A stretch of DNA of 64,000 nt from an uncultured Isosphaeraceae bacterium (GTDB taxonomy: Bacteria; Planctomycetota; Planctomycetia; Isosphaerales; Isosphaeraceae): NCBI GenBank assembly GCA_937858365.1, contig CALLYK010000307.1:1-64000 (forward strand), given 5' to 3'. Position 1 is the stretch's first letter, and every line of letters starts with the position of its first letter. Below are positions 1 through 64,000 of this stretch, piece after piece. The notes below the pieces were generated by a model. The model made no database searches, had not been told where the DNA came from, and was given only the letters and a program-made list of their open reading frames with translations. A program made the position numbers and the translations under genes.

Positions 1-215
1 GAGGATTTCCCTTTTTCGACCGGCCCCGATGACCTGAAGGAGCCGACGGGCACCCCGCTAGCTCCGAAGAGACATAGGCCGACGATTTCCCCGTATCAAG
101 GCTCGGATGCAGGGCCGCAGATAGCAAGGTGAACCCCGACGCGCCGAGGGGCGCCGCCGAACATCGCGCTGCAGCAGACACGGCCGCGCGGCATACTGGG
201 GTTGCGAGGCTGGCA

Positions 216-250
216 GCGGGCCGGTCCGCTGAGCTTGGTCGTTCCGCGGC
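216..250. repeat. 35-bp interspersed repeat, copy A
   Basis: A 35-nt block that recurs at 1050-1084 in the same orientation with one mismatch. Read on the minus strand in one frame it encodes the peptide NDQAQRTGP, which also appears in the antisense reading of the second copy. It lies in DNA with no convincing long gene. I infer a dispersed, possibly mobile or recombination-derived element; its true boundaries cannot be set from two copies. Confidence 0.7.
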
Positions 251-319
251 AAGAGGCCAATCCCTGCGAAGGGCGGCGAATCACTGGTCGGTGTCCTCTC
301 TCGAAGCTGGAGGTGGGTC

Positions 320-604
320 GTGGCTCTGAACGTCGTGGAGAACGTCGGCGGGCGGGCGCGGGGGTCCTGGCCCGGCGCGGCCGTCCTGTTCCTGGGTTTG
401 GTCGCCGCCTGCGCCGCCGTTCCGGCCGCCGGGTTCTGGCTGGCCCTCGGGGACGTACAGCTGGCCGGCAGCGCGGTCGCCGCCGGGTTCTCGATTGCGT
501 GCTGCTCGCTCCCGCTGCTGCTCACCCAACAGTTGCGGCTGCCGCTCGACCGGCTGCCGACTCGCGTCGAACCAGGCGCTGCGGCAGACGGCGAGGCACG
601 ATAG
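320..604 (+). CDS. small two-helix membrane protein, hypothetical
   Basis: A 94-residue frame starting with GTG, preceded by a good ribosome binding site (GGAGGTGG about 5 bases upstream). It has two hydrophobic stretches, roughly residues 17-43 and 51-70, separated by a short polar turn (ALGDVQL), and an Arg/Glu-rich C-terminus, as in a small inner-membrane protein. I do not recognise the family. It sits between two copies of a dispersed repeat and overlaps a long antisense open frame, so it could be a chance frame in GC-rich DNA. The start signal and hydrophobic pattern favour a real gene. Confidence 0.45.
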   Translation: MALNVVENVGGRARGSWPGAAVLFLGLVAACAAVPAAGFWLALGDVQLAGSAVAAGFSIACCSLPLLLTQQLRLPLDRLPTRVEPGAAADGEAR

Positions 605-1049
605 GTTTCTGGGACTTCAAGCTCGCCGGTGCCCCGCGGCTGCTGAGCGGGGTCGTTAAGCAGGAACGCCGCGAAGGTCTTGAGTCCTCTGCCCCCAGAC
701 CGTGTCGAGGGCGTTCTATCTAACCACCTGTTCAGACATAACGAGGCGTTCTGCCTAACAAATGTCTCGCTGAAGCAGAATCGAGACATCATGTCTCGAT
801 TCCAGTTAGCTCAACACTCGGCGGCCTGACCCGGGGACCATTAAGTGTCCTGCCCCCGCAGGTCGCTCGGTTGGTGGTCCAGCGGTGTGGGCGTCTTCGG
901 CGCGTCTGGGCCCTTGCGGGCGCGAAGCCGTGATGTGGGAATCCTTGGTGCCGTCGAGGTCACAAGTAGCGAGAGGCGAGCCGTCGAACCAGTCGCTACG
1001 GCGGACCCGGCCCGCGCGGCGGTTTCGGGTATCATCAAGGTCACACTCG
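605..1049. other. intergenic DNA without a supported gene
   Basis: Several short overlapping open frames exist on both strands, but none has a convincing start, family motif or composition. The stretch separates the small membrane protein from the second repeat copy and the transposase remnant. It is probably decayed or repeat-derived DNA. Confidence 0.5.
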
Positions 1050-1084
1050 GCGGGCCGGTCCGCTGAGCTTGGTCGTTCGGCGGC
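1050..1084. repeat. 35-bp interspersed repeat, copy B
   Basis: Second copy of the element at 216-250 (34 of 35 bases identical, same orientation, about 830 bp apart). It ends one base before the first codon of a recognisable transposase C-terminal fragment, so the repeat lies at the truncation point of that gene. Confidence 0.7.
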
Positions 1085-1085
1085 G

Positions 1086-1307
1086 GAGAACAAGATCGAG
1101 AACCGCCTCCATGAGCCACGCGACGTCTCGCTGCGCGAAGACGCCAGTCGTGTGCGAAAGGGGGCGGCGAGCCAGTTGATGGCGATCCTGAGAAACCTCG
1201 TCATTTTCCTGGTGCGAAGACGCGGTTGGAAGAGCTTGCCCGAGGCGATGCGGCACTACGTCTGCCATCCCGAGAAATCGATCGAAGTCCTGTCGAGTCG
1301 AAAATGA
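1086..1307 (+). pseudogene. transposase C-terminal remnant (ISAs1-like)
   Basis: About 73 codons ending in TGA that read ENKIENRLHEPRDVSL followed by REDASRVRKGAAS and a hydrophobic LMAILRNLVIFL segment. In ISAs1/H-repeat-type DDE transposases the C-terminal catalytic Glu lies in a similar context (IENRLHW.LDV.F.ED..R.R.GN) followed by a run of aliphatic residues. Only this tail is present: the frame upstream runs straight into the 35-bp repeat and unrelated DNA, and the N-terminal two thirds with the catalytic Asp residues are missing. It is not functional. Family assignment is by motif recall; a related IS4-type element is possible. Confidence 0.65.
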
Positions 1308-1421
1308 GAATGAAACGGCCCTGGGTCTCGGCCGCTCTCGGACTGATCGACCTGGCCGGGTATGCTGGATGGAGGCGGATCCGCCCACTCTGACTCGAGG
1401 CCGTTCCGCGGCAGGTGACCT

Positions 1422-1652
1422 ATGGATTTGCAGACCGTGCTGACCGAAGTCGATACCTGGCCCATCGACGATCGCATTCGGCTCGTCCAGGAGGTCTGGG
1501 ATCGACTCGCGGACCAAGGGCATGAGCCCGAGCTGTCCGACGCGATGAGAGAGGAGATCGACCGCCGGCTCGCAGCCCACGCGGCCAATCCCGAGGCGGC
1601 GATCCCCTGGGAGCAGGTGGAGGCCGAGGCACTGGCTCGGCTCCGTCGATGA
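1422..1652 (+). CDS. antitoxin, addiction module protein family
   Basis: A 76-residue acidic, helical protein. The pattern WPIDDRIRLVQEVWDRL followed by a RREEIDRRLA-type helix and a C-terminal IPWEQVEAEAL.R segment fits the small addiction-module component (TIGR02574-like) proteins. These pair with RelE/ParE toxins, where the C-terminal part wraps and neutralises the toxin. AGGTGA lies just upstream of the ATG. Its stop overlaps the start of the next gene by four bases (ATGA), so the two are translationally coupled. Expected to repress its own promoter together with the toxin. Confidence 0.85.
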   Translation: MDLQTVLTEVDTWPIDDRIRLVQEVWDRLADQGHEPELSDAMREEIDRRLAAHAANPEAAIPWEQVEAEALARLRR

Positions 1653-1945
1653 AGAAGGCGGTCCGGTTGCTGCCGGAGGCGCGCGTCGAGTTCAACGCAG
1701 CCACGGACTGGTACGAGCAGCAGCGGGCCGGGCTGGGCACGAAGTTCGTCGCTCAGGTTCGTGAAGTACTCGGCCGCATCACCACTGACCCTGAGCGTCA
1801 CGCGATGGTCTACCTTGATGTTCGAAAGGTACTCGTCCCCAAGTTCCCATACGTCGTCCTCTACCGCGACGATCTCACCGAAGTCCTCGTCATCTCGGTA
1901 TTCCATACGTCGAGAGATCCATCGATCTGGAAGTCCAGGGCCTAA
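1649..1945 (+). CDS. RelE/ParE-family toxin
   Basis: A 98-residue basic protein with the RelE/ParE layout: N-terminal VRLLPEARVEFNAATDWYEQ helix, a central GLGTKFVAQVREVLGRI helix, then strands reading VRKVLVPKFPYVVLYR and VLVISVFHTSRDP. The closing H-x-x-R-x-P element is typical of ParE-like members. ParE toxins act on DNA gyrase and RelE toxins cleave mRNA; sequence alone does not say which. The start overlaps the antitoxin stop. Length is normal and no damage is visible, so the module is probably intact. Its place beside a transposase remnant fits an acquired module. Confidence 0.87.
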   Translation: MKKAVRLLPEARVEFNAATDWYEQQRAGLGTKFVAQVREVLGRITTDPERHAMVYLDVRKVLVPKFPYVVLYRDDLTEVLVISVFHTSRDPSIWKSRA

Positions 1946-2542
1946 CCATAACGGCATGGGGTCCGCGAAGCCGGACCTCCAAGCCGGGTCCAAGAAGCCC
2001 GTTTGATTGGCCACCGGCCCTTGGGGATTGCTTCGATGGTCCGGGGTCGGGGACTTTCCGATGTCCTCGGATCGACCTGTCGGATCGACTCGCCGCGATC
2101 AGCCAACGCACCGCGTCCGGCGACGCCCCGCTTCGAGCGCTCAGGAAGCCGAGTGGACCATCATGCGGGCCGAGTCGACATCGCCGACCTGGAGGTGGAC
2201 GGCCTCGGTGAGAGCCTGTTGGCTTGGTCGAGCGATCCGGGGGCCTAAGCCCTTGACTCCTGGCGGACGCCCCTTCGCGGCTGGGAAAACCGAGGAGTCC
2301 CCACCCAGGGCGGCATCAGGCACCCGGACGGACTGCGGACCCAAGGCTCGCGACAGGTCTTGAGAATTTTCTCCCGTCCCCAACCTCTTAATCCCCAAAT
2401 CTTTAAGACCTCTTTTCCACTATCTGCGACTGCGCATGTCGGGAAAATTGCGTATAAGGGGGGACGTGGAGACCCTGGGTGGTCCAGGGGCTTCACGGTC
2501 CCTGTTTTCGCTTTCAAAACCCAGAATTGGAGTTCATCGAAC
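1946..2542. other. gene-free stretch upstream of conserved hypothetical
   Basis: Nearly 600 bp with only short overlapping frames and no recognisable family. The last 200 bp (from about 2360) are less GC-rich and probably carry the promoter and leader of the gene at 2543. I could not assign clear -35/-10 boxes. Confidence 0.45.
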
Positions 2543-3778
2543 ATGGCTACGCAAAAACAGATCGAGGCCAATCGTCGGAATGCTCAGAAGTCCACTGGAC
2601 CCAAGTCTCCGTCGGGCAAGGACCGCTCCCGCTGCAATTCCGTTCAGCATGGGCTGGCCGGGACGGGCGTGGTCGTGCCCGAGTCGATGGCGGTTCGCGT
2701 CAACGAGGCCGAGGCTCGTTGGTACGTGCAGAACCAGCGCGATCCCGCCACCGCGTCCGATCGGGAGAAACTCCTGGTCCGGAGTTATGTCGTCGAAGCC
2801 ATCCGCGCTCAGAAGGCCATCAGCGACCAGTTCTCCTTGGAGATCGAAGTCCGGAAACGGGCCTGCGAGTCGTGGGTGGAAGAGCGTTGGCTCCAGGCCG
2901 TTGAGGTGGCCCGGTCGCTCCGCCGGGAGCCGGAATGGACCATCCGCCGGGTCCGCCAGACCGACCAAGGCTGCGCCTGGCTGATCCAGCAATGGGAATG
3001 CCTGGCCGAAGACGTCGCCAACCAAGGGTGCGTCGAGGAGGCCGACTGGCGGCACTACCTGGACCTCGCCGGCATCGACCCCGACCGTCGCGCGGCCCTC
3101 TTGCCGGGCGACCTCGACAACGTCTTGGGCGATATCCAGAACGCGATCGCCAACCTCACGCAATATCGGGAAGAGGTGCTCGCCCCGCGCGACAAGCGGG
3201 AACGAGAGAACGCCATCTACGGGATCGCCCCCGACTCCAAAGACTTACGTCGCCTCAAGCGTTATGAGTCGGAGTCGTACCGGCGGATGGTCGCGGCCGA
3301 GAGGGAATTGAAGGCCCTCCTCAGCGGTGCGCCGGCCTCGCCTCCACCCACGCCCTCGCCCAGACCAACCCCAGGCGACACGGCCCCCAAGCCGGCCCTA
3401 GCACCGCCTGCGCCTCCTCCTCGATGGACACCGTCTCCCGCACTGGCAAAAAAGCTGGAGACAGAGCAACGCCCGACCACACCGCCCGCCGTGGTCCAAC
3501 CGCCCAAGGTGACGCCAATGGTCGCGCCTGTTCAAGGGAACATGTGTACCGTATCACACGGGCCTTCCAGTGTGACCGAATTGCTTCCGGCCCCGAAGCG
3601 GCCGCGGGTGGACCTCTCGGGTCTCTCCGACAAGGAGCTGGCCTCGCGGGTCCGCCGGATCGTTCGTCACGACCCGAGTAACAAGAAGCTACTCAAGGCC
3701 TTGCGCGCCGAGCAGGGGCGTCGGAAGCGAGTCACCGAGTCGAAGCCGTTGGAGTCCGCGATGAAGCGGGAAGCTTGA
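2543..3778 (+). CDS. conserved hypothetical with GPKSPSGK N-terminal motif
   Basis: A 411-residue protein. I chose the ATG at 2543 (GGAG about 11 bases upstream) because it places the conserved block KQIEANRRNAQKSTGP then KSPSGKDRSRCNSVQHGL at the extreme N-terminus. That is how a multi-copy family in Planctomycetes and Acidobacteria starts (QKSTGPKTP.GK..S..N..KHGL). Residues ~60-260 are helical and charged. Residues ~260-340 are Pro-rich linker (APPAPPP). The C-terminus is basic (DLSGLSDKELASRVRRIVRH ... RRKRVTESK) and could bind nucleic acid. No catalytic motif is visible and function is unknown. The family often occurs in variable genome regions. Confidence 0.8.
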   Translation: MATQKQIEANRRNAQKSTGPKSPSGKDRSRCNSVQHGLAGTGVVVPESMAVRVNEAEARWYVQNQRDPATASDREKLLVRSYVVEAIRAQKAISDQFSLEIEVRKRACESWVEERWLQAVEVARSLRREPEWTIRRVRQTDQGCAWLIQQWECLAEDVANQGCVEEADWRHYLDLAGIDPDRRAALLPGDLDNVLGDIQNAIANLTQYREEVLAPRDKRERENAIYGIAPDSKDLRRLKRYESESYRRMVAAERELKALLSGAPASPPPTPSPRPTPGDTAPKPALAPPAPPPRWTPSPALAKKLETEQRPTTPPAVVQPPKVTPMVAPVQGNMCTVSHGPSSVTELLPAPKRPRVDLSGLSDKELASRVRRIVRHDPSNKKLLKALRAEQGRRKRVTESKPLESAMKREA

Positions 3779-3813
3779 ACCCGACGGTTGTCGGGCCCGA
3801 CTGCGAAGGGGGG

Positions 3814-4218
3814 TCAATCGTCGTCCGACCCTCCTTCTTCGGGTGTCTCGCCCATGTCGGCCAGTGCGGCGATGGGCCGTCGCGGGCCGGTCTGCGCGTA
3901 GCCGAGGCGGCGGGCCACGTCCAGGACCTCGCCGTAACTCGGGAACGACTTGCCGGTCCGCATTTTGTATTCCTGCATGGCCCCCATGAACTCCAGTTCA
4001 TCGGGTGTGTACTGCTTCTCGAAGGTGGTCGGGTCCACGCGTCCGCGGCGTTCCTTGCGGGAGCGTCGCTCGGAGGGGGCCTTCGCTTCCCGGGTCTGCG
4101 CGCCTTTTCGGGAGCGTCGGTCGGTGCCCGTCCGGCGGTCGTGAAACAGGGTGTCGGCGGGAAAAGCGTCGAAGTCGAATAGGGGGAGGTTGGTCGGCGT
4201 CTGCTCGGTGTCGGACAT
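3814..4218 (-). CDS. conserved planctomycete hypothetical, basic N-terminus
   Basis: A 134-residue protein starting MSDTEQTPTNLPLFDFDAFPADT. Residues ~27-62 hold clustered Arg/Lys (DRRTGTDRRSRK, ERRSRKERRGR). The C-terminal half (FEKQYTPDELEFMGAMQEYK then GKSFPSYGEVLDVARRLGY) is a helical segment resembling a small winged or ribbon-helix DNA-binding fold of the kind conserved among planctomycetes. No enzyme motif. It is convergent with the gene ending at 3778. I infer a small regulatory or nucleic-acid-binding protein, unproven. Confidence 0.75.
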   Translation of the reverse strand: MSDTEQTPTNLPLFDFDAFPADTLFHDRRTGTDRRSRKGAQTREAKAPSERRSRKERRGRVDPTTFEKQYTPDELEFMGAMQEYKMRTGKSFPSYGEVLDVARRLGYAQTGPRRPIAALADMGETPEEGGSDDD

Positions 4219-4408
4219 GGGTGTTCTCTCGATGGCGGAATCGGTCGGTCATCGGGGGTGCGCCCGCGCCGGCTTGGGCCATCCTCCCGCGCATGCCGAT
4301 CGGTATGTCTAAGAGAGGGTTAGGATACGGGGTCAAGGCTGTCAAAACGGAAGGTCCGGGTCCTTACCCCCTGGTTCGATCAGATGGGGGCGGCGCGCGG
4401 GCCGGACG

Positions 4409-4419
4409 TGTGGCATAAT
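4409..4419 (+). promoter_or_regulatory. possible extended -10 promoter for the gene at 4553
   Basis: TGTGGCATAAT contains an extended -10 (TG-N-CATAAT, hexamer 4414-4419) within the gene-poor 4219-4552 interval. No good -35 lies 17 bases upstream. If used, the leader would be about 125 bases. Confidence 0.35.
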
Positions 4420-4552
4420 CCAAGGTGACGCGACCGGTCCGCGGCGGGAGCCTCGTCCGGTTGACCTGACCCGAGGATGGACCCCGCCGGTGGACAGGGA
4501 GGCCCACGCCTGGCGTAGCCGGTATCCCCTTCTTCCGGAGACCCTCCGTACC

Positions 4553-6232
4553 ATGTCTCAAACCTCGCGATTCTGGAAGAGGGCAGGCGCCGTCGCCGCT
4601 GGCGGGCTTCTGCTCTCGGGCGCGCTGGCCTGGGCCGACAACCCGCCGCCCTTGTCCGAGCAGCTCCTTAAACTGGCCCGGCAAGCCGAGGCGGCCGGCA
4701 ACCTCGCCGACGCCCAGTCGGCCTATCGCCAGGTCCTCCGGCTCGACCCGGAAAACGCATCGGCCAAGCAGGCCCTGGCCCGAGGAGGCGCCCTCATCCG
4801 GCGCGTCTCTCGTCTGCAAGACCCGGCGCCGGGCATGCCCCAAGACGAGCCGATGCCCCCGCAACCGGGCGGCAACGAGCCCGACCAGAAGCCGGCCACG
4901 ATCGAATCGGCCCAGGAAGCGGACCGGATCCAGGCCGAGCGTTTGACCGCCGACATCAACAACCGCCTGGCCCGGGCCCGGAACCTGATCAACACGGGTC
5001 AGGCCGCCCAGGCCCTCGACGAAATCCGCCTGGCGATCAACGCGGTCCGGGGCGAGACCAACGTCCCCGAGCAGGTCCGGTCGTCCCTGGACCGGCGCCT
5101 TCAGGTCGAGTACCGATCGGCCCTCCGACGGGAAGAGGCCGACGAGGTCGCCAACAACAACCGCCTGAGGCTCGAGGCGTCGGCCTCCCAAGAGCAACGG
5201 GCCCTGGCCGAACTCCAGCAGCGGCAAGACACCGTGTCCGCCCTGATGACGCAGTTCGACACCCTCATGCTGACCGGCCAGTACGACATCCTCTACAGCG
5301 GCGGCTTCGGCGACATCGACAAGAACACGGCCCCGTTCTTCGACGCCCGCTTGCTGGCCACCCATGCGCGGGCCCTCGTGCCCCGCGACCCGGCCCCCCG
5401 CGCGGGCATCTTCACCGCCTCGGCCATTCAGTTCTACGCCCAGTCCCTGGCGTTCGACGAGGCCAAGGAATACCGCTACATGCTGTCGATGAACGACATC
5501 CTTCGCGCGGCCGTGCCCTTCCCCGACACCAAGATCATCGAGTATCCCGACGTCGAGTTCTTCCGGAGAATCACCGAGGAGCGCCGGAGCAAGTACGAGG
5601 TCGTGAGCCTCGAAGACACCGACGACCGCACGAAGGGGATCCGCGAGAAGCTCAACAAGGTCTACTCGATCCCGTTCGAGACCGACACGCCCCTGGAAGA
5701 AGTGCTCAAGTACATCCAGAACGTGACGGCCGACGAGAAGTTCCCCAAGGGCATCCCCATTTACTACGACGAGGTCGGCATCCAAGAGGCCGGTAAGGAC
5801 CGCGCCAACACAGTCAAGATCTCCCTCGAAGGCGTGCCCTTGAACGTGGTCCTCAAGCTGATGCTCAAGCAGCTCGGCCTGGTCTCGACCGTCTCCAAAG
5901 GCGTCTTGACCATCACGTCTCCCGAAGGCGTGAGCAAGTCCACCGAAATCCGCGTCTATCCGGTTGCCGACCTGTCCATCATCCCCCTCGCCCTGATGGG
6001 CGGCGGTGGCGGCGGCATGGGCGGTATGGGCGGCGGTATGGGCGGCATGGGCATGGGCGGTATGGGCGGCGGTATGGGCGGCATGGGCATGGGCGGCATG
6101 GGTGGTGGTATGGGTGGCATGGGTGGTGGTATGGGCGGCATGGGTGGCATGGGTGGCGGCGGCTTCCGCTCCATCCCGCCCCAGGCGCCTCAAGGCCCCC
6201 TCGCCTTGCCCCTGGAAAAAAAAACCCGCTGA
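4553..6232 (+). CDS. exported TPR/STN-like protein with Gly-Met-rich tail
   Basis: A 559-residue protein. The ATG at 4553 gives a clear signal peptide (basic RFWKR, then AGAVAAGGLLLSGALAWA, cleavage before DNPPP). Residues ~35-75 form a TPR-like unit (AEAAGNLADAQSAYRQVLRLDPEN). Residues ~80-360 are helical and Gln/Arg-rich. Residues ~375-465 resemble the STN/secretin short domain (TPLEEVLKYIQ ... VKISLEGVPLNVVLKLMLKQLGL ... GVLTITS), the module found at the N-terminus of secretins and TonB-dependent receptors. Residues ~483-537 are repeated GGM units. Likely periplasmic or envelope-associated. No secretin beta-domain is present, so calling it GspD would be wrong. Confidence 0.8.
   Translation: MSQTSRFWKRAGAVAAGGLLLSGALAWADNPPPLSEQLLKLARQAEAAGNLADAQSAYRQVLRLDPENASAKQALARGGALIRRVSRLQDPAPGMPQDEPMPPQPGGNEPDQKPATIESAQEADRIQAERLTADINNRLARARNLINTGQAAQALDEIRLAINAVRGETNVPEQVRSSLDRRLQVEYRSALRREEADEVANNNRLRLEASASQEQRALAELQQRQDTVSALMTQFDTLMLTGQYDILYSGGFGDIDKNTAPFFDARLLATHARALVPRDPAPRAGIFTASAIQFYAQSLAFDEAKEYRYMLSMNDILRAAVPFPDTKIIEYPDVEFFRRITEERRSKYEVVSLEDTDDRTKGIREKLNKVYSIPFETDTPLEEVLKYIQNVTADEKFPKGIPIYYDEVGIQEAGKDRANTVKISLEGVPLNVVLKLMLKQLGLVSTVSKGVLTITSPEGVSKSTEIRVYPVADLSIIPLALMGGGGGGMGGMGGGMGGMGMGGMGGGMGGMGMGGMGGGMGGMGGGMGGMGGMGGGGFRSIPPQAPQGPLALPLEKKTR
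6000..6165 (+). repeat. in-frame Gly-Met coding repeat
   Basis: Tandem, slightly diverged units of ATGGGCGGC/GGTATG-type sequence at the 3' end of the preceding gene, translating to runs of GGM, GGGM and MGM. The near-identical short units make replication slippage likely, so copy number probably varies between strains. Confidence 0.85.
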
Positions 6233-6264
6233 CCGACCCTGACCGGCCGTCTCGGACAACCGAG

Positions 6265-7620
6265 GTGGTCCCAGTTTACCCATCTTCAAACCACATCCAG
6301 GACCGGGAGGAGCGTGCTCTTCCCGGTCCTCTTCTTTTGCTGGCCCAGGTGGACCCGAAGTCGCAAACCACGCCCAAGGCGAGCAAGGGCTCGACGCCCC
6401 CCAAGGTGAAGTCGGCCGCCGCCGCCACGGAGGCGGCCAAGGCCAAGGACGCGGCGGCCGGCAAGGGACCCATCAAGACGGGCCCCCCATCCGCTCAGCG
6501 ATTCGCCTTCTGGCGGGACTACTACAAGACCCACGACGAGACGGCCGCGAGCGTCCTGGACACGGTCACGTGGCTCCGCGCCAGCAAGGACATGACCGAC
6601 GTCGAAGCCGTGCTTGGCGGCTTCCTCTCCAGCAGGCCCGAGCGCGCCGAGCCATGGATGTTCGGCACGCTCACCACGGCCATCGAAATCAACGGTGGCG
6701 ACAAGGAACGTATCAAGGGGTGGCTCGACTACTGCGCCCAGATCGCCGAGCGAGACAACAACCCCAACTCCCTGCTTCTCGCCGCGGATCAATACCTCTT
6801 GCGGGGCTACGTGGAGAACGTCGGCCGCCTGCTGGACAAGACCGCCGAGAAGGTCCCTCACCGCGACGAGCCGTTCTTGTTGATGCTCGTGCTGGCCCGC
6901 AAGACCAACGACGCCGACCGGATGAAGTTGGCCGGCGACAAGCTGCTCTCACTCGGCTGGCCCCGGGTCGACAACCGGGTGAGGGCCGAGGTCCACATGC
7001 GGGTCCTCGACCTCGCCAAGGAACTCGAAGCCAAGGGGAAGTCCGACGAGGCCGGTAAGCTGAAATCGTGGCTCCCCGAAGCCGAGCGCCGGGACCTGAT
7101 CGTCCGCGCGACCTGGTCGGGCCACGCCGACCTGGAGATGACGGTTGAAGACCCGTTGGGAGGCACGTCCAGTCGCGACCAGCCCCGGACCGTCTTCGGC
7201 GGCGCCCTGGTCAAGAACGGTCTCGGCAAGGACCCCGAGGAGATTTACGTCTGCCCCAGGGGCTTCGACGGCGACTACAAGGTTCGGCTCTCCACCCTCT
7301 ACAACGACCCCGATCGACCCATCGACAAGGCGACCGTGGAGACGATCGTCCACGAAGGCACGCCGCGCGAGAAGAAGCAATCGTTCGTGGTCACGCTGAC
7401 AAGGCCCGAGCCGGTGATCGTGAAGCTGGAAGGGGGCCGCCGCCAGGAGGTCTTGCCCTACACACCCTTAGCGAACGCGGAGCAACCCGCGCGTCCCAAC
7501 CCGAACCCAGCACCAGCGCCCGCGCCCGCTCCCATGACGAAGCCGGCGACCAAGCCGGCCACTGGAGCACCCGCGAAAAAGGCCCCGCCGCCCCCGCCCG
7601 TCCCCGTGCGTCCTGAATGA
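6265..7620 (+). CDS. hypothetical exported-type protein with YfaP-like C-terminal domain
   Basis: The open frame gives 451 residues, but the start is uncertain. The region before residue ~29 overlaps a terminator-like hairpin, and LLLLAQVDPKS looks like the end of a signal peptide. Residues ~30-75 are Ala/Lys/Pro-rich. Residues ~75-270 are helical and TPR-like (several ~35-residue helix pairs). Residues ~275-385 (RDLIVRATWSGHADLEMTVEDP ... CPRGFDGDYKVRLSTLY) resemble the beta-sandwich of DUF2135/YfaP-type proteins. The tail is Pro/Ala/Lys-rich (APAPAP, PPPPP). The preceding gene points the same way and the pair may act together in the envelope. No catalytic residues are recognised. Confidence 0.7.
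   Translation: MVPVYPSSNHIQDREERALPGPLLLLAQVDPKSQTTPKASKGSTPPKVKSAAAATEAAKAKDAAAGKGPIKTGPPSAQRFAFWRDYYKTHDETAASVLDTVTWLRASKDMTDVEAVLGGFLSSRPERAEPWMFGTLTTAIEINGGDKERIKGWLDYCAQIAERDNNPNSLLLAADQYLLRGYVENVGRLLDKTAEKVPHRDEPFLLMLVLARKTNDADRMKLAGDKLLSLGWPRVDNRVRAEVHMRVLDLAKELEAKGKSDEAGKLKSWLPEAERRDLIVRATWSGHADLEMTVEDPLGGTSSRDQPRTVFGGALVKNGLGKDPEEIYVCPRGFDGDYKVRLSTLYNDPDRPIDKATVETIVHEGTPREKKQSFVVTLTRPEPVIVKLEGGRRQEVLPYTPLANAEQPARPNPNPAPAPAPAPMTKPATKPATGAPAKKAPPPPPVPVRPE
6301..6336 (+). terminator. probable intrinsic terminator after the Gly-Met protein gene
   Basis: Inverted repeat GACCGGGA ... TCCCGGTC (6301-6308 and 6320-6327) followed by a pyrimidine tract (CTCTTCTTTT). It lies about 70 bp past the stop at 6232 and overlaps the most upstream possible start region of the next gene, so either that gene starts later or the hairpin is only an attenuator. 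Confidence 0.5.
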
Positions 7621-7650
7621 TGAACGGGACCCGCATTAAGGTCCCCAGAA

Positions 7651-7680
7651 AGCGGCCCGCGCGTCGGAGCGCGGGCCGCT
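7651..7680. terminator. bidirectional hairpin between convergent genes
   Basis: Perfect 12-bp stem AGCGGCCCGCGC / GCGCGGGCCGCT with a 6-base loop, followed on the plus strand by CTGTTT and preceded by AGAA. It lies between the stop at 7620 and the convergent stop at 7699 and can serve both. Confidence 0.8.
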
Positions 7681-7698
7681 CTGTTTCCCCCCTTCCCA

Positions 7699-8595
7699 TC
7701 AGCCTTGCTTGGCGGGGACGGCCGCGGGGGCCGCTTGCACCGAAGGGGTCGTTTGCGAGGCGGGCATCGCCATCGGCGTCATGGGTGCCGGCGGCACGCA
7801 GGGCACCCACTTCGTCACCGGCTTGTAGCAGGTCACGGGCACCATCTCGCATTTGGGCACCGGGACCATGTCGGTCACGGTCTTCTGGACGCACTTCAGC
7901 TTCACGACCGGCACTTGCTCCGTGATCACTTCCTGGACCATCCGGCATTGCATCGTCGGCACCCGGTCCTCGACGACCTCCTGCACCATCCGGCACGTGG
8001 TCACCGGGACCTGGCGCGTTTGGACGTCGGGCACCATGCAGGTCTCCACCACTTCGCGGGTGACCGGCACGGGGACCCAGCAGGTTTGGGCGACCGTCAC
8101 GCAGCCGGCCGGCGACATCCCCGCGCAGGGAAGGCCCTTGTGCTTGCCGCACAGAAGGCCCTGCCCACAACACCCGCTCACGGGCACGTTGACGTACCGC
8201 GTTTGGGGCTGCATGCAGGTCGTCGTCACCATGCGCGTCGTGGTCACCGGCTTGCACACTTGGAACGTTTGCGTGACTAATTGCGTGTCATACTGCGGCC
8301 GACAAACGACCCGCTTGACCGTGTGCCAGGTCGTGTCGAACTGCGGGTGGCAGATCACGCGCTGCCGCGAGACGTAAGTCGTCTCCGGCTCGCTGACCAT
8401 CACCGTGCGCGTGACCGGCACGAAATCGCATCGCGTGACCGGGCGCATCACCGTGTACGGGACCATCTCGGTCACGCACTGGTACTGAGGCATGACGCAG
8501 GGCGTCTTGTGGCAGACATGGCAGGCGCGGGCCTCACCCGTCAGCCCGACCGCCAGAAAGGCGGCCGACATCATTCCCAACAACATGGCGCGCAT
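7699..8595 (-). CDS. YTV-repeat Cys-rich secreted protein
   Basis: A 298-residue protein with signal peptide MRAMLLGMMSAAFLAVGLTG then EARA|CHVC. I chose the ATG at 8595 over an in-frame upstream extension because it starts the signal peptide. The mature part is built from short repeats of the type CxMVxExxxxxVPxxxC and VPYTVMRPVTRC, with about 20 Cys, many Thr/Val, and Pro-rich ends. The VPYTV core matches the YTV family first described from Rhodopirellula baltica and reported in planctomycete cell-wall preparations. I infer a disulfide-rich envelope or wall component. It shares a hairpin terminator with the convergent genes. No enzymatic motif. Confidence 0.82.
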   Translation of the reverse strand: MRAMLLGMMSAAFLAVGLTGEARACHVCHKTPCVMPQYQCVTEMVPYTVMRPVTRCDFVPVTRTVMVSEPETTYVSRQRVICHPQFDTTWHTVKRVVCRPQYDTQLVTQTFQVCKPVTTTRMVTTTCMQPQTRYVNVPVSGCCGQGLLCGKHKGLPCAGMSPAGCVTVAQTCWVPVPVTREVVETCMVPDVQTRQVPVTTCRMVQEVVEDRVPTMQCRMVQEVITEQVPVVKLKCVQKTVTDMVPVPKCEMVPVTCYKPVTKWVPCVPPAPMTPMAMPASQTTPSVQAAPAAVPAKQG

Positions 8596-8757
8596 CGTCG
8601 TGGTGTCCTCAATGTCGTCCGCGCCGCGACCGCGTCGCCCGGGACCTCGGACGTCCACGCGATCGCAGGGGACTAGCAGCTTGTTCGAGCCTCTACAGAA
8701 TAGCCTCTCTAGGGGCCCTAGTAAAGCTGGATAAGGTCTGCGGCCCCGAGTTCCGTC

Positions 8758-9891
8758 TCAACCGATGTTGGCTGGGGCGATGCCGCGGGCCTGGAGGTGG
8801 TCCCGCCAGCTCCAGCCTTTGTCGTTGACGTTGAGGAGAAAGTCGCGGGTCGCGACGTATCCTCGGCGATAGAGCTCGGCCTTGTCATCATCGCTCAGGT
8901 TGAACTTGGTGGCGGAGACGTTGAAGGTGGATGTGGCGGTGATGTCGATGTTGATGACGCGGCGCTTGTCTTTTTCCTGGAGGTAGTAGCGGTCGTGGGC
9001 GGTGCGCATCGTGGTGAGAAGGGCCTTCAAGACGCCCACGGCGTTGCTGATGCTCGGTTCCGGCGCGTTGTCCATGAGGCGGAAGCCGAACGTGGGATAG
9101 GGGGGCGTCTCGCCGGGCGGGCTGTCGAAAAGCCAGAGGGGGAAGTTGCTGGCGACGCCGCCATCGACAATGGTCGATTTCAGGAGTTTGCCCGGGGCGA
9201 AGAAGAGGGGAATGCTCATCGAGAGCCGGACCGCCTCGGCGACCTCGAACGTCTCGGGCGCGTTGCCGAACGCCTGGTACTGCGGCAACTTCAACGACCG
9301 AGGCAAGACCATCATGGCGCCCAGGCTGATGTCCGCGGCGATCACCTCCAGTTGGCGGCGGCTCGCGGTGTCTTCACCAACACGCTGGATGGCGGGCAGG
9401 TCGGCGAACGTGCGAACGTTCCTCGCTTTCAGACGTTCTTTCATCCAAAGATAAAAAGGGTTCGTCGAGTATTTCCCTTCGGCCCCCGAGACGACCAACG
9501 CGGCGAGCAGGCCGAAAATGCCGGAGCCCATTTCGGTGGCGGGGTCGCCGCCGAAGAGCATCCAGCTCGTTTTTTCGGACAGGAAGCTCTGAAAATCGAG
9601 GGGCCCGAAGACGCTTTCGAGTTCATCAATGGAGAGGCCCGAGGCGACGAGTGCGGCCGTGATGGCGCCGGCCGACGTGCCCGCGGCGTCGGCGCAACGA
9701 ATGCCGGCGTCCGAGCAGCAGCGTAGGGCGCCCAGGAAGGCGGTCCCCAAAACGCCACCGCCTTCAAAGACCATGTCGGCCATGTACTGATCGGGGCGAA
9801 GAGGGAGGAAGTTCTGTTGGATGACGGCGAGTTGTTCTGGGCCAAGATGCAACCCGAACTTGGAGCGCGTGGCGGCTGGGTCCCAGGGCAT
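8758..9891 (-). CDS. patatin-like phospholipase
   Basis: A 377-residue protein with the patatin signatures: oxyanion loop FEGGGVLGTAFLGAL (residues ~42-56), nucleophile motif GTSAG (71-75, Ser73) and the DGG catalytic-dyad motif VDGGVASNFP (Asp243). This is a complete Ser-Asp dyad, so a cytoplasmic or secreted lipid acyl hydrolase is expected; the substrate is not predictable. No signal peptide is evident. The ATG has GGGAG about 9 bases upstream. Neighbours on the same strand belong to hydroxyproline catabolism, with a 198-bp gap, so it is probably a separate unit. Length is normal and no damage is seen. Confidence 0.9.
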   Translation of the reverse strand: MPWDPAATRSKFGLHLGPEQLAVIQQNFLPLRPDQYMADMVFEGGGVLGTAFLGALRCCSDAGIRCADAAGTSAGAITAALVASGLSIDELESVFGPLDFQSFLSEKTSWMLFGGDPATEMGSGIFGLLAALVVSGAEGKYSTNPFYLWMKERLKARNVRTFADLPAIQRVGEDTASRRQLEVIAADISLGAMMVLPRSLKLPQYQAFGNAPETFEVAEAVRLSMSIPLFFAPGKLLKSTIVDGGVASNFPLWLFDSPPGETPPYPTFGFRLMDNAPEPSISNAVGVLKALLTTMRTAHDRYYLQEKDKRRVINIDITATSTFNVSATKFNLSDDDKAELYRRGYVATRDFLLNVNDKGWSWRDHLQARGIAPANIG

Positions 9892-10089
9892 GAGCGGCTC
9901 CCGAAAGCGGCGAGGGTCCGAGACCTCGAACGCGAGGCGGTCCAGGGAAGGAAGCGCCCGGCGTTGAGGAGGAACGTCGGAATGGAAAGGGAGATTCTAG
10001 CCGACCGGCCGAGAAGGATCACGATTGGGTTGGCCGGTGCTCAAACGGCGTGGCGGGTTTGTCGAGCCGGGCCCCACGGTGAAACGCTC

Positions 10090-11352
10090 CTAAGACCTCG
10101 CGAAGCGCCCCACGCGATAGGGGCCCACGTCGAGGAAGGGCCTTTCGCCTTGGACCATCGCGGCGACCACGCGGCCCGTCGCCGGGGCCATCGAGACGCC
10201 AAGCATGTTGTGTCCCGACGCCACCCAGACGTTCTCATGTTTTGGAGAACGGTCAATGATGGGGACGCTGTCGTGCGTCATCGGCCGCCAGCCGAACCAG
10301 CGGTCTTCAACCGGGTCGCGGAAGGGCTCGCGGAGGTATGGGGCCGCCCCTTGCTTGAGCAATTCCAATCGCTCGGGACGAAGCGTCTCGTCGTAGCCGG
10401 CGAACTCCATTGTCGAGCCCAGGCGATAGCCTGACTGAAAGGGCGTCACCGCCACACGCGTTTCGGGAAAGATGATCGGATAGCGTGGACAGATCGCCGG
10501 CCGCGGCATCGTCAGCGAGTATCCCTTGCCCGGCTGGATCGGCACGACGCAGCCGAGCTCGTCGTTCAGCCAGGGGGTCCAAGCTCCGGTCGCCACGACG
10601 AAGACGTCGGCCGAGACCTCGCCTTGAGCGGTCCGCGCCGCCACCGCTCGTCCCGATCGGCTGACGAAACCATCGAACGCGCAACGCTCTCGGACCGTCG
10701 CCCCGCGTGATTCCAGCAGGCGCCTCAAGGCGGCCATCAAACGATCAGGACGCAATTGCGCGTCTTCTTCATAATACCAGCCCCCGGCGAGACCGTCGTT
10801 CAAGGCGGGCTCGAACGCGGCCAAGGCGCCGCCGTCGAGCCGCTCGGCCGGGCAGTGGAACTCGTCGCGGAGCAGCTTGTCGGTGGGCCCGTACGCGTCG
10901 CACGCGGCGCGGTCCCTGTAGGCGAAGAGAAGGCCCTTCCTCTCCCACTCGCAATCCAGCTTCTCGCGTTCGATGAGCTCGCGGTATTGCGTCAAGGATG
11001 GTTCGAGCAGGGCCTGGATGGCGCGGCCGGCGCGGACCATGTCGGCCTCGTTGCAGCGCTTGGCGAACTGAAGCATCCAGGACCAGAGCGTCGGGTCGAG
11101 GCGCGGCCGGACAATGAACGGCGAGTTCCGCTGGAAGAGCGAGCGCAAGGCCATCCCCACGGCCCCGGGCTCGGCCAGAGGCAAAACGTGACTGGGGCAG
11201 ACGAGACCGCAGTTGCCCCCCGAACTGCCTCCCGAGAAGGCGCCGCGCTCGATGATCGTCACCTTCCAGCCGGACCGCCCCAACTCATAGGCGCACATGG
11301 TGCCGATCACGCCGCCACCTATGATGACGACATGACGTGAAGCGGTCGTCAT
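10090..11352 (-). CDS. FAD-dependent oxidoreductase, likely D-hydroxyproline dehydrogenase
   Basis: A 420-residue DadA/DAO-type flavoprotein. The dinucleotide-binding motif VVIIGGGVIGTMCAYELG is at the N-terminus, ERGAFSGGSSGGNCGLV follows, and the C-terminal block (GWRPMTHDSVPIIDRS ... VWVASGHNMLGVSMAPATG) binds the flavin. The start at 11352 overlaps the stop of the upstream epimerase gene by four bases (ATGA). In known trans-4-hydroxy-L-proline pathways a flavoprotein oxidises cis-4-hydroxy-D-proline to pyrroline-4-hydroxy-2-carboxylate; the two upstream genes supply the other steps, which supports this role over a general D-amino acid dehydrogenase. Electron acceptor unknown. Confidence 0.85.
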   Translation of the reverse strand: MTTASRHVVIIGGGVIGTMCAYELGRSGWKVTIIERGAFSGGSSGGNCGLVCPSHVLPLAEPGAVGMALRSLFQRNSPFIVRPRLDPTLWSWMLQFAKRCNEADMVRAGRAIQALLEPSLTQYRELIEREKLDCEWERKGLLFAYRDRAACDAYGPTDKLLRDEFHCPAERLDGGALAAFEPALNDGLAGGWYYEEDAQLRPDRLMAALRRLLESRGATVRERCAFDGFVSRSGRAVAARTAQGEVSADVFVVATGAWTPWLNDELGCVVPIQPGKGYSLTMPRPAICPRYPIIFPETRVAVTPFQSGYRLGSTMEFAGYDETLRPERLELLKQGAAPYLREPFRDPVEDRWFGWRPMTHDSVPIIDRSPKHENVWVASGHNMLGVSMAPATGRVVAAMVQGERPFLDVGPYRVGRFARS

Positions 11353-12311
11353 GCACGAATCCCCCAGGCGAATGGGTCTTGGGGGTCGATGATGAGGGTG
11401 GACTCGGCGTTGACATGGGCCGAGCCGCGAATCCGGGGCCAGGCGCGGCCGTCCTTGATCTTGATCGACGCCTGGAAGGTCGAGCCGACGATGCTCTCCT
11501 GGACCCACACGTCCCCTTCGGCGAGCTTGCCGTCGGCGGCCAGGCAGGCGACTTTCGCGCTCGTGCCGGTGCCGCAGGGGGAGCGATCATACGCCTTGCC
11601 GGGACAGAGCACGAAGTTCTTGCTGGACGCCCCCGCGACGGTTGGCGGGCCGAAGAGCTCGATGTGGTCGATCAAGCCGCCGTCGGCCCCGGTGACCTTC
11701 GCGGCCTCAAGGGCCTTCCGAATCCGCCAGGTCACGTCGGTCAAGCGCTCGACGTTGGTCAGGTTGAGCGCCTCCTCGTGCTCTTTCACCAGATAGAACC
11801 AGTTGCCGCCCCAGGCCACGTCGCCGAGGACCCGACCGAGCCCCGGCACGTCCACGGCGACGTCCTTGAGCCAGCGGAAGCTCTCAACGTTGTCGATGCT
11901 CACATGATTCTTGTCTTCGATCGTGACGCCGACGACGCCGACCGGCGTGTCGAACTGGTGCGCCCCAATCTTGAGGCGGCCCGTGTAGGCGAGGGCCACC
12001 GCGACGCCGATGGCCCCGTGGCCGCACATGCCCAGATAGCCCGTGTTGTTGAAGAAGATGACCCCGATCGCGCACGACGGCCCATGAGGTTCCAGCACCA
12101 GCGCGCCGACCATGACGTCGGAGCCGCGCGGCTCGTTGACGACGGCCGAGCGGAACTCGTCGTGGTCCTCGCGGAAGATCGCCAGGCGCTCGTCGATGGG
12201 GCCGTCGCCCAAGCGCGGGCCCCCCGACATCACGACACGCGTGGGTTCTCCGCCGGTGTGGGTGTCGATGACCGAGACCCGGCGGACCTTGGGTGAATGG
12301 TGTTGAGTCAT
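11349..12311 (-). CDS. hypE: 4-hydroxyproline 2-epimerase (proline racemase family)
   Basis: A 320-residue proline-racemase-fold protein with both catalytic cysteines in context: MCGHG (Cys96) and DRSPCGTGTSA (Cys246). The N-terminal IDTHTGGEPTRVV is typical. Two Cys make it a racemase/epimerase, not the trans-3-hydroxyproline dehydratase variant that replaces one of them. Linkage to a DapA-family deaminase and an FAD oxidase points to trans-4-hydroxy-L-proline to cis-4-hydroxy-D-proline epimerisation, the first step of collagen-type hydroxyproline breakdown. The ATGA overlap with the oxidoreductase shows an operon. Proline racemase remains possible. Confidence 0.88.
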   Translation of the reverse strand: MTQHHSPKVRRVSVIDTHTGGEPTRVVMSGGPRLGDGPIDERLAIFREDHDEFRSAVVNEPRGSDVMVGALVLEPHGPSCAIGVIFFNNTGYLGMCGHGAIGVAVALAYTGRLKIGAHQFDTPVGVVGVTIEDKNHVSIDNVESFRWLKDVAVDVPGLGRVLGDVAWGGNWFYLVKEHEEALNLTNVERLTDVTWRIRKALEAAKVTGADGGLIDHIELFGPPTVAGASSKNFVLCPGKAYDRSPCGTGTSAKVACLAADGKLAEGDVWVQESIVGSTFQASIKIKDGRAWPRIRGSAHVNAESTLIIDPQDPFAWGIRA

Positions 12312-12359
12312 GCGGCCAACCCTTGAAGTCGTGGAAGACGGGCCCTCTCCCGGCGTCGC

Positions 12360-13256
12360 TCAGGAAGCGGGCCGGGTCGCGATCGCCTCGCGGATGATGC
12401 TGAGGATGCGCTCTCGCTCGGGACCTTCCAGGGGCAAACGAGGCGCCCGGACCATCTCGGAACCGAGCCCTGTCTCTTGCGCGGCGAGCTTGATGTACTG
12501 GACCAGCTTCGGGTGCGTGTCCAGGTGCAAGAGCGGCGTGTACCAGCGGTAAACGGCGCGGGCCTCGTCCCACTTGCCGGCCATCGCGAGGTCCCACAAA
12601 AGGCGGTTTTCCGCCGGGAAAGCGTTCACGAGCCCGGAGACCCAGCCCACCGCGCCCAGCAAGAGACTCTCCAAAACGAGGTCGTCGACCCCGCAGAAGA
12701 GCACGTAGCGATCGCCGCAAGCGTTGACGATGTCGGTGATTCGCCGGACGTTCTCGGACGACTCCTTGATGGCGACGATCGTGTCCACGTCGGCCAGCTC
12801 GGCGAACGTCTCCGGGGCGATGTCCACCTTGTAGGAGACCGGGTTGTTGTAAACCATGATGGGCAAGTCGGTGGCCGCGGCGACGGCCCGGAAGTGGGTC
12901 ACGGTCTCGCGCGGGTCGGACGGATAGACCATCGCGGGCAAGACCATCAGGCCGTCGGCGCCGACCTTCTTCGCTTCGCGGGCGAAGTCGCAGGCGAGGC
13001 GCGTCGTGTACTCGGCCACTCCGCTGAGTACGGGAACGCGCCCGCGCACTTGGTCGACGGCCCCCTTCAGGACCTCCAGCTTCTCACGCGCGCTCAACGA
13101 GCAATTCTCGCCAACGGTCCCAAGCATGATCATGCCGTGGCAGCCCGCTTGGAGCATCGCCTCGACGTGCGCGAGCGTCCCCTTCAGGTTGAGCGACTGG
13201 TCGGCGTGGAACTCGGTCGTGGCGGCGGGAAAAACGCCGCTCCAGGTGCATCGCAT
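12360..13256 (-). CDS. DapA-family lyase, likely pyrroline-4-hydroxy-2-carboxylate deaminase
   Basis: A 298-residue DHDPS/NAL-superfamily TIM barrel with Schiff-base Lys164 (VAIKESS), the catalytic Tyr136 region (IMVYNNP) and a GTVGEN substrate loop (normally GTTGE). In hydroxyproline clusters this family member deaminates and dehydrates the oxidase product to alpha-ketoglutarate semialdehyde (HypD/LhpC). It lies 48 bp upstream of the epimerase on the same strand, so transcription runs lyase, epimerase, oxidase. The semialdehyde dehydrogenase that would finish the pathway is not in this window. A true lysine-pathway DapA is unlikely in this context. Confidence 0.85.
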   Translation of the reverse strand: MRCTWSGVFPAATTEFHADQSLNLKGTLAHVEAMLQAGCHGMIMLGTVGENCSLSAREKLEVLKGAVDQVRGRVPVLSGVAEYTTRLACDFAREAKKVGADGLMVLPAMVYPSDPRETVTHFRAVAAATDLPIMVYNNPVSYKVDIAPETFAELADVDTIVAIKESSENVRRITDIVNACGDRYVLFCGVDDLVLESLLLGAVGWVSGLVNAFPAENRLLWDLAMAGKWDEARAVYRWYTPLLHLDTHPKLVQYIKLAAQETGLGSEMVRAPRLPLEGPERERILSIIREAIATRPAS

Positions 13257-13329
13257 GGGAGGTCCTCGCGAACCAAAGGGGACGCTTCGATGGTTAGGGA
13301 CTCATGATTTCGCGATGACCGGCCCGGCG

Positions 13330-14796
13330 TCAACGGCCCGCCGCGTCTTGCTCCACGCGATTGAGCAAGGCGCCGATCATGTTGGGCGCGCCCAAGGCGG
13401 CGAGAAGGTCGGCCTGGGCCTGTGTCGCTTGCCAGTAGGCGTCGAGACGCGCGTTCTCCACCTGGATCAGACGCTGACGGGCTTGAAGAAGGCGCGCCAG
13501 GTCCGCTTGGTTCTCCTCGAAGAGACGCTCCATGCGGTCGATGCTGGGTTGAAGCGACGCGACCAGGCGGTCGGTCTCGCTGATGAGCTTCCTCGCGTTG
13601 TTCCACTTGGTCACGGTCGCCCTGACCTGCGTGATCGTCTTCTGCTGGACCTGCTCCAAGGCCACGACCGCCTGGCGCAGCTCGGCCTCGCGCTGGCGGA
13701 CCAAAGGCCGGCCGCTATTGAGGATCGGGATGGGGGTGATGTACACAAATCCGTAGAAGTTGATGCCACCCTCGTTCCGCGTGTAAACGGGGCCGACCAC
13801 CGGAGTGGGGATGACGTCGCCTCGGGCCAGACCGATGCCGGCGCGGGCGCCATCCACACGGGCCTTGGCGGCGAAGACCTCGGGCCGACTGTTCAAGGCG
13901 ATGTCGATCAGGGCCTGGTCTTCGAGTTCGGGGATCGTGTTGGGCAGGATGAACTCGCCCAGGGGCTCGGCCGTGACGGTCGCCGGAGCACCGATCTGGT
14001 TGCGCAAGTCGGCCAGCGCGTTTTCGTAGTCTTGCCGGGCCACTTCCACTTGCTGCTTCAGGGCGCTCAACTCCACCTCGGCCAGCGCCAGGTCGGCCGG
14101 CAGCACGGAACCGGCCTCCAAGCCGGCTCGAAGGGCCCTCACCAAGCGTTCGTTGAAGTCGGCGATCTGGCGGGCCACTTTCAGCTTGTCACGTCGATAC
14201 GCGGCCGTCTGGAAGAAGCGATACGTTTGCACGAGTCCTTGCAACTCGGCCTGGACGATCACCCAATGCTGCGCGTCGAGCGCCGCCCGCGCGATCGCCT
14301 CGCGATAGCGCGTTTGGTGGCCCAGCTCGATCGGCTGCCGAAGCGAGAAATACATGTACCCGTCTTTTTGGTCGTGATTGCGCGCGTAAACCAAGGGCCG
14401 CGCCTCGACCCAGAGCACCGGGTTCAAGGCCACAGGGAAGCGCCGGGCCACTTCCACAGCCTCGGCCGACGCCGGCTCATTCTGACGAAGCGCGAGGAGG
14501 TCCGGGTTGCTGTTCAAGGTGCCGTAAAGGGCGTATTGCATCGTGATCGGCTGGACCGGGCCCAGCGCGCCGACCGGTACGCTCGCGGCCGGCAAGGGGG
14601 GCAGAAGGCCCTCGTCTTGCGTCCTGAGCACGGCACTGTCGATGGTCGGCCAACGCGGCGGTCGTTCTGGTCCCGAGGGTAGGCGCCTCGTGCCCATCAG
14701 CCACGACCGCGCGAGCGAGGGCCGATCGTCTGCCCGACCGTTTCCGGCCAGTCCCACCACGACGATCGTGGCACACAAACAGAGGGACCGGGTCAT
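13330..14796 (-). CDS. TolC-family outer-membrane efflux protein
   Basis: A 488-residue protein with a signal peptide (MTRSLCLCATIVVVGLAGNGRA). The ATG at 14796 was chosen because it begins that peptide. It has two long alpha-helical repeat regions typical of outer-membrane efflux proteins: one around residues 180-300 (LKVARQIADFNERLVRAL ... LAEVELSALKQQVEVAR) and one around residues 370-470 (LRQAVVALEQVQQKTITQV ... RLFEENQADLARLLQARQ). It lies downstream of the RND pump gene (122-bp gap, same strand), so it is the exit duct of that tripartite system. No lipobox is evident. Confidence 0.9.
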   Translation of the reverse strand: MTRSLCLCATIVVVGLAGNGRADDRPSLARSWLMGTRRLPSGPERPPRWPTIDSAVLRTQDEGLLPPLPAASVPVGALGPVQPITMQYALYGTLNSNPDLLALRQNEPASAEAVEVARRFPVALNPVLWVEARPLVYARNHDQKDGYMYFSLRQPIELGHQTRYREAIARAALDAQHWVIVQAELQGLVQTYRFFQTAAYRRDKLKVARQIADFNERLVRALRAGLEAGSVLPADLALAEVELSALKQQVEVARQDYENALADLRNQIGAPATVTAEPLGEFILPNTIPELEDQALIDIALNSRPEVFAAKARVDGARAGIGLARGDVIPTPVVGPVYTRNEGGINFYGFVYITPIPILNSGRPLVRQREAELRQAVVALEQVQQKTITQVRATVTKWNNARKLISETDRLVASLQPSIDRMERLFEENQADLARLLQARQRLIQVENARLDAYWQATQAQADLLAALGAPNMIGALLNRVEQDAAGR

Positions 14797-14918
14797 GACA
14801 CGCCTTCCTGGCAGGTCGCTCGCGACGACTTCCCGCGCCGCTTCTGGGGTTTCTATCGAATGCGGGGCCTTCCTGACTTCGCACGCCACCGGTCTTGCGA
14901 ACCGGTACGTCCTCGACT

Positions 14919-17900
14919 TCAAGCATGACCCGAATCGGTCGCCGCGTGAGCAAACTCAACCTGTTCCTCGCCCTCCGCCTGAACGGCCCGCTTTCGGCCC
15001 AAAGCCAGGTACAACGCGGGGAGCAAGAACAGATTCAGAAGCGTCGAAGTGACAAGACCTCCCAAGATCACGACGGCCATCGGGTGCTCGATCTCGTGAC
15101 CGGGCTTGTTGCCGGCGAGCACGAGGGGCACGAGGGCCAGCGCGGTCGCCAGGGCGGTCATCAGGATCGGGGCCAGGCGCTCGACCGAACCGCGAATGAC
15201 CAGGTCGAGTCCGAAGGGCTCCCCTTCCTGTTCTTCCAGGTGGCGGAAGTGGCTGACGAGCATGATCCCATTGCGCGCCGCGATCCCGAGGACCGTGACG
15301 AAACCGACGAGCGAGCCCAACGAAAGGACACCTCCGGTCATCACGGCCCCCGCCACTCCGCCGATCAACGCGAACGGTAAGGTCAAGGCGACCAGCGCCG
15401 TCAATCGCGCCGAGCCGAAATCGGCGTGGAGGACCAGGAGGATGCCGATCAGCGAGAAGGCCGCCAGGGCGAGCAAGCGCCGTCGCGACTCCTCGCGCGC
15501 CGCGTACTCGCCGAGGAACTCGGGGTGGTATTCCTGGGGGAATGAAAGGGCCCGCACCTTTTCCTCGACCTCGCGGGCCACGCCGCCCAGGTCGCGACCG
15601 CTGACATTGCAGGTCACGTCGATCCGGCGGGAGGCCCCTTCCCGCTTGATCTCGTTGGGGGCCGGCACCACTTCCAGGTCGGCCACGTCGCCCAGGGGCA
15701 CATGGGTCCCCTGGGCCGTCTCGACGAGCAAGTCGCGCAAGGCGGAGATGTCGTCGCGGACCTTCGGCACGCCCCAAACGACCACGTCGAAGATCTTCTG
15801 CTGTTCATAGAGCTCGCCGACTTTCGACCCTTTCACCAGGGTCGTCGCGGCCCGGCGAACGTCGCCCGGCGTGAGGCCGTAGCGCGCGGCCGCCTCGGGT
15901 CGAAGGCGCACGTCGAGCTGGGACACCAACACCTGGGGCTCGACCTTCAGGTTCACGACCCCAGGCACTTCCCCCATCACCTTGCCGATCTCTTGGGCCT
16001 TGGCGCGCAGGACGGCCAGGTCGGGGCCGTAGGTCCGGACGACGATCGTGGCGCCGGCGCCGGTCAGGACTTCCTTGATCCGTTCCTTCAAATACGTGAG
16101 CAGGTCGCGATAGAGCCCCGGGTAGTTGTCGACGACGTGCTGGACCTTGGCCACCGTGGTATCGTAATCGACTTGATCGTCGATGCTGATCCAGAGTTCG
16201 GTGAAGTTGGGACCGACGACCTCGTCGGCCACTTCCGCCCGGCCGATGTGCGAGCCGAAGTTGCGCACACCGGGCACCTGACGAAGGTCCCGGCTGGCCC
16301 GCACGGTGATCCGGCGCATCGCGTCGAGCGAGGTCCCAGGCTTCTCGACCCAGTGCATCAGGAAATCGGTCTCGCGGAAATTGGGCAGGAACTCTTCGCC
16401 CAGGCCGCGCAACGCGAAGGCGGTCCAGCCGAAGGCGCCGCAGAGGACCACCACCGCCAGGGCCGGCCGTTTGACGAAGAAGGGCAGGACGGCCCGATAA
16501 GGGGCCCGCAGAAGGCGCGTCAAAGGGGCGTCGGACCGGCGGTCAGTGGCCCCGGGCAAGAGCATGAGGGACAGGGCCGGCGTGACGGTCAGGGCCACGC
16601 CCAGCGAGGCCAGCACGGCCAGCACGTAAGCCAGCGCCAGGGGCCGGAAGAACGAGCCGGAGAGGCCATCCAGAAAGAAGACCGGCAAGAAGACGAGGAT
16701 GACGATCAACGTAGCGAAGACGACCGCGCTGCGGACTTCGAGTGAGGCGTCGAGGACCACGTCGAAGGCGGCCCGGGGCCGAGGGGAGGCGCGATTCAGC
16801 CGGAGCCTGCGGACGATGTTCTCGACGTCGATGATGGCGTCGTCCACGACTTCGCCGACCGCGATCACGAGCCCGGCCAGGACCATCGTGTTCACGGTCG
16901 CGCCCAGGGCCGTGATGGTGAGGATGGCGGCCATCAGGGACAGCGGGATCGCGGTGAGGCTGATGAGGGCGGTCCGCCAGTCGAAGAGGAAGGCGATCAG
17001 GATCACGACCACGAGGCCGCAACCGACGTACATGGCCCGCGCCAGGTTCTCCAGCGAGCGCTGAATGAACGTGGCGGGACGGAAGATGGTGGGGTCGAGC
17101 GAGACGCCGGCCAGGCCCGGCTTGAGGTCTTCCAGGGCCTTCTCGACCCCCTTGGTCACGTCGAGCGTGTTCCCCCAAGGCTGCTTCTCGACGATCAGCA
17201 AAAGGCCGGGGCCGTCGTCGATCACGGCGTCGCCGATCGGCGCCGGATGTCCGATCACGACGTCGGTCAGGTCGCCCAGCAGAAGAGGCGCTCCGCCGCG
17301 AAACGCGACGACGCTCTCGGCGAGGTCTTCGGGTGTCGAAATGGCGGCCCTGTGACGGATCGAGACCCGTTGATTGGGCGTGTCGAGGAACCCGCCCGCG
17401 CCGACGCTCGCGGCGTCGGTGGTCGCCTTGAGGACCGCGTCGAGGCTGACTCCGTGGGCGCGCAGGCGTTCGGGGTCCACCAGCACTTGGAATTGCTTGT
17501 CGCGTTGGCCCCAAATGGCCACGTTCGCCACGCCCGAGACCGACATCAAGCGCGGTCGGATGACCCACTTCGCCAGGATCGTCAGGTCCATCTGGCTAAG
17601 GGTATCCGACTTGACGCCGATCTTCATCGCCCGCGAGGTCGAGCTGAGGGGCTGCAAGATCACGGGAGGACGGGCCACCGCCGGCAAGCGCGGGGCCTCC
17701 ACCGCGAGACGCTCGGCCACGAGTTGGCGGGCCCGTAGAATGTCGGTCCCCTCCTGAAAGATCAGGACAACGGAGGAAAGCCCGAGCACCGACTTCGAGC
17801 GCATCACCTTGAGCCAGCTCAAGCCGTTGAGGGCGTTTTCGAGAGGCACGCTGATAAGGCTTTCGACTTCCTCGGTGGACAGGCCGGGGGCCTCGGTCTG

Positions 17901-18047
17901 GATCTCGACGAGGGGCGGCGCGAACTCGGGGAAGACGTCAAGCGGGGCGCGTCTGGCCACGCGCACACCCACGACGATCAAGACGATCGACGCGGCCAGG
18001 ACCAGGACCCGCAATCGAAGGCTGGTGGCGACAAGCCAGGTCATCAC
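14919..18047 (-). CDS. RND efflux pump, heavy-metal (CzcA/CusA-like) type
   Basis: A 1042-residue inner-membrane RND transporter of full length. TM1 is near residues 10-28. The large periplasmic loop begins [23 protein letters not shown], as in CzcA/CusA-type members. The mid-membrane segment [17 protein letters not shown] carries the acidic relay residues. The second half repeats the layout, with a C-terminal TM bundle ([22 protein letters not shown]). The start overlaps the adaptor stop by four bases. The metal ion cannot be read with confidence, and no regulator or metallochaperone gene is adjacent, so the substrate is open. Confidence 0.92.
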
Positions 18048-19270
18048 TTGGCCCCGCCGAATTCGGTGCCGAAGAGTTCCGCGGCGCCGTCGGTCACGAC
18101 CAGGGTCTCCGCGGGGGGCCCGTCGCGCAGGACCGCCTCGTTCCCCGCGAGATGGTCAATGCGAACGCGGACACGTTGATAGGTGAGGTCGGCCGCTTTC
18201 TGATAGACCCAGGTGCCGCCGTGGATGTCGTGAAGGACCGCGGATCGAGGGACGATGAGGCGTTCGGTCTCTCCGGCCAGGGGCAAACGAACGCCGACGC
18301 GTTGTCCGGGCCAGAGTGTACCAGCGGGGTTGGGTGCCTCGTAGTAGAGGTGGACCGTGGCCGCGATCGGGTCGCCGGAGGGAGGCGCCACGACAGCCTT
18401 GGCGGATTGGGGAACATGGTCCGAGCGATCGTCGAGTTCCCCAACGAGGGCGTCGGCGGCCAGGTCGATCAAGCGGCGGTCGCCCACATAAACGGGGACG
18501 CGGACCCAAACCGGGTCCAGACTTTCCACATCGAAGAGCATTGCCCCAACCGCCACGGATTGACCAGGTTGCACATGCACCGTCTTGACCAAACCCTCGG
18601 AGTCGGCGTGGAGGGCCAGGGGCTCGAGGTTGCCCGCGTCGATACCGCTGAGCGTCTTCTTCAGGGCCTCGCTCCGCTTCTTGGCCGCGTTCAGGGTGGC
18701 CTCGGCGATCTGGTAGTTGGCCCGAGCGTCCTTCAAGGCCCCGGAGCCGCCGATCTTCTGACGGAACAGCTCCTCTTGCCGCTCCAAAAGGTTGCGCGAT
18801 TGGGCGAGGGCGGTCTCGGCCTGATCGACTTGCCCTTCCGTCTCGACCATGGTGATCGAGAGCTGAGTGCGGGCCTCGGGCGAAATCAGGGGCAAGAGCC
18901 GCAGGACCTCTTGTCCCTTCCGGACCTCGTCCCCCGGCTGAGGGACCCGGCCGCCGTCTGGGACCATGACGGTGCCGCTCAAGGGGGCCGAGACCGTGAC
19001 GGAGCGACCGGGCGGGACCATCACCTCGCCGCCATACGTGCGCGTACGCCCGACCTTGCGTCGCTCGACCTTCGCGGTGGCCACTCCGAGCCGCCCTTCC
19101 GCCTCGGCGGTGACGTGGATCGTGGTCAGGTCGGCCTCGCCGGGCACTTTCTCAACCTTGGCGGGCGGGTCGGCCTTCTTGGCGGGCCCTGCTTTGGGCC
19201 CCTCCTGACAACCCGACAATCCCAGGAGTGTCAGACCCAGAAGACCCCCCAGGGACCTCAGGCGCATCAT
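18044..19270 (-). CDS. RND efflux periplasmic adaptor (membrane fusion lipoprotein)
   Basis: A 408-residue adaptor. The N-terminus [21 protein letters not shown] is a lipoprotein signal with lipobox LSGC. It is followed by the paired lipoyl-like half motifs ([11 protein letters not shown] ... and [16 protein letters not shown]), a central coiled coil (residues ~140-215) and a beta-barrel and membrane-proximal region to the end. It is the first gene of the minus-strand adaptor-pump-TolC operon; ATGA couples it to the pump gene. There is no His- or Met-rich N-terminal metal-binding stretch, so metal specificity is not supported here. Either ATG of the initial pair could start it. Confidence 0.9.
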
Positions 19271-19793
19271 GTCGTGACCCTCAATCCCGAACGCATTCCC
19301 GAGGGCCCGGGGGGCTGGCCCCTCGAGGCGTCACGTGTTGAGTTCTCTTCCAGTCCCAAGACCGATTCCCGCAACGATATGATACGGTCCATGATGGTGC
19401 GTCGCCAGATCGGCGAGTTCCCACCCACTCGGCCCACGGACCTTCGCCTGGTTCCCGAGCGCACTTTTCCCAGGTCCTCCAACAGTGTTCTAAGGTTAAA
19501 TCGAGGTCTTCGCCCGCGTACTGCTTACTCGCGTGCGTTCCGCAAGCGCGTGGGTTGCGCAAGGGCCCGAGTGAAGCTGGTCGAGTCGCGACCTCGCCGT
19601 TCCATCCCCGTTCGAGGGAGCCGGGGAGTTGGTCGGCCCCTTGTCACCTTCACGAAAGTTAGGATAATTGATGGGCCGCGCATTAACATCACTCACGCTC
19701 GGAGCGTCGTCTCAAATCGCGGACAGGCCGGGCCCCAGTCTGGATTGGGCGCCGGCCCCTTCGAACTTCCTGCCACCTCCTTTGAGCACGAGC
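19271..19793. other. divergent intergenic region
   Basis: About 520 bp between the efflux operon (minus) and the TPR gene (plus). It must hold both promoters, but I could not assign convincing -35/-10 pairs. Short open frames on both strands have no family features. Confidence 0.4.
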
Positions 19794-21578
19794 ATGAGTA
19801 AACCCAGGGTGGTGGCGGCCCGGGCGCCTCGCGGTCGGAACGAGCTTGAGGACCACCCCGACCAACCTTCCGAGCAAGACTTCGACACGTCCCCGAGTGG
19901 GGACGAGACCGTTGAGAGGGAGCTCATCACTCCCCTCCGGAAAGGGGACTTCGCGCGGGCGACCACGGGGGCTTGGTCCCTGGTCAAACGCTGGTTGGCC
20001 GCGGAGAACGGCGAGGCCGCCAAGGGAGTGCCGACGGAAGGCTTGACCGCCCTCAACCGAGTCGCGGCGATGGTCTATCTCACGGGCGACCCCGGCCAGG
20101 CCCACCAGTTGTGGGAGCGCGTCGTCACCTTGTGCCGGCGCCAGCCAGACTCGGCCCCCTTGGAGCAAGCCGCCGCCTTCCACGGCATCGGCACGGTCTT
20201 GCACAAGGAGGGGAACCTCTCCGGGGCCGACCGTCTTCTTCGCAAGGCTTGGCAGGTCCGCAAGAAACTCCTCGGGGCCGACTCCGCCGACTCCGCCGCC
20301 AGCCTCAACCGCCTCGCCCTCGTGCGTCGTGAAGTGGGCGACCTGGAGGAGGCCGAGGCCTTCCTGCGTGAGTCCCTGGAAATCCGCCGCAAGGTCCTTG
20401 GCGAAGAGCACCCCGACTACGCCATCAGCCTGAACAACCTCGGCGCCCTCTTGATGGCCCGCGGCAAATCGGACGAGGCCAAGGGCCTGATCGAACGAGC
20501 CATTGAGGTCCGACGTGAAGTGCTCGGCGAGGAGCACCCGGACGTCGCCAGCTCGCTCAGCAACCTCGCGGTCCTCTGTCAATCGACGGGCGAATGGAAA
20601 CGCGCCTTGGTCCTGCATCGCGAGGCCCTGGAAATCCGCCGGACCGCGCTGGGGGAGTCGCACCCGCACTACATCACCAACCTGAACACGCTCACCGAGC
20701 TGCTTCTCAGTCGAGGCGACCTCGCCGCCGCCCTGCCCTTGCTCGACCAAACCCTGCAACGGGCACGCGACGGACTCGCCGAGGCGATCGCCGAGCAAGA
20801 CGCCCTCTTCGGCCAGGAAGCAGGGTCCAACGGGCCTACCCGGCCCTCCGCTCCGATCCAGCCGATCTCCACCGCGCCCGAACGCGAAGGCCCATCCATC
20901 GACATGCCCTCGCCCTTCCGAGGAAAGCGCAGCATGAGCGCGACCATCGACGAACTCTCACGACGTATCCAGGCCCTGGGCAGTGAGTTCAAGGCCCTCT
21001 CCGAACCTCTCGCGGGCGCCGTGACCGCCCTCAAAGAGCCCGGCGCCCCTCTCGCGAACGACTTGCTCCAACGGCTCCTCGTCGGCCGCGACGAATTCGT
21101 CGCCCTGCGCGACGCCCTCAACGAACGGGGAGAGAAGGCCGGCGTCGGCCCGGTCGACTGCGAATTGTCCAGCCTCTCAGGCCTTGGCCGCTACCTCGTC
21201 CGGATCGAGACCGAACACAGGCGCGTCGAACAGACCCGCAAGGCGGCCTTGGCCTTGCTCGATCGCGCCCTGGGGCTCACTCATGTGGACCAGCCCGAGT
21301 TCGCCCCCTTGAAGGCTTGTCAGGAAGGCCACGGCGCCGAACGGTCCAAGCTGGCCAAGGCGACCGGCGCTCAGCTCGAGGAACTGGCCAAGCCGTTAAC
21401 ACGCGACGACCATCCTCTGATGAGCCTCTTCGCGCTCGTCGCGGGACCCGACGCCCTTGACGACGACGCTTGGGCGAACGCCTACGAAGTGGTCTCCCAA
21501 ACCTACGGCCGCCCCTTGGCGGTCGCCGCGTCCCGTGGAAAACTCGTGGAACCCAAGTCGGGGCCGGCGAACGCCTGA
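19794..21578 (+). CDS. kinesin-light-chain-type TPR protein
   Basis: A 594-residue cytoplasmic protein. Residues ~70-340 contain about five 42-residue TPRs of the KLC type, with the hallmark AL.IRRKVLGEEHPDYA.SLNNLG; three successive copies read RESLEIRRKVLGEEHP, ERAIEVRREVLGEEHP and REALEIRRTALGESHP. Residues ~345-405 are a Pro/Ser linker. Residues ~405-590 are helical (TIDELSRRIQALGSEFKAL ...). No signal peptide, TM or enzyme motif. The ATG at 19794 is chosen because earlier in-frame codons look like non-coding sequence; the RBS is weak. It precedes the long coiled-coil gene by 136 bp on the same strand, so the two may form one scaffold system. Confidence 0.8.
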   Translation: MSKPRVVAARAPRGRNELEDHPDQPSEQDFDTSPSGDETVERELITPLRKGDFARATTGAWSLVKRWLAAENGEAAKGVPTEGLTALNRVAAMVYLTGDPGQAHQLWERVVTLCRRQPDSAPLEQAAAFHGIGTVLHKEGNLSGADRLLRKAWQVRKKLLGADSADSAASLNRLALVRREVGDLEEAEAFLRESLEIRRKVLGEEHPDYAISLNNLGALLMARGKSDEAKGLIERAIEVRREVLGEEHPDVASSLSNLAVLCQSTGEWKRALVLHREALEIRRTALGESHPHYITNLNTLTELLLSRGDLAAALPLLDQTLQRARDGLAEAIAEQDALFGQEAGSNGPTRPSAPIQPISTAPEREGPSIDMPSPFRGKRSMSATIDELSRRIQALGSEFKALSEPLAGAVTALKEPGAPLANDLLQRLLVGRDEFVALRDALNERGEKAGVGPVDCELSSLSGLGRYLVRIETEHRRVEQTRKAALALLDRALGLTHVDQPEFAPLKACQEGHGAERSKLAKATGAQLEELAKPLTRDDHPLMSLFALVAGPDALDDDAWANAYEVVSQTYGRPLAVAASRGKLVEPKSGPANA

Positions 21579-21714
21579 CCCGCTCACAGCGGTCGCGCTC
21601 GCCTCTCGCGGCCCCACGTTGCTTTCTTCGAAGAGAAGGTCCCAAGAGACGTTTCACTCGACCGATCGGGACCCAAGATCCGGAGCAGGGGCCTCGCCCC
21701 GGGACCCGCCGCGC

Positions 21715-24700
21715 ATGACGACCATCGCGCTTTTGAAGTGCCCCCAATGTGATGGGCCGCTCGACGTTCCCAATGCCTCCCTGGGCCGGCCCGTTGTTTG
21801 TCCGTCGTGTCAGTCGAGGGTCCAGGCCGTCCCGAACTGTCCCCATTGTGGCGCCGAACTCAACAAGTACGCGGTCCCTGGCTCCAAGGTCGTCTGCCCC
21901 GGCTGCGACGAGACGGTCCAGGTGCCGGCGCGAGCGGCGGTCGCCAACGGGGTCGGCGCGTCCACCGAAAACGAACGTTACCGGACCATCGCGTTTGAGC
22001 TCAGGCAACGCCTACGCTTGGAACAGGGCGAACGCCTCCGCCTCGTGCAACTCGCTCAGGTCATGCGGTCGGCCCTGGCCAACGCCCAGGCTGAAATCGA
22101 CCAACTCCGTCGGACCGAGGCGACGACACCCACGGGCCTCGCGGAAGGGACCGACGAGGAACTCCAACAACGGGTCTCGGACCTCGAGTCCCGTCTCGAA
22201 ACCACGCGAGAGGCCCAAGCGCTCCTTCAGACGAAGTGCGGCCAGTTGGAAAAGGAGGCGGCCGGCATGGTCGAGGCGTGCGCGGAGCGCGACCGCCTCG
22301 CCGCCGAGCTCGAACGCGTCCGTCAAGAACGGGCCGATCGCGCCGCCAAAGACGTCTCGGCCGCCGACGCCTGGCGCAACGAGCGACAGGACCTCATCCA
22401 CGAGATGGATGGACTACGCGCGACCTTATCGGCCCTCGAGACCGAGCTCGGCAAGCACCGCGAGGAACTCCACCAGGCCCACGACACCCTGGCCGCCGAA
22501 CGCGAAACATGGGAGCGCGATCGCCTCTCGTCGGCCGAAGCGTGGGGCCTGGAACGTCAGGGCCTCGTCGACCAACATCAAGGACTTCAAGGGGACCTCA
22601 CCGGCCTTCGCGTCTCGCTCGCCGCGCTGGAAGCGGAAGTCGAAAGACACCGGGCCGACCTGGCCTCGGCACACGAACGTTTCGAGGCCGAGCGGGCCGA
22701 GTGGCGCGATCGCCTGCATGGCGACAACGCGTCATGGGAGGACGAACGGAGGGACCGTCAGGAAGAATCCGATCGCCTGCGCGCCGGCCTCGATGCCTTG
22801 GAGACCGAGCTCGCCCGTCATCAAGGTGAACTCCAATCGGCCCGTGAGGAACTCGCCGCCCTCCGCGCCCAAGAGGAATCGTGGCGGAACGAGGGCGAGC
22901 GGCAGCGGAGTGAACTCGACCGGCTCACGCGAGAACTCACCGAGCGCGACGAGACGATCAATCAACTTCGCGGCGAACTTGAAGAAGTCCGGCGTAACCT
23001 CGATGAGGAGCGAGCCGGCTTCGAGGGCCGCCTCCACGGCGACGCCGCGACCTGGGAGGCCGACCGTCGGACCTTGCAGGACGAAGTCCACCGCCTTCGC
23101 GACGAAGTGGCCCGCGGACAAGTCCTTCAGACGGAATGCGATGCCCTGAAGGCCGCCCTCTCCTCCCTCGAAGTGGAGACGCGACAACACCAGGAGCATC
23201 TCGGCTCGATCCAGGGCCTGCTCGCGACCGGGTCCGACGAGCGATCGAAACTCCAAGCGGAACTCGATGAGGCCCGCCGCGTCTTCCAGGAAGACGCGGC
23301 CGCATGGGAGGCCCATCGCCGATCGCTCCAAGACGAACTCCAAAACCTCCAAGAGGGCCTCGCCCATAGTGGCGCGATCCAGGCCGAACGCGATCACCTG
23401 AAGACCGCGCTGGAAGCCATCGAAGAAGAGGGCCGGCAACGTCGCGCTCAGATCGACCACTTGGAGGGCCTGCTCGCCACCAACGCCGAAGAGCGACAAC
23501 GGCTTGAGGCCGACTTCGCGGCGGCCCGCCAAGTCTTCGAGACCGACGTCGCTTCGTGGGAAGCCAGACACAAGGCCCTTCAAGACGAACTCCAACGCCT
23601 TCACGACGAGGTCGCTCCCGGCCAAACGACCCAGGCCGAACGCGACGCCTTGAAGGGCGAACTCGCATTGCTCCAGGAGGAGACCCGCCGGCACCAGGAA
23701 CACCTGGGCAAACTGCAAGGGCAACTCGCTTCGGAACGCGCCGAACGCGAAGAGAAGGCCCGTGTCGAGACCGAGAACTGGTCCGCCGAACTCCGCGCGG
23801 TTCAAAGGGAACGCGACACGCTTCGGGCCGACCTGGCGCGTATGGAGGCCGACCTCGACCGAAGGCGCGAAGAACGCGACAAGGTCCAGGGTCTACTGGA
23901 TTCGAACATTGCTGACTGGAGCGCGGAGCGGTCCTCGATCCAGGTGGAACTCGACCGGGTCCGGGCGGAACTGACGGCCGCCCGTGAGCAAGCGGAAGCC
24001 AAGGGACAGTCAGATAGCGTCTGGCAAGCCGAGAAGGACAGCCTTTCCGACGAATTGGCCCGCGTCCGGATGGGACTGAAGATCCTCGAGACCGAGCACG
24101 CCCGATCCAAGGCCCTGCTGGACAGCGCACGGCGGTCGCTCGAGACCGAACGCGAAGAACGAGACCAGCGCAACGCCGAGGCCGAGGCGTGGCGAGCGGA
24201 ACGCGCGGCCCTTCAGGCCGAGGCCAAGGACTTGCGCGCTCAGTTGGCCGACCAAGCGACACGATTGGCCGAAGAGTCTCGCGCGAGGAACGACGCCCTG
24301 ACCCAAGAACGCGACAACCTTCTCGAGGCCCTTGCCGACCAACGAGAAGAACTGGCGCGAAGCAAGAAGGAACTCGCCGAGTTCGCGTCGAAGGTCGCCC
24401 CCGAACGCGATGCGTGGGAACGCCAGCGCCGCGAGGAACGGAGCGCCCGCGAGGCCGAGAAGCAAGTCCTTCAGGCCGACATCGACCGCCTCAACGCGGC
24501 CCACGCTCAAACCGCGACCTTGCTCGCGGCCCTTGAAGAAGAGCGCCAGGGCCTCCGGGAAGAGGTCCGGAAGCTCCGGGCCGAGCTTGAAGGATCTCAG
24601 GTGGACCCCCACCTCGACCTGAGTGGTCAACTCGCCTGGTGGCAAAACGAGCAAGGGCTCTGGGAGGCCGAACGCGCCGGCCTGACCGGCGAAGTCCAAC

Positions 24701-25512
24701 ACCTGCGGGCGAGACTCTCGGAGATGTCCCGTGCTCCCGCCCCGGGCACCGTTTCGGCGATGTCGGCCCAAGCCCCTGAAGAAGTCAAGCGTCTTCGCGA
24801 CCAACTCGCCGCCGCCCAAGCCGAACTGGCCAAGGTCCAGATGCAACGCGATGAGTTGGCCCTTCAGGTGGTCGAATCGCAAGGCCCCGCGCCGGCCAAA
24901 CGCAAAGGGCCCGCCTCCTCGTCGAGCCTCGCCGAGCGGCCCATGCCGTTGTCGAACATGTCGGCGAGCAAGTCGTCGATGCCTGTGAAGAAGGCCGCTT
25001 CACGACCGCCGGCCACGCCGTCCACCGAGGACCTCGACCCGGCGCTGCTTCACGAAGTCGCCATTGGGGCCTTGGAGGACCTCACGCCCACTCAATCGCC
25101 CGCGGCGCCGGCCCAGCCAAGGCCCCTTTCCAACAGTGCTCGCGATTTGCTCATGCAAGGTTGGGACCTTCAGCAAGCCGGCAAACTCCAGGAAGCGGTC
25201 AAGAGCTATCGGGCCGTCCTCCGCGAGGCCCCAAGCGAGCCCGAGGCGCTTTACCTGCTGGGCACCGTTTTCCTGCGCCTCAACGACCCCGGCACCGCCG
25301 CCGAGTACCTGAGACAAGCCACGAACGTTCGTCCCGACCGCGCCGACTTTCGTTGCAACCTGGGCGTGGCCCTGGCCATGCAGGGCCAACTCGAACCGGC
25401 CATCGCCGCCTTCCGCGAGACCCTCAAAATCAACCCTGGTTACACCGAGGCGCGCCAAAACCTCAATCAAGCGCTCGCGGAACTCCATTCACAGCACATG
25501 AAGAAGTCTTAG
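21715..25512 (+). CDS. giant zinc-ribbon / coiled-coil / TPR protein
   Basis: A 1265-residue protein. The ATG at 21715 places the first of two zinc ribbons at the N-terminus: CPQC..CPSC (residues ~8-33) and CPHC..CPGC (~42-67). Residues ~85-1060 are almost continuous charged coiled coil (Glu/Arg/Leu/Gln). Within it is an exact 84-residue period: Trp447, Trp531 and Trp615 each begin W-E-A-x-R/H-x-x-L-Q-D-E. A Ser/Pro/Lys linker follows, then C-terminal TPRs at ~1140-1260 (MQGWDLQQAGKLQEAVKSYRAVLREAPSEPEALYLLG ... DPGTAAEYLRQA). No ATPase or TM segment, so it is not an SMC protein. I infer an elongated cytoplasmic scaffold or tether; function unknown. Confidence 0.85.
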   Translation: MTTIALLKCPQCDGPLDVPNASLGRPVVCPSCQSRVQAVPNCPHCGAELNKYAVPGSKVVCPGCDETVQVPARAAVANGVGASTENERYRTIAFELRQRLRLEQGERLRLVQLAQVMRSALANAQAEIDQLRRTEATTPTGLAEGTDEELQQRVSDLESRLETTREAQALLQTKCGQLEKEAAGMVEACAERDRLAAELERVRQERADRAAKDVSAADAWRNERQDLIHEMDGLRATLSALETELGKHREELHQAHDTLAAERETWERDRLSSAEAWGLERQGLVDQHQGLQGDLTGLRVSLAALEAEVERHRADLASAHERFEAERAEWRDRLHGDNASWEDERRDRQEESDRLRAGLDALETELARHQGELQSAREELAALRAQEESWRNEGERQRSELDRLTRELTERDETINQLRGELEEVRRNLDEERAGFEGRLHGDAATWEADRRTLQDEVHRLRDEVARGQVLQTECDALKAALSSLEVETRQHQEHLGSIQGLLATGSDERSKLQAELDEARRVFQEDAAAWEAHRRSLQDELQNLQEGLAHSGAIQAERDHLKTALEAIEEEGRQRRAQIDHLEGLLATNAEERQRLEADFAAARQVFETDVASWEARHKALQDELQRLHDEVAPGQTTQAERDALKGELALLQEETRRHQEHLGKLQGQLASERAEREEKARVETENWSAELRAVQRERDTLRADLARMEADLDRRREERDKVQGLLDSNIADWSAERSSIQVELDRVRAELTAAREQAEAKGQSDSVWQAEKDSLSDELARVRMGLKILETEHARSKALLDSARRSLETEREERDQRNAEAEAWRAERAALQAEAKDLRAQLADQATRLAEESRARNDALTQERDNLLEALADQREELARSKKELAEFASKVAPERDAWERQRREERSAREAEKQVLQADIDRLNAAHAQTATLLAALEEERQGLREEVRKLRAELEGSQVDPHLDLSGQLAWWQNEQGLWEAERAGLTGEVQHLRARLSEMSRAPAPGTVSAMSAQAPEEVKRLRDQLAAAQAELAKVQMQRDELALQVVESQGPAPAKRKGPASSSSLAERPMPLSNMSASKSSMPVKKAASRPPATPSTEDLDPALLHEVAIGALEDLTPTQSPAAPAQPRPLSNSARDLLMQGWDLQQAGKLQEAVKSYRAVLREAPSEPEALYLLGTVFLRLNDPGTAAEYLRQATNVRPDRADFRCNLGVALAMQGQLEPAIAAFRETLKINPGYTEARQNLNQALAELHSQHMKKS
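23053..23778 (+). repeat. 252-bp (84-codon) coding tandem repeat
   Basis: Two complete 84-codon units (starting at TGG codons 23053 and 23305) and a third shorter one (from 23557, 74 codons to the next Trp). Each reads WEA..R/H..LQDELQ.L......Q.ERD.LK..L...E.E.....I/L..L.GLLA and so on. 84 residues equal exactly 12 heptads, so a coiled coil keeps register across units. This fits internal duplication. Confidence 0.8.
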
Positions 25513-25515
25513 TTT

Positions 25516-26556
25516 TTATGCGCGGAGGGCCAAGATCGCGTCGAGCGGTGCCCCGGTGTTCCTTCCCTCCACGCTCTGGAAGCCGGCCTTCTTGAGCAGT
25601 TGCGTGTATTCGCCCAAGGTGCGCTCACGTCCCTCAGTCACGCACATCATGTTGAGGTCTTGCATGCGTGACCATCTCGGTCCCGGGCCGTCTTCGTCCA
25701 GGAGCGTCTCGGCGATCAAGAGTCCGCCGCCACGCGGCAAGCGCTCGACGATCGTCCTCAAGAGGGTGTCGATCCGCGCCTCGTCCCAATCGTGGAGGAT
25801 GCGTCCCAGGGCGAAGAGGTCGGCCTCCGGCAATGGGTCGCGGAAGAAGTCGCCGGCCGCCACCTCCACGCGTTCGACCCCTTGGACGAACTCGCGCGCG
25901 ATGGGGACCACTTCGGGTAAGTCCAGGACGACCGCCATGAGTTCGGGCCAGCGGGCGCAAGCGGCCATCGCCAGGTGGCCCGTCGCCCCGCCCAGGTCCA
26001 CGAGCTTGCGGAACCGCCCCAGGTCGAACGCATCGACCACGCGCGGCGAGCTCAAGGTCCCGTAACCATGCATGCCCAGCAGAAAGGCGCGCTTCGTTTC
26101 CTCGGTCCGGAAGTAGTGCGAAAAGAGGGGCCCCTTCCCGCCGAAGACCTGTTCCCAACGATGACCCCCCTCGCGGACGGCGTCTTCCAACCGACCCCAG
26201 AGGGACCATAATGCCTCGTTGGAATAATCAATGTAACCGATCAGAGACAACGGCCCCTTCTTCGTGAGGTAGACTTGGGACACCGCGGTCAGCCGATAAC
26301 GATCAGCGTCACGTTCAAGCAGGCCGAGGACCGCGCAGGCGTCGAGCAGACGTCTCAGTGTGTCCGCGCGCGTCCCCAAACGAGAGGCCAGTTCGTCCGC
26401 CGTGGCCTCGTCGTTCAAGGCGTCGAAGACGCCTAGCTTGACGGCCGCGAACATCGTCTTCGACCTGCGAAACGCCTCGATCAAGTCAAGGACAAGGTCG
26501 GGCGATGGGACACCCGTGTTCATTTCTTGGCCCCACGGTTCGTCACGATGCGTCAT
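25516..26556 (-). CDS. SAM-dependent O-methyltransferase (HIOMT/plant OMT type)
   Basis: A 346-residue methyltransferase. The N-terminal winged-helix dimerisation domain (LIEAFRRSKTMFAAVKLGVFDAL ... TADELASRLGTRADTLRRLLDACAVLGLL) is followed by a Rossmann domain with SAM motif I KLVDLGGATGHLAMAA and the LGRILHDWDE catalytic-loop region with its conserved His-Asp. The ATG at 26556 has GGAGG 8-9 bases upstream; a second ATG at 26523 is less well supported. Substrates of this family are usually small aromatic or polyketide hydroxyls. No biosynthetic neighbours are present, so the substrate is unknown. It is convergent with the giant coiled-coil gene, with 3 bp between stops. Confidence 0.88.
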   Translation of the reverse strand: MTHRDEPWGQEMNTGVPSPDLVLDLIEAFRRSKTMFAAVKLGVFDALNDEATADELASRLGTRADTLRRLLDACAVLGLLERDADRYRLTAVSQVYLTKKGPLSLIGYIDYSNEALWSLWGRLEDAVREGGHRWEQVFGGKGPLFSHYFRTEETKRAFLLGMHGYGTLSSPRVVDAFDLGRFRKLVDLGGATGHLAMAACARWPELMAVVLDLPEVVPIAREFVQGVERVEVAAGDFFRDPLPEADLFALGRILHDWDEARIDTLLRTIVERLPRGGGLLIAETLLDEDGPGPRWSRMQDLNMMCVTEGRERTLGEYTQLLKKAGFQSVEGRNTGAPLDAILALRA

Positions 26557-26688
26557 CAGGCCGCCTCCGTAACGTACCGACTTCCCCCTTGGCGCCGGAA
26601 GAGGGGGACTGAAGCGCTTGCCGTTCGCGAACCGAAGAACAAGGATGACGCGGCCCGGAAGCGAAACGAAGGGCCCAAAGGGGGCCCA

Positions 26689-27267
26689 TTGCGAACGACG
26701 ATCCCGACAGCCGTGCTGACGCTCTATCTGGGCCTGGTGCTCCATCTGACGCTGGTCGCGTTTCCGATCGCCAGGCCCCCGGTGAACCTCATCCCCTTCC
26801 GAACCATCCTCGACGATTTGACCGGCGACGGCCGCGGCTTCCTCGTCAACTTTTGCGGAAACCTCGTGGGGTTCATGCCGATCGGGGCCTTGCTCCCGCT
26901 CGTCACGCGCGATCGTCTCGGTCTGCGCGCGTGTCTTGCCGCGAGCTTCACGTTCAGTATGCTCATCGAATCGTCGCAGTTCGCGCTGGGCACGCGCATC
27001 GCCGACGTGGACGACTTGATCTTGAACACAGTCGGCGGCGGCCTGGGCTTCGCTCTATTGACGACGCCGAAGGCCGTTTGGGGCCCACTCACATTGCCCG
27101 CCACGACCTCGAACGTCATCAGACGCCAATGGCGAAGGCCACACAAAGCGCGATCAAACGCGCCGTCCCTTTCAGTGACGGCGCGTGGATCAATCCAGGA
27201 AGGCGACGTTGCGCATCGCGCGAGCTTGCGTCTCGGTGTTCATCAAGACGCGGTGCCACACGTGTAG
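26689..27267 (+). CDS. VanZ-like membrane protein
   Basis: About 192 residues with four hydrophobic segments in VanZ order: AVLTLYLGLVLHLTLVAF, then NLIPFRTILDD, FLVNFCGNLVGFMPIGALLPL, ACLAASFTFSMLIESSQF and DVDDLILNTVGGGLGFAL. The NLIPF, NxxGFxPxG, S.LIE..Q and D.DD...N..G motifs are the VanZ fingerprint. The start is probably TTG at 26689, with AAAGGGGG just upstream; earlier in-frame codons are Arg-rich and look non-coding. The last ~30 residues overlap the convergent gene at 27190 and may be poorly conserved. VanZ proteins are linked to glycopeptide tolerance or unknown envelope functions. Confidence 0.82.
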   Translation: MRTTIPTAVLTLYLGLVLHLTLVAFPIARPPVNLIPFRTILDDLTGDGRGFLVNFCGNLVGFMPIGALLPLVTRDRLGLRACLAASFTFSMLIESSQFALGTRIADVDDLILNTVGGGLGFALLTTPKAVWGPLTLPATTSNVIRRQWRRPHKARSNAPSLSVTARGSIQEGDVAHRASLRLGVHQDAVPHV

Positions 27268-27993
27268 CGTGATCGTCTTGTGGTCGGCATGGCGAACGCG
27301 CCCCTTCACGTAAACGCCGGCGTCGCGGCGCATCGCCCTCCAGTCCCACGAGGACGCCTTCCGGTTCGCGGCGAGGATCGCGGCGTATTGGCTGGGGCTG
27401 ACGCCATTGGGGTGACGACCGCAAACCCAGACCGTCTCGCCGCCCGTGCGATAACAGAACTCGACCATGTGTGGCTTGCCGCCGCCTCGACGAATCGGTT
27501 CGTCCTTGAGCACGAGCTTGGGGTCGATCACCACGTCGGCCGCCGGCACGAAGAACCATTCGCCCTGGCGTCGGAACGCGGCGTTCTTCCTCTGATTGCG
27601 GGCCTTCGAACGAACGTGGGCCCGCGCTTCGGCCTGACGGACCTCCGCCGGCTTGAGCGCCTCCTTGGCCGCGAGCACCGTGCCCACGGGGGCCGACTCC
27701 GGCACGGCCGCGACAAACCAGTGGCGCTCGTCGTGACCACACAAGAACTTCGACTTCTCGTTCCCTTCGCGAACCAGCAACAGGAGGTGACGGTCGCGCG
27801 GCTGAACATCAAGCACTTCAACACCGGCGCCTCCCGCCGGCATGTTGTGGATGACGAACGCTTCTCCCTCGTCGTCGTTGCGAATGTCAAGCCGGACAGA
27901 TCGCGTGCCGGCGCGGAACAGCCGAGGTCCTTCCGAGCGGGTCAATCGCGCGCCGATCTTGGCGAACTTCGCTTCCAGCAAGACGATGCTCAT
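27190..27993 (-). CDS. conserved hypothetical protein
   Basis: A 267-residue soluble protein. The ATG at 27993 has AGGAG 7-8 bases upstream. Notable stretches: SVRLDIRNDDEGEAFVIHN, LCGHDERHWFVAAVPESAPVGTVLAAKEALKP, RQGEWFFVPAADVVID and VCGRHPNGVSP. The middle (residues ~125-160) is Ala/Lys/Arg-rich helix. I do not recognise an enzyme family, and no signal peptide or TM is seen. It is the last of three same-strand genes; 53 bp separate it from the next upstream gene. The 3' end overlaps the convergent VanZ-like gene by 78 bp, so one of these ends may be mis-set. Confidence 0.7.
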   Translation of the reverse strand: MSIVLLEAKFAKIGARLTRSEGPRLFRAGTRSVRLDIRNDDEGEAFVIHNMPAGGAGVEVLDVQPRDRHLLLLVREGNEKSKFLCGHDERHWFVAAVPESAPVGTVLAAKEALKPAEVRQAEARAHVRSKARNQRKNAAFRRQGEWFFVPAADVVIDPKLVLKDEPIRRGGGKPHMVEFCYRTGGETVWVCGRHPNGVSPSQYAAILAANRKASSWDWRAMRRDAGVYVKGRVRHADHKTITLHVWHRVLMNTETQARAMRNVAFLD

Positions 27994-28046
27994 GACGTGT
28001 CTCCTTGAAGTGGCACTCTTCAAGACACGTCCACCAACGACAAGGT

Positions 28047-29051
28047 TCACGCGCTTCCAGGCGCGACGACCACTTCGAAATCGGCCCCCTTCACCTTCCT
28101 CAACTCGTCATGCAAGACCGGAATGCGCATGTCGGGCGCGCAAGAGAGGGCCCATTCCAGGCCATTGTCCGCCACGAACATGCCGTGGACCTGAAGCGCC
28201 TCGAGGATGACCCGAACCGCCGCCGAGAAGCGCGACGTGTCGAAATCGGCCCGAAGGCGGAAACGCTCCCCCATGCGGGGCAGCACCCGATCACTGAGGC
28301 GACTCGCGAAGTGGGTCGCCGGCGAAACGTAGGCGCGTCGCGAGCGTCGGACGGTGAAGCGCAACGCGTGCGTGATCCGACCGCGCTGTAGTTCATCGTG
28401 ACGGATGACTGCCGGGAAGATCGGCAGACCCGCCGCGTCGGCGGACGTCCAGCCGTCGGGCCTGAGCTTGTTTGTCTTGAGGTCGAAGGTCGATGCTTGC
28501 TTCGCCTCCCAACCGGCCATGGTGCGATAGGTCCCGAAGAACTCGTAGAGCATCCGATTGACGGGGTCCACGACGATCGCGTGACGGTCCCCTTCCAGAC
28601 CGGGTCCACCGCGCTGTAGTTGTTCCAAGGTGACTCCAGGCCGCTTCGGATCGCGCTGGAAGGAGGCCGGCCAACCTTCGATAGGCGTGATGTCGGGGAT
28701 CGGAAATGGGCCGGGATCGGACTCATCCGGATATTCGGTGAGCTTCACGGGTACGCGCGCTTGATCGGGTGGCACGAGCACAAAGCCCATGTCGGGGTTG
28801 TAGCGCAAGGGCCTTTCCCCGCCGATGGAGGCGACGATCGCCTTGGAATCGGGATGGGTCGGCCACTTCGAAACATCAGCGTTCCAAGGATTGTCGAGTG
28901 GGAAGACCTGAAGCGACCCGAGGATGGCGTCGGCCTCGGCGGTGTCGAACGGAATGGGGTGGTCGATTTTGGCGAGGGCCCGTCGGGAATGGAGCGCCGC
29001 GGCGAGCGTCCCCAGGCCGATTCGCTTGAACCAAAGCCGACGATCGATCAT
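28047..29051 (-). CDS. conserved exported hypothetical protein, possible Tat signal
   Basis: A 334-residue protein. Its ATG overlaps the stop of the upstream epimerase-like gene (ATGA at 29048-29051), so the two are coupled. The N-terminus MIDRRLWFKRIGLGTLAAALHSRRALA resembles a twin-arginine signal (RR-x-x-F-K). The mature part carries strongly patterned blocks: PLDNPWNADVSKWP.H.DS, GFVLVPPDQARVPVKL, VVDPVNRMLYEFFGTYRTMAGWEA, GLPIFPAVIRHDELQRGRITHALRFTV, FASRLSDRVLPRMGERFRLRADFD and ADNGLEWALSCAPD. This pattern recurs in planctomycete and verrucomicrobial proteins, but I know no assigned function. Aromatic and Asp/His content would suit a carbohydrate-related enzyme; that is inference. Confidence 0.78.
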   Translation of the reverse strand: MIDRRLWFKRIGLGTLAAALHSRRALAKIDHPIPFDTAEADAILGSLQVFPLDNPWNADVSKWPTHPDSKAIVASIGGERPLRYNPDMGFVLVPPDQARVPVKLTEYPDESDPGPFPIPDITPIEGWPASFQRDPKRPGVTLEQLQRGGPGLEGDRHAIVVDPVNRMLYEFFGTYRTMAGWEAKQASTFDLKTNKLRPDGWTSADAAGLPIFPAVIRHDELQRGRITHALRFTVRRSRRAYVSPATHFASRLSDRVLPRMGERFRLRADFDTSRFSAAVRVILEALQVHGMFVADNGLEWALSCAPDMRIPVLHDELRKVKGADFEVVVAPGSA

Positions 29052-30388
29052 CGGTCCCGCTCCTCGTCGAGCATCTTGACGACGTTCATCATCGCGCGAC
29101 CCGTGTGGTAATTGGCCTTCCATTGCTGGGCCTTGCGGCCGTCGCCCAGCAGCTTCCCCTCCTTGGTCGTCTCGGCGAACCATCCGCCGTGTTCATGGTC
29201 GATCATGTATTTGTCGATGAAGTCCCATTGTTTGAGAAAGGCTTGCCAATACCGATCGGTCTCCTTGCCGAAGTGTCGATGCATGAGCAGCAGCGCGTTG
29301 AGGCCCTCAGCCTGCGTCCACCAGACCTTTTTGGTGTCGAACGCCTGCCCCGCGAACGCTTCTCCTTTGTCGTAAAACCCGCCGTATTGGTCGTCCCAAC
29401 CCCAGTCGAGGGCGTGATCGACAAGCATCCCGGCCATCTTCCAAGTCTTCGGGTCGTCGGGGGTCCCCAGGGCCTCGGCGGCGTCGACAAGCAGATAGGC
29501 CGTCTCGATGTCGTGTCCGAACGAGTCGTGCGCGGGCACGGCGCGCCAGTCGCGCGTGAGGTAGAGGTTGAGGGCCCCTGGTTCCACGGCGATCTTGTCG
29601 CGCACCACTTCGAGCAATTCACGCAGGCGTTTTTCCGTCAAGCTGGTAGGGGCCGCGCGATGAAACTCGGCGACCGCTTCCAAAAGATGGATATGCGAAT
29701 TCATCGACTTGAAGCCGCGGTAAACGTTCAAGCGATCGGTGCGCTTGCCGGGTGGCGAGTTCGGCCCGTACGTGACCAGGGGCCTTCCCTCGCGTGAGAT
29801 CGCCTCGAAATAGCCGCCGTGCTCGACGTCGTGGGCCTTGGTTTCGAGCCAATCGAAGGCGTCCGTGGCCACACGCAGGGCCTTCGGGTCTTTCGTGGCC
29901 CGGTAGGCGCGGGCCGCCGCGTGGAGCGCGAACGACGTGCCGTAAACGTGTTTCTCGTCGCCCAGCATCGGATCGACTTCGCCATTCGGGGCGAGCACCC
30001 AGTGAAAGCCCCCATGCTCGCGATCGCGCATCACGTGGTCGAGGAAGTCGACGCCGTGTAGTGCGTGGGCGACGAACGCATCGCGGGGCGCTCCCGGAAA
30101 CTCGGCGAACTCCGCGGCCGTCCAAACCATGCGGGCCTGGTAGACGAGGAAGCGGTTCGTATCGGGTAGCGCCGACCAGTCGCGCCCGAACGTCTGATGA
30201 AAACCCCCCTTCTCGCGTTCGACCGCCCTGGGATACCAGAGTCGTGTCATTTCGTCGCGCACGGACTTATCGATTTTTTCGCGAATTCGTCCGGCGTCGC
30301 GTTCGCGGGGGACCTGCGCCTCGGCCTTGCCGACCGCGATCAGGACCGCCATCATGACCAGCGAGGACATGCGGTGAGCGAGGCCCAT
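29048..30388 (-). CDS. secreted AGE-family (N-acylglucosamine 2-epimerase-like) protein
   Basis: A 446-residue protein with signal peptide MGLAHRMSSLVMMAVLIAVGKAEA. The ATG at 30388 has AGGAG 7 bases upstream, better than the TTG two codons earlier. It has the (alpha/alpha)6-barrel features of AGE/cellobiose 2-epimerase proteins: repeated motifs WYPRAVEREKGGFHQTFGRDW, NRFLVYQARMVWTAAEF, HGVDFLDHVMRDREHGGFHWVL, HVYGTSFALHAAARAY, SFGHDIETAYLLVDAAEAL, KKVWWTQAEGLNALLLM and IDHEHGGWF. The conserved His and Trp/Glu residues expected in the catalytic barrel are present. Export is unusual for N-acylglucosamine epimerase, so a periplasmic sugar epimerase or isomerase is likelier. Confidence 0.86.
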   Translation of the reverse strand: MGLAHRMSSLVMMAVLIAVGKAEAQVPRERDAGRIREKIDKSVRDEMTRLWYPRAVEREKGGFHQTFGRDWSALPDTNRFLVYQARMVWTAAEFAEFPGAPRDAFVAHALHGVDFLDHVMRDREHGGFHWVLAPNGEVDPMLGDEKHVYGTSFALHAAARAYRATKDPKALRVATDAFDWLETKAHDVEHGGYFEAISREGRPLVTYGPNSPPGKRTDRLNVYRGFKSMNSHIHLLEAVAEFHRAAPTSLTEKRLRELLEVVRDKIAVEPGALNLYLTRDWRAVPAHDSFGHDIETAYLLVDAAEALGTPDDPKTWKMAGMLVDHALDWGWDDQYGGFYDKGEAFAGQAFDTKKVWWTQAEGLNALLLMHRHFGKETDRYWQAFLKQWDFIDKYMIDHEHGGWFAETTKEGKLLGDGRKAQQWKANYHTGRAMMNVVKMLDEERDR

Positions 30389-30531
30389 GTTCAATCTCCT
30401 GGAAGACGAGGGCGCATGAAGGCGATTTCACCACGAACGGGCCCGCGAAGGAACCAGTCGGCCCCGCGAACCCGAAGGCCCCCTTCCCGCGTCCAGATCC
30501 AGAGACAAGCCACCCGAACGGAGGACCGCCA

Positions 30532-30933
30532 ATGACGCTCGTCCAGCGCATGAGGGCCCAACTACCCACCGCGATGAAGGCCAAGGACACGGTCCGCGTG
30601 CAGTTCCTGCGCTACTGGATCGCCCAGTTCACGCAAGGCGACGGCACGGAACTGGCCGACGAAGCGGCGATCAAGAAGCTGCGCGGGATCGTCAAAGAGG
30701 CCAAGGCCGGTCCCACGACGTTCAGTCCCGAGGAAGTGGCCCTCATCGGCGAATGGGTGCCCGCATCGTGGGACCAGGCGCGCATCCAAGAGGAGATCGC
30801 CCCGATCATCGAGAAGGTGAAGGCGGCGCCCAAGGAGGGCATGGCGCTGGGGATCGCGATGAAGCACCTTGCGGGCCAGCCGGTCGAGGCGGAGGACGTG
30901 AAGGCGGTCGTGCTTCAGGTCCGCGCCGGATGA
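30532..30933 (+). CDS. GatB/YqeY domain protein
   Basis: A 133-residue helical protein: MTLVQRMRAQLPTAMKAKDTVRVQFLRYWIAQF is the standard opening (MKAKD...R...LR), and the C-terminal half (LIGEWVPASWDQARIQEEIAPIIEK ... MALGIAMKHLAGQPVEAEDVKAVVLQ) matches the tRNA-binding YqeY helical tail seen in GatB. YqeY-type proteins are stand-alone homologues of the tail domain of amidotransferase subunit GatB. The exact role is unclear; a tRNA-related function is assumed. Next to a tRNA-Ala gene. Confidence 0.88.
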   Translation: MTLVQRMRAQLPTAMKAKDTVRVQFLRYWIAQFTQGDGTELADEAAIKKLRGIVKEAKAGPTTFSPEEVALIGEWVPASWDQARIQEEIAPIIEKVKAAPKEGMALGIAMKHLAGQPVEAEDVKAVVLQVRAG

Positions 30934-30980
30934 CGGCGTGACAAAGAAAGGCCCTCACGTTAAAGTCGAAGGGCCAATTC

Positions 30981-31053
30981 GGGGACGTAGCTCAACTGGC
31001 AGAGCGCCGCTTTTGCAAGGCGGAGGTTGCGCGTTCGATTCGCGTCGTCTCCA
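30981..31053 (+). tRNA. tRNA-Ala (TGC anticodon)
   Basis: Full cloverleaf of 73 nt: acceptor GGGGACG / CGTCTCC with discriminator A, D-arm GCTC/GAGC, anticodon stem CCGCT/GGCGG with loop TTTGCAA (anticodon TGC), and T-arm GCGCG/CGCGT with loop TTCGATT. CCA is not encoded. A GGCCCT...AGGGCC hairpin lies just upstream (30950-30975) without a clear T tract. Confidence 0.96.
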
Positions 31054-31101
31054 TATCATCCTGAGAAGTCGCCATGAGGTGTCGGTATTCCTGGGGCGTT
31101 C

Positions 31102-32142
31102 ATGAAACGACGACCCTGGTCACTGGCCCTGCTTCTGATCGTCGCCTGCACGACACCGGGCCCGGCCCAGCGCTTCTCATGGTCAACTTATGAGAAGATG
31201 CCTGACGACTGGTTCCGCGGCGACGAGGGGACCGAGGTCGACGAGAACGTCCTGGCCCATCAAAGCGACTTGGGCGACTGTCCCAAGAACATCGACACGA
31301 GTAAGCCACCGGCCAACCTGGACCGCTCGCGCATTCACGGAACGTTCGTCAACGGCGCGACCGTCGGCGAGGTCCGGTTCCTCGCCCGGTCCCATCGTGC
31401 GACAGGTCGAGGGCCCGCCCGACAAGACTGCTTCAAGGCGATCGACCATGTCCTGAGGGCCCAATACCCCAACGGCGGCCGGCCGCTAACCTACCCGCCA
31501 GGCTGGGCTATCCACGCCACATCACATTCAACGACGACACGATGCTCAACCTGATGGACCTAATGCGCGACGTGGCCCACTCGGAGGCATATGCGTTCGT
31601 TGACGAGACACGCCGCGCGAAGGCCGCCCGCGCCTTCGACGTCGGGGCCGCCTGTGTGCTCAAGTGTCAGATCAAGGTGGGCGACGTGCTCACGTCTTGG
31701 TGGGCCAAACATGACGAGGTCGCACACGAACCGCGAGGGGCCCGAACCTACGAACTCCCCTCACTGAGTGGTGCGGAAAGCGCCAGGATTTTTGTTGCTC
31801 CTGATGAGCTTGAAGCACCCGTCGCCGGAACTGGTGAAGGCGGTCTACGCCGGCGCTCGCTGGTTTGAGTCGGTGAAGATCGAAGGGATTCGTGAAGAAA
31901 AGGTCAAGGGCGACAAGATCATGCGGAAGGACCCGAAGGCGCCACCGCTTTGGGCCCGCTTCCACGAAATCGACACTGGACGGCCCTTCTTCCGTGGTCG
32001 CGACGGCGTAAAGAAGCACGGCATCGCCGAGACTGAGACCGAGCGCCGCAACGGCTACGCCTGGTATGGGACCTGGGGCGAACGCGTCGCAGCACACCAC
32101 GCGAAGTGGAAGTCGGAACGCGGGGAAGGTGCACCTCGCTAG
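31102..32142 (+). pseudogene. PL10-family pectate lyase, two frameshifts
   Basis: The order of PL10 pectate lyase motifs is intact but split across frames. Frame 1 from ATG 31102 has a signal peptide, then EKMPDDWFRGDEG, NVLAHQSDLGDCPKNID and HVLRAQYPNGG. A shift near 31497-31505 moves to LGYPRHITFNDDTMLNLMDLMRDV, WWAKHDEVAHEPRGARTYELPSLSGAES. A second shift at the T-run near 31788-31792 returns to frame 1: LLLLMSLKHPSPELVKAVYAG ... ARFHEIDTGRPFFRGRDGV ... GYAWYGTWGERV. Family members degrade pectate extracellularly by beta-elimination. Either the gene is dead or the assembly has two indels; several substitutions in conserved Trp/Tyr positions (for example GGRP for GGWP) favour decay. Confidence 0.82.
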
Positions 32143-32189
32143 TCAAACATGACGGGAGGGCAGTCCTCGCGGGAAGGGCCCCCTTCCCC

Positions 32190-33626
32190 TTAGAACTGCT
32201 TCCGCACGCGGCTCGAAGCGATCTTGAGGGCCTTGCGGTACTTCGTGACCGTCCGGCGGGCCACCGGCAGACCCGCCTTGTTCAACTCGACGACGAGGTC
32301 TTCGTCCGAGAGCGGGTTTTGCTTGTCCTCTTTGCCGATGATCTCCAGCAGCTTTTGCTTGATCGCTTCCCAGGCCACTTCTTCGCCGCCGGACGTGGTC
32401 GTGCCGCCGCCGAAGAAGCTCTTGAGCGCGTAGATGCCCCGGGGCGTTTGCACCCACTTGTCGTCCACCGCTCGGCTGACTGTCGTCACGTGAACATGCA
32501 CGACGTCGGCGATTTGTTGCATCTTCAAAGGGTGGATGAACTCAGGCCCCTTGTCGAGGAACTCGGGCTGGCGTTCGATGATCGCCTTCGCCACCTTGAG
32601 CAGGGTGCTCCTTCTCTGTTCGATCGACTCGATCAGCCAGCGGGCCGCTTGGAGCTTCTTTTGGAGGAACTCGCGCGCGACGGGGTCGGCGTTCTTGTTC
32701 CGGAGCATCTTTTGATAGAGCCGCGAAATGCCCAGTTGGGGCGTGCGCTCGTCGGCCAGCCGGACTTGGTAGACGCCGTGTTCGTCAGGCTCCACGATCA
32801 AGTCGGGCACCACGTATTGGGCGTTGTTCGAGCCGAATCGGGCGCCTGGACGGGGATCAAGGCGCTTGAGCTGCTGGATCGCGTCCTTGATCGTCTCCAG
32901 GTCGTAACCCGTCTTGCGTTGGATCGAGGGAAGGCGGTTTTGCTGAAGGTCGTCGAGGTGGTTCGTGAGCAGGGTGCGCAGGACGTCGGCCCTGGGGGTC
33001 TCCGGCGTGATTTGCAGGAGCAGGCATTCCTGGAGGGAACGGGCGGCGACACCCGGCGGGTCCAGCTTTTGGACCATCGCCAGGGCCGTCTCGGCTTGCT
33101 CCAAGGTCGCCGGCACGCCGCAGTCGCGGACCACTTCGGCCAGGTCCAGGTGGAGGAAACCGTGATCGTCCAGGTTGTGAATGATGTAGTCGGCCAGGGC
33201 GTGCTCGGTGTCGTCGCTGTCCAGGAAGCCGAGTTGGTCGGCCAGGTGGTCGTGCAGCGATGGCGGACGCGAAGCCATGTTCTGCATCGCGTCGTGCTTG
33301 CGGTCGGCCTCTTCCAACGCGGCGGCCCGACTGGGGCGATGGGCGTCGGCGTAGGTCTCGGCCCAGTCCTCGGCCAACTCCGGGAATTCGTCCACCGGCC
33401 CGGGGTCGGCCTCGCTCGGGGCGCCTGGGCCTTCGCTATCGATGTCCATGTCGGCGGGGGCCGACTCCCGCAATTCCAGCACCGGGTTTTCGATCAGTTC
33501 TTGGTCGATGCGTTCTTGGAGCGCGAGCAGCGGTAGTTGGAGGATCTGCATCGCCTGGATCATGCGCGGCGCCATGCGGAGCCGCATGTCGGTCCGCATG
33601 TGTTGAGACGTGTCGAGCCGCATCAC
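32190..33626 (-). CDS. rpoN: RNA polymerase sigma-54 factor
   Basis: A 478-residue RpoN. Region I is Gln/Leu-rich (MRLRMAPRMIQAMQILQLPLLALQERIDQEL), where activator contact occurs. Region II is acidic (residues ~60-105). The core-binding and DNA-binding parts follow (HDHLADQLGFLD ... VPDLIVEPDEHGVYQVRL ... FIHPLKMQQIADVVHVHVTTVSRAV, the HTH), and the RpoN box ARRTVTKYRKAL lies near the C-terminus. It directs transcription from -24/-12 promoters with AAA+ activators. No hpf or ptsN genes follow, unlike proteobacteria. A short GGGAAG/CTTCCC hairpin (32171-32188) sits after its stop. Confidence 0.95.
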   Translation of the reverse strand: MMRLDTSQHMRTDMRLRMAPRMIQAMQILQLPLLALQERIDQELIENPVLELRESAPADMDIDSEGPGAPSEADPGPVDEFPELAEDWAETYADAHRPSRAAALEEADRKHDAMQNMASRPPSLHDHLADQLGFLDSDDTEHALADYIIHNLDDHGFLHLDLAEVVRDCGVPATLEQAETALAMVQKLDPPGVAARSLQECLLLQITPETPRADVLRTLLTNHLDDLQQNRLPSIQRKTGYDLETIKDAIQQLKRLDPRPGARFGSNNAQYVVPDLIVEPDEHGVYQVRLADERTPQLGISRLYQKMLRNKNADPVAREFLQKKLQAARWLIESIEQRRSTLLKVAKAIIERQPEFLDKGPEFIHPLKMQQIADVVHVHVTTVSRAVDDKWVQTPRGIYALKSFFGGGTTTSGGEEVAWEAIKQKLLEIIGKEDKQNPLSDEDLVVELNKAGLPVARRTVTKYRKALKIASSRVRKQF

Positions 33627-33719
33627 GCAGTCCCCGTCCAGCGAGCGTCGAACCGGAAAGGCCCGTCGGGCCGAGAGGTCATTGATAGCATATACGATGC
33701 CAGGGCCATCGTGTCGTGG

Positions 33720-34340
33720 TCAGAATGGTTGTCGTCCCGAAAGGGCGTCGGCCAGCATCTCTTTGTTGGCGAACTCCAACGCGCCCCCCGAAGCGAGGCC
33801 CCGGGCCAGCCGGGTGAGCGCAACACCCGTGGCCGTCAATCGCTCCGACACGAGCAACGCGGTCCCGTCTCCCTCGAGGTTCGGGTTGGTGGCCAAGATC
33901 ACTTCGCGGACCGTGCCGGAACGGACCCGCGCGGCCAGGGCCTCAATGGTCAGTTGGTCGGGGCCGACCCCTTGTAAGGGAGACAATCGACCGAGCAGGA
34001 CATGGTAAACACCTCGGAAGGTCCCTGCGCGTTCCAGGGCCATCAGGTCGCGGGGCTGCTCCACGACGCACACGATCCCCTTGTCGCGCCTCGGGTCGCG
34101 GCAGACTGCGCATTCTGCCTGCTCTGCTTCCGCCAGATGAAAGCATGTTACGCAGTGGTGGATGCGTTCCCGCGCGGCGCGGATCGCCTCGGCGAGTGCG
34201 AGGGCCTCCTCGGGCGGGCATTTGACCAGGTGGTGGGCCAATCGTTCGGCCGACTTGGCGCCGATGCCTGGAAGTCGTCCCAGCGCGGCGACCAGACGGT
34301 CGATCGTGCTGGTCATGGACGAGGACGCGTCGCCATCCAT
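33720..34340 (-). CDS. recR: recombination mediator protein RecR
   Basis: A 206-residue RecR of normal length. The N-terminal HhH is LGRLPGIGAKSAERLAHHLV. The four-Cys zinc finger is C63, C66, C77, C80 (CVTC...CAVC). The Toprim domain includes IVCVVEQPRDLMALERAG and VREVILATNPNLEGDGTALLV. The Walker-B-like GLASGGALEFANKEMLADAL lies at the end. The start at 34340 has GAGG about 9 bases upstream; ATG 34316 is an alternative. It works with RecF/RecO in loading RecA at gaps. Third in the dnaX-ybaB-recR order found in many bacteria. Confidence 0.95.
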   Translation of the reverse strand: MDGDASSSMTSTIDRLVAALGRLPGIGAKSAERLAHHLVKCPPEEALALAEAIRAARERIHHCVTCFHLAEAEQAECAVCRDPRRDKGIVCVVEQPRDLMALERAGTFRGVYHVLLGRLSPLQGVGPDQLTIEALAARVRSGTVREVILATNPNLEGDGTALLVSERLTATGVALTRLARGLASGGALEFANKEMLADALSGRQPF

Positions 34341-34357
34341 CGCGTGGTCCTCAGTTC

Positions 34358-34705
34358 TCAAGGCGTGTCGGGTTTGCCGAAGAGGTCGCCCAGGCCGGGC
34401 AGCGAAAGGCCCCCAGTCGCCGATCGGAGCGATTCGGCGGCCGCTTCTCGGGCCTTGGCCAAGGCTTGATTGACGGCGGCCGTGACGAGGTCTTCGAGAA
34501 GCTCGACGTCGCCGTCGGCCACCGTTTTGGGGTCGATGCGCACGCCGAGGACTTCCATCCGGCCGTTGGCCCGCGCCGTGACGGCGCCGCCGCCCACGGC
34601 GGCCTCGACCTTCACCTGACCGAGCGACTCGGTGGCGCGTTCCATCGATTCGCGGAGCTTGCCCGCGTTTCGCATCAACTCGCCGAGATTTCCAAAATTG
34701 AACAT
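34358..34705 (-). CDS. ybaB: YbaB/EbfC nucleoid-associated protein
   Basis: A 115-residue member with the family layout: LGELMRNAGKLRESMERATESLGQ helix, strands KVEAAVGGGAVTARANGRMEVLGVRIDP, then LLEDLVTAAVNQALAKAREAAAESL helix. It forms dimers that bind DNA without strong specificity. It lies between dnaX (34 bp upstream) and recR (17 bp downstream), the conserved order. Confidence 0.94.
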   Translation of the reverse strand: MFNFGNLGELMRNAGKLRESMERATESLGQVKVEAAVGGGAVTARANGRMEVLGVRIDPKTVADGDVELLEDLVTAAVNQALAKAREAAAESLRSATGGLSLPGLGDLFGKPDTP

Positions 34706-34738
34706 ACTCTTCCTCGATCTCGGTGGGAGTGGCGCCGT

Positions 34739-36493
34739 TCAAGCCTCTGGGCCCGGCGACCCTTCGGCCTCCACACGCACGGGACGCGCTTCGAAGAGTT
34801 CGACGATCTTCTGGATGAACGGGTCGTCGAGCGACTCTTCGGGTCGGGGTTGCGGCGGAGCGTTGTTCTCGGAAGTCGGCCGATCGATCCGCAAGGTGAT
34901 TGGTCGTCCCAGGAGCGTCTTCAAGACCGATTCGAGGCGGGCCCGCGACTCGGGCGCGTCGAAACGGTCGGCGACCCAATTGTATCCGGACTCGACCCCC
35001 ACGGCCAATTCATCAGGGGCCGAAACGGCCAGCGGTCGAAGCCACTTGGCCAATCCAGCGAGGTCGCGGTCCAAATGCTGAGGGACGAGGGACCAGATCG
35101 CCTCAACGGCGTCCAAGCGCAACGGGAGTGTGGGGCCTTCGGGCGTCGCGCGCGCGGGTCGCGCTGCGGGCGGCGCGGGTGTTGGTCGAGGCTCGGGCGG
35201 CGCCTCCTTCAGCTTCCCTTCAGGCTTTTTTTTTTCGGGCGCCGGCGCGGGAGGTGGCGGGGGAGTCGCGCGGGGTGCTGAAGCAATCGGCGTCCCCGCT
35301 TCGAGCGCCGAGAGGCGGGAAATCAATTCGGACAGTTCGACGAACGACTCCAGGCGGGCGACCCGGCAGAGGGCCAGCTCCACGATCAAGCGGCCGTGGG
35401 GACTGCCTCTCAATCGGCCGCGGGCCTGGTCCAGCACCTGCATCGCGGCGAGAAGCGCATCCAGGCCCCATGTCTTGGCCAGGGCCTCGACGCGGGGCCG
35501 CTGCGTGGGTGTCGCGGCGAGCGGTTCGACCTCCACGGCCCCGGCGCCGAGCACCAGGGCATCGCGCAAATAATCGAGGGCCCCGCCCAGCATGTCGGCC
35601 GGTTGCACACCTCCGGCGACGGCCCGGTCGAGTTGCGTCAATGCGGCGGCGGCGTCGCGCGCGGCGAGGGCGTCGAGGAGGTCCAGGACGCGCTCATCGG
35701 CGGCCACGCCCAGGATGCGGTGCACGTCGTCGCTGGACACCCGCTTGTCGCCGCTGGAGAGGAGTTGCTCCAGGAGCGACTGCGCGTCGCGCATCGAGCC
35801 GGCGGCGCGCCGCGCGATCGTGCGTAGGGCGACGTCGTCGGCCGAAACGCCTTCGCGTTGGCAGATCGCGGAGAGGGTATGGGCGATCGCGTCGGGACCG
35901 ATCGGCGCGAGTTCGAAGCGTTGGCAACGAGAGAGGACGGTGATGGGGACCTTGTGGGCCTCGGTCGTGGCGAAGAGGAACTTGACGTGTTCGGGCGGCT
36001 CTTCCAGCGTCTTCAACAGGGCGTTGAAGGCTTGGGTGGAGAGCATGTGGACTTCGTCGATGTAATAGATCTTGAATCGCGAGCGGCTGGGCCGGAGGCC
36101 GGCGTTTTGTCGGAGTTCGCGCACGGCCTCGACGCCGTTGTTGCTGGCCCCGTCGATTTCGATCACGTCGACGTCTTGGCCGCTGGTGATCGCCTGGCAG
36201 ATGTCGCATTCCTGACAGGGGTGGAGGGTGGGCCCCTTCACGCAGTTCAGGCACTTGGCGAAGATGCGCGCCAGCGACGTCTTGCCCACTCCGCGGGTGC
36301 CGCAGAAGAGGTAGGCGTGGGCGACCCGCTTGAGTTGGATCGCGTTGCGCAGGGCCTCGACGACATGGTCTTGGCCGACGACTTCCTCGAAGCGTTGCGG
36401 GCGGTAGCGGCGCGCGACGACCGTGTAGCCGTCTTCGGCGGCCCTGCCGGTCTTCGTCGGCGGAGCTGGGGTCGTGGTCAAGGTCGCCGGCAC
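34739..36493 (-). CDS. dnaX: DNA polymerase III gamma/tau subunit
   Basis: A 584-residue clamp-loader ATPase. Walker A GTRGVGKT (65-72), zinc Cys cluster C81/C84/C93/C96/C99 region, Walker B IYYIDEVHML, sensor 1 FATTEAHKVP and the Arg-rich sensor 2 AAGSMRDAQSLLEQ. The collar domain runs to about residue 390, then a Pro/Lys-rich linker and a tau C-terminal domain. Codons 420-423 (GAA AAA AAA AAG) contain ten consecutive A. Slippage adding one A would read Lys-Ala-stop, giving a product of about 424 residues, the size of a gamma subunit; see the separate site. It is downstream of the SRP RNA gene. Confidence 0.95.
   Translation of the reverse strand: MPATLTTTPAPPTKTGRAAEDGYTVVARRYRPQRFEEVVGQDHVVEALRNAIQLKRVAHAYLFCGTRGVGKTSLARIFAKCLNCVKGPTLHPCQECDICQAITSGQDVDVIEIDGASNNGVEAVRELRQNAGLRPSRSRFKIYYIDEVHMLSTQAFNALLKTLEEPPEHVKFLFATTEAHKVPITVLSRCQRFELAPIGPDAIAHTLSAICQREGVSADDVALRTIARRAAGSMRDAQSLLEQLLSSGDKRVSSDDVHRILGVAADERVLDLLDALAARDAAAALTQLDRAVAGGVQPADMLGGALDYLRDALVLGAGAVEVEPLAATPTQRPRVEALAKTWGLDALLAAMQVLDQARGRLRGSPHGRLIVELALCRVARLESFVELSELISRLSALEAGTPIASAPRATPPPPPAPAPEKKKPEGKLKEAPPEPRPTPAPPAARPARATPEGPTLPLRLDAVEAIWSLVPQHLDRDLAGLAKWLRPLAVSAPDELAVGVESGYNWVADRFDAPESRARLESVLKTLLGRPITLRIDRPTSENNAPPQPRPEESLDDPFIQKIVELFEARPVRVEAEGSPGPEA
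35226..35235 (-). other. A10 slippage-prone run in dnaX
   Basis: Ten T on the plus strand, so ten A in the dnaX coding strand, after the G of codon 420. With one extra A (equal to -1 frameshifting) translation ends at once (GCC TGA). With one A fewer (+1) it ends after five codons (AGC TGA). Both give a gamma-like truncated protein. Thermus dnaX uses transcriptional slippage on an A9 run and E. coli uses ribosomal frameshifting on A6G. Confidence 0.7.
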
Positions 36494-36555
36494 GGTTCGC
36501 GGCCTCTTGGGTTCGCCCCGGAAAGAACTCGGCCCCCGGCGAGGAGGTCCTCAAG

Positions 36556-36690
36556 GCCGGGGGCCGGAGTGGACCGGGGAGGCGCTCCCGGACACATGAA
36601 GGCGATGCTTATGGCTGCTGCGTTCCCGCCCTGACCAGGTTCACAAGCCCCCATTGCCCGGGTCCCCCCCGGTCCACTCCGACCCCCGCC
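36556..36690 (-). ncRNA. ffs: signal recognition particle RNA (small bacterial type)
   Basis: The minus strand contains the conserved helix-8 core GTGAACCTGGTCAGG, then GCG-GGAA-CGC (tetraloop GGAA) and GCAGCAGCCATAAGC. The flanks form a long terminal stem: 36559-36579 pairs with 36666-36686 with one mismatch. This is the Alu-less SRP RNA that binds Ffh. It lies just upstream of dnaX, as in many bacteria. The ends are set from the stem and may be off by several bases. Confidence 0.9.
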
Positions 36691-36721
36691 TCGCTTGGGG
36701 CCTCTTTGGAGGAGATGCAGC

Positions 36722-37212
36722 TTAAGCGAACGAGTCGGGCCGGGCAAGGGGACTCGACTTATCGCGCTCGAAGGAGAACGTGTTGATCGAAACGGGAAAA
36801 CCATCGATGTTCAAGTGGACGTCGCCAGGATCGTTCTTGGGACCCGCGCTCGCGAGTTTCCCGGCCCAAGGCACCGTGCCGGGGAACTGGGTGAGGTCGT
36901 AGGCCGGCACGTTGGAGACGAACCAGGCCGACGGGTCGGTGGCTGGGCCCGAGAGGCCTCCGTCATGTTGGGATGCGGGAAGGAGGCTTGTTTGTCGTTG
37001 GGGTATGTGACGACTAGCTTCAACGTCTGTCCCGCCAGCTTGGGGCCTGGCGCCACGTAAGCGTCGGCAGTGGAGACCACGCCGGAGGACGTCCGGTCCT
37101 GGAAGAACTCCATCCGCCAGCGGTTGTTCGTGTCGATGCCCGCGACCCCACCGTAAGACCACTGTTCGGGGGACACGCCGTCGGGGCCCACGTTCTCGGG
37201 ACCAGAAAGACG
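36722..37212 (-). pseudogene. frameshifted gene fragment, unknown family
   Basis: Two adjacent minus-strand frames join into one protein-like stretch. The first carries ENVGPDGVSPEQWSYGG, VAGIDTNNRWRMEFFQDR, VSTADAYVAPGPKLAGQTLKL and VVTYPNDKQASFPHPN. After a shift near 36955 the second carries ATDPSAWFVSNVPAYDL, WAGKLASAGPKNDPGDVHLNIDGFPVSI and NTFSFERD up to a stop. Neither half has a start codon with an RBS or a signal peptide. Composition (Thr, Pro, aromatic) suits a beta-rich secreted domain. I do not recognise it; it is most likely a decayed gene. Confidence 0.55.
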
Positions 37213-37233
37213 GTCGTCAGTCTCAGCCCGCGA

Positions 37234-38544
37234 TCACGGGCCCTGGCGACGTCTCCCGCGGACGCTGCGCGGAAAGAGCCCCTCCTGATCGAGCCCACCT
37301 TCGGCCGAGAACGGGACCTCACGGAAGGGGCCTTCGAAGGCCAAGTCGGGACCAGCCTCCACGTCCGCCGCCAGCGCGGGCGAGACCCAGATTCGATCCA
37401 GTTCCAACGTGTTCGGGATGATGACCATGCGAACGTCTTCAGGCCGAAGCCGCCAGCTCGTCTCGCAGGCGACCCGAAAGACGTCCCGGTCGGTGGGCAG
37501 CGTGATGGGTATCCGCGCGCGCTCCAAGAAACACGAAGTCAGCACGTTGATCCGAAAAGGCGTCGGGTCCATCTGGGCCACCAGACGCTCCGTAGTCAGG
37601 TCGGCGAAGCCCACGCCCACGATGTTCCCGTGACTTTCCGCCGAAACGTCGAGCACCGCCAAGCGCGTCACCTTGGGCCGCTCGAAGTCCTCCTGGGTCT
37701 CCACCATCAAGCGGCCGATCACGTTGGGGTCCATCCCGGCGCCCGAGTAGTTCTTCCCCAGTTCCCCCACGATCAAGACGTCGATTTGATCGAACGGCAA
37801 GCGGCCCATGATGGATCGCGCCCGTTCCAGCAGTCGCGGCTCCACTTCCAGGATCGTCTCGGGCGTGAGGGCCGTGATCTCGGCGGGCTGGTCCTCGGCG
37901 TTCTCGAGGATCGCCAGACCCAACGCGAACTTGGTCTTCTCCAGCAGGATGCGGCCGACCGCCGGCAGGACCTCCTTCATCCCGCGCAGGCCGAGCTTGT
38001 GGACCTGTTCGGCCCCGTCGCGTTTGCCCAGACCGATCACCAACATCTTCAAGACGCCCGACTCGTGCCGCGCCCGAAAATCGGTATGGGGCTTGACCCG
38101 ATTGAGCAAGACGATGCCGTCGGCCTCGTGCGCGTTGCGGTCGAAGTAAACCGGCAGGCCGATGGGACTCGTCCCCAGGACCACCGTTTCCATTTCGGTC
38201 CGTAGCTCGACGCCCATCGACTCGGGCGTGATGCCGTAATGAGAAAGCAGCTCGCGCTGGCCTTCGGCCGTGGCCCCGCCGTGACTGCCCATCGCGGCGA
38301 CCAGGAAGGGGCGAAAGCCCATATCTTTGAGGGCGTCCACCGCGGCGCGGGCGACTTCCGCGATGCACTGGATGCCGCGACTGCCCACGCCAACCGCGAT
38401 CCTCCCGCCAGGCTTGACTCGTCGCGGCAAGTCGCTCTCCAGGACGAGCCGCTGGACCGTCCCCGCGACGTCGGCGAGGCGCGGCACGGAGCAGCGTTGA
38501 TGGACCGGGGCGATGGTCGGACAGATCGAAGCGAGGGGTTCCAT
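37234..38544 (-). CDS. LarA/DUF2088-like protein
   Basis: A 436-residue protein related to the lactate racemase N-terminal domain (DUF2088) superfamily. Blocks include GGRIAVGVGSRGIQ, FLVAAMGSHGGATAEGQRELLSHYG, GIVLLNRVKPHTDFRARHESGVLKMLVIGLGKRDGAEQVH, DVLIVGELGKNYSGAGMDPNVIGR and FADLTTERLVAQMDPTPFRINVLTS. In LarA, His/Lys residues in such segments hold the nickel-pincer cofactor. His in GSHGG, KPHTD and EQVH are present, but I cannot claim cofactor binding. The Glu-Leu-Gly-Lys-Asn block fits a catalytic or binding role. No larB/C/E cofactor genes are nearby. The start is uncertain between ATG 38544 and TTG 38556. Confidence 0.82.
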   Translation of the reverse strand: MEPLASICPTIAPVHQRCSVPRLADVAGTVQRLVLESDLPRRVKPGGRIAVGVGSRGIQCIAEVARAAVDALKDMGFRPFLVAAMGSHGGATAEGQRELLSHYGITPESMGVELRTEMETVVLGTSPIGLPVYFDRNAHEADGIVLLNRVKPHTDFRARHESGVLKMLVIGLGKRDGAEQVHKLGLRGMKEVLPAVGRILLEKTKFALGLAILENAEDQPAEITALTPETILEVEPRLLERARSIMGRLPFDQIDVLIVGELGKNYSGAGMDPNVIGRLMVETQEDFERPKVTRLAVLDVSAESHGNIVGVGFADLTTERLVAQMDPTPFRINVLTSCFLERARIPITLPTDRDVFRVACETSWRLRPEDVRMVIIPNTLELDRIWVSPALAADVEAGPDLAFEGPFREVPFSAEGGLDQEGLFPRSVRGRRRQGP

Positions 38545-38617
38545 GTGAAGACCCAAGGCGGTTTGACGAGGTCACGATGGCCCATCGTGGTCGGCGATCA
38601 CGCACCGAATCAAGGTT

Positions 38618-39940
38618 CTAAGGAAAAACGATGACACCGGCCATGCCAAGGAGGGAGGCCATGGTCACGCTGACCGGCCGGGCGTCGTGCGACTCCAGGC
38701 GCCGGATTCCCGATTCGTCGAGCCATTTGTTCCGCGGGTCTTGGCCGATGCTCTCAAGGCCGGCCGGCGTGGGCCGGGCGACGAATAGCTCCATCCGATA
38801 GGAGGTCAAGATGCCGGCGCTACCGGAGACGGCCCGATATTCGAGGTGATGCGCCGGGTCTGGTGAGACCGGGCAATCCATTGGTCCCAGTCCCAGTTCC
38901 TCGTCAATCTCGCGGACGACGCAATCGTGAAACGACTCCCCTTCATGACGGTGTCCGCCGACGAAGAAAAAAGCCCTCCACTTCTCGTTCCATTGGGCGA
39001 GCCATTCCCGCTTGCCACCGATCGAGCGCTCGATGAGGGCGATGCCTCCTTCCGAGTGGCGCGATGGACCGGAAAGGACGCTGGACGGGACCAGGTTGAT
39101 CACGGCGTTTCGCACGGCCTTCAGGGTCGGCGAGATCATGGGTGGGCCGCCGTTCAGTTCGCTCGCGCCGAGCCATTGGAATCGCTTGCCACGTCGGGTC
39201 AGGGCCAATTCCAGCGGACCTCCTGGTCGGTGGAGGTCGATGTCGGAAATCAAGACCTCGCAAATGTGGAAACGGTACGACCGCTCGCGTTGGAATCGGC
39301 CGCTGAAATGAACGTCGGTGACATCGCCGCGTAACGTCGCCTTGACGGGGCCGCGATAGCCGAGGTCGGCCCGGACGGTCCTCACGGCCACGCCTTCCGG
39401 CTTGATTTCGGCCTTCACGCGCGAACACGGGAAGAAGAGGCCGCCGTAATTGGTGTTTTCGATCAGCAAGTATTCCGGTCCATGGTCCCCCGCGCGAGCC
39501 ACCACCGCGAGGACCGCCTCTTGGTTGTCCACGAAGTCGCGCGTGAGGTCGGGGGTGGACCAGGTTAAGTCGTTTCGTCTTATGATTTCATCATAAGAGA
39601 GAAACATGGGCTGATTGCCGTTCCAGACGGGAGCGGCGGCCAGGTCGAGCGCTTGCTTCGGTTCGACCGTGTGGATCCAGTATTCGAAAGCGGTGGGCTC
39701 CCGGGTGCTCCCCGAAACACCCGAGCAGCCCATGTAGTCAAGCTCCGCGGACGCGGCCTTGGGGAAGCGGCATCCCAGGTCCTCTTCAACCGCCGCGATC
39801 GCGGCCGGACCGAAGGCGTCCCCCTGGTCGGGTGCGGGCCTCATCGGGAAGGCGTAGCCGCCCCACCTCGGGTTGAACGTCACAAGAAATCGACCGCCTT
39901 CGTCTTGAACGATCGCCACGATCACTCTTTTCTCACGCAT
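38618..39940 (-). CDS. triple Nudix-like protein
   Basis: A 440-residue protein containing three Nudix-fold units. The third has a perfect Nudix box at residues 329-351 (GHRHEGESFHDC.. REIDEELGL: G-x5-E-x7-REUxEExGU), so it should hydrolyse a nucleoside-diphosphate-linked substrate. The first (residues ~1-125; helix AAIAAVEEDLGC after VIVAIVQDEGGRFLVTFNP) and second (~140-260; AVRTVRADLGY after EAVLAVVARAGDHGPEYLLIE) keep the fold but lack the REUxEE metal ligands. They look like regulatory or substrate-binding domains. Cytoplasmic. It is flanked by LarA-like and kinase genes with no shared operon; substrate unknown. Confidence 0.78.
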   Translation of the reverse strand: MREKRVIVAIVQDEGGRFLVTFNPRWGGYAFPMRPAPDQGDAFGPAAIAAVEEDLGCRFPKAASAELDYMGCSGVSGSTREPTAFEYWIHTVEPKQALDLAAAPVWNGNQPMFLSYDEIIRRNDLTWSTPDLTRDFVDNQEAVLAVVARAGDHGPEYLLIENTNYGGLFFPCSRVKAEIKPEGVAVRTVRADLGYRGPVKATLRGDVTDVHFSGRFQRERSYRFHICEVLISDIDLHRPGGPLELALTRRGKRFQWLGASELNGGPPMISPTLKAVRNAVINLVPSSVLSGPSRHSEGGIALIERSIGGKREWLAQWNEKWRAFFFVGGHRHEGESFHDCVVREIDEELGLGPMDCPVSPDPAHHLEYRAVSGSAGILTSYRMELFVARPTPAGLESIGQDPRNKWLDESGIRRLESHDARPVSVTMASLLGMAGVIVFP

Positions 39941-40168
39941 GGATTCGCTCCCGTCTCGCTATGGGAACACCGAGTCGCTCAGATCGACTCATCGAGCGAG
40001 GCCGTCTTTCCGGCTGCGTCATGGGCGTACCAGATGATGATAACACGAAGGCCGCATGGCCCTGCTGGAACGAAACGGAAATGGCCATTGATTATGGGAA
40101 TTTCGCAACAACAAGACGGAGGGCCCCAAGGTGAGTCGTACTCTGGGAGAGGTCCGCGGACCGCGCCG

Positions 40169-43611
<3,443 letters not shown>

Positions 43612-43615
<4 letters not shown>

Positions 43616-44238
43616 GCCTCGTCCGCCTCGCGACTCAGCCAGGTCCGACGAATCAACTCCAGTTTGTTGGCGACCGTGCGCAGCGAGCAGCCAAGTCGGT
43701 CGCGCACTTCCTCGTTGGTGTAGCCTTCGAGCTTCCACTGCGCAATCTGGCGCAACGTGCCGTCCGGCAGGACGTCCAGGAGGTGCTGATACTGCTCGGC
43801 GGCCTGGAGGGCGAATTCCGGGGTCGGCTCCGAGCCGATCACGTCGTCGATGCCGCCGCTCACCTGCGCGCCGTCGGCCGCGAGGAGGTCGGTCTCACGG
43901 ATGACGGTCCCGCCGCCGCGCTTCTCTTGCCGTTCGCGTCGGACCTGGTTCGAGGCCTTCCGCGCGGTGATCACTACCAGAAGTCGCCACAGGTCGTCAC
44001 GGTCCTGGAGTTTGGGGAATCGTCCCGACAAGGCCCCAGCACACAGGGCCCGAAAGGCGCTCAGGGCCACGTCTTCCTCGTCGGTCATCGCCCCGCTCTT
44101 GTGCCGCATCTTGGTCCTGGCCAGGCCGAGCAATCGGGAGTAGTAACGCTCCCACAAGGGCTGCGCGGCGGCCGGGTCGCCGGATTTGAGGAGCCCGATC
44201 CAATGCGTGTCGGACTCAAGACTCGGTGGCTCGTTCAT
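43612..44238 (-). CDS. ECF-type sigma factor
   Basis: A 208-residue ECF-like sigma factor. Sigma-2 is near residues 20-105 (LWERYYSRLLGLARTKM ... DEEDVALSAFRALCAGALSGRF ... LWRLLVVITARKASNQVRRERQEKRGGG). Sigma-4 is near 150-205 (LLDVLPDGTLRQIAQWKLEGYTNEEVRDRLGCSLRTVANKLELIRRTW), whose HTH is NEEVRDRLGCSLRTVANKLELI. It is the first gene of a two-gene operon with a large Ser/Thr kinase/TPR protein. In planctomycetes this arrangement is thought to give kinase-controlled sigma activity, in place of an anti-sigma factor. The start at 44238 sits at a conserved MNEPPSLESD opening. Confidence 0.92.
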
Positions 44239-44480
44239 GGGGTGGCCCCGGGGGGGTGGGGTAACCAAGCCGCGGGCGGGCCTTCGCCGTCCGGACCCGC
44301 GGAGGCACGATGATAAGCGACCGTCGCCGAAAAATCTCCCGCGGGGTTGCACGGTCCTTGCGCGAACGGTGAGAAACACCGCGAGGCGACGGAATCGGAA
44401 GCCCCCGCGCCATGGGAGCTCGACCAATCCGAAGTCTCCTCTCTGGACCAGTGACACGCGAGCTTTGGAGGAGACGATCC

Positions 44481-45341
44481 ATGACGTTCTCGCTTTTCCA
44501 TCGGTGGCCGAGTCTTTCCCGAGGTCTTGACCGTGGGAGTCACGGAACGCGCTTGCGTCCGAGACGCCGAGCGATGTCCCTGACCCGCCTGGAGGACCTG
44601 GAAGGGCGGCAACTGCTCTCGGGCGGGATCGGGACGGCCCAAACCGTGGGACCACAGGCGGCGCTGGCGATCGTCGAGGGCCTCTCGCCGGCTAACGGCG
44701 CCCTGCGCGCGGCCGCGCTACCCACCGCCGTCCAAGTCGCCAATGCCATCGGGGGCGTCGCGCGGGGAGAACTGATCAACGCGCTCACGGGCGTCAGCTA
44801 CTCGGGGTCGGACAATTGGGGCAACCAGATCAAGACCCCGTTCGGCAAGAAGAACCACGGGACTTGGACCCGATACGACGGTGCGCCGAGCAACCTGAAC
44901 GAGACGATTGTCTTCACCGTGAGTAACGCGAAGGTCAAGAAGACAACGCTCACGTTCGACGTGTTCGTGAAGGTCCAAGTGCGGGTGAACGCGGAAGTCC
45001 GCATCTACAACCGAGGCGTGCGTCTCCTGGAGGTTTCGGGGAGTGGTCGCCAGGACGTCGAGGGGCGCTTCAGCTTCGCGATCACGCGGACCTCCCGGAC
45101 GGCGCTCAACCTGACGACGACCCGGTCGGACGTTCAACTGAAACGTCTGGAACTCGACCGAATCGGGCACCTCGGGGGTGAGGCGGCCCGACTCGTCGGC
45201 GACACCATCACCGGGGCTGTGCGCAAGTGGAAGCCGAACATCATCCAGGACGTGCAGTCGCGGGCCAACGACAGCGTCGTCAACACCGTCCAGGGCGATG
45301 TCGACGTCAAGAAATTGGTCCTGAAGGCGCTCGGCGCCTAA
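44481..45341 (+). CDS. LEPR-XLL-type exported protein, unknown function
   Basis: A 286-residue protein. The ATG at 44481 has GGAGGAG 9 bases upstream. The N-terminal LTRLEDLEGRQLLSGG (residues ~35-50) matches the LEPR-XLL-type motif at the start of many planctomycete surface or secreted proteins. The rest is a beta-rich domain (KKTTLTFDVFVKVQVRVNAEVRIYNRGVRLLEVSG ... GRFSFAITRTSRTALNLTTTRSDVQLKRLELD) and a C-terminal amphipathic helix. No enzyme motif. It is divergent from the ECF/kinase operon and may be under the control of that sigma factor or of another; see the findings for a weak sigma-54-like match upstream. Confidence 0.72.
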   Translation: MTFSLFHRWPSLSRGLDRGSHGTRLRPRRRAMSLTRLEDLEGRQLLSGGIGTAQTVGPQAALAIVEGLSPANGALRAAALPTAVQVANAIGGVARGELINALTGVSYSGSDNWGNQIKTPFGKKNHGTWTRYDGAPSNLNETIVFTVSNAKVKKTTLTFDVFVKVQVRVNAEVRIYNRGVRLLEVSGSGRQDVEGRFSFAITRTSRTALNLTTTRSDVQLKRLELDRIGHLGGEAARLVGDTITGAVRKWKPNIIQDVQSRANDSVVNTVQGDVDVKKLVLKALGA

Positions 45342-45526
45342 CCGCGGCGCGAAGAAAAGAAGGTCAATTCCAGTTTTCAAACGGACTCGCCTCGTCGCCT
45401 CGCCGTCCAGGGGTGACGGGGCTTCTTTCCCGAGGGGACAGTTGGCTCGGAAGACCTCGGGGCCAGTCCCCATCTGGAAACCGCCGGGTGGGCGGCCGAG
45501 GTCCGGGCCCTCTACGGCACGCCCGT

Positions 45527-45832
45527 GAGGCCCTCACCGGCCGGAAGCCGCTGAACTTCGCGATCGCCAAGGTCACGGTGATCCAACTCCGCTATGCGCT
45601 CGCGAAGGGCCGCGAAGTCCCCGTGGGCACGCTGGACAAGGGAGTCAGCTCGCCGCTCATTGAGAATCACGTGTACGCGGTCTCGGCCATGTCGGTGAGC
45701 GGTGTCGTCACATTACGGGACCCCTGGGAAGTCGACGGACGCTGCCGTGCCGCCGATGGCATGAACTACGGTGTCTTGACCGTCGATTGGAAGACCTTCC
45801 AGAAGAACATGGACGATGTGGTGATCGGCTGA
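45527..45832 (+). pseudogene. calpain-type cysteine protease C-terminal fragment
   Basis: About 100 codons that look like the last part of a planctomycete calpain-like peptidase. IENHVYAVSAMSVSGVVTLRDPWEVDG resembles the catalytic His (N-H-x-Y) and the Asn motif (L-R-N-P-W-G) of clan CA calpains, followed by DGMNYGVLTVDWKTFQKNMDDVVIG. The Asn of RNPWG is Asp here, and the upstream catalytic Cys domain is absent: only short frames in other phases precede it. Inactive. It still ends in a stop and a strong hairpin terminator, so the truncation may be recent. Confidence 0.6.
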
Positions 45833-45858
45833 GTCGAACACTCGCGAAAGCGTTGAGG

Positions 45859-45920
45859 AAGGCCCCGCCGCGCGGCGACTCCGAACACAAGGTGGCGCGC
45901 GGTCGGGGCCTTTCGCGTTT
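45859..45920 (+). terminator. strong hairpin after the calpain-like relic
   Basis: Inverted repeat AAGGCCCCG-x-CGCGCG (from 45859) and CGCGCG-xx-CGGGGCCTT (to 45912), followed by TCGCGTTTCGG. It retains terminator form although the gene before it is broken. Confidence 0.65.
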
Positions 45921-46075
45921 CGGTCTCACCAAGGAAAAGCCCGTCCAGAAAAAAAAGAGGACCGCCCTTGCACGACCTCTCCGGAAACCGTGAGAGACAC
46001 AACGCGACGAGGCCCGACCGGGCGCAAACCCGGCGGACCAGTCTGAATCAACACATCGCTTCCAAGGAGATCACC

Positions 46076-47104
46076 ATGTTCGCATACTTGAAAGACCGTC
46101 TGACTCGGGACCACCAGGCGAAAGCCCCGAGGCCCACTTCTCGAAGGCGCGCACGACTGGCCTTCGAAGCGCTCGAAAAGCGAGAAGTGCTCGCCACGGG
46201 ACTCGTGGGGCTGACCCCATTCGTTCCGGTCCTCCATCGCGGCGTTCTGACCATCGTGGGCGATAGCGGCAGTAATACGATCGACGTGACCAAGTCCAAC
46301 AACAAGGTCGTTTTTCAGGGAACCTCGTTCGACGCCAATTCGGTCTTCCGCATCGTCATCGCGGGCGAGAAAGGAAACGACACGATTCGGGTCAGCGAGT
46401 CGATCAACGTCCCGACGATCATTTACGGTGGTCCCGGCGACGACACGATCCTCGGCGGCGGTGGCAAGGACGAGATCTACGGTGGCAGCGGCCGAGACAC
46501 CATCAACGGCCGGGCCGGCAACGACACCATGTACACAGGGGCTGGCAACGACGTCGTCGATGGCGGCATCGGCAACAACACGGTAAACGACGCGTCGGCG
46601 GGCGACCGGATCACCCGGGCCGACTCATTCATCCACGACGATTCCACTCTCTTGGGACTCAGCGGCTTCGAGGGTGATGTGGCGAACGAGGTGTTCCGGC
46701 TGGTCAACAAGGAGCGGACGAGTCGCGGGATCGCCAAACTAAGAAGAAACGCAGCGCTCGACTTCGTCGCCGACAGTTACACGCATACCCTGCGCGACCT
46801 GGGCGTCGAAATTGGCCAGGGTATCAGCCACGCCGTGTCCGGGCACTTCAAACCGACCCTCACCTCGCGCCTCGACGCGAACCTGCTGAACTACAACGCC
46901 TGGGCCGAAAACAACGCGTTCGTGGGCGGGGGCTCGTCCCTGAGCGCGGTCGCCTTGGCGAAGCGGGCGATGGACCTTTGGATGAACTCGAGCGGGCATC
47001 GTGCCAACATCCTCTCCACCAACGTCACGCACTTCGGCATCGGCCTCCAAGGTACGAACTCCAGCGGCTTCTACCTGACCCAGGAGTTCGCCGCGCTTGT
47101 TTGA
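46076..47104 (+). CDS. LEPR-XLL protein with calcium-binding repeats and CAP domain
   Basis: A 342-residue exported protein. AAGGAG lies 6-8 bases before the ATG. The N-terminus has a basic stretch and FEALEKREVLATG (LEPR-XLL-like). Residues ~95-195 hold RTX/hemolysin-type nonapeptides (GGPGDDTILGGGG, YGGSGRDTINGRAG, GAGNDVVDGGIG), which bind Ca2+ as a beta-roll. Residues ~200-340 form a CAP/SCP-like domain (FRLVNKERTSRGIAKLRRNAALDFVADSYTHTL ... NAWAENNAF ... AMDLWMNSSGHRANILSTNVTHFGIGLQ) with the His-containing SGHRANIL motif. Likely a surface protein; the role of the CAP domain is unknown. The domain order beta-roll then CAP is unusual. Confidence 0.86.
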   Translation: MFAYLKDRLTRDHQAKAPRPTSRRRARLAFEALEKREVLATGLVGLTPFVPVLHRGVLTIVGDSGSNTIDVTKSNNKVVFQGTSFDANSVFRIVIAGEKGNDTIRVSESINVPTIIYGGPGDDTILGGGGKDEIYGGSGRDTINGRAGNDTMYTGAGNDVVDGGIGNNTVNDASAGDRITRADSFIHDDSTLLGLSGFEGDVANEVFRLVNKERTSRGIAKLRRNAALDFVADSYTHTLRDLGVEIGQGISHAVSGHFKPTLTSRLDANLLNYNAWAENNAFVGGGSSLSAVALAKRAMDLWMNSSGHRANILSTNVTHFGIGLQGTNSSGFYLTQEFAALV

Positions 47105-47165
47105 CCTCCTTGTCCTGAAGGGGGACGTCCCTCGAACGGGGCCCTTCGCTTGGAGACCTCGGCCC

Positions 47166-47762
47166 TCAAAGCCGTCCCGACTTTCGCTCCGAGTCGATCG
47201 CTCGCTCGATGCGTCGGTCGGGCACCAGCCAGATGGCCGCCACGAGGACGTAAATCAGGCACGAGGCCCAAGGCGCCAGAAAGGCCAAAGGGATTGCGCC
47301 TGCGTAAAAGGCGAGAGACACCAAACCCTTCCGGTCGCGGCCGACCGCCCCGGCCAGGACCGAATCGGGCCCCTGCGAGGCGATCAAGGCGCGCGAGAGC
47401 AGATAATACGAGACCCCGGACAGAAGCAAGACGGCGCCGTAAATCGCCACCGGCCAGGGCGCGAAGTGGGTCGCGCCCATCCAGCCGGTCATGAGCGGCA
47501 CGAGGGAAAGGAAGAACAGAAGCAGCATGTTCGCCCACAAGACGAGCCCGTTCACATGCCGCACCGCCTGGAGCAAATGGTGATGGTTGTTCCAGTAGAT
47601 GCCCAGGAAGAAGAAGCTCATCACATAACTTGTGAGGGACGGCGCCAGAGGCGCCAAGGCGGCTGGGTCCTGTCCCTGAGGGACCTTCAGTTCCAGGACC
47701 ATGATCGTGATGATGATCGCCAGCACGCCGTCACTGAACGCTTCCAGTCGCCCCTTGCTCAT
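47166..47762 (-). CDS. TMEM175-family potassium-channel-like protein
   Basis: A 198-residue integral membrane protein with the TMEM175/DUF1211 signature RLEAFSDGVLAIIITIMVLELKVP at the N-terminus (the (R)xxxFSDxxxA filter motif of TM1). Six hydrophobic segments follow (including LTSYVMSFFFLGIYWNNHHHLLQAV, LVLWANMLLLFFLSLVPLMTGW and SLAFYAGAIPLAFLAPWASCLIYVLVA). The bacterial family forms tetrameric K+ channels. Its start overlaps the stop of the Tyr/Pro-rich secreted protein gene by four bases (ATGA), an unexpected coupling. Confidence 0.87.
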   Translation of the reverse strand: MSKGRLEAFSDGVLAIIITIMVLELKVPQGQDPAALAPLAPSLTSYVMSFFFLGIYWNNHHHLLQAVRHVNGLVLWANMLLLFFLSLVPLMTGWMGATHFAPWPVAIYGAVLLLSGVSYYLLSRALIASQGPDSVLAGAVGRDRKGLVSLAFYAGAIPLAFLAPWASCLIYVLVAAIWLVPDRRIERAIDSERKSGRL

Positions 47763-48208
47763 CGGGTCGCCGAAAACGGAGGTCCGAAGGCCGGCGCATA
47801 AACCCCGATCGGCGGCGATTCCGGCCCGCGCACCGTGTAGGGCGCAGGGAACGTGTTGTAGTTCGAGCCCCCCAGGAAATAGCCGGGCACCGTGTATGGA
47901 GGACGGTTCGGCTGAAGGGCCCCATTCAGGTAGTACCAGTTCAAGGCCGTGACATACGGGGCGTAGCCATAGCCGTAGCCGGCCCCATAGGGAGAAGAAA
48001 AGGCCGTGTACAAACGAGGGACGCCAAACGAGGGGACGCCGTAACTCGTGCCGAAGGAACCGGGGGGCTGATAGTAAGGCCCCGACCCGTTGGCTACGAG
48101 AGGCGCCGCCGTCGAGACCACCGGCGCCGGTGTTTGGGCCCCCGCGACCGTCGCCATCATACCCGCCAAGACGCACCCCAGCGCCACCCTCTCGACCCGT
48201 CGGCGCAT
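47759..48208 (-). CDS. small Tyr/Pro/Gly-rich secreted protein
   Basis: A 149-residue protein with signal peptide MRRRVERVALGCVLAGMMATVAGA|QTPAP. AGGGAGGGG is just upstream of the ATG. The mature part is low complexity: GYGYGYAPYV, PYYQPPGSFG, YTVPGYFLGGSNYNTFPAPYTVRGP. No domain is recognised; such proteins may form extracellular or wall matrix. It overlaps the TMEM175-like gene. Confidence 0.72.
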   Translation of the reverse strand: MRRRVERVALGCVLAGMMATVAGAQTPAPVVSTAAPLVANGSGPYYQPPGSFGTSYGVPSFGVPRLYTAFSSPYGAGYGYGYAPYVTALNWYYLNGALQPNRPPYTVPGYFLGGSNYNTFPAPYTVRGPESPPIGVYAPAFGPPFSATR

Positions 48209-48309
48209 CGTCCCCTCCCTTTCTTTCGCGGAAAAAAAGTGCCGGACCGACCATCGCACGCAAATCTACCCCACGATCCGGCACGCCGCGTCCAAAGCGA
48301 TCGGGGACC

Positions 48310-48651
48310 TCACCATCGGCGGTAGTAAAAGGCCCCGGTGGGTTGCACCACATTCACGGTGGGCCCGTATCCGTACATCGGCGCCACCAAAGGATACCGA
48401 TAAGCGGCGACCGGATAAGCATACGCGTTGACCGGCGGATACACGTAAGGACGTGGGTAAGCCACCGGAGCGGGCGCCACGTAGCGATAAGCATAAGTGG
48501 GGTACACGTAGGCCGGAGATGCGTATCCATAGGGATAAGGCGACCCCACGCTCACACCCGGCGCTCCCACCTGCACGTATTGCCCGCTCGCGCGCTCGGC
48601 CATGGCACCCAACAGGAAGAGGCCGACCAAAGACCCGATGAGATGTTGCAT
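48310..48651 (-). CDS. small Tyr/Pro-rich secreted protein
   Basis: A 113-residue protein with signal peptide MQHLIGSLVGLFLLGAMAERASG|QYV, followed by repeats of Y-x-Y-P/V-Y (SPYPYGYASPAYVYPTYAYRYV, YPRPYVYPPVNAYAYPVAAYRYP), about one fifth Tyr. GGAGGGAGC is upstream of the ATG at 48651. It is related in composition to the neighbouring secreted protein, which is one gene further along on the same strand. Function unknown; an extracellular structural role is plausible. Confidence 0.7.
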   Translation of the reverse strand: MQHLIGSLVGLFLLGAMAERASGQYVQVGAPGVSVGSPYPYGYASPAYVYPTYAYRYVAPAPVAYPRPYVYPPVNAYAYPVAAYRYPLVAPMYGYGPTVNVVQPTGAFYYRRW

Positions 48652-48768
48652 CGCACTCGCTCCCTCCGCCGCGCCCAATCTGACGGGCCCGCCGGCCCTC
48701 CCGGCATCGTCCCCGCCATCGGCGCAACCACTTTCCATCCTACGGCGGGAGCACCAGCCTTGACGGAC

Positions 48769-48786
48769 ATTTTGGTTATCCAAAAT
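48769..48786. promoter_or_regulatory. perfect palindromic operator-like site upstream of the Nramp gene
   Basis: ATTTTGG-TTAT-CCAAAAT: a perfect 7-bp inverted repeat with a 4-bp spacer, lying 28 bp before a good -35 box. Its form resembles operators of DtxR/MntR-like metal regulators, although the half-site differs from the textbook consensus. It lies midway between the divergent secreted-protein gene and the metal transporter. Confidence 0.55.
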
Positions 48787-48813
48787 TGAAATCTCCATAA
48801 ACGAAAATCGCCC

Positions 48814-48842
48814 TTGTGGGTGCCGTGATCGCGTGCTAGGAT
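48814..48842 (+). promoter_or_regulatory. sigma-70-type promoter for the Nramp gene
   Basis: TTGTGG (48814-48819), 17-bp spacer, TAGGAT (48837-48842). The start of transcription would be near 48849, giving a leader of about 34 bases. Confidence 0.6.
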
Positions 48843-48882
48843 CGATGGAGAGTTTGTGTTGTGAGCCATTTGGGGCCCGCCC

Positions 48883-50838
48883 ATGGTGACGCAGAACGGC
48901 ACGAGGCGCTCGTTGGACGAGGTCCACGGGACGGTGGATGTGCGTCAGCGGAATCCTCTGCGGCGGCTTTTCGCGTTTCTGGGTCCGGCCTATCTGGTGA
49001 GTGTCGGCTATATGGACCCAGGAAACTGGGCGACCGACCTGGAGGGGGGAGCGCACTTCGGGCCCGCCCTGCTTTGGGTCCTCTTGATGTCGAACCTGAT
49101 GGCGGTCCTTTTGCAGACCCTATCGGCCAGGCTCGGCGTGGTGACGGGTTACGACCTGGCCCAGGCGTGTCGCGCCGAGTACTCACGGCCCATCAACACG
49201 GTCCTTTGGCTCCTCACCGAGGTGGCGATCGCGGCCACCGACCTCGCCGAAGTGCTGGGCACGATCATCGCCCTGAAGCTCCTCTTCGGCCTCGACATGC
49301 TCATCGGCTGTTTAATCACCGCTTTTGATACATTCTTGTTATTGTATATCCAGAAACTGGGCATTCGCAAGATTGAAGGGGTGATCTTGGGGTTGGTGGC
49401 GACGATCGGCTTGTGCTTCTTGCTTCAGATCCTCTTGGCGCGGCCAGACCCGGTCGCGTTGGCGGTTGGGTTTGTGCCGAGTTTGCCTCCCGGTTCGCTC
49501 TTCGTGGCGATCGGCATCTTGGGGGCGACGGTGATGCCCCACAACTTGTATCTGCATTCGGCCCTCGTGCAGTCGCGGCGGATCGGTCCCGACCTGGCGA
49601 GCAAGGCGGCGGCCTGTCGCTTCAACCTGATCGATTCGGCCCTTGCCTTGAACGCGGCCTTCTTCGTCAACGCGGCGATCCTCATTGTGAGTTCGTCGGT
49701 ATTCCACGAGCGAGGGATCGCGGTCGAGGGGATCGAGAAGGCCCACGAGCTCCTGCCGGAGTTCCTCCAATTCCGCATTCCCTACCTTGGTCCGGCGGCC
49801 CCGCTCCTCTTCGGGATCGCCCTGCTCTGCGCGGGGCAGAGTTCCACGCTCACGGGCACTTTGGCTGGACAGATCGTCATGGAAGGCTATTTGCACTTGC
49901 GGATTGCGCCCTGGTTGAGGCGCCTTATCACACGGCTGCTCGCTTTGGTGCCGGCCGTGGTCGTGATCGCGGTGGTCGGGGAGAGTTCAACGCAGGGGCT
50001 TCTGGTACTCAGTCAGGTCATTCTGAGTCTTCAGCTTTCGTTCGCGGTCGTGCCACTGATCCATTTCACGTCGAACCGACGAAACATGGGTGTCTTCACC
50101 AATCCGTGGTGGGTCCAGGCCCTCGCCTGGATGACCGCGGCGGTCATTGTCGGATTGAACGCGCACCTGGTGCTCGACAACGTCACCGACTGGATCTCTC
50201 AGGCGGCCGAGTCGGGTCTGAGCGTGGGTCCGTTGCCGCTTTCCTGGCTCGTCGCGGCGTCTTTGTACATGGTGGTCGCGGCGGTCGCGGGCTTGCTGCT
50301 GTGGGTGACGATCAAACCGTGGGTCCAGCCGTCGCCGGCTTGGAAACCCCCAGCTCCCGACTTGACGCTCGATTGGGCTGGGGCCTTGCGACCCAGGCCA
50401 ATTCATGCCATCGGCGTGGCCCTTGAGCATAGTCCGGTGGACGTTGAGATCTTGAATCGGGCCCTCGGTTTGGCCCGTCCAGGCGAGACCCGGTTCGTGG
50501 TCCTGCACGTTTCCGACACGCCCATGACCGGCGTTTACGGCGACGACACGGCCGACCGCCACACCGAGTCGGACCGCCATTACCTTGAGGACGTGGTCTC
50601 GTCCCTGGGCGTACTTGGTTACGAGGCCCGTTCCGCCTTGTTGTTCGGCACCGATCGCGCCGGCCGCTTGGTGGCCGAGTTGAAGCGATCGCCGGTCGAC
50701 CTGCTCGTCGTCGGCTCACACGGTCACGGCATGGTCCGCGACCTGCTCCTGGGCCAGACCGTGGACAGCCTGCGCCACGGGTTGAGCATTCCGATGCTCA
50801 TCGCGCGACCCGGCCCGGAAATGCCGGTCAAAGCGTGA
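48883..50838 (+). CDS. mntH: Nramp-family divalent metal transporter fused to UspA domain
   Basis: A 651-residue protein. Residues ~25-480 are a full Nramp transporter: TM1 motif DPGN (45-48) and TM6 motif MPHN (218-221), whose Asp, Asn and Met line the metal site. About 11 TM segments. After a Pro-rich linker (~480-505), residues ~510-645 form a universal stress protein domain (HAIGVALEHSPVDVEILNRAL ... VDLLVVGSHGHGMVRDLLLGQTVDSLRHGLSIPMLI) with the G-x2-G-x9-G-S/T type nucleotide loop. It imports Mn2+/Fe2+ with protons; a nucleotide-sensing tail may gate it. The GC-poor stretch at 49311-49360 lies inside a TM segment. Confidence 0.9.
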   Translation: MVTQNGTRRSLDEVHGTVDVRQRNPLRRLFAFLGPAYLVSVGYMDPGNWATDLEGGAHFGPALLWVLLMSNLMAVLLQTLSARLGVVTGYDLAQACRAEYSRPINTVLWLLTEVAIAATDLAEVLGTIIALKLLFGLDMLIGCLITAFDTFLLLYIQKLGIRKIEGVILGLVATIGLCFLLQILLARPDPVALAVGFVPSLPPGSLFVAIGILGATVMPHNLYLHSALVQSRRIGPDLASKAAACRFNLIDSALALNAAFFVNAAILIVSSSVFHERGIAVEGIEKAHELLPEFLQFRIPYLGPAAPLLFGIALLCAGQSSTLTGTLAGQIVMEGYLHLRIAPWLRRLITRLLALVPAVVVIAVVGESSTQGLLVLSQVILSLQLSFAVVPLIHFTSNRRNMGVFTNPWWVQALAWMTAAVIVGLNAHLVLDNVTDWISQAAESGLSVGPLPLSWLVAASLYMVVAAVAGLLLWVTIKPWVQPSPAWKPPAPDLTLDWAGALRPRPIHAIGVALEHSPVDVEILNRALGLARPGETRFVVLHVSDTPMTGVYGDDTADRHTESDRHYLEDVVSSLGVLGYEARSALLFGTDRAGRLVAELKRSPVDLLVVGSHGHGMVRDLLLGQTVDSLRHGLSIPMLIARPGPEMPVKA

Positions 50839-51688
50839 ACGACAATCTCCGGCGGTATTCGCTCGCGAGGGCCGAATCTTCGGGCAACAGGGCGAATATC
50901 GCCAGCATGAGCTTGCGGGCCTCTTCACCAGTTGCCTTGCGGTCTTCCTCGACCAGCGCGAGGCACAATTCCAGGGCCTCTTGGTTCTGATTCGCGGCGG
51001 CCAGGGCCTCGGCGAGTTGGAAGCGGGCTTGGAAGTCGTTCGGGTTCGCGGCGACCAAAGCGCGACATTGGGCCACGTCCCCCGCTTCGGCTGCCCCTTC
51101 TTTCAGGACGAGCTGTGACTTGATCCGCTCGGCTTCCGAATTGAGGGGCCCGCGCCGTTCCAGATGGGCCAGGACGGTTTCGGCGTCGGCGAACCTGCCT
51201 TGCGCCACGAGGATCCGGGCCAGTCCCGTTTGTGCCTTCTCGTCGTTGGGCGAAAGCTCGATGGCCGCGCGGTACTTGGCCTCGGCCTTGGTGGCGTCCG
51301 TCGGTTCGAGCCCCTTTCCTTCCAGGACAAGTTGCTCAACAGGCGTGGGCATGATCCTGTCGAGAAAAAGGGCGACTTCCTCAGGCGGCAGCGCCCCCAT
51401 GAAGCCGTCCACCACTTGGCCGTCCTTGAGGGCGAAAACGGTCGGCAGCGAGCGCACGCCGAAGGCGGCGGCCATGCCGGGGTTGGCCTCCGTGTCCACC
51501 TTCACTAAAACGAACTTGCCCCCTCGCTTCCGGGCCTCCTCTTCCAGGACGGGTCCAAGGCGTTTGCAAGGGGCGCACCAGGCGGCCCAAAAATCGACCA
51601 CGACCGGCACGTCCATCGAGCGGTCGATGACGTCGTGTTCGAACGTGGCTTCGGTGGTCTCGACGACGTGCGGGTTGGTTGTACTCAT
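50828..51688 (-). CDS. ybbN: thioredoxin-TPR co-chaperone (YbbN/CnoX-like)
   Basis: A 286-residue protein. The thioredoxin domain covers residues ~5-110 with active site WCAPC (37-41) and cis-Pro RSLPTVF. The C-terminal ~150 residues are TPR-like (AEAKYRAAIELSPNDEKAQTGLARIL ... CRALVAANPNDFQARFQLAEALAAANQNQEAL). This two-domain layout is that of YbbN/CnoX, a redox-activated holdase working with GroEL/DnaK. YbbN of E. coli has SXXC; here both cysteines are present, so it may be redox active. It overlaps the convergent transporter gene by 11 bp. Confidence 0.88.
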   Translation of the reverse strand: MSTTNPHVVETTEATFEHDVIDRSMDVPVVVDFWAAWCAPCKRLGPVLEEEARKRGGKFVLVKVDTEANPGMAAAFGVRSLPTVFALKDGQVVDGFMGALPPEEVALFLDRIMPTPVEQLVLEGKGLEPTDATKAEAKYRAAIELSPNDEKAQTGLARILVAQGRFADAETVLAHLERRGPLNSEAERIKSQLVLKEGAAEAGDVAQCRALVAANPNDFQARFQLAEALAAANQNQEALELCLALVEEDRKATGEEARKLMLAIFALLPEDSALASEYRRRLSFTL

Positions 51689-51755
51689 GGCCCTATTGTA
51701 TGACACATGGGGTCGGGGTGAAACTCCATGCGGAGAATGACAAAGGAGCCCAGCC

Positions 51756-52958
51756 GTGCGGCGACTCGCGTGGTGGACCCTGGTGGCCGTGGCGCTTCAA
51801 GCGACCTTCGCCGGGGTCGCGACGACTTCCCTGTTCTTTCACCCGATCGTTGCTTCCGCCCAGCGTGTTTTCGGTGGTTCGGTGGGTGTGGAGTCGGTCC
51901 TTTTCGACGTCCGCACGTATGAAAGCTACGGAAGGGACATCTGGGACGGGCTTGTCCCCTACATCCAGATCGTCATCGAGTACCCGATCGGGGCCCTACC
52001 GCTGTTCCTCGTCCCCGCCGCGGCGCCTGCCGGTGTCTTGCCGTTTCGTCTGGGGTTCGCGCTGGAGATGATGGCATTCCAAGCGGCGACCTTGGCATTT
52101 CTCGTCGCGCGCGTGTCGGTCCGCGAAGGGGAACGTCAGGCTCGTTCGAGGCTGGTCTGGTCCACGGCCTTGCTCGCGGCGCTTGGCCCCTTGCCCATCG
52201 CCCGGTACGACCTGGCCCCGGCTTTTCTCGCCTTCGCGGCGACGTGTGTGTGGTCCCAGCGCGGGCCCTTGGCGGGACTGCTCGCCGGCTTAGGGACCAT
52301 GGTGAAGCTCTTTCCGGGCGTGGTGGTCGTCCCGCTCGCCGTGCGCGAGGGCCTTGGCTCGTGGCGGGCCCTCCTTTCGTGTGTCGTGACGGTGATCGGG
52401 ATGCTGGCGCTCTGGCACATCACGGGCGACATTCCAACGGCGCTTCGTTACCACACGGAGCGTGGCCTGGAAATCGAGTCCGTAGCCGCAAGCGGTTTGA
52501 TGCTGATCGGTAAAATCGCGGGTTGGAAAATGGACCGGACCTTCGACCATAGTTCGGAGGTCTTGCACGCTCCTGCTGCCGAAACGTTGGCCCTGATTGG
52601 CCCGTGGGCCCAGATCACCCTGGTGGGCCTGGCCGCGGCGCGGGCCCGACGGGGCGACGTATTCCGATCGGCCGGCGCGGCCATCCTCGGGTTCGTCCTG
52701 GGAGGGAAGGTCTTCTCACCACAGTACCTTCTCTGGGTCTTACCGTTCGTACTCGCTGTCGCCGGTCGAACAGGGTCCTGGTCGCGCAGGCTGACACTCC
52801 TGGCTTGCGGCTTGACCTTCCTGGTTTATCCTTGGTCGTTCATCGGCCTGACGCTATTCCATCCCCTGGCATTGGCTCTTCTGGCGGCGCGGAACCTGAC
52901 GCTGATCGCCCTGTACCTGACGCTCCTTTACGGCCCGGAAGACGAGGCGAGACCATGA
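51756..52958 (+). CDS. GT87-like membrane glycosyltransferase (DUF2029)
   Basis: A 400-residue integral membrane protein starting at GTG 51756, with AAAGGAG about 8 bases upstream. About 9-10 TM helices. Typical polyprenyl-phosphate mannosyltransferase landmarks are RTYESYGRDIWDGLVPY (early loop with Asp), RYDLAPAFLAF, GTMVKLFPGVVVVPLA and GGKVFSPQYLLWVLPF. Such enzymes transfer sugars from lipid carriers on the outer face of the membrane. The stop overlaps the next ATG by four bases (ATGA), so it is co-translated with a quinone oxidoreductase, a combination without obvious functional link. Confidence 0.82.
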   Translation: MRRLAWWTLVAVALQATFAGVATTSLFFHPIVASAQRVFGGSVGVESVLFDVRTYESYGRDIWDGLVPYIQIVIEYPIGALPLFLVPAAAPAGVLPFRLGFALEMMAFQAATLAFLVARVSVREGERQARSRLVWSTALLAALGPLPIARYDLAPAFLAFAATCVWSQRGPLAGLLAGLGTMVKLFPGVVVVPLAVREGLGSWRALLSCVVTVIGMLALWHITGDIPTALRYHTERGLEIESVAASGLMLIGKIAGWKMDRTFDHSSEVLHAPAAETLALIGPWAQITLVGLAAARARRGDVFRSAGAAILGFVLGGKVFSPQYLLWVLPFVLAVAGRTGSWSRRLTLLACGLTFLVYPWSFIGLTLFHPLALALLAARNLTLIALYLTLLYGPEDEARP

Positions 52959-53938
52959 AGGCGGTGGTGATCGTGGGACGAGGCGGGGTCGAATCGCTCG
53001 AAGTGCGGGACGTGCCCAAGCCCGTCCCGCTCGGTGGGGAGTTGCTCGTCCGCGTCCGGGCGTGCGGGACGAACCGGGCCGACCTGATGCAGGCGCGCGG
53101 CCACTATCCGGCGCCCCCAGGGGCGCCCGCCGACATTCCCGGACTCGAATTCGCCGGAGAGGTCGCCGAAGTGGGACCGGGCTGTGTCGAAGGGCGCGAG
53201 CTGGGCGAACGGGTCTTCGGGATCGTCTCGGGCGGCGGCTTGGCCGAGTACGTCACGGTCCCAGAGCGCATGGCCGTGACGATTCCGCCGAACCTCGACT
53301 TTGACCAAGCGGCGTGCGTCCCCGAGGCGTTCCTCACGGCCCACGACGCCCTCATGACCCAGGGGCTCGCCGTGCCGGGTCAACGCGTGCTCATCCACGC
53401 GGCCGGAGGCGGGGTCGGCTCGGCGGCCGTGCAATTGGCCCACGCGATGGGCTGCCGGACGTTCGGCACGTCGCGGACGCCGGCCAAGCTCGAGGCCCTG
53501 CGAGATTTCGGACTTGACCACGGCATCGACACCCGAAGCGAGGACTTCGCGCAAGTCATCCACGACCGGACGAGCGGCGAAGGGGTGCATTTGGTCCTCG
53601 ACCATATCGGCGGTCCCTTCCTGGCCGCGAACCTGGAAACGCTCGCGGTCAAGGGGCGCCTCGTGCTCATTGGCCTGCTCGCCGGTCCCAAAACGGACGT
53701 GAATCTCTTCACGTTCTTGCGCAAGAGGCTGACGATGGTCGGCACGACCTTGCGGGCTCGGCCGCTCGAAGAGAAAATCATGGCGACGCGACGATTCGCC
53801 GAATGCGTGGTGCCCTGGCTTGAGGGCGGCCTGGTCCGGCCGATCCTCGATCGGGTCTATCCGCTCGAGGAAGTGCGTGCGGCCGAAACGCGGCTGGAGG
53901 CCGACCTAGGCCTGGGCAAAATCGTGCTGCGCCCTTGA
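52955..53938 (+). CDS. NAD(P)H:quinone oxidoreductase, zinc-independent MDR family
   Basis: A 327-residue medium-chain dehydrogenase of the QOR/PIG3 type. The N-terminal VVRACGTNRADLMQARGHYPAPPGAPADIPGLEFAGEV has no catalytic zinc ligands. The nucleotide-binding motif is VLIHAAGGGVGSAAVQLA, and the family C-terminus [25 protein letters not shown] is present. It reduces quinones with NAD(P)H or similar electrophiles. The start overlaps the glycosyltransferase stop. The 3' end overlaps the convergent ABC ATPase gene by 33 bp. Confidence 0.9.
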   Translation: MKAVVIVGRGGVESLEVRDVPKPVPLGGELLVRVRACGTNRADLMQARGHYPAPPGAPADIPGLEFAGEVAEVGPGCVEGRELGERVFGIVSGGGLAEYVTVPERMAVTIPPNLDFDQAACVPEAFLTAHDALMTQGLAVPGQRVLIHAAGGGVGSAAVQLAHAMGCRTFGTSRTPAKLEALRDFGLDHGIDTRSEDFAQVIHDRTSGEGVHLVLDHIGGPFLAANLETLAVKGRLVLIGLLAGPKTDVNLFTFLRKRLTMVGTTLRARPLEEKIMATRRFAECVVPWLEGGLVRPILDRVYPLEEVRAAETRLEADLGLGKIVLRP

Positions 53939-54610
53939 TTTGCCCGAGGTACCGAGCAAGCGGCCGTCTTGGATTTCCAGGACGACGTCATCAGCGTTGA
54001 TGAATCGTCGATCGTGGGTGACGACAACCAATGTGGCCTGCCGTTCGGCCTGTAGGCGTCTCAAGACGCGATAAATCTCGTCGCCAGTGCGGGAATCGAG
54101 TTCACCGGTCGGTTCGTCGGCCAGGACGAGCACCGGGTCTTTCACCAGGGCACGGCAGATCGCGACGCGCTGCTGTTCGCCGCCGGAGAGTTGATTGGGT
54201 CGATGTTCCAGGCGATCGCCGAGGCCGACGTCGGTGAGGAGTTCGGTCGCTCGGGCCCGAAGCTGGGGCGTCACGCCGCGCGGCATGAACGAGACCAAGA
54301 CGTTCTCGACCGCCGTGAGGTTGTTGATCAGGTTGAACGATTGAAAAATGAAGCCGATCTTTTCGCGTCGATAGGTGTTGGCCTCGACCTCGCTCATCGT
54401 GGTGAGGTCCAGTCCATCGACAACGATCCGCCCCGAAGTGGGCCGATCCAGGGCCCCCATCAGGTACAAAAGGGTGCTCTTTCCCGAACCCGAAGGCCCC
54501 ACGATGAACGCGGCGCGACCCTGACGGACCTCGCAGTTGACCCCGCGCAGGGCGTGGACCTCGCGTTGGCCGTTTCGGAAGGACTTGTGGACGTTCTCGA
54601 CGATGATCAT
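53906..54610 (-). CDS. ABC transporter ATPase, LolD/MacB type
   Basis: A 234-residue ATP-binding subunit. Walker [11 protein letters not shown]-loop FIFQSFNLI, signature [11 protein letters not shown], Walker [13 protein letters not shown] and H-loop VVTHDRR. The DEPTGELD and QSFNLI patterns place it in the MacB/LolD/FtsE group that works with FtsX-fold permeases. It follows its permease gene by 26 bp on the same strand. The substrate is unknown: lipoprotein release, peptide or antibiotic export are all possible. Normal length. Confidence 0.93.
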
Positions 54611-54636
54611 GCCGATTCCTTCGTCATACGTGAACG

Positions 54637-55923
54637 TTATCTCGCCCCGAGTCGGATCGCGGCCATCGGGACCAGTCTTGAGGCCTTCCAGGCTGGGTAG
54701 AGACCTCCGAGTGTGCCCATGATGATGGAGAGGAGGAGGCCCCTCGTGGCGTTGAATGGGCTGATGAAGAGTGAGAGACCTGTCGAGTCGATGAGTGGGT
54801 TGACGATTACCGTGAAGACCAGCGCCAAGGCGAAACCGATCAGACCCGCCAGAAGGCCCAGGTAGGCGCTTTCAGCCGTGACCAAAGTCAGGAGGTTGGA
54901 ACGCGACCAGCCGAGCGTCCTCAGGACGCCGAATTCGGCGAAACGCTCCGTCGTGCTCATCAGCATCGTGTTCACGATCCCGACCACGCCGACCACCAAG
55001 GCCAGGGCCACCGTGGCCAGGAGGAACTTGTCGAGCTGGTTCATCAGGTGGCCGAAGTTCGACATGATCTCGCTCGCGCCGCGGGAGTCGGCCGTGGGGA
55101 GCGTCTGCTCGATCACTTCGCCGAGCTCGTCGTTGTGCGCGGGGTCGTCCCCTTCGACGTAGAAGGTTGAGACCGTTTCCTTGGGCACGTTCGTGATGCG
55201 CCTCACCGTATCGATGTCCATGACGATCACGACGTCGAGGATCATCGAGCCCGTCTCGTAGATGCCGATGATGTCGAACAACTCACCCGCGATGTCGAGC
55301 TGGTCGCCGACTTTACGCGGTTGGTTGGTCTCCGGGTTCGGGTTGTCGCGCGCGATCTTCCGGCTGATGACGATCTTGTTCGAGCCCTCATCGCCGGGTT
55401 CGAGGAAGCGCCCCTCCTTCATGGCCCTGGGGAAGACGGCGCTCTTGATGCCGATGTGTTTGCGGATGTCCTGACCGGCCAGCACGGGATGGTCGAAGAT
55501 GTTGGAGACCAGTTGCTGGGTCTCGTCCATTTTGCCCGGGGTCGAGTCCGGAGACTGGTTTTTCCGCTTGATCCGATCGGCGATCTTCTTGGCAGCCAGC
55601 TTGCTCACGTTCCCGGAGATGGTCTTGTTCTCGACCGAGGGGGCGACTTGCCAGACCTCTGGGGCGACCCGCGCCACGCCGGGGATCGCGCGGATCCTCT
55701 CTTCCATCTCGGCCGGGAGTTGACTGAAGACGGGGCTGGGTGTCCCCTCGCGGAGGATGATCACGCCTTGGACCTGGCTCAGGGTGTCACCGACCAGGTT
55801 TTTCAGGCCGTCCGAGAGGCTTGTGAGACCGAGCACACCCAGAATCGGGATCGAGAGTCCAACCAGCGCCAAGACGGTGCGCAGGGGGCGAGTGAGCAGG
55901 TTCCGCCAGGCGAAGGTCCACAT
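54637..55923 (-). CDS. ABC transporter permease, FtsX/MacB fold
   Basis: A 428-residue permease. TM1 is at the N-terminus (RTVLALVGLSIPILGVLGLTSL). A large extracytoplasmic domain spans residues ~50-300 (MacB_PCD-like), and three TM helices end the protein (KFLLATVALALVVGVVGIVNTMLMSTTERFAEFGVLRTLGWSR, then LLTLVTAESAYLGLLAGLIGFALALVFTVIV and LFISPFNATRGLLLSIIMGTLGGLYPAWKASRL). This is the standard four-TM FtsX topology. First gene of a two-gene operon with the ATPase. No adaptor gene is adjacent. Confidence 0.92.
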   Translation of the reverse strand: MWTFAWRNLLTRPLRTVLALVGLSIPILGVLGLTSLSDGLKNLVGDTLSQVQGVIILREGTPSPVFSQLPAEMEERIRAIPGVARVAPEVWQVAPSVENKTISGNVSKLAAKKIADRIKRKNQSPDSTPGKMDETQQLVSNIFDHPVLAGQDIRKHIGIKSAVFPRAMKEGRFLEPGDEGSNKIVISRKIARDNPNPETNQPRKVGDQLDIAGELFDIIGIYETGSMILDVVIVMDIDTVRRITNVPKETVSTFYVEGDDPAHNDELGEVIEQTLPTADSRGASEIMSNFGHLMNQLDKFLLATVALALVVGVVGIVNTMLMSTTERFAEFGVLRTLGWSRSNLLTLVTAESAYLGLLAGLIGFALALVFTVIVNPLIDSTGLSLFISPFNATRGLLLSIIMGTLGGLYPAWKASRLVPMAAIRLGAR

Positions 55924-56050
55924 GGGTCGCTCTGTTTCTCAAAGGTCCCGCGCCCGGGGCTGTCCTCGACTCGTCGGGCCTCGCGGGTCGAAGGGGATTA
56001 TAGGACCTTCGGCGAAACAGCCAAGATGGATTGGATGGCGATGCCCACCT

Positions 56051-59000
56051 TCAGGCGCCGCTTTCGCCTTCGGTCGGTGTGGGCGACGGTTCGGGTGCAG
56101 GCGGCGGCTCGCTGGGCGGCGCGGCCTGCTCCGTTGGGGGCGGCGCTCCTTCTTGCGGTTCCTCTCCAGTTTCTCTCGCTTGCCAAAGCTGTTTCAGTTG
56201 CCCGAAAGTGCGGAGGGGTTCGGCCCCCTTCAGGGCGTCTTTGGAGAGTGGCGGTGGGGCGACGGGCTTTTTGGGTTTCGGGTGCGGGGTGGCCTCGGTC
56301 TTGGATGCGTCGGGGGCCGGCTTGGGCGGCATGGGCCGCCCGCCGCCCGGTCGGCCGCCTCCTGGTCGTCCGCCATAGCCACGACCTTGCTGTTGCGCCC
56401 GTTGGGGCGGACCTGGAATACGGAGCCTTTGGGCAGGTGGCGGGGGCGTTGCGGGGGTTGGCGGGGCGTCGGCCGAGGGTTGAGGGCGGGGACCCTGCTG
56501 TCCTTGACCTTGCCTTGGTCCTTGACCTTGGGGACCGGGGCCGCGATCGCGGCGCGGTGGTCTCTGTCCCTGTCCTTGCTGGGGCCCTCTGTCGCCGCCT
56601 TGTTGGCCGCGATCTCCCTGAGGACGCCCGGGTTCCCGGCGTGGTCCGCCGCCGGTCCGCGAGCGCTCCGAGCCGGGCTTGACCATAGTCAAGGAGACCC
56701 GCTTGCGCTCTTGGTCCACGCCCATGACCCAGACCGAGACCACGTCACCCACACTTACGACGTCGTGCGGGCTCTTGATGTAACGATTTGCGAGTTGGCT
56801 GATGTGGACCAGGCCCGAGTCTTTCAGGCCGATGTCGACGAATGCACCGAAATCGACGACGTTGAGGACCGTGCCCTTGAGTTCCATCCCGGCGGAGAGG
56901 TCTTCCAGCTTGAGCACGCCGCGCTTGAAGATCGGCTTGGGCAGGTCTTCGCGCGGGTCGCGATCGGGCCGGGCCAGGGCCTGGAAGATGTCGTCCAGAG
57001 TGGGGATGCCGATGCCCAACTCCGTCGCCAGCGCCTGGAGGTCCACGGCGTTCATCTGGTCGTGAAGGGCTGGCATCTGGTCCTTGTGGTTGATCACGTC
57101 GGGGGTGAACCCGAGTTTCTCCAGCGCCTTGGTGGCGGCCTCGTAGCTTTCAGGGTGGACCCAGGTCCGGTCGAGCGGGTTGGCCGCCTCGGGGATCTTG
57201 AGGAAGCCGGCCGATTGCGTGTAGGTCGCCGGGCCGATGCCTTCGACTTCGAGGATTTGCTCGCGACTCGTGAAGGGCCCCTTCTCCTTGCGGCGATCGA
57301 CGATCCGCCGGGCCGTGAGTTGATTCAAGCCTGAGACATGGCGCAGGAGGGGCACGCTCGCGGTGTTCAGGTCCACACCCACGAAATTGACGCAACTCTC
57401 AATGACGCCTTCCAGCGACTCCTTGAGCTGCTTGGGGTTCACGTCATGCTGGTAAAGGCCCACGCCGATGTTCTGGGGCTCGATCTTGACGAGTTCGGAA
57501 AGTGGGTCCTGAAGGCGTCGGCCGATGGAGACCGTGCCCCGCGTGGTGGGGTCGAGGTCGTTGAACTCTTCCCGACCGATCGGACTGGTGGAGTAGACAC
57601 TTGCCCCGGCCTCGTTGACGATCACGTAGGCAAGCTTCGCGACCTGAGCGTCGGACGCGTGGGGCGCGGGGGGCGGCGGGGGCAACTTGGGCTTGGGGGG
57701 CTTGGGTGGCCTTGGTTCCCGATGGTGTTTGGGCTGTTTGAGTTCGCGCGCGGGCTTTGGCGCGGCCTCGGCGGTGGGGGCCGCTTCGGACGTCGAGCCA
57801 GGTTCGGTGGGGCCGGCCGCTTCCGCGGTGACGACTGGGGGCGCTTCCTCGACGCTCGAAGCGGCCTCGGTGGGTGATTCGACCGCGACTTCAGGCTCGA
57901 TCGCTGGTTCGGTCGTTGTGGCCTCGGCGACGGGCGCTCCCTCCGCGGGGGGTTCCGGGCTGGCCTGCCCCGACGATTCGGTCTCGTTGGTTTCTGGGGT
58001 TGGTGGCGATGGGACTTCCGACGCGGGGGGCTCGGGACCCGGGCCTTGTTCGCTCCCCTCACCCGATTCCGGAGCGCCGCCGCGAATCGGCGGGAGACGA
58101 TCGAACTCGTTCATCCAACGAGCCCCGGGCGCATGTGACCCTCCGGAGACGGGGGGCAGGGCCTCCGGTTCCGGTGAAGGTCCTTCGGCGGTCGGGTTGC
58201 CGTCGCCGTTGTTCACGGGGGCCTCGGACTCGGGTTCGGTGGTCGGGGCCTCGACCGCTTCGGGGCTCGGGGCCTGCTCGCTGGTTTCGGCCGTGTGCAC
58301 CTGGTTGCCGTCGCCGCTTGGCTCGGGGGCTTCGGCGGTCGTGGCCTCGATCGTGGTCTCAGCGGGGGCTGGGGGGACGTAGCCGGGCAGTGAGGTCGCC
58401 TCGGGGTTTTCGTGGAAGTAGGTGCCTTCGGTGATGACCTCGGCGACGAGTTCCTCGGTCTCGCGGCAGGCGGTGCCGTTCCCGATCGCCACGACGTTCA
58501 CCTGGTGCTTGGCGACCAGGTCTTTGATCGCCTGTTTGGCCTCGTAACGTCGCGACTGGGGTTGGTGCGGGTAAATGATTGTGTGTTCAAGGAGTTGACC
58601 GTGGGGGTCGATCACGGCCACCTTGCAGCCCGTCCGGAAGCCGGGGTCGATGGCCAAGACCACTTGCTTCAGGATCGGTGGTTGAAGCAGCAGGCTCCGG
58701 AGGTTCCGGGCGAATACCTCAACGGCGTGGCGTTCGGCCATTTCGGTGAGGTCGCGGCGCACCTCGCGCTCGAGGCTGGGCAGGAGCAGCCGATCGAGCG
58801 CGTCGACCGCTGCCTGCTGGAGGAACTCGCCGTGGGGGCGGCCTTCCAGGCCCAGGGGCCCGAAGACCGCCTTTTCCAATTCCGCGCGGTCCGACTCCAT
58901 CTTGACCTTCAGCGGGCCTTCCTTGTCGCCCCGATTGATCGCCAGGACGCGATGGGGCGGTACTTGCGCGATGGGTTCGGAGTAGGCGAAGTAATCGCGG

Positions 59001-59641
59001 TACTCGAGCCCCTGTCCTTCCGGCAGGTCTTCGGCCTTGGTCGTCAAAACTCTCCCGGTGCGCCAGAGGGCCCGACGGGCTAGGTCGCGAACGACCGCGT
59101 TTTCGCCGATGTACTCGGCCAAGATATGGCCGACCCCGGTCAGGACCTGATCGGTCGTTTCCAGCCCCTTCTCGGGGTTGAGCAACTCGACGGCGGCAGC
59201 CTGTAGGTCGGTGAGGTCGTCCTCGCCGTTCCAGACCCTGAGCGCCAACGGTTCGAGGCCCTTGTCCCGCGCCTCCGACGCCTTCGTCTTCTTCTTGGGC
59301 TTGTAGGGAAGGTAGAGGTCTTCGAGGCGCTTGGGGTTGTCGGCGGCCCGGATCGCGGCGGCCAAGTCGTCGGTGAGTTTCCCTTGCGTCTCGATCGACT
59401 TGAGGATCGTCTCTTTCCGTTCGACCAGTTCGCGCAGCCGCGTGACCCTGCCCTGGATTTCCCGGATCAGGACTTCACCCAGGTTCCCCGTGCGCTCCTT
59501 CCGGTAGCGCGTGATGAACGGGACCGTATTGTCCTCGTCGAGCAACTGGACGACGGCCTCGACCTGGACGCGCCGGATCTGCAAATCTTGGGCGATCCGG
59601 CCCAGATCGATGGGAATCGGGCTGTCCATGAGACGATCCAT
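56051..59641 (-). CDS. tex: Tex-family RNA-binding protein with large internal insertion
   Basis: About 1196 residues against roughly 770 for usual Tex. The start is uncertain: ATG 59641, ATG 59629 and GTG 59665 are all in frame. Present in order: the Tex N-terminal helical domain ([28 protein letters not shown]), the first half of the YqgF fold ([19 protein letters not shown] ... [21 protein letters not shown]), a low-complexity insertion of about 260 residues (57641-58429), the rest of the YqgF fold ([18 protein letters not shown]), HhH repeats ([17 protein letters not shown] ... [10 protein letters not shown]), an S1 RNA-binding domain ([29 protein letters not shown]) and a ~200-residue Gln/Gly/Arg/Pro tail. 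Tex affects transcription and RNA processing. Confidence 0.93.
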   Translation of the reverse strand: [1196 protein letters not shown]

Positions 59642-60181
59642 CCGAGGGGTTGTCGGCGGCACCACGGCGAGGAATGGTCCTCAGCCGGGCGCAAGCAGTC
59701 TAGGAAGGGCCGGGCCAGCGCATGGAGCAGCCCGGTGGGCAAACGGAGATGGCAGTTTAGACCCGTCGCCGCGCGGATGTCAAGACGCATCAAGTGCTTC
59801 CAAACGGCAACTTGGTCCTGGCGACTTCCCCCACGTCCGCGACGACCCGAACAGCGGCCCAACGATCTCCCGGCGCGCGTCCCCTTGGGAACGCGGCGTG
59901 TCGGCGACCTACAGGACTGGGCCGCGGTCGACGGGACACGACGACCCGCTCGGCACAGCCGCGTGGGGTAAGCGGGTCACGGCCCTGGCCGGGAGAATGG
60001 ACCTTTCAAGATAATTAGGTCCTGCGTCAGCACACTGAGGAGGAGCAAGGCGCGTTGGTCACCGGGGGATCGTTCGTCGCGATCTCATAAGTAGAAAATT
60101 CGGATATGATCGATGTCCTCGGATTTGTGATCGCGCGGGGGGTCTCAGCCCCCTGGTCGGGGAAGGCGTCTTCTGCTAGGA
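59642..60181. other. intergenic region between tex and the DedA-family gene
   Basis: About 540 bp between divergent genes. No convincing coding frame. TATGAT at 60105-60110 may be a -10 box for the downstream gene, but no good -35 matches it. No RNA gene is recognised. Confidence 0.4.
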
Positions 60182-61069
60182 ATGAGCATTTCCGTCCCAC
60201 TTCGTCCGCGCCGCCATCTCAGGCGTTTGGCGGCGGAGGGGGACCGGCGCGGGAAGAGAAGTCGGCCAGTGACGACCGAACAACTGGTCGGACAATACGG
60301 CTACCTGGGCATCATCCTGCTCCTGGTCTTGGGCGGCCTGGGGCTGCCCGTACCGGAGGAGGCCCCTGTTGTCCTTGCGGCCATCCTCACCAAAAACGAG
60401 CGGATGCACCCCATCTTGGCTTTTGGATCGTGCCTCGTGGGGGTGCTCCTGGGCGACTTCGTCGTCTATGGCCTGGGTTATTACTATGGCGAGCGCGTCT
60501 TGAGCTTCCGCCTCACCCGGCAGTTCCTCACGAGGGCCCGCGAAGAACAGCTCAAGGGCTACTTCCTGCGGCACGGGTTCAAGATCTTGATCGTGGGGCG
60601 GTTCGCGGTCGGCTTTCGCACGGCGGCCTACCTGACGGCCGGCATTCTCCGTTTACCCGCCATGAAACTCCTAGCGATCGACCTGGTGGCCGCGACCTTG
60701 AGCACGACCCTCATGTTCGCGCTCGGCTACATCTTCGCCCACCAGATCGAGGCCGTCTGGAAGGGTGCGCAACACTGGGTCGTCGCGATCGCGGCCGTAC
60801 TCATCGCCGGCTTCGTGCTCTATCGGTATGTCCAGGGACGCCGCAAAGCGGGTCGAGCGGTCGGCCCGAAGATCCTCGTCAGCCCCGATCTGCCCCTGCC
60901 GCCCGATGACCTCGCCGTCCGCAAGGCCCTTTCGACCTCCGGTCTCCATCCCGCCGTGGTCGTTGACGTGAACACCCACTCAGAACCAACTCTTAACCCA
61001 CCGCCTCTCGACCCGGCCCCTCCTCCAACACCTCCCATCCAGACGCCTGCGGAAGCCCAGGGGTCTTGA
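60182..61069 (+). CDS. DedA-family membrane protein
   Basis: Up to 295 residues. The core (residues ~33-220) has the DedA/VTT pattern: GYLGIILLLVLGGLGLPVPEEAPVVLAA (re-entrant loop with the PxPE motif), GSCLVGVLLGDFVVYGLGYYYGERVL, FKILIVGRFAVGFRTAAYLTAGILRLP (the GRFxxGxR motif) and the LVAATLSTTLMFALGYIF helix. These proteins are proposed to scramble or flip lipid carriers. The first ~30 residues are Arg-rich and the start may instead be GTG 60269. The C-terminus is a long Pro/Thr-rich cytoplasmic tail (PPPLDPAPPPTPP). A stem overlapping the stop (61064-61088) may terminate transcription. Confidence 0.88.
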   Translation: MSISVPLRPRRHLRRLAAEGDRRGKRSRPVTTEQLVGQYGYLGIILLLVLGGLGLPVPEEAPVVLAAILTKNERMHPILAFGSCLVGVLLGDFVVYGLGYYYGERVLSFRLTRQFLTRAREEQLKGYFLRHGFKILIVGRFAVGFRTAAYLTAGILRLPAMKLLAIDLVAATLSTTLMFALGYIFAHQIEAVWKGAQHWVVAIAAVLIAGFVLYRYVQGRRKAGRAVGPKILVSPDLPLPPDDLAVRKALSTSGLHPAVVVDVNTHSEPTLNPPPLDPAPPPTPPIQTPAEAQGS

Positions 61070-61140
61070 AGGCGATCTTGCCTCAAGATGACGGCGGTCT
61101 TCTGATCAAACGTGAAGTTTCGGTTGTCCAAAAAAAAGAA

Positions 61141-61169
61141 TTGAAGTTGGCAACGACCGCGTCTATACT
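61141..61169 (+). promoter_or_regulatory. sigma-70-type promoter for the DUF1559 gene
   Basis: TTGAAG (61141-61146), exactly 17 bp, TATACT (61164-61169): close to consensus. Transcription would begin near 61176, with GAGAGG as ribosome binding site before ATG 61203. Confidence 0.8.
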
Positions 61170-61202
61170 CTCCCAAGAGGATTGTTCTTGAGAGGATGAA
61201 TC

Positions 61203-62177
61203 ATGGTGCGACGGCGCGAAGGCTTCACATTGATCGAGCTTTTGGTGGTCATCGCGATCATTGGCGTTTTGATCGGGTTGTTGTTACCGGCGGTCCAGCA
61301 GGCGCGCGAGGCCGCTCGACGCGTCCAATGCGTGAACAACCTCAAGCAAATTGGCCTGGCCTTGCACGCCTATCACGACGCCAAAGGGCAGTTTCCGGCC
61401 TCGTATCAAGTCCTCTGGGGCGGCAACGCGATCCAAGGGCCGGTCAACCCCGACTCGGGCGACGCGGGGCCCGGTTGGGCCTGGCTGATGCAACTCTTGC
61501 CCGAACTCGAGCAGGGGCCCCTTTACGCCTCGTTCAACACGACCCTCCCATGTTGGAGGCCCGCGAACTCGACCTCCGCGAAGACTTCACTGGCTGTCTT
61601 CCTTTGCCCCTCGGCAAGTGACCCATCTCGCGACTTCGCGCTCCAGGACCAGGCCGGTCAGACCCTCGCCAGGTTCGGTCGGGCCCACTACGTCGCCAAC
61701 GCTGGTCAATCCAACCTCTGGGACCAGCCGATCGCCGACCTCTCAACGATTGCCAACGGCCCTCTCTTCCGCAACGGGCGAACGAACATCGCGAACGTCA
61801 CCGACGGCCTGAGCCAAACCGTTTTCGCGGGCGAGCATAGTCCCTTCCTCAGCGACAAGACGTGGGTCGGCGTAGTGCCTGGCGCACTTGTCTGTTCGTC
61901 GCCGCGGTTCACGGCCCCGCATTACCGGTGTGACTACGCCGCGGCCCTGGTGAACGTCCATACGGGCCCTTCCCCCAATGAACACCCGCCGGTGATCCAC
62001 TCCCCCAACGCCCCCTTCGGCCACGTCGACCAAATGTGGGCCGAACACCCAGGCGGCGGCGACGTCTTGCTCGGCGACGGCTCTGTCCGGTTCGTGAAGG
62101 ACCGGATCAATCAAGCGGTTTGGGTCGCCTTGAACACGAGTCGCGGCGGTGAGGTCATCAGCTCGGATGCGTTTTGA
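61203..62177 (+). CDS. DUF1559 prepilin-like secreted protein
   Basis: A 324-residue protein. The N-terminus [36 protein letters not shown] is the type IV prepilin cleavage/methylation motif (cleavage after Gly, Glu5, long hydrophobic helix), followed by the DUF1559 domain ([23 protein letters not shown] ... FLCPSASD ... [19 protein letters not shown] ... [22 protein letters not shown]). This family is hugely expanded in planctomycetes and is thought to be assembled by a type II/IV-like system. GAGAGG lies upstream. Followed with zero spacing by a lipoprotein gene. Confidence 0.94.
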
Positions 62178-62588
62178 ATGAACATGAATTATCAGTTCAA
62201 ACGAATTCTCATGACGTTGCCGGTCCTCTTCCTTTGGGTTGGCTGCGGCCCTCCCCAAGTGGAACACGAAGAGCGGCGCTTGGTCGAGTCGCTCCTCTCG
62301 GCCGTGTCCACGCGCAACCTCGCCTGGCTCGACGAGAACGTCGCGGCCATCGAAAAGCGACGCGCTGAAGGCACGCTCAGCGCAGCCGCATCCCGTTCGT
62401 TTGGCGAGATCATCGGCCTGGCGCGGGGCGGCCGGTGGGAGGAGGCGGAGTCGCGAGCCTTCGAACTGCGCGACGCCCAGCGTCCGACCGCGCGCGACCG
62501 CGAGGAAGCCGAGCGCCGCGAGGTCGCCCATCACGAGCCGATCACGCCCAAGACCCGGCCCAAGGGAAAGACCCGACTGACCCCTTGA
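62178..62588 (+). CDS. small lipoprotein, companion of the DUF1559 protein
   Basis: A 136-residue protein whose ATG follows the stop of the DUF1559 gene at once, so the two are translated together. The signal and lipobox read MNMNYQFKRILMTLPVLFLWVGC (Cys23), then charged helices (EERRLVESLLSAVSTRNLAWLDENVAAIEKRRAEGTLS) and an Arg/Glu/Lys-rich C-terminus. No domain is recognised. DUF1559 genes in planctomycetes are often followed by such short lipoproteins, so a supporting role in assembly is possible. Confidence 0.78.
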   Translation: MNMNYQFKRILMTLPVLFLWVGCGPPQVEHEERRLVESLLSAVSTRNLAWLDENVAAIEKRRAEGTLSAAASRSFGEIIGLARGGRWEEAESRAFELRDAQRPTARDREEAERREVAHHEPITPKTRPKGKTRLTP

Positions 62589-62645
62589 CCCGAGCGAGAC
62601 CGCGCACGACCCTCGGTCCATTCCATCAACCGGGAGGACCGAACC

Positions 62646-63479
62646 ATGCCGCGCCGTCTCGCCGCTTTGCTCGCCGCCGCCTTCGCCGTCACTCTGGCGG
62701 CACCCGCCGCGCCCCTCCAAGACGCCGACCGCATCGCCGTTCGCGACATGTCCGACATCAACTGGATGGCCTTTCGCGAAGTGGTCCCGAGCAAGATCAC
62801 GACCGTGCTTCTGCCCACGGGTACGCTCGAGCCTCACGGTGTCGTGAACAATGGTGCCGACATCATCGCCCCCGTGGCCATCGCCAAGGCCATCGCTCGC
62901 GAAACGAACGCGATGATCGCCCCCGTCGTCCCTTATGGCATCACCGGCAGCATGGACGCCTACCCGGGCGCCTTCTCGATCTCCGAAGGGGCCTATCGGG
63001 CCTATTTGAAAGACGTTTTGTATGGACTCGTCAAATGTAAGTTTCAAACCATTGTGATCATCAATGGACATGGGGGCCCGCAGACGGCCGTACTGAACGA
63101 CCTCGCTCGGGAGGTCGGTCAGGAAAAGGGCGTGCGCACGCTCGTGATCAACTGGTGGGGCCACTGCGCCGACGTGACCTTGGAGGTCTTCGGCGAAGAT
63201 GGCGGACACGCCGGCTGGAACGAGACCGCGTTCATCCAGGCGATCGACCCCAACCTCGTCCACCCCGAACTCTACAAGCCCGAAATGGCCACGCCGAACC
63301 CCGGTCCGGGGACCTTTTCCGCGTACCCGGCACCGTCGTCGATCGGTCTGTACAAGGCCGGTCAGGGCCTACCCAAGTTCGACAAGGGCAAGGCCGACAC
63401 CTACTTCAAAAAGGTGAACCGAAAAATGGCCCAACTCATCATCGAAATGCGCGCCAACTGGGACGCGGCAGGACTCTAG
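62646..63479 (+). CDS. secreted creatininase-family hydrolase
   Basis: A 277-residue protein with signal peptide MPRRLAALLAAAFAVTLAAPAAP. Creatininase-family metal motifs are present: LLPTGTLEPHG (Glu/His), VVNNGADIIAP (Asp), IINGHGGPQ (Asn-Gly-His) and a further FGEDGGHAGWNETAF with Glu and His. Family members are metal-dependent amidohydrolases (creatinine, formylated nucleobases and others); some are carbohydrate or mycofactocin related. Export is not typical of creatininase, so the substrate is extracellular and unknown. 57 bp after the lipoprotein gene; possibly the same transcript. Confidence 0.88.
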   Translation: MPRRLAALLAAAFAVTLAAPAAPLQDADRIAVRDMSDINWMAFREVVPSKITTVLLPTGTLEPHGVVNNGADIIAPVAIAKAIARETNAMIAPVVPYGITGSMDAYPGAFSISEGAYRAYLKDVLYGLVKCKFQTIVIINGHGGPQTAVLNDLAREVGQEKGVRTLVINWWGHCADVTLEVFGEDGGHAGWNETAFIQAIDPNLVHPELYKPEMATPNPGPGTFSAYPAPSSIGLYKAGQGLPKFDKGKADTYFKKVNRKMAQLIIEMRANWDAAGL

Positions 63480-63502
63480 GCCAACACTCCCTCTCGATCT
63501 CG

Positions 63503-63532
63503 GGGACCGACGCCGCGCGAGACGTCGGTCCC
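63503..63532. terminator. bidirectional hairpin between convergent genes
   Basis: Perfect 10-bp stem GGGACCGACG / CGTCGGTCCC with a 10-base loop, between the stop at 63479 and the convergent stop at 63552. No clear T tract, as is common in GC-rich genomes. Confidence 0.6.
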
Positions 63533-63551
63533 AATCCGATTGGTCCCTTCC

Positions 63552-64000
63552 TCAATCATCGCCGCGCAGACTGTGGGTGAAGCGGTCGTCTGGGGTCGTC
63601 CGGTGACAGACGCTGCACTTGCCCAGCGGCGCAGCCTTGCCCTGCAACGCGATCGATTGCTGATTGTCGGGCGCCGTCACGGCCGGGACGACCGCGTGCG
63701 GGCTGCCGTGACAGGAGGCGCAGAGCACCCCGTGGTGTCCTCGCGAGACCTTAAACAGTTTGCCCGGCTCCTCGTAGTCGAAGCTCGGGTTTCGCTTCGA
63801 GTGGCACGAACCGCAAGTCGGCTCATCGACCCAGGCCGTGCGATTGGGGTTGCCCACGGTCGCCATCGCGAACTGCCAGTCCTGCCGGCGAGGCGGCGTG
63901 TTCCAGCCTGGTGAATGGCAATCGCCGCAGGTGATCCCCTTGGCCTTGTGGACGTCGCGCTGGCAGTCGGTCACCTTGCCCGGGTGGCAAGCGTAGCAAG
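63552..64000 (-). CDS. multiheme cytochrome c, C-terminal part (cut by window edge)
   Basis: The last 149 codons of a minus-strand gene whose start lies beyond 64000. Five CxxCH heme-binding sites are visible: CYACH (at the edge), CGDCH, CGSCH, CASCH and CSVCH. Intervening stretches with extra His (DVHKAKG, RGHHGVL, GSPHAVV) could give bis-His ligands. This arrangement belongs to periplasmic or extracellular multiheme cytochromes used in respiratory electron transfer. The full heme count and the partner reductase cannot be seen. Confidence 0.9.
   Translation of the reverse strand, partial: CYACHPGKVTDCQRDVHKAKGITCGDCHSPGWNTPPRRQDWQFAMATVGNPNRTAWVDEPTCGSCHSKRNPSFDYEEPGKLFKVSRGHHGVLCASCHGSPHAVVPAVTAPDNQQSIALQGKAAPLGKCSVCHRTTPDDRFTHSLRGDD

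Follow-up and report, generated by a model that had tools for sequence, protein, structure and literature searches.

The dnaX gene discussed here carries ten successive A residues in its sense strand, and raises the question of whether a single gene can give rise to two clamp-loader subunits, full-length tau and a shorter gamma-like protein. It lies in a 64,000-nucleotide stretch of DNA from an uncultured Isosphaeraceae bacterium, and we refer to the whole of that stretch as the window. A sequence-only reading had noticed the run and proposed that slippage on it in either direction would give a product of about the size of gamma, as in Thermus. We sampled dnaX from 58 relatives, from 119 genomes of the phylum and from 80 named loci of bacteria at large, and conclude that the run is probably a programmed transcription-slippage site, by which one dnaX would encode both subunits.

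The protein is a genuine DnaX; it has Pfam matches to DNA_pol3_delta2, DNAX_ATPase_lid and DNA_pol3_gamma3, and scores 438.7 bits against TIGR02397, for which the cut-off is 250. The gene order in the window is SRP RNA, dnaX, a ybaB-like gene and a recR-like gene, and in E. coli too ybaB comes directly after dnaX. In the AlphaFold model the collar helices end at about residue 398 and the C-terminal domain starts at residue 460; the linker between them has a predicted pLDDT of about 43-55 over most of its length and no secondary structure, and it is here, at codons 420-423, that the run is found. The original suggestion that the run follows the ATPase and collar domains thus agrees with both the Pfam and the AlphaFold layouts. 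As the run is within the linker, a product truncated there would retain the ATPase and collar and lose the C-terminal domain. Foldseek gave weak matches of the modelled C-terminal domain to SirA, DciA and E. coli tau (5fku_E, 2aya), the best having an E value of 0.005 and none being at E <= 0.001. The model is suggestive of a counterpart of E. coli tau domain V, and the position and fold of the domain would fit a polymerase-binding role. The features are listed in the Table.

Table. Features of the window dnaX locus, in order of position.
Feature	Position	Strand	Basis or remark
recR-like gene, within ORF 33720-34979	33720-34340	-	by eye; start codon picked by inspection
ybaB-like gene, next downstream of dnaX	34358-34705	-	ORF translation, family recognised by eye
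dnaX, DNA polymerase III subunit gamma/tau, full-length product (tau) 584 aa, GTG start	34739-36493	-	ORF; Pfam; TIGR02397
tau-specific C-terminal domain, aa 460-537, KH-like fold, absent from short product	34883-35116	-	AlphaFold pLDDT ~95
predicted disordered linker, aa 399-459, containing A10	35117-35299	-	AlphaFold model
TGA met after one deleted A or +1 shift	35209-35211	-	simulated indels; 427 aa, ends KKSLKGS
TGA met after one inserted A or -1 shift	35220-35222	-	simulated indels; 424 aa, ends KKKA
in-phase heptamer A_AAA_AAG within A10, E. coli-type -1 site	35225-35231	-	common to 21 of 53 run-bearing class members
A10 slippery run	35226-35235	-	codons 420-423; A9/A10 kept in 53 class members
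DnaX domain III (collar), aa 252-394, retained in short product	35312-35740	-	Pfam PF12169
small SRP RNA (ffs), immediately upstream of dnaX	36573-36670	-	Rfam RF00169, 62.5 bits

The run is ten T on the plus strand, read in dnaX as the A10 of codons GAA420-AAA421-AAA422-AAG423; the sequence-only reading had it at 35224-35236, which we narrow to the position in the Table. A synonymously broken version of it would read AAGAAGAAG. That reading had also expected Lys-Ala-stop after one inserted A, an early stop after one deleted A, and in either case a product of about 424-428 residues. Simulated indels gave just these two outcomes, and with two A added or removed gave 428 and 423 aa respectively, so that the short products cover 423-428 aa as compared with about 431 aa for E. 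coli gamma. Addition of three A restored tau, now of 585 aa.

With regard to chance, the window has three A9 windows against 0.12 expected, a number reached by no shuffle, and in the whole genome (6.8 Mb) A9 or longer occurs at about 22 places and A10 or longer at six. A second A9, at 6216-6224 on the plus strand, lies close to the 3' terminus of a long open frame, about four codons ahead of its stop; insertion of one A would lead into a frame that remains open and continues into one of 568 codons. Slippage might join the two genes here, which makes this a possible second site of the kind.

The check proposed earlier, on close relatives, showed the run and the stops in both shifted frames to be kept across most of the class Planctomycetia. 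In our dnaX tree an A9 or longer run is present in the linker in 50 of the 63 genes of the Planctomycetia clade, and 29 of the 35 sampled genera of the class carry a run of exactly nine or ten A. The run-bearing class genes are mostly GC-rich. They include that of Schlesneria (L175), and those of Gemmata (L169) and Aporhodopirellula (L171), both of which are within the class clade of the tree; L174 and L177 are placed in Planctomycetia by NCBI, and L174 is without the run. The base of the class clade has a support of 95 in a quick tree, and a single origin of the run within it is likely on the sequence data. About a fifth of the class members lack the run, and it is thus either dispensable or replaceable. 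Two close relatives (L012 and L025, of the genus of L024) have lost it, L012 retaining KKKL at the site with a longest A stretch there of 5 and L025 having KTRL, and could be used as natural controls without slippage. DnaX domain III was not found in three genomes (G003, G015 and G009), which is probably due to assembly gaps.

Among the 53 run-bearing class genes the run is nine A in 30 and ten A in 23. The codon phase of the run is 0, 1 or 2 in 4, 22 and 27 genes respectively, and the base that follows is G in 26, C in 20 and T in 7. On this comparison run length is held constant while the encoded residues and the codon phase vary. We used a null model in which synonymous codons are resampled with the protein fixed and codon usage kept. 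Under the null A9 or longer is expected in 4.2 genes and is observed in 53. A stop within six codons is present in the -1 frame in 43 genes (13.3 expected), in the +1 frame also in 43 (12.6 expected), and in both shifted frames in 37 (2.5 expected), these 53-gene counts treating related genes as independent. Taking one gene per genus eases, but does not remove, the effect of shared ancestry, and still gives both-frame stops in 21 of 29 genes with 1.15 expected and +1-frame stops in 24 of 29 with 6.3 expected, neither being reached in any of a million simulations. The linker cannot be aligned across genera, and its synonymous sites should therefore have been well shuffled. By these tests the run is under selection in Planctomycetia, and the A10 is very probably no chance repeat but a switch built into the gene.

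The proposed mechanism is that RNA polymerase, with its RNA:DNA hybrid of 9-10 bp (PMC5009743), slips on a hybrid that is all rA:dT, to give dnaX mRNAs with additional or fewer A. Full-length tau would be translated from transcripts in which the count of A is 10 or 10+3n, and those with any other count would meet a stop within about five codons in one or other shifted frame, so that translation would end in the linker. The short product would be gamma-like, about 423-428 aa, comprising ATPase and collar only. The sequences show the run, its stops, the domain layout, and conservation and selection across the class; slipping of the polymerase at A10 in the host, like the gamma:tau ratio and the role of gamma, we infer.

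It is also possible for the window, if taken alone, that gamma is made by -1 programmed ribosomal frameshifting on the in-phase A_AAA_AAG, a point missing from the earlier reading, in which case the long run would be incidental or would add slipperiness. The window has the exact heptamer in phase and then an immediate -1 stop, as in E. coli, and -1 stops are enriched class-wide. However, the class data make this explanation unlikely. Only 21 of the 53 genes have A_AAA_AAG in phase, the in-phase heptamer being solely A_AAA_AAA in 19, A_AAA_AAC in 10 and A_AAA_AAT in 3, and a heptamer needs seven bases, yet all of the counted runs have 9 or 10. An upstream Shine-Dalgarno sequence was not found in the window, and was found in 2 of the 53 class genes as against 4.8 expected; nor was a stable downstream stem-loop found, the window having a rank of 0.66 and the class genes a mean rank of 0.58, each in its own gene. 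The same tests applied to E. coli dnaX as a control detected both elements, with a rank of 0.11 for the stem. It was on the Shine-Dalgarno, stem and heptamer-phase tests, with this control, that ribosomal frameshifting was demoted. Slippage can add or remove A, so that both shifted frames matter, whereas -1 ribosomal frameshifting uses only one, and it is mainly because the +1 stops are as enriched as the -1 stops that we favour slippage; indeed in four genes (L009, L016, L028 and L178) the +1 stop is near and the -1 stop far. Finally, frameshifting of this type goes with a single tRNA-Lys(UUU), and ARAGORN finds tRNA-Lys(CUU) in the window's genome, and most relatives show its anticodon-loop pattern too. 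In sum the both-frame stops, the 9-10 length, the lack of Shine-Dalgarno and stem elements, and tRNA-Lys(CUU) point to slippage of the Thermus type in preference to ribosomal frameshifting.

A second alternative is that a lysine-rich linker, under protein-level selection or none, has given rise to the run as a by-product, and that there is no second protein. KKK or AKKN is indeed encoded at the site in many members of the class, in a linker that is otherwise unconserved, but we think this explanation very improbable. The ratio of AAA to AAG lysine codons is 118:21 inside the run and 314:612 elsewhere in the same genes, a skew against the genes' own usage, and given the proteins only about 4 of the 53 runs are expected. 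A constant length over varying residues and phase, and the enriched stops of both shifted frames, are further points against it; on codon choice and varying phase we rejected the pure poly-lysine reading.

That the run serves for phase variation at the DNA level, as a contingency locus, or is an artefact of sequencing or assembly, is barely credible. Long homopolymers are mutable and error-prone, and many of the genomes, including that of the window with its 591 contigs, are fragmented assemblies prone to homopolymer errors. However, the counted relatives, finished single-contig genomes among them, have a frame that reads through the run without interruption, and a frame error would break these ORFs. 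Phase variation is implausible for an essential replication subunit, and conservation of the run extends across the class.

Outside the class, in the rest of the phylum and in other phyla, the run is sparse and scattered, and overall the dnaX tree requires at least 19 gains or losses. Isolated A9 or A10 runs in the linker, with near stops in both shifted frames, are present in L196 (Ignavibacteria), L202 (Verrucomicrobia), L080, L084 and L160, and are probably of independent origin. In two genes from the other classes of Planctomycetota (L115 and L161) the arrangement is reversed, an A10 being followed three or four codons on by a zero-frame stop, and the C-terminal domain being in the frame into which insertion of one A leads. 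If the assemblies are right tau would in these cases require slippage or frameshifting, and the two resemble the two-ORF dnaX genes that Antonov et al. described from other bacteria (PMC3711429).

Other sampled dnaX genes are interrupted in different ways. Six from the other classes of Planctomycetota (L098, L104, L108, L137, L147 and L149), which form one fully supported clade, have a zero-frame stop just past the collar and no A-run. The stop context is similar in five of them (CG[CG]TAGGG), and for L098, L108 and L137 a profile search detected the C-terminal domain of tau in the -1 frame. Unknown recoding, reinitiation or split genes are all possible. Another fully supported clade (L140, L144, L151, L218, L243 and L161) has zero-frame stops at the same place; here L161 has A10, L243 A8 and L218 A7, and L140, L144 and L151 have a conserved GGGAAAAGCCTGA. 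The tau domain is in the -1 frame in L161 and, weakly, in L218 and L243. In the case of L143 the domain is encoded farther downstream, in a separate frame that has an ATG of its own, and dnaX is apparently split.

A switch of this kind is already known from Thermus, and what would be new is its presence in planctomycetes and its class-wide occurrence. We are inclined, by a little, to the broader view that a gamma/tau switch based on slippage became fixed near the origin of Planctomycetia and was mostly kept, and that its signature re-arose in the phylum and beyond, in some cases with a single ORF and in others as the reversed two-ORF arrangement, where tau is slippage-dependent. If so, slippage-made gamma would be a recurrent, selected feature of bacterial replication that is not confined to Thermus. 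On the question of why bacteria make gamma, a class that keeps both the run and the stops of both shifted frames offers comparative evidence for selection of a truncated clamp-loader subunit. The class includes culturable organisms and the claim can be checked in existing RNA-seq. Truncating slippage is considered hard to detect by comparison (Baranov et al., PMC1088944), and a usable test is to ask whether both-frame stops are enriched over a synonymous null.

With regard to known systems, one review states that signals for dnaX frameshifting are absent from most other bacteria, in which gamma may not be made (PMC3290774), and another restricts the production of gamma by frameshifting to the enterobacteria, slippage in Thermus and proteolysis in Caulobacter being isolated parallels (PMC4456610). 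The sequence-only reading knew of no report of a slippage site in planctomycete dnaX, and we also found none in the searchable open-access literature, the coverage of which is incomplete. Caulobacter also has a gamma-like form, but it is made post-translationally by proteolysis of tau, for which neither an A-run nor shifted stops are needed. The two-ORF genes have A10 at the gamma/tau junction and were aligned with Thermus by their authors (Antonov et al. 2013, PMC3711429); in them a zero-frame stop follows the run and slippage is required for tau, whereas in the window dnaX no zero-frame stop was found right after the run, the zero frame continues for 161 codons past it, and tau is the zero-frame product.

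Frameshifting on A_AAA_AAG is established for E. coli dnaX (PMC1088944, PMC5009743), and the window gene shares with it the in-phase heptamer, the near-immediate -1 stop, and the type and size of product (424 aa as against about 431 aa). However, the E. coli run is of 6 A and that of the window of 10, the window is without the upstream Shine-Dalgarno and downstream stem, it has a nearby +1-frame stop and a CUU tRNA-Lys, and the heptamer is not kept class-wide.

Thermus thermophilus dnaX undergoes transcriptional slippage on A9 (Larsen et al. 2000, as cited in PMC1088944 and PMC5009743). There are differences, in that the phylum is another one, the window has A10 and the class A9 or A10, and the Thermus run is about seven-eighths of the way through the gene (PMC1088944) and that of the window about 72%; here slippage is predicted from its sequence signature, and the 1:1 product ratio is that of Thermus. 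Thermus has two lysine tRNAs, which a review links to its use of slippage (PMC5009743), and more than one kind of lysine tRNA is a point of likeness, CUU being the only one directly found in the window assembly. In both cases tau is encoded in a single ORF with a sense-strand run of 9-10 A and stops nearby in both non-zero frames (for Thermus by the literature), and truncation would be gamma-like, with the window run between the collar and the tau-specific domain. The likeness to Thermus that was first proposed thus extends to every feature that can be seen in the sequence.
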